Below are positions 1 to 23,583 of a DNA stretch of 23,583 bases, one piece after another. The notes beneath the pieces are model-generated. The model did no database searches and was not told the origin of the DNA. It saw only the letters and a list, made by a program, of their open reading frames with translations. Position 1 is the first letter of the stretch, and every line of letters begins with the position of its first letter. The stretch spans positions 1-23,583 of the forward strand of contig CAMOQW010000018.1 in assembly GCA_946623195.1 (NCBI GenBank). Reading direction: 5' to 3'. Source of the stretch: an uncultured Prevotella sp. (GTDB lineage: Bacteria > Bacteroidota > Bacteroidia > Bacteroidales > Bacteroidaceae). Made by a program: the position numbers and the translations under genes.

Positions 1-358
1 TGGTGCCCAAAGCCGTATAGACGATGTCGTAATGCTTTTCATCGTCTTTCTTCATTTCCTCTAAGATTTCGTTGGAACGGGTGATGGCTCGGTAGATGTT
101 GCCATGTTCTGTATCATAGAGCACCTCGTTCTGACGAATCTGATAGTAGGCCAGTTTTCTGCCTTTCTTCAGGTAGTAGTCCTTCATCTGCCGGGCAGCC
201 TCAAAGAACTCCTTTTCCTTTTCTGGCTGTCCGTAGAGCATGTAGAAGCGCTGGTAGAGATTTTCGAAAGCCGTATCAGGAACCTCTTTGCCTCCAACGT
301 AAAGCGGAACGAAGGCCAAGAGGGTGATGAGTATTTTTCTATAACATGAATGTATCAT
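1..358 (-). CDS. Exported helical-repeat protein, 5' part only (possible TPR signalling protein)
   Basis: Reading leftward from the ATG at 356-358, the frame stays open to the window edge for 119 codons, so only the N-terminus is present. It begins with a short basic stretch and a hydrophobic run (MIHSCYRKILITLLAFVPLY), which reads as a signal peptide. The following residues are charged, helical and rich in Tyr, Glu and Lys, in the style of the periplasmic TPR part of Bacteroidetes sensor proteins. The gene lies 30 bp after the stop of the TPR-SpoIIE gene and on the same strand, so the two are probably cotranscribed. It may be a TPR histidine kinase or a paralogue of its neighbour; the effector domain lies outside the window, so this is inference from composition and context. 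No lipobox cysteine follows the hydrophobic run. Confidence 0.75.
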   Translation of the reverse strand, partial: MIHSCYRKILITLLAFVPLYVGGKEVPDTAFENLYQRFYMLYGQPEKEKEFFEAARQMKDYYLKKGRKLAYYQIRQNEVLYDTEHGNIYRAITRSNEILEEMKKDDEKHYDIVYTALGT

Positions 359-388
359 ATAATTGAGTAGATAGTTATTTGTGAGTCG

Positions 389-2446
389 TTAGGAATATCG
401 GAAAGCAACTATGGTGAGGTCGTCGTTTTGTTCGGCTCCCTGCCGGAATTGGTTTACGTCAGCCTTCAGCGCCTCTACGATGTCGTGAGAGTTATTCGTA
501 TTGTGCGAAGCTAACAGTTCTATGATGCGCTCCTCGCCATATTGCTCTTGCTGCTGGTTTTCTGCTTCGTTGAGGCCATCAGTGTATAACAGCATCAGGC
601 GGTTGTGGAAGTATTCTATCTCTTCACCCTTAAACTCCAATTCCGGCCAAAGTCCGATGGGAGCATTGGTCTCCTCTACATCGAGGAACTTGAATTGTCC
701 GTCAGCATTGCCTATCACAGGGGGATTGTGGCCGGCATTGCAATATTCCATTCGTCCGAGTTTCATATCGAACATACAGATGAACATAGTGACAAACATA
801 CCGCTCTCATTGTTTTCAGACAATTCGAGGTTCAGACGGGTGGCTATTTCCGCTGGGTTCCTCCCCATTAAGGCCAGTGAACGGAATCCACGTGTGGCTA
901 TGGTCATGAAGAGCGAGGCAGGCACACCCTTGCCGCTGACGTCTCCTATGCAGAAATATATTTTATTGCCTTTAATCAGATAGTTGAAGAGATCGCCGCC
1001 CACCTCTTTAGCTGGTGTCATTGAACCGTACATATCCAGACCTTCCCTTATGGGGAATACTTGTGGTATCATAGACATCTGTATGTCGCTTGCAATGCGC
1101 AGTTCACTTTCCATACGCTCCTTCGCGGTGGTAGTCTTTTCGAGTTGGTCGTAGGCTACCATGAGGTCGTTATGTGCCTTCTTAAGACGGGATTGGACAC
1201 GATGGCGTACAAAGATGTAAATAAGGAGGAGTACGATGGTTGTCGTCATACCGATCATACGTCCTATCTGACGCTGGTGGTGATACTCTTCGTTTTCGGC
1301 AGTAATCTCTAATTCTTTTTGGTGGACGGCGGCATTCTCACGGACTTTGGCCAGTTGTGACTGCGTGATGGCAGAGTCCAGGTGTTCTACGATTTTCACA
1401 CTGACGGCACGGGCAGAATCTATTCGTCCGGCCCGCTTGTTGATGTTATATTTCTTGACTTGCAGCTTCTGTATGTTCTCCAGCGTATAGTACACACCGT
1501 ATTCCTTCATCAGCGTCTCCATGCTGCTGAAGTTGTCGGCGGCTTCTTGCCAAAGTCCTGCCAGCATCAGATAGTCACAGGCCAGGATCTTACCTTCTGC
1601 CGTATGGAAGAAAGAGGTCTGACAGAACTTTTGGTAGGCATCTGCGGCTTCTTGCTTGCGTCCAAGGCCCTCCAGGGCTCTGGCGCGATAGACGTCATAG
1701 CGTGCCCATTGTTTTTCGGCGAAGTCTTTATGTGCATCTTTCTGTTTGGTATATCCTTCTATCAGATAGGCGTATTTGTCTAACCACACGAGAGCCTGCT
1801 TGTAGTCTCCTATATCCATAAAGGTATAGCTGATATTGATGACACCTATGATAGCGTCACGATAGTTGGTGGCGTATGGATGTTTCTTAATGAGATTAAG
1901 GTGAGCGCGATAGCCTTCTTCCAGTTTCTCGTTGATATTTTTCTCGTTTAATCCGAAGCGGCTCTGACAGCAACCGATGTAGATACGCATATTAGCGTAT
2001 TCGTTTGTCGTGTCGCGTTTTAGGCTTTTCAACCGTTCAACGGCAGGTACTGCCACCTTGAGGGCTCCCTCATATTCACCCCATGTACTCAACAGGCCTG
2101 TCAGGCGGTTGCAAATGCCGGCATAGACCCTCACGTCCTCATCGTCTGTGGAGTTCTCCACAGCAGCGATACCCGTTTTCCAGTATAGTTCCGCCATCCG
2201 TTTCTGCATCATACGGTCGTAGGCGTACCCCAGCCAGTAGCAGGCTTTACCCTCGGAAAAACCGCCATTGGTCTTGAAGCTGTCTGCAAGGATGATGATA
2301 CGGGGGTAGTCTTTAGCCATGTATGCAGCATAAACCATGTCTTCTGCTTGTCTGCGTAGCTCTTGGCGATGATGGTTACTACCAATGCATCCTGTCAGGA
2401 ATGCCAAGAGCAAGAAGAATAAATAGAAGGCAGGTTTCTTAGTCAT
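389..2446 (-). CDS. Membrane lipoprotein with TPR-like sensor region and SpoIIE/PP2C phosphatase domain
   Basis: This 685-residue protein starts with a lipoprotein signal (LTGC, lipid-accepting Cys20). Residues about 30-385 form a helical region with degenerate TPR-like repeats, predicted to be periplasmic. One membrane helix lies at about 397-414, a coiled-coil linker at about 415-460 and a C-terminal SpoIIE/RsbU-type serine phosphatase domain at about 465-685. Metal-binding landmarks of PP2C/SpoIIE enzymes are visible: GGD (Asp485), GDVSGKG (Asp502), YTDG (Asp623) and NDDLT (Asp675/676). NAGHNPP is also typical. Family members dephosphorylate anti-anti-sigma or STAS-type partners, but no such partner is encoded here. 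The likely role is to pass an envelope signal to a cytoplasmic phosphoserine switch. The gene follows lgt by 18 bp; Lgt is the enzyme that would lipidate this protein, though that may be coincidence. Confidence 0.9.
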   Translation of the reverse strand: MTKKPAFYLFFLLLAFLTGCIGSNHHRQELRRQAEDMVYAAYMAKDYPRIIILADSFKTNGGFSEGKACYWLGYAYDRMMQKRMAELYWKTGIAAVENSTDDEDVRVYAGICNRLTGLLSTWGEYEGALKVAVPAVERLKSLKRDTTNEYANMRIYIGCCQSRFGLNEKNINEKLEEGYRAHLNLIKKHPYATNYRDAIIGVINISYTFMDIGDYKQALVWLDKYAYLIEGYTKQKDAHKDFAEKQWARYDVYRARALEGLGRKQEAADAYQKFCQTSFFHTAEGKILACDYLMLAGLWQEAADNFSSMETLMKEYGVYYTLENIQKLQVKKYNINKRAGRIDSARAVSVKIVEHLDSAITQSQLAKVRENAAVHQKELEITAENEEYHHQRQIGRMIGMTTTIVLLLIYIFVRHRVQSRLKKAHNDLMVAYDQLEKTTTAKERMESELRIASDIQMSMIPQVFPIREGLDMYGSMTPAKEVGGDLFNYLIKGNKIYFCIGDVSGKGVPASLFMTIATRGFRSLALMGRNPAEIATRLNLELSENNESGMFVTMFICMFDMKLGRMEYCNAGHNPPVIGNADGQFKFLDVEETNAPIGLWPELEFKGEEIEYFHNRLMLLYTDGLNEAENQQQEQYGEERIIELLASHNTNNSHDIVEALKADVNQFRQGAEQNDDLTIVAFRYS

Positions 2447-2464
2447 AGTTTTGGTTGTTTCGTG

Positions 2465-3289
2465 TTAAGAGGATACTTGCTTGTTCTTAGCTCTAACCAT
2501 ACAGACGAGACCTATGATGATGAAGGGCAGGGAGAGTATCTGCCCCATGTCCAAGGGCAGCGAGGCCTCGAAGGCTTCCTGTATCTCCTTGGTGTACTCA
2601 ATGAAGAAGCGGAAGGTGAAGATATATGTCAGGCAGAAGCCGAAGTACCAGCCTGTGCCTATCTTCTCGGCCATGCGCTTGTGCAGCCACCACATCAGCA
2701 GAAACAGGATGCCGTAGGCAATAGCCTCGTAGAGCTGGCCGGGATGGCGCGGCAGCATGTCTACTCGCTCGAAGATGAAGGCCCAGGGCACATCGGTCAC
2801 CTTGCCGATAATCTCTGAGTTCATCAGGTTGCCCAGTCGGATGAAGCAGGCCGTGACGCCTGTGGCAATGGCGATGTTGTCAAGCACGCGCCAGATGTTG
2901 ACTCCCGTATGCTTTACATAGAGCCACAGGGCGATGATGAGACCCAGCGTGCCGCCGTGTGAGGCCAGTCCCTCATAGCCCGTAAACTTCCACCCGCCAT
3001 CGGACAGGAAATGGATGGGCAGCAGCATCTCCACAAAGCCCTGCCACGATGTCAAGAAGTAGTCGGGCTGGTAGAAGATACAGTGGCCCAGTCGGGCACC
3101 GATGAGGATGCCCAGGAAGCAGTAGATGAACAGCGGGTCGAACAGCTCGTCCTTGATTTTCTGCTCCTTGTATAGCTTCTTCACCACCAGGTAAGCCAGT
3201 GCCAGACCGATGAGCCAGCACAGCGAATACCAGCGGAAGGGTCCTATCGTCAGGCTCGGATGCCATGTGATAAATAGTTCATAGTTCAT
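2465..3289 (-). CDS. lgt: Prolipoprotein diacylglyceryl transferase
   Basis: Lgt transfers a diacylglyceryl group from phosphatidylglycerol to the lipobox cysteine of prelipoproteins, the first step of lipoprotein maturation, and acts in the inner membrane. The 274 residues match the usual family length and form about seven membrane segments. The family signature is present: HGG at 111-113 (equivalent to the essential E. coli His103), [12 protein letters not shown] at 151-162 with Arg151, Asn154 and Glu159, RHPGQLYE at 181-188, and the late arginine in FRFFIEY (Arg227). The start ATG at 3287-3289 lies 9 bp after the ychF stop. A second ATG 7 bp further in is out of frame. The gene sits in a tight minus-strand run, so transcription from upstream genes is likely. 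Confidence 0.97.
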
Positions 3290-3298
3290 AGTTAAGAA

Positions 3299-4399
3299 TT
3301 ACACGTTGAATCGGAAGTGCATGATGTCGCCGTCCTGTACCACATAGTCTTTACCCTCGATGCCCATCTTGCCGGCTTCGCGCACAGCGGCCTCTGAGCC
3401 ATACTGGATGTAGTCGGCATACTTGATGACCTCGGCACGGATGAAACCCTTCTCGAAGTCGGTGTGGATGACGCCGGCACACTGTGGGGCCTTCCAGCCT
3501 TTCTTGTAGGTCCAGGCCTTCACCTCCATCTCGCCGGCGGTGATGAAGGTCTCCAGGTTCAGCAGGGCGTAGGCTTTCTTGATGAGGCGGTTCACGCCGC
3601 TCTCCTCCAAGCCCAGCTCTTCCAGGAACAGCTGCTTGTCTTCATACGACTCCAGCTCGGCAATGTCTTCCTCGGTCTTGGCGGCTATCACCATCGACTC
3701 GGCACCTTCCTCTTTGGCCAGTGCTTCCACTTGCTGGGTGAAGGCATTGCCGCTCTTGGCATCTTGCTCGCCCACGTTGCAGACATACAGCACGGGCTTG
3801 GCAGTCAGCAGGAAGAGGTTGCGGGCGCAGTCTTGTTCCTCCTTCGAGTCAAACTCTACGATGCGGGCGTTCTTGCCTTCGTCCAGCACCGCCTTGTAGG
3901 CTTTCAGCACCGTCACCTCCACCTTGGCCTCTTTATTACCAGCCGCAGCGGCCTTCTCGGTCTTAGCCAGACGGCTCTCGATGGTTTCCAGGTCTTTCAG
4001 CTGCAGCTCGGTATCGATGATTTCCTTGTCGCGGATGGGGTCGATGGTGCCGTCTACGTGGGTGATGTTCTCGTCCTCGAAGCAGCGCAGCACGTGGATA
4101 ATGGCATCGGTCTCGCGGATGTTGCCTAAGAACTTATTTCCAAGGCCTTCACCCTTCGAGGCGCCCTTCACCAGTCCGGCGATGTCTACTATCTCGCAGG
4201 TAGCTGGCACGATGCGGCCGGGATGAACCAGTTCGGCCAGCTTCGTCAGTCGCTCGTCAGGAACGGTAATCACACCCACGTTGGGTTCTATCGTACAAAA
4301 GGGAAAATTGGCTGCCTGGGCCTTGGCGCTCGACAGGCAGTTGAATAAGGTGGACTTACCCACGTTGGGCAGTCCTACAATACCACACTTTAATGACAT
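3299..4399 (-). CDS. ychF: Redox-regulated ATPase of the YchF/OLA1 family
   Basis: YchF is a conserved P-loop NTPase of the Obg branch that prefers ATP and binds ribosomes; it is linked to stress and translation control. The 366 residues match the usual family length of about 363-367. The P-loop GLPNVGKST is at 9-17, a DIAGLVKGAS switch II follows, the NKxD position is replaced by NVGE as is usual in YchF, and the C-terminal TGS domain contains the family-typical motif EVKAWTYKKGWKAPQCAGVIH. The frame is open 38 codons further upstream, but that extension overlaps the rubredoxin gene and is not conserved-looking. The ATG at 4397-4399 gives the classic MSLKCGIVGLPNVGKS start and has AGAAGA just upstream. 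Confidence 0.97.
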   Translation of the reverse strand: MSLKCGIVGLPNVGKSTLFNCLSSAKAQAANFPFCTIEPNVGVITVPDERLTKLAELVHPGRIVPATCEIVDIAGLVKGASKGEGLGNKFLGNIRETDAIIHVLRCFEDENITHVDGTIDPIRDKEIIDTELQLKDLETIESRLAKTEKAAAAGNKEAKVEVTVLKAYKAVLDEGKNARIVEFDSKEEQDCARNLFLLTAKPVLYVCNVGEQDAKSGNAFTQQVEALAKEEGAESMVIAAKTEEDIAELESYEDKQLFLEELGLEESGVNRLIKKAYALLNLETFITAGEMEVKAWTYKKGWKAPQCAGVIHTDFEKGFIRAEVIKYADYIQYGSEAAVREAGKMGIEGKDYVVQDGDIMHFRFNV

Positions 4400-4439
4400 T
4401 TCTTCTTTTAAGCGTTTTTTATTTACTCTTGCCTGGCGA

Positions 4440-4601
4440 TTACTCCTCAACGGAGAAGTCGTCCTTGCCAACACCGCAGATGGGGCATACCCAATCCTCG
4501 GGGATGTCTTCAAAGGCTGTGCCAGGAGCGATACCGCTGTCAGGATCGCCTACTTCGGGGTCATATACGTAACCACAGGTGTCGCAAATGTACTTTTTCA
4601 T
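4440..4601 (-). CDS. Rubredoxin, 53 residues
   Basis: Rubredoxins are small cytoplasmic electron carriers with one iron held by four cysteines. They often pass electrons to peroxide- or superoxide-reducing enzymes in anaerobes. The translation begins [19 protein letters not shown], and the two knuckles CxxCG (Cys6, Cys9) and CPxCG (Cys39, Cys42) are both intact, with the aromatic residues of the family core (Tyr4, Tyr11, Tyr13, Trp37). Length is standard. An in-frame ATG four codons upstream (4611-4613) overlaps the stop of the GT9 gene (ATGTTTGA) and would add MFEI. The start at 4599-4601 was chosen because it gives the canonical family N-terminus. The redox partner is not in this window, so the carrier probably rides along in an envelope/housekeeping transcript. 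Confidence 0.95.
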
Positions 4602-4605
4602 AATC

Positions 4606-5664
4606 TCAAACATTTTTTGTTAATAATATAGTGTTTACTCTCTCAGTGATCGTTTCTGGTCTGATCATGTTCATGCAGGCATAGTCGCCGCGTTGGCAGC
4701 TCTTCTGGCCGAAGATGCTGCACGGACGGCAGTACAGATTCACCTGTATGGCGTTTTCTTCCTTCTGTCCCCAGCCCATGAAGCCTGCGTATGGATGCGT
4801 GGCGCCCCAGATGCTGACTACGGGGGTACCCGTCAGCGAGGCCAGGTGCATGTTCGACGAGTCCATCGACACCATGACGTCCAGATGGCTCATCAGTATC
4901 AGTTCCTGCCGCATCGACTTGGCGTATTCACTCACCGTGGTGCACAGCCAGTAGCGTTGGCACCACTGGGCAAACCACTCGTCTTCCTGAGGGCCTCGGC
5001 CGAAGAGGAAGATGCGGGCGTGCGGATGCTGTTCCAGCAACTGTCGGATAACCTGCTCCATCTTTTCAGGCGGATACACCTTTCCTTGATGGGCAGCAAA
5101 GGGGGCTATGCCTATCCACTCCTCGTCACTGTTCTTGAGGTTGACGGGTGGGGGCAGCAGACTCAGGTTGCCGCCTTCGGGGGGAAAAATGCTCTGGAAA
5201 TCAATATGGACGGGATAACCCAGTCGTTCAAACACGTCCAGATAGTTCTGGAACGAGGTGGGCTGTGGCGTGAGTTCCTTGTTGTTCTGTGAAACCAGTC
5301 GGCGACGGCCCTTGCGGTGCTTGTCGATGTGGGCAACCCGATAGCGCCCTATGTTGAAGCGCATACGCAGGTAGTCTGACCGCAGAACACTATGCAGGTC
5401 GGCAATGGCCGTAAACTGCTTGGCTGTCAGTCGGCGATAGAGGGCGTTGAGGCCCCTCAGTCCTCGGTATTCGCGCTTCAGATCGGCTTCCATGAAACCG
5501 ATGTTGGGGGCCAGGTCTTCGAAGAACGGACGGGCAAAGCCACGACTCAGCACCGTGATGTGAAGGTCAGGATATTGCTGAGCCAGCGACCACACCACAG
5601 GCACCACCATAGCGACATCGCCCATGGCCGAGAAGCGGATGACGAGTAAGTGCTCTTTCTTCAT
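4606..5664 (-). CDS. Glycosyltransferase family 9 (heptosyltransferase-like)
   Basis: GT9 enzymes transfer heptose or a related sugar from a nucleotide donor during LPS core assembly at the cytoplasmic face of the inner membrane. The 352-residue protein has the N-terminal [18 protein letters not shown] motif with the catalytic-loop Asp16. In the donor-binding half, [20 protein letters not shown] (267-286) and GATHP (287-291) match the family DTGxxHLA and GxTxP patterns; here Thr-Gly is replaced by Ser-Ser. The C-terminus carries a cysteine set (Cys312, Cys315, Cys323, Cys330; CRPC followed by a CM motif) common in GT9 proteins. The start directly abuts the upstream DUF4254 stop (TAAATG), which suggests translational coupling and a shared function in surface glycan synthesis. 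The acceptor sugar cannot be read from sequence. Confidence 0.92.
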
Positions 5665-6267
5665 TTATTTTTTATAAAGCACTGGGTTTGTGGAGGGGTC
5701 GTTATACATCTTCATCTGGCGATATACCTTCATGTATTTGCGGCCGGCAGCAATATCCTCAAGCAGTTGGTCGATAGCTGTAGAGAGATCGCGCTGCTGC
5801 TCCAGCAGGATGTCGAGCTTTGCCTGGCATCGCGCTTTGTGCTCAGCATCGGCATCGCTGCGCTCCGTCTGCTCCTTCATGTGCCAGATTTTCAGCGCCA
5901 GAATGCTCAGCCTGTCAATGGCCCATGCGGGACTCTCCGTATTCAGACGCGCATCGGGCAGCACCTTCACCTGGCTATACTGATGGCGGAAATAGCTGTC
6001 TATCTCTTCCACCAAGTCCGTACGGTCCTGGTTCGAGCGGTCTATGCGCCGCTTGATGGACAAAGCTTCCTCAGGCACTATTTGTGGGTCGCGGATGATG
6101 TCTTCCAGATGCCACTGTACGGTGTCTATCCAACACTTCAGATAGAGGCTGTTCTCTATGCTGCTCTTTGCGTACGGATTATTGATTGCCGTATCCACGT
6201 GGTCTTTCAGGTGATAGTCGCGAATCGCCTGAGAGAAGATGTTGTTTGCTTTTTCTGTAAATGCCAT
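5665..6267 (-). CDS. DUF4254 family protein
   Basis: This 200-residue, highly charged, mostly helical protein has no signal peptide or membrane segment, so it is predicted to be cytoplasmic. I recognise it as DUF4254, a family found in Bacteroidetes and often next to GT9 glycosyltransferases. Its biochemical function is not known to me. The pattern HLKDHVDTAINNPYAKSSIE near the N-terminus and the central CWIDTVQWHLEDIIRDP are characteristic. The frame is open 20 codons upstream, but the TAACTTTG promoter box at 6294-6301 lies inside that extension, so the ATG at 6265-6267 is preferred. Direct abutment with the GT9 start suggests the two work together in LPS or surface glycan assembly. Confidence 0.85.
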   Translation of the reverse strand: MAFTEKANNIFSQAIRDYHLKDHVDTAINNPYAKSSIENSLYLKCWIDTVQWHLEDIIRDPQIVPEEALSIKRRIDRSNQDRTDLVEEIDSYFRHQYSQVKVLPDARLNTESPAWAIDRLSILALKIWHMKEQTERSDADAEHKARCQAKLDILLEQQRDLSTAIDQLLEDIAAGRKYMKVYRQMKMYNDPSTNPVLYKK

Positions 6268-6293
6268 GTCGTGTATGATTCTGATTTTGCCCA

Positions 6294-6301
6294 CAAAGTT
6301 A
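6294..6301 (-). promoter_or_regulatory. Bacteroidetes -7 promoter box for the DUF4254-GT9 operon
   Basis: On the minus strand this reads TAACTTTG, an exact match to TAnnTTTG, 26 bp before the DUF4254 start. No clear TTTG (-33) box lies at the usual spacing upstream. Transcription would start about 20 bp before the ATG. Confidence 0.6.
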
Positions 6302-6397
6302 CGAATATTTTTTGATTCAGCATTCACATTTCACGATTTATTAAGGAATATGACTCCTTTAGATGCCTTTTTTATGCTTTTAAAACATTCATCCTGC

Positions 6398-6434
6398 TTA
6401 AGTTTCGGAAGTTCATAGCACTTCCGAAACTTAA
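6398..6434 (-). terminator. Perfect 15-bp inverted repeat after GH67
   Basis: TTAAGTTTCGGAAGT (6398-6412) and ACTTCCGAAACTTAA (6420-6434) are exact reverse complements around a 7-base loop, 12 bp past the GH67 stop. In RNA this is a stable hairpin and probably ends or protects the GH67 operon transcript. There is no uninterrupted U tract right after it on the minus strand, so it may be a 3'-end stabiliser or a protein-binding site instead of a classic intrinsic terminator. Confidence 0.55.
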
Positions 6435-6446
6435 ATGATTCTGTAT

Positions 6447-8294
6447 TTATTGGGCTTCGGCAAATTGGCCAAAGTAGCGGAGACAGACATCGCGCCATTG
6501 GCGGGCATTGCTGACTTGGTCTGCCAGACGCTCGTCAACCTCACGCCAACGCTGCTCGTCAACAAAATGGCGCAGCTGGGTGTGCCACAGGTTGTGATGT
6601 TGCTCGACGGTGATGACACCTCGGTTGTAGTGGTATTGCAGCGACTCCCAGAGCGTGGAGCCGTCCTTCATGCGGTAGTTCCAGGGTAAGCGGTGGAACC
6701 ACAGCAGCAGGTTCTCGGGACAGGTCTTGACGTTGTCGTAGAGTGCTGCCATCTCGGGGCGGTACTGGCTGGTGGCATCGGTGCCTGTATGGGTGCGGTT
6801 GAATCCGATGCTGTCGCGGTTGGCTTTGTGGTAGTAGACGGGACACCACTCCAGGGGGTAGTCGGCCTTGAAACCATCGGGTTCGGGCCCGTAGTGATGG
6901 TCGAACTTGAAGATGTGGTGCAGACCCAGCGGCATCATGTAGTCTACGCAGGCCTCATGGCTTTCTTGCATGATGCTCACGACGTTATCTACAAACCGTG
7001 TATCGCGGGTGAAGGTCTGGCAAGCCCATTCTCGCGCAATGGCTTCGGGGCTCAGTTCGGGGTTCCATGCCAGTCGGCCGAAGGCGTACCAGTTGGCCTG
7101 CGAGAAGTGATGGCCACACCAGTTGCGGTCTTTGCCGATGTTGGCTACTCCGGCAATACCCTTGAGTCCCCTGGGGGCTACGAAAGAGAAGAACTCCTGC
7201 CACATAGGGGCCAGATAAACCAGGTGGCGCGACTGTCCGAGATATTCCTGCGTGATCTGCAGTTCCACCATGTTGGGGGTCTGCTTGATTTGGTCGAAGA
7301 TGGGGCTGTATGGTTCGCGGGGCTGGAAGTCAAGGGGTCCGTTTTTGGTCTGCAGGATTACATTCTCGCGGAATTGTCCGTCTAAGGGCTTGAATTCGGA
7401 TACGGCCTGCTTCACGCGGTCTTCACCCTTGTGGTTGGCTCCGTAGACGAAGCAGCGCCACATGACGATGCCCTTGTGGGGAGCCAGTGCGTCGGCCAGC
7501 ATGTTGGCACCGTCGGCATGGGTGCGATGGAAGTCGCCGGGACCGGGCTGTCCCTCGCTGTTGGCTTTCACCAGGAAACCGCCAAAGTCGGGAATCAGGC
7601 GGTAGATCTCACTGGCCTTGCGCTTCCACCAGCGGCCCACCGACTTATCCAGCGGGTCGGCGGTCTTGGTTTCCTTCAGGGCCATGGGGGTGGCGAAGTT
7701 GATGCTCAGATAGGTCTTGATGCCGTAGGGACGCAGCAGGTCGGCTATCTTCTTGACTTCTTTCAGATAGGGTGCCGTGAGCATCTTGGGCGAAGCGTTG
7801 ACATTGTTGAGCACCGTACCATTGATGCCGATGGAAGCATTGGCACGGGCATATTCACGGATGAGCTGTTCGTCGAGATGGAACCATTCGAAGATGCTCT
7901 CTCCTGCGTAGCCGCGCTCAATGGTGCCGTCCAGATTGTCCCAATGATTGAGCAGTCGGAGCGGAAAGGCTGGGTGCGACTCGTTGTGTTCGCCACGTAA
8001 CAGAGCGAAGGTCCCATAGAGCAGGCCGACATCGCGGCGTGCCGTAATGGTGCTGCCGTCAATGCGGTAGCCGTCATCATCGGGCATGGCGGTATCTAGC
8101 CGGAGCATGACTTGTTGGCCAGGGTAGTAAGTTTCTAACTCTTGTCGTGCCAGGTCGATGGTGGCCGACTGTGCCGTGGTGGTGACCTTGGCTTTGTGGG
8201 CAGGCTGATAGCGTAGCCAGAGCTGGTGGCCGTCTTCGGCTGTTGCGGTCAAGGTGAAGACGGTAGTGAATAGTGATAATAAGAGTTGTTTCAT
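6447..8294 (-). CDS. GH67 alpha-glucuronidase, exported
   Basis: GH67 enzymes remove (4-O-methyl)glucuronic acid from the non-reducing end of aldouronic acids released from glucuronoxylan. The 615-residue protein has an N-terminal signal peptide with a likely cleavage near TATA-E (residues 16-20). An alpha/beta N-terminal domain is followed by the TIM barrel. The catalytic residues known from Cellvibrio GlcA67A (Glu292, Asp365, Glu393) align with Glu247 in KANSEGQPGPGDFH, Asp322 in GPLDFQPREP and Glu350 in ITQEYLG, so all three are kept. Length is slightly below the usual 650-700, with no gap in the core. It is the last gene of the six-gene operon, 28 bp after GH3, and location should be periplasmic. 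With the GH3 enzyme it could convert charged xylo-oligosaccharides to free sugars. Confidence 0.95.
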   Translation of the reverse strand: MKQLLLSLFTTVFTLTATAEDGHQLWLRYQPAHKAKVTTTAQSATIDLARQELETYYPGQQVMLRLDTAMPDDDGYRIDGSTITARRDVGLLYGTFALLRGEHNESHPAFPLRLLNHWDNLDGTIERGYAGESIFEWFHLDEQLIREYARANASIGINGTVLNNVNASPKMLTAPYLKEVKKIADLLRPYGIKTYLSINFATPMALKETKTADPLDKSVGRWWKRKASEIYRLIPDFGGFLVKANSEGQPGPGDFHRTHADGANMLADALAPHKGIVMWRCFVYGANHKGEDRVKQAVSEFKPLDGQFRENVILQTKNGPLDFQPREPYSPIFDQIKQTPNMVELQITQEYLGQSRHLVYLAPMWQEFFSFVAPRGLKGIAGVANIGKDRNWCGHHFSQANWYAFGRLAWNPELSPEAIAREWACQTFTRDTRFVDNVVSIMQESHEACVDYMMPLGLHHIFKFDHHYGPEPDGFKADYPLEWCPVYYHKANRDSIGFNRTHTGTDATSQYRPEMAALYDNVKTCPENLLLWFHRLPWNYRMKDGSTLWESLQYHYNRGVITVEQHHNLWHTQLRHFVDEQRWREVDERLADQVSNARQWRDVCLRYFGQFAEAQ

Positions 8295-8322
8295 ATATTC
8301 ATGTCAGGTGGTTTGTTGCGTT

Positions 8323-10656
8323 CTATTGTTTCAGCAGTTTCAACGGCTGCTGGGGAGCCAATGCACGGCTTACGGGTTCCGTGTATTCTTGTATCTTGGC
8401 AGTGGCCGACGTCAGAATGTTGCGGCTGCTGTTACCGATGCGGAAGGTGTACTGGCCGGCCTCAGTCAGCCATTGCGAGTTGGACTCGTCAAAGGATGCC
8501 AGATCGCGGCGCTCCACGGTCATAGTCAGCGTCTGACTCTCACCGGGTTGTAGCTCACGGGTCTTGGCAAAGGCCTTCAGCTCATGAACGGGTTTTTCAA
8601 TGCGCCCCTTGGGTGCCGTCACATACACCTGTGCCACCTCCTTGCCGCTTGTGCTGCCCGTATTCTTTACCGTCACATTAATGGTCACGGTATTGCCATT
8701 GACTTTCACAACAGGCTTGCTGAACTCGAAGGTGGTATAGCTCAGTCCGAAACCGAAGGGATAGGCCACCTCACGGCGGAAGGTGTCGAAATAGCGGTAG
8801 CCCACGTAGATGTCTTCTTCATGATTGGTGAAATCCTCACCCTGTATGGGAGAGCCCCAGCCCAGCATTTCCTTGTAGCTGTACATGTCGTAGCCCTGCG
8901 GGAAGTTCTTGCTGGAGGGATGGTCGATGGCGGCGATGGGCCATGTCATGGTCAGCTTTCCACTGGGGTTGGCCTTGCCGGTAAGCACGTCGGCCACCGA
9001 GTTGCCGCCCTCTTCACCCGGTTGCCAGGCACAGAGGATGGCATCCACGCGGTCGCGCCAGGAGACGGTCTCCATCACTGAACCGGAGTTGATGATGACA
9101 ATGACTGGCTTGCCGGCAGCATGGAATTGGTCACTCACGCGGAAGATCATGTCTTGCTCGGTCTTCGTCAGGTTGAACTCGCCTTCTATCTGCCGGTCCA
9201 GACCCTCGCCGGCCTGTCGGCCAATGGTGATGATGGCGGCATCGGCCTCCTTCAGCTCATGGGCTACACAGCGCTCCGAAATGTCTATCTCGTCAAGTTT
9301 GGGTTGTCCTTGGTCTAGGAACCACATCATGGGGTTCTTGTCGGCCTTCAGTTTGGCTTTGGCATATTTCACGTAGTTCTGGTAGATGTCTGTCAGCAGC
9401 GGGGTGGTGGATACTCCGATGTTCTTCAAACCCGTCACCATGTCTACTACGTAGGGCACATTGACGGCTCCGGAACCAAGGCCTCCTGACAGGAAGTCGT
9501 AGCTGTTGACACCAAACAGGGCTACCTGCTTCAGGTTGCGGATGGGCAGCACGCCCGTGTTCTTCAGCAGCACCATGCCCTCAGTGGACGACTGGCGGGT
9601 GATGGCGGCATGAGCCTGTAGGTCGGGTTTTGACGGCTGATGGCCCTTGAAGCGTGGCGTCTTCACGATGTATTCCAGCATACGGCGCACGTTGCGGTCT
9701 ACATCGGCCATGTCCAGACGGCCTTCTTTGACGGCCTTTACGATGTCTTCTGCCTGTTCACCATAGCCTGGCATCAACAGGTCGTTGCCGGCATGTACCT
9801 CGCGTTCGGTGGGCAACTGGGCGCGTTTTCCTATCCAGTCGGTCATCACGATGCCCTTGAAGCCCCAGTCGTCGCGGAGCACCTTGGTCAGCAGGTCATG
9901 GTTGCCCATCGAGTATTCACCATTCACCTTATTATAACTTGACATCAGCGTCCAGGGGGCACTCTTGCGTACCATCATCTCAAAACCTTTCAGATACAGT
10001 TCACGCAGGGCCCGCTGGCTGACGCGCTCATCTACCTTCGTACGGTCTGACTCCTGCGAGTTGACGGCGAAATGCTTGGCCGACACTCCCACACCTTGGC
10101 TTTGGATGCCCAACGTGACCGCCGTACCCATCAGACCGGTTACGACAGGGTCTTCGGAGAAATACTCGAAGTTACGTCCGCACAACGGTGAGCGGTGCAG
10201 GTTCATGCCAGGTCCCAGCACCACGTCGCAACCGTATTGCAGGGTCTCGTTGCCGATGGCTTCGCCCACCTGCTGTACCAGTTCGGTGTTCCATGTTGAA
10301 GCCAGACAGGTGCCGATGGGGAATCCGGTGGCATAGTATGTTTGGGGGTCATTGTCACGGATGGGGTCTATGTGTACGCCCGCAGGACCGTCGGCAAGAA
10401 CGGTGGCGGGAATACCTAGCCGCTTGTTCTCTACGGTGATGCCGGCAGCACCGGCAACCAGTTTTTTCTGATGGCCTAACATAGCTCCAGAACCTACGAA
10501 GGCATCATTGCCGCCACCCACCAGAAGTTGTGCTTTCTCTTCCAGCGTCATGGCTGCCATCACCTTGCTGATATTGTCGGACTTCAGTTTCACTTGTCCA
10601 TTCATAGTAGTCATTGTCACAAGGGCCACCATGCTCGTAATGAATAGTTTCTTCAT
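8323..10656 (-). CDS. GH3 beta-glycosidase (beta-glucosidase or beta-xylosidase), exported
   Basis: GH3 enzymes cleave terminal beta-linked glucose or xylose from oligosaccharides. The 777-residue protein has a signal peptide (cleavage near TTMNG-Q, about residue 20), a GH3 N-terminal barrel (about 30-330), the alpha/beta sandwich domain (about 355-590) and a C-terminal fibronectin-III-like domain (about 665-760). The nucleophile is Asp273 in GIVMTDWIG. The substrate-binding pattern LADGPAG (Asp89), GRNFEYFSEDP and AKHFAVNSQESDR is typical of the beta-glucosidase group. Sequence alone does not separate glucosidase from xylosidase. The neighbouring GH67 and pentose-type genes favour action on xylo-oligosaccharides, but that is inference. 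The start lies 10 bp after the isomerase stop, and the product should be periplasmic. Confidence 0.95.
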   Translation of the reverse strand: MKKLFITSMVALVTMTTMNGQVKLKSDNISKVMAAMTLEEKAQLLVGGGNDAFVGSGAMLGHQKKLVAGAAGITVENKRLGIPATVLADGPAGVHIDPIRDNDPQTYYATGFPIGTCLASTWNTELVQQVGEAIGNETLQYGCDVVLGPGMNLHRSPLCGRNFEYFSEDPVVTGLMGTAVTLGIQSQGVGVSAKHFAVNSQESDRTKVDERVSQRALRELYLKGFEMMVRKSAPWTLMSSYNKVNGEYSMGNHDLLTKVLRDDWGFKGIVMTDWIGKRAQLPTEREVHAGNDLLMPGYGEQAEDIVKAVKEGRLDMADVDRNVRRMLEYIVKTPRFKGHQPSKPDLQAHAAITRQSSTEGMVLLKNTGVLPIRNLKQVALFGVNSYDFLSGGLGSGAVNVPYVVDMVTGLKNIGVSTTPLLTDIYQNYVKYAKAKLKADKNPMMWFLDQGQPKLDEIDISERCVAHELKEADAAIITIGRQAGEGLDRQIEGEFNLTKTEQDMIFRVSDQFHAAGKPVIVIINSGSVMETVSWRDRVDAILCAWQPGEEGGNSVADVLTGKANPSGKLTMTWPIAAIDHPSSKNFPQGYDMYSYKEMLGWGSPIQGEDFTNHEEDIYVGYRYFDTFRREVAYPFGFGLSYTTFEFSKPVVKVNGNTVTINVTVKNTGSTSGKEVAQVYVTAPKGRIEKPVHELKAFAKTRELQPGESQTLTMTVERRDLASFDESNSQWLTEAGQYTFRIGNSSRNILTSATAKIQEYTEPVSRALAPQQPLKLLKQ

Positions 10657-10666
10657 ACCTTATTAT

Positions 10667-12091
10667 TTACTCGTGTACGTAGAGTTGCCAGCCGAGGTAG
10701 CTCTCAATGGCTTCTTGGAGGATATCTACGACATCGGTGCGCGTCATGGCCACATGGTGTTCGAAGCCGTTCTTGCAGATGTACTTCATGAGCTGCTGCA
10801 GACGGTCCACCTGAGTCACGGCAATACAGCCGTCCATGCCGTAGGGGTCGTTGGTGATCTGTCCCTTGCCTAGATAAGCCTTGATCTGTCCCTTGGGGTC
10901 GTCGGTGGAAATGCGGAAGAAGGTGAAGGGGCCTTCCGAGACCTTGGCATAGACGGCACCGAAGGTCTTAACCTTGCCCAGCGTGCGGCCCAGTACGCCC
11001 AAGGGGCCAAGCTTCAGGTCATCGTTGCCCACAAACGACTTGGCATAGTTGCCGCAGTGAGTGCAGACACACTTGTTGCGGTCCTCAGCAAAGTTGTTGT
11101 TCCAGTCAAGCAGCGCTGAGGCCTTGCCCGAGGCCAATGTCAGGGCATACATCGAGACGGCTCCGGCCAGATCGGTCTCGCAGGCAGCGGGGATGAGCTT
11201 GTCCGAGAGCATCGACATGGTGACACAGGGTGCACAGCCGTAGTTCTGCTCCAGAGAGTCCCAGCACTGGATGGCTACGGCCTGAACGTCGTTGGCTTCA
11301 ATCCAATTTTCAACGGCCACACTGAACTTGGCCTGGATAGCCAGTTTGTCCTTATAGGCATCGGGCACCTTGGCATAGTTGCACGTACGGTTGCACATTT
11401 CGATGAACTTGGGGTCGTCGTCGCTGATTTTCTGGGCGGCAAAGAGTATCTCGCTCAGGTCGGCAGGCACCACGGTGATGCCTGAGCGCTGCAACAGTTT
11501 TTCAGAGGCTCGGCAGGTGTTGAAGCCCAAGGGACGAGTGCCAATCTGTCCGAGTCGACAGTGGCGCAGTCCGTTCACTACGCGGCAGATGGCGGCAAAG
11601 CGGTCGATGTCCTTCTTAAGCAGCGGGTCGTAGATGCTGTAGGTGTGCAGGGTGGTATCCGTAAAGGGAATGCCATACTGATAGAGGTTGTTGCACACCG
11701 AAATCTTGCCGCAGAAGGCATCACGGCGCGAGTCCAGGTCTACCTTGTCGTTCTCGTCGTCACAGGCCTGCACCAGGACGGGTACGTTCAGGTCAGCATC
11801 GCTGATAGCATTGATGATGCCAATCTCGAAGCCGAAGTTGGGCAGCGAGACGATGATACCGTCTATCTCGTCGCGGTGCTGGCGGAACTGCTTCGATACC
11901 TTCAGTCCGTCCTCGCGAGTCTCTATACTGCTGCTGCCAGTGGGTGTCGCATCCTCAGGCAGGATGATGTATTCATAGCCACTATCGTCAAGCGTCTTCA
12001 GCAATTGCTTGCGAACATCCTTGGCCAACTCTGAGTTAAAATAGGCGCGTGTTCCGATAATCACGCCAAAACATGTCTTTCCGTTTCTCAT
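10667..12091 (-). CDS. L-fucose/arabinose-isomerase-fold sugar isomerase, substrate unknown
   Basis: The 474-residue protein belongs to the L-fucose isomerase superfamily, metal-dependent cytoplasmic aldose-ketose isomerases. It is shorter than E. coli FucI (about 590). Candidate Mn ligands are Glu305 in AACETDLAG and Asp329 in ALLDWNNNF, which match the Glu and Asp ligands of FucI; His345 in CTHCGN may be the third. The CxCTHCGN segment is typical of the fucose-isomerase-like branch and not of true FucI. No signal peptide is present. It lies 24 bp after a FGGY kinase and two transketolase halves, which suggests it makes the ketose that the kinase phosphorylates. D-xylose, D-arabinose, D-apiose and L-arabinose are all possible substrates; nothing in the sequence decides. 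Confidence 0.85.
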   Translation of the reverse strand: MRNGKTCFGVIIGTRAYFNSELAKDVRKQLLKTLDDSGYEYIILPEDATPTGSSSIETREDGLKVSKQFRQHRDEIDGIIVSLPNFGFEIGIINAISDADLNVPVLVQACDDENDKVDLDSRRDAFCGKISVCNNLYQYGIPFTDTTLHTYSIYDPLLKKDIDRFAAICRVVNGLRHCRLGQIGTRPLGFNTCRASEKLLQRSGITVVPADLSEILFAAQKISDDDPKFIEMCNRTCNYAKVPDAYKDKLAIQAKFSVAVENWIEANDVQAVAIQCWDSLEQNYGCAPCVTMSMLSDKLIPAACETDLAGAVSMYALTLASGKASALLDWNNNFAEDRNKCVCTHCGNYAKSFVGNDDLKLGPLGVLGRTLGKVKTFGAVYAKVSEGPFTFFRISTDDPKGQIKAYLGKGQITNDPYGMDGCIAVTQVDRLQQLMKYICKNGFEHHVAMTRTDVVDILQEAIESYLGWQLYVHE

Positions 12092-12115
12092 ATTTGCTTA
12101 GTTTTAAGTTTTTAC

Positions 12116-13588
12116 TTATTTAATCAGTTGGTTCACGGCATTGCGCCAGCCCTGATAGAGGGCGAAGCGCTGCGGACTGTTCTGAGGCTGGAAGGTCTGG
12201 GTGACCTTGCGGAAGTCGGTCACCTCATCGAACGACTTCCACAGTCCGCGGGCAAAGCCGTTCATGATGACGGCTCCAAGAGCAGAGGCATCGTCAACCT
12301 CTGTGCACACTACAGGAGTTTCCAGCATGTCGGCCTGGAATTGCATGAGGAACCGGTTCTTGGTGGGACCGCCGTCGGCACAGATCTCACTCAGCCGTCC
12401 ACCTGTGGTACGGGCCATCACGTCAACTAAGTCCTTGATCTGATAGGCTATCGACTCCAGAGCAGCGCGCAGGAAATGGGCTTTTGTGGTGGCGAAGGTC
12501 AGTCCCAACACCGCTCCCTTGATGTCACTCTGCCACCAGGGTGCACCTAATCCGGAGAAGGCAGGCACAATATAGACGCCACCATTGTCGGCAACACTAG
12601 TTGCCAGTGCCTCCATCTCTGACGGGTGGTCCACCAATTGCAGTTGGTCGGCAATCCATTTCAGCGTCGCTCCCGTGCTGTAGATGTTACCCTCGTAGCC
12701 GTAGTAAATCTTTCCGAATGCTGAGAATCCTACACTGGTGACAAGTCCTTGAGGGGCAGCTTTGGGCTCTTCACCGATATTGACCATCACGCTGGATCCC
12801 GTACCGTAGGTTACCTTACCTGAGCCTTTTTGGAAGCACATCTGACCGACCAGAGCACCATGTGAGTCACCCAGCACACCGGCTATCCGGATAGGGTGGG
12901 GGAATACCCCTTCGCAAGTGGTTTCGCCATAGACGGCATCGCAGGGCATCACTTCGGGCATCATGGTGCGGGGAATGTCGAAGAGCTTCAGCAAGTCGTC
13001 ATCCCACTGCATAGTGTGGATATTGAACAGCATGGTGCGTGAGGCATTGGTATAGTCGGTGGCGTGCACTCTACCGCCTGTCAGTTTCCAGATAAGCCAT
13101 GTGTCGATGGTGCCCATCAGCAGTTCACCACGGTTAGCGGCCTCGCGGGCACCCTCTATGTTGTCGAGGAGCCATTTCACACCGGTAGCTGAGAAATTGG
13201 GGTCTATGAGCAGTCCGCTCTTGTCGAACACTCGTTTGGCTAAGCCCAGTGAGCGTAGTTCGCGGCATAGCTCGGCACCACGAGTGTCTTGCCACACCAC
13301 AGCTCGGCTGATGGGCTTGCCAGTTTCCTTATTCCAGACGACGGCCGTTTCGCGCTGGTTGGTAATGGCGAGGGAGTACTCTGAGGACTCGGAGTGCTCG
13401 GAGAAAAGCATTCTGATGGCTTCTACCATATTGTTGTAGATTTCTTCAGCGTCATGCTCCACCCAACCGGTCTGAGGGTAGTACTGCTTGTGATCGACAT
13501 TGGTGCGGGCCACCATGCGACACTGCTCGTCAAACAGCAGAGCTTTCGTTGACGACGTACTTTGATCGATGGCTATAATGTAATTCAT
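12116..13588 (-). CDS. FGGY carbohydrate kinase, glycerol-kinase-like with altered substrate pocket
   Basis: The 490-residue protein follows glycerol kinase closely: AIDQSTSSTKALLFDE (P-loop), QTGWVEHDAEEIY, ITNQRETAVVW, GTIDTWLIWKLTGGRVHATDYTNASRTMLFNIHT, TYGTGSS and PAFSGLGAPWW. However, of the residues that hold glycerol in E. coli GlpK (Arg83, Glu84, Tyr135, Asp245, Gln246, Phe270), only Arg79, Glu80 and catalytic Asp241 are retained. Tyr135 becomes Asn131 (IDPNFS), Gln246 becomes Ser242 (GDSHGA) and Phe270 becomes Ser266 (GTGSS). A substrate other than glycerol is therefore likely, such as a ketose made by the adjacent isomerase. Automatic annotation as glycerol kinase or xylulokinase would both be unsafe. 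The ATG overlaps the transketolase C-half stop (ATGA), so the genes are translationally coupled. Confidence 0.9.
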   Translation of the reverse strand: MNYIIAIDQSTSSTKALLFDEQCRMVARTNVDHKQYYPQTGWVEHDAEEIYNNMVEAIRMLFSEHSESSEYSLAITNQRETAVVWNKETGKPISRAVVWQDTRGAELCRELRSLGLAKRVFDKSGLLIDPNFSATGVKWLLDNIEGAREAANRGELLMGTIDTWLIWKLTGGRVHATDYTNASRTMLFNIHTMQWDDDLLKLFDIPRTMMPEVMPCDAVYGETTCEGVFPHPIRIAGVLGDSHGALVGQMCFQKGSGKVTYGTGSSVMVNIGEEPKAAPQGLVTSVGFSAFGKIYYGYEGNIYSTGATLKWIADQLQLVDHPSEMEALATSVADNGGVYIVPAFSGLGAPWWQSDIKGAVLGLTFATTKAHFLRAALESIAYQIKDLVDVMARTTGGRLSEICADGGPTKNRFLMQFQADMLETPVVCTEVDDASALGAVIMNGFARGLWKSFDEVTDFRKVTQTFQPQNSPQRFALYQGWRNAVNQLIK

Positions 13589-14508
13589 GCAATAAAGTCT
13601 TTAGTAGCATTGACGATACCTTCGGCATCCAGTCTGTAGTGGTGGAAAATCTCGGCATTGGTGCCGTGGATGACGTTCTCATCGGGAATGCCGAGTATGC
13701 GAACGGGTACAGGGTGTTCTGAGAGCGTCTCCACGATGATGGCTCCCAGACCGCCAAACTGAGAATGCTCCTCGACGGTGACGATGCGGCCCGTTTCCTG
13801 GGCAGCCTTGCGGATGGCCTCATGGTCGAAGGGCTTGATCCACGACATGTCCAGCACACGGGCCTTGATACCCTGCTCCTGCAGACGGAGCCCTGCCTGC
13901 CAGGCGTGATAGACGGTTTCGCCGGTAGCCACGATAGTGACATCAGTGCCGTCCAGCAGTTGGATGGCCTTCCCTGGGGCAAAATCGAAATCGTCGTTGG
14001 CATAAACATCAGGTACGGCAGCACGTCCTACACGGACATAGCAGGGCTTGTCGTAGTTGACGAGGAATTTCACTAACTTTTTCGTCACACGCCAGTCGCT
14101 GGGCAGACAGACGGTCATACCCGGGAAGGTGCGTAGCACGGCAATGTCGTGCAGCGAATGGTGGGTGGCTCCCAAGGCTCCGTAAGCCACGCCGCCCGAA
14201 ACACCCAGTATAGTAACGGGATTTTCAGAGTAAGCCAAGTCAACTTTCACCTGTTCCAATGAACGGGCTACATAGAAGCAGGCTGGACCACAGCAGAACA
14301 CTTTTTTGCCTGAGTGTGCCAAGCCGGCCGATATGCCCACGGCATCCTGTTCGGCAATACCACATTCTACAAACTGCTCGGGCAGTGCTGCTGCATAGTC
14401 GCCCAGCGTCACCGAACCACGGGCATCTGTGGTTACGGCGATTATATCTTTGTCCTCACGCGCCAGTTCCAGCAGCGTGTCGGTAAACTGTTTTCTACAT
14501 GCTATCAT
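13585..14508 (-). CDS. Transketolase C-terminal subunit (split enzyme)
   Basis: This 307-residue protein is the pyrimidine-binding and C-terminal half of a transketolase, which moves two-carbon units between ketose and aldose phosphates using thiamine diphosphate. The key glutamate that activates the cofactor is Glu53 in ECGIAEQDAVG. GATHHSLHDIAVLRTFPGMTV and VRVGR follow the family pattern, and the transketolase C domain runs from about residue 185 (TDVTIVATG onward). Two-subunit transketolases are common in anaerobes, archaea and Firmicutes. The partner half lies directly upstream across a 61-bp gap filled with an 8-bp repeat. Its stop overlaps the kinase start by 4 bp. The donor could be xylulose 5-phosphate or, in D-apiose-type pathways, apulose 4-phosphate. 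Confidence 0.94.
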   Translation of the reverse strand: MIACRKQFTDTLLELAREDKDIIAVTTDARGSVTLGDYAAALPEQFVECGIAEQDAVGISAGLAHSGKKVFCCGPACFYVARSLEQVKVDLAYSENPVTILGVSGGVAYGALGATHHSLHDIAVLRTFPGMTVCLPSDWRVTKKLVKFLVNYDKPCYVRVGRAAVPDVYANDDFDFAPGKAIQLLDGTDVTIVATGETVYHAWQAGLRLQEQGIKARVLDMSWIKPFDHEAIRKAAQETGRIVTVEEHSQFGGLGAIIVETLSEHPVPVRILGIPDENVIHGTNAEIFHHYRLDAEGIVNATKDFIA

Positions 14509-14512
14509 AATT

Positions 14513-14576
14513 GTTCCGATGTTTCGATGTTCCGATGTTCCGATGTTTCGATGTTCCGATGTTTCGATGTTACGAC
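14513..14576 (-). repeat. 8-bp tandem repeat between transketolase halves
   Basis: Eight consecutive octamers read GTTCCGAT or GTTTCGAT on the plus strand, the last degenerate (GTTACGAC). The array fills nearly the whole spacer: its last unit includes the stop codon of the N-half gene and its first unit ends 4 bp before the C-half start codon. Unit type changes only at one position (C or T). Confidence 0.9.
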
Positions 14577-15400
14577 AGGAGGGCTATGCGTTCACTGATT
14601 TCGGCTACGGCCTGGCGGCATTGCTCCTCATTCAATACACCATGATGCCATTTGGCAATGCCTTCCATGAAGCTGACACCACGTCCCTTGGTGGTGTTGC
14701 TGACCAGCAGGTGTGGCTTCTGGTTCGTGTAGTCGATGGCAGCAAAAGTCTTGAGGATGTCCTCCATATCGTCGCCGTTCATTTCGATTACGTCCCAGCC
14801 GAAGGCACTCCAGCGTTCGCGGATAGAGTCGATGGGCATCACGTCTTCTGTATTGCCGCTAATCTGCAGGTGGTTACGGTCGATGATGGCAACTAGATTG
14901 TCTAACTTATACTTGCTGCCGGCCATGGCAGCCTCATATATAGAACCCTCACCCTGCTCGCCGTCGCCCATCATGACGAAGGTGCGCCACTGCTTCTTGT
15001 CCATCTTGGCGGCAATGGCCATACCCACTCCAATGGGTAGTCCGTGGCCCAGGGCTCCACTGTTCACCTCGATGCCAGCTACCTCGATGGTGGGATGTCC
15101 ACTCAGAATGGAGCCAAACTGACCCAGCGTGTCCAGCACCTCCGGCTTCAGGTATCCCTTGGCCTCCAAAGTCACATACAATGCCTCTACACAGTGCCCC
15201 TTCGACAGCACAAAGCGGTCGCGCTCAGGTGCCTTGGGTTGTGCAGGGTCAAGATTCTTCATCACCTCAAAATACAAGGCCGTCATCACATTCAGGCACG
15301 ACAAATCACCACCTATGTGACCTGCCTTGGCGGCATATACCACCTCAACCAACCGTTTGCGGTTCTTTTCCGCCAACAGTTTCAATTCTTTTACGTTCAT
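14570..15400 (-). CDS. Transketolase N-terminal subunit (split enzyme)
   Basis: This 276-residue protein is the thiamine-diphosphate-binding half of transketolase. The cofactor motif GDGEQGEG starts at Gly145 and ends about 30 residues later at Asn176 (DRNHLQ), as in the family. Other landmarks are HIGGDLS (28-34), LSKGH (65-69), SGHPTIEVAGIEVNSGALGHGLPIGVGMA, and a C-terminal WHHGVL. It is first in the six-gene minus-strand operon, so expression of isomerase, kinase, GH3 and GH67 probably depends on a promoter in the 153-bp divergent gap with gpmI. No convincing TAnnTTTG box was found for this side. The enzyme may serve the pentose phosphate pathway in general or the dedicated sugar route of this operon. 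Confidence 0.94.
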   Translation of the reverse strand: MNVKELKLLAEKNRKRLVEVVYAAKAGHIGGDLSCLNVMTALYFEVMKNLDPAQPKAPERDRFVLSKGHCVEALYVTLEAKGYLKPEVLDTLGQFGSILSGHPTIEVAGIEVNSGALGHGLPIGVGMAIAAKMDKKQWRTFVMMGDGEQGEGSIYEAAMAGSKYKLDNLVAIIDRNHLQISGNTEDVMPIDSIRERWSAFGWDVIEMNGDDMEDILKTFAAIDYTNQKPHLLVSNTTKGRGVSFMEGIAKWHHGVLNEEQCRQAVAEISERIALLS

Positions 15401-15553
15401 AGTCGTTTTTAAGTATATACTTTAAAATAAAGATGTATGAAGCCCCGAAATGTCATCAGTATTATGAAATAATTCATCTTTTATAGCTTGTAGTTCATTA
15501 TTTTTTTGTAATTTTGCGGGCAAAATGAGAACATCTTAAATTATTAAAGTATT
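15401..15553. other. Divergent intergenic region, transketolase operon / gpmI
   Basis: This AT-rich 153-bp gap separates two divergent transcription units. The gpmI promoter lies at 15488-15516. Toward the transketolase operon there is a 12-bp palindrome AAGTATATACTT at 15411-15422, only about 10 bp from the start codon. A -7 box for the minus strand is not obvious, so that promoter may be weak or activator dependent. Confidence 0.5.
15488..15516 (+). promoter_or_regulatory. Bacteroidetes-type promoter of gpmI
   Basis: TTG at 15488-15490 and TAATTTTG at 15509-15516 are separated by 18 bp, matching the TTTG / TAnnTTTG consensus of Bacteroidetes sigma-ABfr promoters. The predicted start point is near 15523, giving a leader of about 30 bases before the ATG at 15554. 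Confidence 0.75.
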
Positions 15554-17074
15554 ATGGCAAAGAAAGCATTACTCATGATTCTCGATGGATGGGGAATCGG
15601 AAAGCATGGAAAAGGAGACGTAATCTACAACACACCGACACCGTATTTAGACCTGCTGACGGCTACATCAGCCCACTCGCAACTGCAGGCCTCCGGCGAG
15701 GATGTCGGTCTGCCTGACGGACAGATGGGCAATTCGGAAGTGGGCCACCTGAATATCGGTGCCGGGCGTATTGTGTATCAGGATTTGGTGAAAATCAACC
15801 GTGCCTGCAAGGACGGCAGCATCGTGGAGAATGCTCAGGTGAAGGCTGCCTACACGTATGCCAAGGAGAACGGAAAGAAACTGCACCTGATGGGCCTATG
15901 CTCGGACGGTGGCGTACATTCTTCGTTGGACCACCTGTTTAAGCTCATCGAGGTTGGCAAGCACTATGGTCTGAAGAATCAGACCTTCGTTCACTGCTTT
16001 ATGGATGGTCGTGACACCGACCCCCATAGCGGCAAGGGTTTCATCGAGCAGGTCACTAAGGTGTGTCAGGACAACGATGCCGCCATTGCCAGCATTGTGG
16101 GCCGCTTCTACGCCATGGACCGCGACAAGCGCTGGGAGCGTGTAAAAGAGGGCTACGACCTCATAGTGAAGGGTGTGGGCAAGCAGGCTACCGACATGGT
16201 GCAGGCAATGCAGGAGTCATACGACGAAGGAGTGACGGATGAGTTTATCAAGCCCATCCACAACAGTACCGTAAACGGCTGCATTGAGGAGGGTGACGTG
16301 GTCATCTTCATCAATTTCCGCAACGATCGTGCCAAGGAACTCACCATCGTGCTTACCCAGCAGGACATGCCGGAGCAAGGCATGAAGACCATCCCCGGCC
16401 TGCAGTACTACTGCATGACTCCGTACGATGCCTCTTTCCAGGGTGTCCACATCCTGTTCCCCAAGGAGAATGTGGAGGATACCTTAGGCGAATACCTCTC
16501 CCGTCAGGGCAAAAAGCAGTTGCACACCGCCGAGACTGAGAAATATGCTCATGTGACGTTCTTTTTCAATGGTGGCCGTGAGCAGCCCTTCGAGGGTGAA
16601 GACCGCATACTGGTGCCCAGTCCCAAGGTGGCTACTTATGACCTGAAGCCCGAGATGTCGGCCTACGAGGTGAAGGACAAGCTCGTGGGAGCCATCAACA
16701 CCCAGGAGTATGATTTCATCGTCGTCAACTTCGCCAATGGTGACATGGTGGGCCACACGGGTGTCTATAATGCCATCGCCAAGGCCGTCTGGGCCGTTGA
16801 CAACTGCGTCCGTGAAGTCATCGAGGCTGCCAAGAAGAACGATTACGAAGCTATTATCATTGCTGATCACGGCAATGCCGACAATGCCATCAACCCCGAC
16901 GGTACGCCAAACACTGCCCACTCGCTGAACCCCGTTCCCTTCATCTATGTGACCAACAACAACTCGGCTACGGTGAAGGATGGCCGACTGGCCGACGTGG
17001 CACCATCCATCCTGCACATCATGGGTCTGGAGCAGCCTGCCGACATGACTGGCGAGTGCCTGATACAGGATTGA
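15554..17074 (+). CDS. gpmI: 2,3-bisphosphoglycerate-independent phosphoglycerate mutase
   Basis: GpmI interconverts 3- and 2-phosphoglycerate in glycolysis and gluconeogenesis, in the cytoplasm, using two metal ions and a serine nucleophile. The 506-residue length is normal. Motifs are complete: LMILDGWG at the N-terminus with the metal-binding Asp11, the nucleophile Ser61 in [48 protein letters not shown] and ADHGNADNA near the C-terminus, which complete the metal sites. It has its own promoter and is the only plus-strand gene between two minus-strand sugar operons. Codon use (for example frequent CTG, GGC and ATC) looks like that of a well expressed gene. Confidence 0.98.
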
Positions 17075-17093
17075 TGTCCGTTACATCAGTCAA

Positions 17094-17129
17094 CCAAAAA
17101 AAGCGTGGAAGTTCTCCACGCCTTTTTGG
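17094..17129. terminator. Bidirectional intrinsic terminator between gpmI and fructokinase
   Basis: GCGTGGA (17103-17109) and TCCACGC (17115-17121) form a 7-bp stem with loop AGTTC, flanked by an A-run on the left and CTTTTTGG on the right. It gives a GC hairpin followed by U residues on both strands and so can end both converging transcripts. Confidence 0.9.
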
Positions 17130-17147
17130 TATTCTTGTGTCTCCGGT

Positions 17148-18032
17148 TTACTTGACTTTAGCCACCAGTTCAGCAGGATATTTCGGCATGGCACCATTCT
17201 GGGTGCATACGTATGCACTGACTTCCACGGCGATGCGGTGTGCCTCCTTGATGGGCTTGCCATTCAGAATGGCGGCACAGAACGACCCCGTGAACGAGTC
17301 GCCAGCTCCTACGGTATCAGCCACCTCCACCTTCGGGGTGGGCTGGAACGACTGCTGACCATCGGCTGTGAAGACATAAGAACCGTTGGTGCCGCAGGTC
17401 AGCACGAGCAACTGCAGGTCGTAGTCCTTGACAATCTGTTCGCACACCTTGGCATCGTCCAGGTCCTGATAGCCGAACATGCGGCTCACTACTACCAGTT
17501 CCTCGTCGTTGATCTTCAGGATGTTGCAGCGGCGGAACGATTCCTCCAGAACTTCCTTCGAGAAGAACTGCTGGCGCAGGTTGATGTCGCAAATCTTCAG
17601 GCAGTCCTTGGGAGTGGCTTCCAGGAACTTCTGGATGGTCTGGCGGCTTACCACGTTGCGCTGAGCCAGTGAACCAAAGCATACGGCACGACAGTTCTTG
17701 GCAGCTTCCTCGACCTCAGCGGTGAATGGGATGTTGTCCCAAGCTACGTTCTCCTTGATTTCGTAAGTGGGGATGCCCTCACCCGTCAGCGTTACCTGTA
17801 CCGTACCGGTGGCGTATGGCACGCGCGGCATCAGGTATTTCAGTCCGTTATTCTCTAAAGCTTCAATAGTCTCTTCTGCCAGCTTGTCCTCGCCCAGGGC
17901 GCTGATAGCCATGGTGTTGAGACCAAACTGACCAGCATGATAAGCGAAATTTGCAGGTGCGCCACCCAGTTTCTTTCCTTCGGGCAGCATGTCCCATAAT
18001 GCCTCGCCCAGTCCGATAATAAGATTCTTCAT
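17148..18032 (-). CDS. PfkB-family fructokinase
   Basis: The 294-residue protein is a ribokinase/PfkB-family sugar kinase of normal length, predicted to phosphorylate fructose with ATP in the cytoplasm. The N-terminal substrate motif KKLGGAPANFAYHAGQFG (21-38) is characteristic of fructokinases. The C-terminal PfkB signature DTVGAGDSFTGSF contains the catalytic base Asp245. It is the last gene of the GH32-permease-kinase operon, so the set reads as cleave fructan, import fructose, phosphorylate it. The gap of 43 bp to the permease is AT-rich with short CGTT repeats and no promoter that I can identify. Activity on another hexose is possible, but context favours fructose. Confidence 0.93.
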   Translation of the reverse strand: MKNLIIGLGEALWDMLPEGKKLGGAPANFAYHAGQFGLNTMAISALGEDKLAEETIEALENNGLKYLMPRVPYATGTVQVTLTGEGIPTYEIKENVAWDNIPFTAEVEEAAKNCRAVCFGSLAQRNVVSRQTIQKFLEATPKDCLKICDINLRQQFFSKEVLEESFRRCNILKINDEELVVVSRMFGYQDLDDAKVCEQIVKDYDLQLLVLTCGTNGSYVFTADGQQSFQPTPKVEVADTVGAGDSFTGSFCAAILNGKPIKEAHRIAVEVSAYVCTQNGAMPKYPAELVAKVK

Positions 18033-18075
18033 ATTCGTTTTCGTTTTTCGTTATTGTTATCGTTATGATTAATGA

Positions 18076-19236
18076 TTAGTGTTTCACGTTCTTGATGAAT
18101 GTGAAGAGGTAGACGACACCTACTGCCATGACAGCAACGGCACCGGCCTGCCCCATGGCATCGCTCATGAAGCCCATGACGAGAGGGAACACCGTGCCGC
18201 CGAACAACCCCATAATCATAAGGCCCGAGACCTCATTCTGCTTGTCGGGAACAGAGAGCAGTGCTTCTGAGAAAGCCATCGAGAAGATGTTGGAGTTGCC
18301 GTAGCCGACCAGTGCGATGGCTGTGTAGAGCATGGCCTTCGACTGTCCTCCGAACATCAGTGCCATAGAGACAGCCATCAGTACGACGCTGATGATGAAG
18401 AACCAGCGGGTCTTCATGACGCGCAAGAAGAAGGAGCCCGTCAGTGCACCGATAGTACGGAAGATGAAGTACAGAGAGGTGGCAAAAGCAGCCTCGTTGA
18501 GCGTCATGCCTACACGCTCCATCAGCAGTTTCGGAGCCGTGGTATTAGTGCCCACGTCGATACCCACGTGGCACATGATAGCCAGGAACGACAGCAGTAC
18601 GATGGGCTTGCCCAGCAGGCGCAGACAATCCATGAATGATGACGACTTGCCCTCAGCAATTTCTTCCTGAATAGGTGTGGCCCACAGCAGCAGGCTGGCC
18701 AGCACGCCCACGATGAAATAAACCAGGAACAGCACGCGCCAGTCGTAGCCGAACGACGGCATGACCTGCGTGGCACCCCACATAGCCAGATAGGGAGCCA
18801 GGAATGAGGCGATGGCCTTGACAAACTGTCCGAAAGTCAGCGTTGATGCCAGGTTTTTGTCTCCGATAATCAGCATGGCCAGCGGGTTGATGCTGGTCTG
18901 CATCAGTGCATTGCCGATGCCCAGCAGCGAGAAGGCCACGAGCATGATTTCGAACGAGTAGCCCAGCAGTGGGATAAACAGCGACACGACGGTCACGATA
19001 AGCGAGAGCAACACGGTTTTCTTGCGGCCTATCTTGTTCATTAGCATACCCGTGGGCACGGAGAAGATGAGGAACCAGAAGAACACCAGCGAGGGGAACA
19101 CGTTGGCCACGGAGTCGCTCAGCTGCAGGTCTTCCTTGACATAGTTGGATGCAATGCCCACGAGGTCTACAAAGCCCATGCAGAAGAAGCACAGCATCAC
19201 GGGAATCAGATAGATGGATTTGTTTTGGTTAGCCAT
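18076..19236 (-). CDS. MFS sugar permease, FHS family (probable fructose importer)
   Basis: The 386-residue protein has about 12 hydrophobic segments of a major facilitator and resembles the fucose-galactose-glucose (FHS) proton symporters, the type that imports fructose in Bacteroides fructan loci. Visible landmarks include the loop motif NKIGRKKTVLL after the second segment, GIGNALMQTSINPLAMLIIG, MCHVGIDVGTNTTAPKLL at the start of the second half, and GLMIMGLFGGTVFPLVMGF near the C-terminus. The frame extends 9 codons further to a TTG, but the ATG at 19234-19236 (MANQNKSIYLIPV) gives a normal FHS start. Placement between GH32 and fructokinase supports fructose as substrate. It acts in the inner membrane. 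Confidence 0.92.
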   Translation of the reverse strand: MANQNKSIYLIPVMLCFFCMGFVDLVGIASNYVKEDLQLSDSVANVFPSLVFFWFLIFSVPTGMLMNKIGRKKTVLLSLIVTVVSLFIPLLGYSFEIMLVAFSLLGIGNALMQTSINPLAMLIIGDKNLASTLTFGQFVKAIASFLAPYLAMWGATQVMPSFGYDWRVLFLVYFIVGVLASLLLWATPIQEEIAEGKSSSFMDCLRLLGKPIVLLSFLAIMCHVGIDVGTNTTAPKLLMERVGMTLNEAAFATSLYFIFRTIGALTGSFFLRVMKTRWFFIISVVLMAVSMALMFGGQSKAMLYTAIALVGYGNSNIFSMAFSEALLSVPDKQNEVSGLMIMGLFGGTVFPLVMGFMSDAMGQAGAVAVMAVGVVYLFTFIKNVKH

Positions 19237-19273
19237 ATCTTTTTGAGTCTTTTTAATATTCAAAGAATAATGT

Positions 19274-20935
19274 TCAATGTTTAATCTCGTAGACGGTAGC
19301 CTTTCCGCCCTTTACCTTTACGTCATTGTATGCTTCCGTGGGGAATACCAGGTTGGTCATGGCCATGTGGCCGTCGGCATCGAATACCTCCATGGAGCAT
19401 CGGTCGATGAAGATGCGCAGCTGCTTCAGCTGACCGTGAGTGGGAGCCGTCGTAGTGCAGGCAAAGTTTTCGCTGAACGAGCTGTCACCGCTCTTTGTGC
19501 GGTCCATGGCGAAGGTCTGCTTCTGGGCATCGTAGTGCATCACCACCTGTTCGCCTTTCAGATTCGAGAAGGTGATGTCGGCCGAACCCTTTAAGTCGAC
19601 GATGACTTCGCAGGTCTCAGTAGGCTTCTTGATTTTCTGTCCGCGAACGGCCAGCATCTCCTTCGAGGGCACTACGCTGACGTAGGTCTCTTCGCCGTCA
19701 GTAAACAATCCGAGGTCGCGGGGCACGCTGTTGGCAGAACGGAACTGCTTGGTGGGCACCTGGTTGGCATACTGCCAGTTCGACATCCAGGCCAGTGCCA
19801 CGTGGCGTCCTTCCGGAGCATTGTAGAAGGTGACGGTGGCATAGTGGTCCTTGCCGTAGTCGAGCCATTTCGTCACCTTTGGCATCGATTCGCAAGTGAA
19901 GCGGTGGCCATCGAAGTCGCCTACAAAGTACTGGGTGGCAGAACCGCCGAAGGGACCGCCGGGGTTGATGTTGCACAGCAGCACCCACTTTTGGCCAATC
20001 TTCAGCAGGTCCGGACATTCCCAGACGCCGCCGTGGTTGCCGTATTCCTTGCCGAACGAGCTTTCATATTTCCACTGCTTCAGGTCTTTCGACGAGAATA
20101 TCTGCATCTCCTGACCCACAGCCAGTATGAGATTCCAGCAGCCGTTGTCTTCGTTCCAGAACACCTTCGGGTCGCGGAAGTCCGGGGCGTCGGCAGTCAG
20201 CACGGGGTTGCCGCTGAATTTCTGAAATGTGCGTCCGCCGTCCTTGGAGACCGCCATCGACTGCGTCTGGTGATGACCGGCCGACGTGTAGAAAGCCACC
20301 ACGTCGCCTGCGTTGGTCACGCAGGAGCCGCTGAAGATGCTGCCCAGCCAGTCGGCCTCGATAGCCGTAGGCTGAGCCTCCCAATGTATAAGGTCGCGCG
20401 AGGTGGAGTGTCCCCACGTCATGTTTTCCCACTGCGAACCGTAGGGGTTCCACTGGTAGTACAGATGCCATACGCCATCCTTGTAGAACATGCCGTTGGG
20501 GTCGTTCATCCATCCATAGAGGGGAGTGTGGTGATAGGCGGGACGGAAATGCTCGCGATTGGTGGTGTCGAAGGTGTTGGAATACTTCATCTCCTTCCAG
20601 CATACAAATTCGCTCACGGCACCCTTCTGCCGGCGGTCTCCGTGAAACTCGATGTCGAGCAGCCAGGCACCCTTCAGCTCCAGGGGCACATAGTAGTCCA
20701 CCCGGTCGGTGGCCAGTTTGACGTTCAGCCGCCGGGCCATGTCGTTCTTGCTGTTCACGACGGCGATGGCTGCAATGTCTTCCGACTCCTGGACGGGCAG
20801 CAGCAGAAACTTTTCTCCCTGTTTCACCTTCAGCATGGCGTGCTTCTCACCTAAGACCGTCGGCTTCACCTGAGCCAGAGCCGCAGCAGCTCCTGCCAGC
20901 AGCATGGTCATCAATGCAAATACGATTTTTCTCAT
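19274..20935 (-). CDS. GH32 beta-fructosidase (levanase/inulinase type), exported
   Basis: GH32 enzymes hydrolyse beta-fructosyl bonds in levan, inulin or sucrose. The 553-residue protein has a cleavable signal peptide (AAALA-QVK, about residues 1-21). A short N-terminal beta domain of the DUF4980 type found on Bacteroides GH32 enzymes spans about 25-125, then comes the five-bladed propeller and a C-terminal beta-sandwich (about 420-553). The catalytic triad is visible: nucleophile Asp145 in WMNDPNG, transition-state stabiliser Asp255 in FRDPKVFW and acid/base Glu306 in WECPDL. The C-terminal domain has the FIDRCSMEVF pattern. There is no lipobox, so a periplasmic location is likely. It is first in its operon and divergent from the regulator, which is consistent with induction by fructose or fructan. 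Confidence 0.96.
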   Translation of the reverse strand: MRKIVFALMTMLLAGAAAALAQVKPTVLGEKHAMLKVKQGEKFLLLPVQESEDIAAIAVVNSKNDMARRLNVKLATDRVDYYVPLELKGAWLLDIEFHGDRRQKGAVSEFVCWKEMKYSNTFDTTNREHFRPAYHHTPLYGWMNDPNGMFYKDGVWHLYYQWNPYGSQWENMTWGHSTSRDLIHWEAQPTAIEADWLGSIFSGSCVTNAGDVVAFYTSAGHHQTQSMAVSKDGGRTFQKFSGNPVLTADAPDFRDPKVFWNEDNGCWNLILAVGQEMQIFSSKDLKQWKYESSFGKEYGNHGGVWECPDLLKIGQKWVLLCNINPGGPFGGSATQYFVGDFDGHRFTCESMPKVTKWLDYGKDHYATVTFYNAPEGRHVALAWMSNWQYANQVPTKQFRSANSVPRDLGLFTDGEETYVSVVPSKEMLAVRGQKIKKPTETCEVIVDLKGSADITFSNLKGEQVVMHYDAQKQTFAMDRTKSGDSSFSENFACTTTAPTHGQLKQLRIFIDRCSMEVFDADGHMAMTNLVFPTEAYNDVKVKGGKATVYEIKH

Positions 20936-20969
20936 CTTTTTTATCTTTAGTTATTGAACTTTTGCCCGG

Positions 20970-20977
20970 CAAAGATA
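20970..20977 (-). promoter_or_regulatory. -7 box of the GH32 operon promoter
   Basis: The minus strand reads TATCTTTG, an exact TAnnTTTG match, 34 bp before the GH32 start. At the expected upstream distance there is no TTTG, so the promoter looks incomplete and probably needs an activator. Confidence 0.65.
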
Positions 20978-21023
20978 GGAAAAATAATCCTGGCAGACTA
21001 TAATTTATGATACAAAACCTAAA

Positions 21024-21069
21024 AAAAAACGTTCATTTTAACCTTTTTGTTATCCAATGAACGTTTTTT
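21024..21069. promoter_or_regulatory. Perfect 14-bp inverted repeat, candidate operator
   Basis: AAAAAACGTTCATT (21024-21037) and AATGAACGTTTTTT (21056-21069) are exact reverse complements, separated by 18 bp. The pair lies between the GH32 and regulator promoters, about 10 bp above the regulator -33 box. Centre-to-centre spacing of 32 bp is close to three helical turns. It is the best candidate binding site for the AraC-type regulator. Confidence 0.6.
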
Positions 21070-21078
21070 GCTTACTTT

Positions 21079-21110
21079 TTTGGCAGGTTCGTGGAAAATA
21101 ACTAACTTTG
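21079..21110 (+). promoter_or_regulatory. Bacteroidetes-type promoter of the regulator gene
   Basis: TTTG (21079-21082) and TAACTTTG (21103-21110) are 20 bp apart, a full match to the Bacteroidetes consensus. Predicted start near 21117 leaves about 30 bases of leader. This box lies inside the 13-codon upstream extension of the reading frame, which supports the later ATG start. Confidence 0.8.
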
Positions 21111-21146
21111 CGAGCGAAAAAACTACTATCACACTACGTTGAAGCT

Positions 21147-22760
21147 ATGCAGAAACCATTATTAGTCCTGTTGTCCTTGTTGCTGTGCTATGGGTGTAGT
21201 CGCCAGACCCCGCGCTATGTGATCGGAGTGTCACAATGCTCCGAAGACATCTGGCGCGAGAAGCAGAATGCCGAGCTCCGCCTGGGGGCCTATTTCCAGG
21301 ATGGCGTGGAGTTGCGTTTCGCTGCCGCCTACGACAGCGACGAGCGTCAGGTGCAGCAGATTGACAGTCTGGTGAAGACCGGCATCGACCTGCTGATTGT
21401 TGCCCCCAACCAGGTGCAGACCATATCGCCGGCCATCGACAGGGCCTTCGACAGCGGCATCCCCGTCATCGTCTTTGAACGCAAGACCAATTCCCGCAAA
21501 TACACCGCGCTTATCAGTGCCGACAACTACGAGATGGGTCGGCAGATGGGCGAATTTGTAGCCGCCCGGCTCAGCCGTCACGGCACCATCATGGTGGTCA
21601 AGGGTCTGGAGGGCTCTTCGCCAGCCATTGAGCGCCACAAGGGATTTCTCGACGTCGTCAGCCAGTATCCCGACCTCCGCGTGGTAGCCACCCTGCAGGG
21701 CGACTGGACTGAAGAGACTGCCTATAAAACGGTGAAAGAGTGGTGCTCCCGGCAGCCCAATGTAGCCGTCGACCTGGTGTTTGGCCTGAACGACCGTACC
21801 GCCATGGGAGCCCGCAAGGCCTTCCAGGAGGCTGCCCGTCATCGCGGCTCCCAAGACTTGGGAGAGGGTGGTGGCAGCCGTCTTCCCCTTTTCTGCGGAA
21901 TCGACGGGCTGCCGGGCAAGGGCGGTGGCATCCAGCTGGTTCGCGACTCCATCCTCGAAGCATCCTATATCTATCCCACCTGTGGCGACCAGCTGCTGCA
22001 GTTAGCCGTCGACATACTCGACGGCAAGCCCTACGAGAAAGAGAAGCACCTGATGTCGGCCCTGGTCACCCGCGACAATGCCAATGTGCTCTACATGCAG
22101 AGTGAGGAGCTGCGCGAACAGAGCCACTATCTGGACCGCCTCCACCGTCAGGCCGACAACTATCTGCAGCAACTCGACACCCAGCGCACCATCACCCTGC
22201 TGGCCTTCATCGTCATCGCCCTCCTGGTGGTGGCCATCGTCCTGTTCTATCTTTATCATATAGGAAAGGTGACACTGCGGCAGGAACGCGTGGTCAACAC
22301 CCTGTGGAATATGAATACCGATGCTATTCCTCAGTCCGACGAGCCCCAACAGCCCGCAGACGCTGTGGCAGCAGAGCAGCCCCATGCCGAAGTTCCTCAG
22401 CCCGGGGCTGCCAGCCATGCCGACCCGCTGCCCATGCCTGCCACCGCCACCCTCTTCATAGCCCGCTTCAAGGAAGCCGTTGAGGCCCGCCTGGAGGATA
22501 GCGAGCTCAGCATAGAAGACCTGGCCGCCGACATGCATCTGAGTCGTGTACAGCTCTATCGCAAGGTCAAGGCGGTCACCGGTTCCACTCCTGTTGAATT
22601 GCTGCGCACCGCCCGTCTGCAGCGCGCCTACCAGTTGCTGGCCACTACCGACAAGAGCATCAGCGAGGTGGCCTATCAGGTAGGCTTCACCGCCCCCAGC
22701 TATTTCACCAAGTGCTTCAAGGAAGAGTATGGTCAGCTGCCCGGCGACTTGAGAGGGTGA
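21147..22760 (+). CDS. Transmembrane one-component regulator: periplasmic fructose-sensor-like domain fused to AraC HTH
   Basis: The 537-residue protein starts with a lipoprotein-like signal (LLLCYGC, Cys17; the -3 residue is unusual). A type I periplasmic-binding domain follows (about 24-312), with YVIGVSQCSEDIWREK, DLLIVAPNQVQTISPAIDRA, VIVFERKTNS and ALISADNYEMG. From memory these closely match the sensor of B. thetaiotaomicron BT1754, the fructose-binding hybrid two-component sensor. A helical stretch (316-347), one membrane helix (348-372), a Pro/Ala/Gln-rich linker (395-435) and an AraC-family HTH pair (437-535; LSIEDLAADMHLSRVQLYRK and SISEVAYQVGFTAPSYFTKCFKEEYG) complete it. There is no histidine kinase, receiver or ATPase domain. 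It probably senses fructose in the periplasm and activates the divergent GH32-permease-fructokinase operon directly from the membrane. The ATG at 21147 is preferred over a TTG at 21108 that overlaps the promoter. Confidence 0.93.
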   Translation: MQKPLLVLLSLLLCYGCSRQTPRYVIGVSQCSEDIWREKQNAELRLGAYFQDGVELRFAAAYDSDERQVQQIDSLVKTGIDLLIVAPNQVQTISPAIDRAFDSGIPVIVFERKTNSRKYTALISADNYEMGRQMGEFVAARLSRHGTIMVVKGLEGSSPAIERHKGFLDVVSQYPDLRVVATLQGDWTEETAYKTVKEWCSRQPNVAVDLVFGLNDRTAMGARKAFQEAARHRGSQDLGEGGGSRLPLFCGIDGLPGKGGGIQLVRDSILEASYIYPTCGDQLLQLAVDILDGKPYEKEKHLMSALVTRDNANVLYMQSEELREQSHYLDRLHRQADNYLQQLDTQRTITLLAFIVIALLVVAIVLFYLYHIGKVTLRQERVVNTLWNMNTDAIPQSDEPQQPADAVAAEQPHAEVPQPGAASHADPLPMPATATLFIARFKEAVEARLEDSELSIEDLAADMHLSRVQLYRKVKAVTGSTPVELLRTARLQRAYQLLATTDKSISEVAYQVGFTAPSYFTKCFKEEYGQLPGDLRG

Positions 22761-22883
22761 ATCTTAAAGTATTACCATTCCAGATGGATGAGTCAGCTCT
22801 GAGAGGGTGAAGAAGCTCGGGGGATAAGGATTGGACATTTGGTGCTAAGTAGCTATAAATTAGCAGTTTACATTTATTTTTCC

Positions 22884-22971
22884 TTCTACTTTGCCTCTAC
22901 TTTGCCTCTACTTTCCTTCTACTTTCCTTCTACTTTGCCTCTACTAATCCTCTACCTTCTTTCTATTAAAC
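22884..22971 (+). repeat. 11-bp tandem array, left copy
   Basis: Eight units of exactly 11 bp follow each other, with consensus YTCTACTTTSC. The first five are nearly identical and the last three diverge (CTCTACTAATC, CTCTACCTTCT, TTCTATTAAAC). The period is one unit per helical turn. Confidence 0.9.
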
Positions 22972-23063
22972 ATCCTTTTTCTGTACACACCAAAAGGCAG
23001 GAAAGTGCCAGATAGGGTGCTGGCAGATATAGAACAGGTGGGCTGCAAGTTTTCCGCCCTAAG

Positions 23064-23099
23064 GTAGCTGCTAAATTCTCTAGAGAATTCAGCGGCTAC
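23064..23099. repeat. 36-bp near-perfect palindrome with core AATTCTCTAGAGAATT
   Basis: Two 18-base arms pair at 16 of 18 positions; one of the two exceptions would be a G-U pair in RNA. The central 16 bp (23074-23089) are perfectly palindromic. In RNA or cruciform DNA it would be a very stable hairpin. Confidence 0.85.
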
Positions 23100-23139
23100 A
23101 TAGGGATGTAGTAATGACGGGAAGGCCTACCAGTCGGTA

Positions 23140-23155
23140 AATTCTCTAGAGAATT
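23140..23155. repeat. Second copy of the 16-bp palindrome AATTCTCTAGAGAATT
   Basis: This is an exact copy of the core at 23074-23089, preceded by the same TA, so 18 bp are shared. The two copies are 66 bp apart. The flanks here do not continue the palindrome. Confidence 0.9.
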
Positions 23156-23261
23156 GGGAAAGAAGAAATAGAGAGAAAAGTAACGGGAACGTATGTTGGA
23201 ATCTGCGAGGCAGGGATGTAGATGTTAAAAAGACTATAGGCTGGGTAGTCAAGAGATAGAA

Positions 23262-23338
23262 ACAAAGCAGAGGTAAAGTAGAGGTAAGGTAGAGGCAAAG
23301 TAGAAGCAAGGTAGAGGCAAAATAGAGGCAAAGTAGAA
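23262..23338 (-). repeat. 11-bp tandem array, right copy in opposite orientation
   Basis: Seven units of 11 bp read GCAAAGTAGAR on the plus strand, the reverse complement of the left array unit. Units vary at two or three positions (for example GTAAGGTAGAG, GCAAAATAGAG). The gap between the two arrays is 290 bp. Confidence 0.9.
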
Positions 23339-23356
23339 GAAAGATTCCAAGTAAAT

Positions 23357-23376
23357 AACTTGTAAGAACTTGTAAG
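23357..23376 (+). repeat. Short direct duplication AACTTGTAAG x2
   Basis: Two adjacent identical 10-bp copies lie 60 bp before the small ORF. They may be a slippage product or part of a control region; nothing else supports a role. Confidence 0.5.
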
Positions 23377-23435
23377 TCAGCGGTTTTGAAGAAAGACATC
23401 CCTTGTTTAGTAGAGGTAGAAGTAAAAAATAAAAA

Positions 23436-23555
23436 ATGAATAATACTGAATTTCAGCCCGCAGCTTTTTCCCTCATAGAGAGTACCATCTTCGGTTACAT
23501 GAAACTCTATGCCAGTTCCACCCTTGTTGTTACCTCAAATAAACAAGAACGATGA
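23436..23555 (+). CDS. Possible small protein, 39 residues, overlapping the next start
   Basis: The ATG at 23436 opens a 39-codon frame beginning MNNTEFQPAAFSLIE and ending in SNKQER. Its TGA overlaps the ATG of the next frame (ATGA at 23552-23555), the usual arrangement of translationally coupled genes. The middle section (FGYMKLYASSTLVV) is moderately hydrophobic but too short to call a membrane helix. I do not recognise the family. No TAnnTTTG box is visible upstream and there is no clear ribosome-binding site beyond an A-rich stretch. It may be a real small protein or leader peptide, or a chance ORF. Confidence 0.45.
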   Translation: MNNTEFQPAAFSLIESTIFGYMKLYASSTLVVTSNKQER

Positions 23556-23583
23556 AGCTGACAACGAACTTACTGATGATGAT
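23552..23583 (+). CDS. Start of a gene cut by the window end
   Basis: Ten codons (MKLTTNLLMM) are visible before the sequence ends. The basic start followed by hydrophobic residues would suit a signal peptide. Only the overlap with the preceding small ORF supports it. Confidence 0.35.
   Translation, partial: MKLTTNLLMM

What the first reader, a model, noticed from the sequence alone, without database searches (positions are those of the whole stretch)
21147..22760. A fructose-sensor domain wired through one membrane helix directly to an AraC DNA-binding domain
Seen: signal sequence, type I periplasmic-binding domain, one membrane helix, a Pro/Ala/Gln-rich linker and a complete AraC HTH pair in one 537-residue frame, with no kinase, receiver or ATP-binding motifs. 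Known: in B. thetaiotaomicron the same kind of sensor (BT1754) is part of a hybrid two-component system that works by phosphorelay. Inference: here the phosphorelay has been left out or lost, giving a membrane-held one-component activator that must reach its operator from the membrane. The low-complexity linker could act as a flexible tether. Which came first, this form or the hybrid kinase, is an open and testable question.
Basis: partly seen in the sequence, partly recalled or inferred. Interest (0 to 1): 0.85.

Follow-up and report, generated by a model that had tools for sequence, protein, structure and literature searches.

The report
Fructose switch that shed its kinase
A Prevotella-like bacterium carries a membrane protein that joins a likely fructose sensor straight to a DNA-binding domain; comparison with relatives indicates it is what remains of a larger phosphate-passing sensor that lost its kinase parts but kept its sugar sensor and its DNA target.

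Summary
In detail: 21147-22760 (+) is one intact 537-codon frame with a BT1754-type sugar-binding domain, one membrane helix, a low-complexity linker and an AraC DNA-binding domain, without kinase or receiver domains. The form is common in Prevotella. The same sensor occurs in three architectures: full hybrid two-component systems (H), hybrids lacking only the ATP-binding domain (I), and one-component forms (O, this protein). In the sensor tree O and I nest among H, and a single origin of all O is rejected. O linkers keep a remnant of the segment after the receiver. The acidic residue matching the receiver contact is present in 67/67 H, 115/118 I and 17/206 O. I forms keep both phospho-residues (126/126 rows) though they have no ATP-binding domain. 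A conserved operator lies in fixed register before susC in most O loci, occurs in related H loci, and lies in that register before the window's GH32-transporter-kinase operon. Best reading: a ligand-gated, membrane-tethered activator made by loss of a phosphorelay, with its target kept. Ligand, membrane location, DNA binding and activation are inferred, not shown.

The parts
21147..22760 (+). One-component transmembrane regulator (537 aa), O form
21204..22151 (+). Periplasmic type I sugar-binding sensor (about residues 20-335), BT1754-like
22191..22259 (+). Single membrane helix (about residues 349-371), inside a continuous predicted helix 309-387
   Evidence: Sequence; AF2 model
22278..22310 (+). 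Conserved juxtamembrane block RQERVVNTLWN (residues 378-388); in the O consensus its LWNMKP part matches the segment after the receiver in I forms
22311..22451 (+). Low-complexity Pro/Ala/Gln/Glu linker (about residues 389-435), modelled without secondary structure for most of its length
22455..22757 (+). AraC/HTH_18 DNA-binding domain (residues 437-537)
21058..21065 (+). Candidate operator half-site TGAACGTT, inverted relative to the GH32-side sites
21028..21035 (-). Candidate operator half-site TGAACGTT reading toward GH32; ends 50 bp before the GH32 -7 box
21007..21014 (-). Second direct half-site TGTATCAT, 21 bp downstream (slot B)
   Evidence: TGTATCAA, TGCATCAA and TGTATCAT at the same place in L007, L025 and L070
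20970..20977 (-). Candidate -7 box TATCTTTG (TAnnTTTG, consensus recalled) of the GH32 operon
   Evidence: Sequence
21103..21110 (+). Candidate -7 box TAACTTTG of the regulator gene
   Evidence: Sequence
19274..20935 (-). GH32 fructan/sucrose hydrolase (DUF4980 + GH32N + GH32C), inferred target operon
18076..19263 (-). MFS sugar transporter, inferred target operon
17148..18032 (-). PfkB-family (fructo)kinase, inferred target operon

Best explanation
This is a membrane-tethered one-component activator of fructose/fructan use, derived from a BT1754-type hybrid two-component system by loss of the ATP-binding domain and of the phosphoacceptor and receiver domains. Supported by sequence evidence: ancestry from full HTCS, living ATPase-less relatives, more than one origin of the one-component form, loss of the residue that matches the receiver contact, and a conserved candidate operator in fixed register to the target promoter. 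Inferred: that the loss went H to I to O in the window's own line; that periplasmic fructose (or a close ketose) closes the sensor; that a dimeric helix carries the change through the membrane to the conserved RERVVNTLWN block; and that this changes how the two AraC domains on flexible linkers are paired, so that they bind the direct repeat (21 bp period) upstream of GH32-transporter-kinase and activate it without phosphorylation.
For: Architecture. Sensor kinship: 2x7x best by sequence and by Foldseek; W36, R112, R163, N215 and D253 match BT1754 in the alignment, with D->E at 111 (their role as pocket residues is recalled from RbsB-type proteins). Ancestry: O and I nest among H; one origin of all O rejected, p-AU 2.25e-5; Glu at 111 in 210 of 223 O and 121 of 126 I rows, Asp in all 51 H rows (of 67) where the motif was found. 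Intermediates: the best 120 listed relatives of L152 (of 7998) have HisKA+REC+AraC and no HATPase. Remnant: O junction consensus against the I post-receiver consensus scores 35, shuffle mean 16.2, reached by 4 of 2000. Receiver-contact acid: 67/67 H, 115/118 I, 17/206 O unique rows; interface from PMC11253607 (passages). Operator: 65 of 73 unique O loci with susC next, against 0-2 in five composition shuffles; 61 of the 65 in one of two linked spacings to the -7 box; one copy in the window, in register with GH32. Tethered HTCS bind DNA in vivo: PMC3404733 (passages).
Against: No ligand, localisation, DNA-binding or expression data. The D->E change could shift sugar specificity. The pre-HisKA remnant is weak (63 of 2000 shuffles). 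In the window's own clade neither O nor I being one clade is rejected (AU p 0.165 and 0.163), so O and I are not ordered there by the tree. A long flexible linker is an awkward conductor of a rigid signal. The operator has not been shown to bind this protein; 8 of 73 O loci lack it, and only 2 of 5 I loci (at up to 2 mismatches) carry it.
Confidence: 0.72

Rival explanations
1. The one-component form is ancestral and the hybrid kinases arose from it by insertion of a kinase-receiver cassette.
For: In the window's own clade the order of O and I is not resolved.
Against: H rows fill the branches nearest the root and most of the order sample. 17 of 206 unique O rows still carry the receiver-contact acid, 12 of the 18 listed rows in lineages apart from the main O clade. 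O junctions differ between lineages, as expected for separate deletions.
Confidence: 0.06
2. The protein is activated by regulated proteolysis: the sensor triggers cleavage near the membrane and the AraC domain is released.
For: Long low-complexity linker (median 67 aa, range 36-113, in the 172 of 223 O rows with the block).
Against: Intact HTCS are recovered on DNA by ChIP-seq with antibody to the periplasmic part (PMC3404733, passages); that is for HTCS, not for O forms. No cleavage motif was sought.
Confidence: 0.15
3. O forms are not autonomous: they hetero-pair with, or are driven by, a full HTCS or another histidine kinase in the same cell.
For: Two genomes of the family and order samples, G009 and G366, hold both O and H forms. 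In L032 a separate HisKA+HATPase kinase gene lies directly upstream of the O gene. Other HTCS-sized AraC frames are present in the O genomes searched.
Against: In the genus sample 74 of 144 listed genomes show only O, 2 show O with I and none O with H (class by frame length; weaker matches are not listed). L032 is the only such kinase neighbour among the loci scanned. O forms have no HisKA or receiver to be phosphorylated.
Confidence: 0.09
4. The conserved inverted repeat is a transcription terminator after the regulator gene, not an operator.
For: It has A/T-run flanks and in susC-linked loci lies just downstream of the regulator.
Against: In the window and in L007, L025 and L070 a copy lies between divergent genes. 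Half-site spacing and distance to the -7 box take two linked values 21 bp apart.
Confidence: 0.07

Closest known systems
BT1754 (HTCS_Fru), Bacteroides thetaiotaomicron hybrid two-component system
   Same: Same sensor family (40% identity), AraC output, transporter and kinase among the targets (PMC3878776, passages)
   Different: BT1754 has kinase and receiver parts (PMC3404733, passages); the window protein has none
Transmembrane transcription regulators (TTR; PMC10269533, passages), and the membrane-bound AraC proteins of Saccharophagus (PMC2386152, passages)
   Same: One polypeptide, membrane helix, DNA-binding domain
   Different: Here descent from a hybrid kinase with living intermediates is visible; by that paper's definition 'hybrid TTR' would cover H and I forms, not O
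CadC/ToxR-type membrane one-component activators (recalled)
   Same: Membrane-tethered DNA-binding domain, no phosphorelay
   Different: DNA-binding domain at the other end, winged-helix rather than AraC fold, no sugar-binding sensor
E. coli XylR (recalled)
   Same: PBP-type sugar sensor fused to an AraC domain
   Different: XylR is cytoplasmic and senses cytoplasmic xylose; no membrane helix

Membership tests
Hybrid two-component system (HTCS) | HisKA and HATPase_c kinase core | tested here: not met
Hybrid two-component system (HTCS) | Receiver domain with phospho-Asp | tested here: not met
Hybrid two-component system (HTCS) | N-terminal sensor, membrane helix, C-terminal AraC domain | tested here: met
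BT1754-type fructose sensor domain | Sequence and fold kinship to 2x7x | tested here: met
BT1754-type fructose sensor domain | Binds fructose | not testable with these tools
   Recalled pocket positions mostly as in BT1754 but D->E at 111
Transmembrane transcription regulator (TTR) | Membrane helix and DNA-binding domain in one chain | tested here: met
   helix judged from sequence and model, no topology program run
Transmembrane transcription regulator (TTR) | Acts from the membrane | not testable with these tools
   Sequence and model only
AraC/XylS family | Two helix-turn-helix motifs of HTH_18 type | tested here: met
   HTH_18 459-536, HTH_AraC two stretches
CadC/ToxR-like regulators | Winged-helix DNA-binding domain (recalled) | tested here: not met
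   HTH_18 instead, no winged-helix family at E<=1

The most novel reading that the evidence does not exclude
A phosphorelay has been taken apart more than once, in two steps, while its sugar input and (in the window's clade) its DNA target were kept. The first step left a large family of ATPase-less hybrids that keep the phospho-His and phospho-Asp in every row seen, so they probably receive phosphate in trans from other hybrid kinases; the second left pure one-component switches such as this one, in which sugar binding alone gates AraC pairing across the membrane.
Probability: 0.4. Interest if true: 0.88.

Novelty: new variant of a known kind. Interest (0 to 1): 0.78.

Why it matters
Two-component systems are usually thought to have grown out of one-component systems (recalled). 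Here the reverse path appears to have been taken more than once, with intermediate and end states alive and abundant in Prevotella, and in the window's clade with the same promoter layout. That makes it possible to ask, by swapping natural homologues on one operator, what the phosphorelay adds to a sugar switch, how an ATPase-less hybrid with an intact His and Asp is driven, and how a tethered AraC domain is kept off without its receiver. It also offers a candidate regulator type for fructan loci without an adjacent HTCS, as reported for Segatella copri (PMC11784079, passages).

Tried and rejected

Rows left out: one search listed 62 matches, 59 fetched (three cut by contig ends left out); one search listed 35, 33 fetched (two already held). 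One search used 121 rows (a subsample of O and I rows; sensor stretches under 230 aa and sensor-only rows left out). One search used 71 rows after long-branch rows and many H rows were dropped by hand. Counts include some repeat copies of one gene, and some identical sensor-to-end sequences; one search repeats the main ones on unique rows (O 206, I 118, H 67). Rows marked None are regex misses. One search did not list its weakest matches, so one search covers the 150 listed rows, classified by frame length only. Shuffles keep base composition only, not dinucleotides.

Full report
What is there. The frame at 21147-22760 (+) is intact and 537 codons long. Pfam finds a type I periplasmic sugar-binding domain and an AraC DNA-binding domain and no kinase or receiver between them. 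The closest solved protein is the BT1754 fructose sensor, 2x7x, by sequence (E 4e-77) and by Foldseek (rank 1, 40% identity); VIA-align puts eight other sugar-binding entries above it. The AF2 model (mean pLDDT 71, pTM 0.45) shows one helix from 309 to 387, which would cross the membrane and end at a conserved block RQERVVNTLWN, then an unstructured linker and the AraC fold; residues 303-321 and 383-429 are of low confidence. The signal sequence ends in a Cys that is invariant in the 39 and 40 aligned O forms of A2 and A3, so it may be of lipoprotein type; a loose lipobox pattern fits 155 of 223 O, 126 of 126 I and 44 of 67 H rows.

It is a family, not an oddity. The protein search scored 7999 candidates and 7998 passed; the best 120 listed all have the same Pfam parts. 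In the GTDB-based contig set 455 of 471 pattern-matching stretches encode relatives; of the 80 kept, 68 are titled Prevotella or Prevotellaceae, 8 Bacteroidales and 4 Bacteroidaceae, many from ruminants by title. A susC gene starts within 1.2 kb downstream on the same strand in 73 of 89 unique O loci, in 5 of 6 I and in 15 of 67 H loci.

Three architectures share the sensor. Searching whole genomes with the sensor alone gave matches in 55 of 151 genomes of one family (E<=1e-20) and 28 of 247 of the order (E<=1e-30). Profiles started from L154 segments sort the proteins into full hybrid systems (H: HisKA, HATPase, receiver, AraC), ATPase-less hybrids (I: HisKA, receiver, AraC) and one-component forms (O); Pfam agrees for the representatives tested. 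The I form is not an accident of one genome: the best 120 listed of 7998 relatives of the I protein L152 (the first a near copy) all have HisKA, receiver and AraC without HATPase. In the genus sample 171 of 249 genomes have the sensor (E<=1e-30); of the 150 matches listed, 78 are O-sized, 41 I-sized and 31 H-sized; among the 84 of 65% identity or more, 60 are O-sized, 23 I-sized and 1 H-sized, the last being I by domains. The nearest full HTCS seen have 57% sensor identity (L242, L243; Pfam of L242). Of the 78 genomes behind L148-L239, two hold both O and H forms (G009, G366) and four both I and H (G122, G136, G143, G366).

Direction of change. In the sensor trees O and I lie among H (121 rows, quick; 71 rows, careful). 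The window's clade holds 22 O and 13 I rows (100/100 support), a second mixed clade 6 O and 4 I rows (100/100), and further O rows (L162, L165, L186/L188; L236) stand apart. Holding all 32 O rows together is rejected (p-AU 2.25e-5); holding the O rows of the window's own clade together is not (p-AU 0.165), nor the I rows (0.163). The BT1754 sensor falls with the H rows L174 and L175 (68 and 67% identity; branch support 90, not starred), outside the O/I clades. Two molecular fossils agree. First, the conserved O block carries LWNMKP where the I consensus carries LWSMKP just after the receiver; the two consensus segments score 35 against a shuffle mean of 16.2, reached by 4 of 2000 shuffles, and the top eight windows printed along the cytoplasmic part of P0174 all cover that place; the segment before HisKA matches only weakly (63 of 2000). 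Other O lineages have visibly different junctions, which fits separate deletions. Second, in Bacteroides HTCS an Asp near the start of the DNA-binding domain and a Lys in its recognition helix are predicted to touch the receiver's S/CHIP loop, and changing the loop frees DNA binding (PMC11253607, passages read). I placed that Asp by its distance of 39 residues from the Lys. An acid there (positions -3/-2 before a fixed Phe) is present in 67 of 67 H, 115 of 118 I and 17 of 206 O unique rows; of the 18 O rows that keep it (one a repeat), 12 belong to O lineages apart from the main clade, 5 look like main-clade rows and one (L074) was not placed. [SC]HIP is kept in 59 of 67 H and 121 of 126 I rows.

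The ATPase-less hybrids keep their chemistry. In 126 of 126 I rows the phospho-His, the phospho-Asp and the receiver Lys are present, and no HATPase gene was found in the fetched surroundings of the six I loci. Most of these rows are close kin (120 are the best hits of one query); of the six others, L152 is kin to them, four form part of the second clade and L229 stands apart on a long branch. A protein that lacks an ATP-binding domain but keeps both phospho-sites is most simply explained by phosphate supplied in trans; small-molecule donors are the alternative. The AF2 model of P0124, 99% identical to L152, shows a helical hairpin, receiver and AraC fold (mean pLDDT 75).

Operator. Between GH32 and the regulator the window holds AACGTTCA-N22-TGAACGTT at 21028-21065, conserved in L007, L025 and L070 and the only such repeat in the window under the pattern used (composition shuffles 0.1 per window). 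In O loci with susC next, a repeat of the form ATCGTTCA...TGAACGAT (up to 2 mismatches) is present in 65 of 73 unique loci (five shuffles: 2, 1, 1, 0, 0), with start-to-start spacings of 51 (35), 30 (24), 50 (4) and 29 (2). The distance from its end to the TAnnTTTG -7 box is 29 bp when the spacing is 50-51 and 50 bp when it is 29-30, in 61 of 65. So an inverted site sits at a fixed place and two direct sites 21 bp apart occupy slots at -58 and -37 (67 rows with repeats). A direct repeat with an average 21-bp distance is what was predicted for Bacteroides HTCS (PMC3878776, passages read). The half-site was first noticed on the GH32 side, the register was measured on susC promoters, and then the same register was found on the GH32 side of the window and of L007, L025 and L070 (spacing 29-30, distance 50); the regulator side of the window gives 37. 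Among H loci, five of the seven closely related complete ones (L156, L158-L161, not L154 or L155) carry the repeat; over all H loci it is 10 of 67 against 4 in shuffles, so it is not general; of I loci L152 carries it and L112 a poorer copy. Five of the eight O loci without it (L024 second gene, L111, L195, L200, L226) belong to the second clade. So operator and target were kept while the phosphorelay was lost in the window's clade. The -7 boxes are a recalled consensus, not mapped starts.

Function. GH32, an MFS transporter and a PfkB kinase form the divergent operon; transporter and cytoplasmic kinase are reported for the HTCS_Fru regulon (PMC3878776, passages). The sensor keeps W36, R112, R163, N215 and D253 as in BT1754 in the alignment, but has Glu for Asp at 111, as do 210 of 223 O and 121 of 126 I rows, so fructose is likely but a related ketose or a shifted affinity is possible. 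Intact HTCS bind DNA in vivo while presumably tethered (PMC3404733, passages), so reaching DNA from the membrane is not a special problem. Without a receiver, the off state must come from elsewhere; I favour ligand-controlled pairing of the two AraC domains through the long helix. This last step is inference.

Prior knowledge and novelty. Membrane-bound AraC proteins and TTRs are known (PMC2386152, PMC10269533, passages), and HTCS are well studied. I found no report of the ATPase-less hybrids or of the H-I-O series in eight library searches, of which I read listings and passages of seven papers. I rate it a new variant of a known kind.

Noticed in passing
L152, L112, L193, L194, L198, P0124-P0243: ATPase-less hybrid regulators (HisKA-REC-AraC) with the phospho-His and phospho-Asp in every row seen; how they are phosphorylated is unknown.
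   Followed up: partly
L237 (5442-7493, -): Same sensor type fused to a SpoIIE-type phosphatase domain instead of AraC.
   Followed up: no
L238 (823-2862, +): Same sensor type with HisKA and HATPase only, a plain sensor kinase; outgroup.
   Followed up: partly
L111-L112 (Prevotella sp. tc2-28, G003:C18 108-129 kb): Two susC/susD loci side by side, one governed by an O form and one by an I form, 53% identical over the aligned N-terminal part.
   Followed up: partly
L032 (5902-7986, +): A separate HisKA+HATPase kinase gene directly upstream of an O-form regulator.
   Followed up: partly
window 22879-22969 and 23256-23343: Two tandem repeat arrays with 11-bp units (TCTACTTTGCC and CAAAGTAGAGG) in the stretch after the regulator.
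   Followed up: no
window 13585-15400: Transketolase split into two adjacent genes, beside an FGGY kinase, a fucose-isomerase-like protein, GH3 and GH67.
   Followed up: no
window 389-2446 (-): Protein with a SpoIIE phosphatase domain.
   Followed up: no
L249 (1445-3040, +; G641): Another O form with a different junction that keeps a long coil-like stretch before the AraC domain, a likely separate deletion.
   Followed up: partly
Segatella copri DSM18205 NQ544_00085-00145 (PMC11784079): Published inulin locus without an adjacent HTCS; an O or I form may be its regulator.
   Followed up: no
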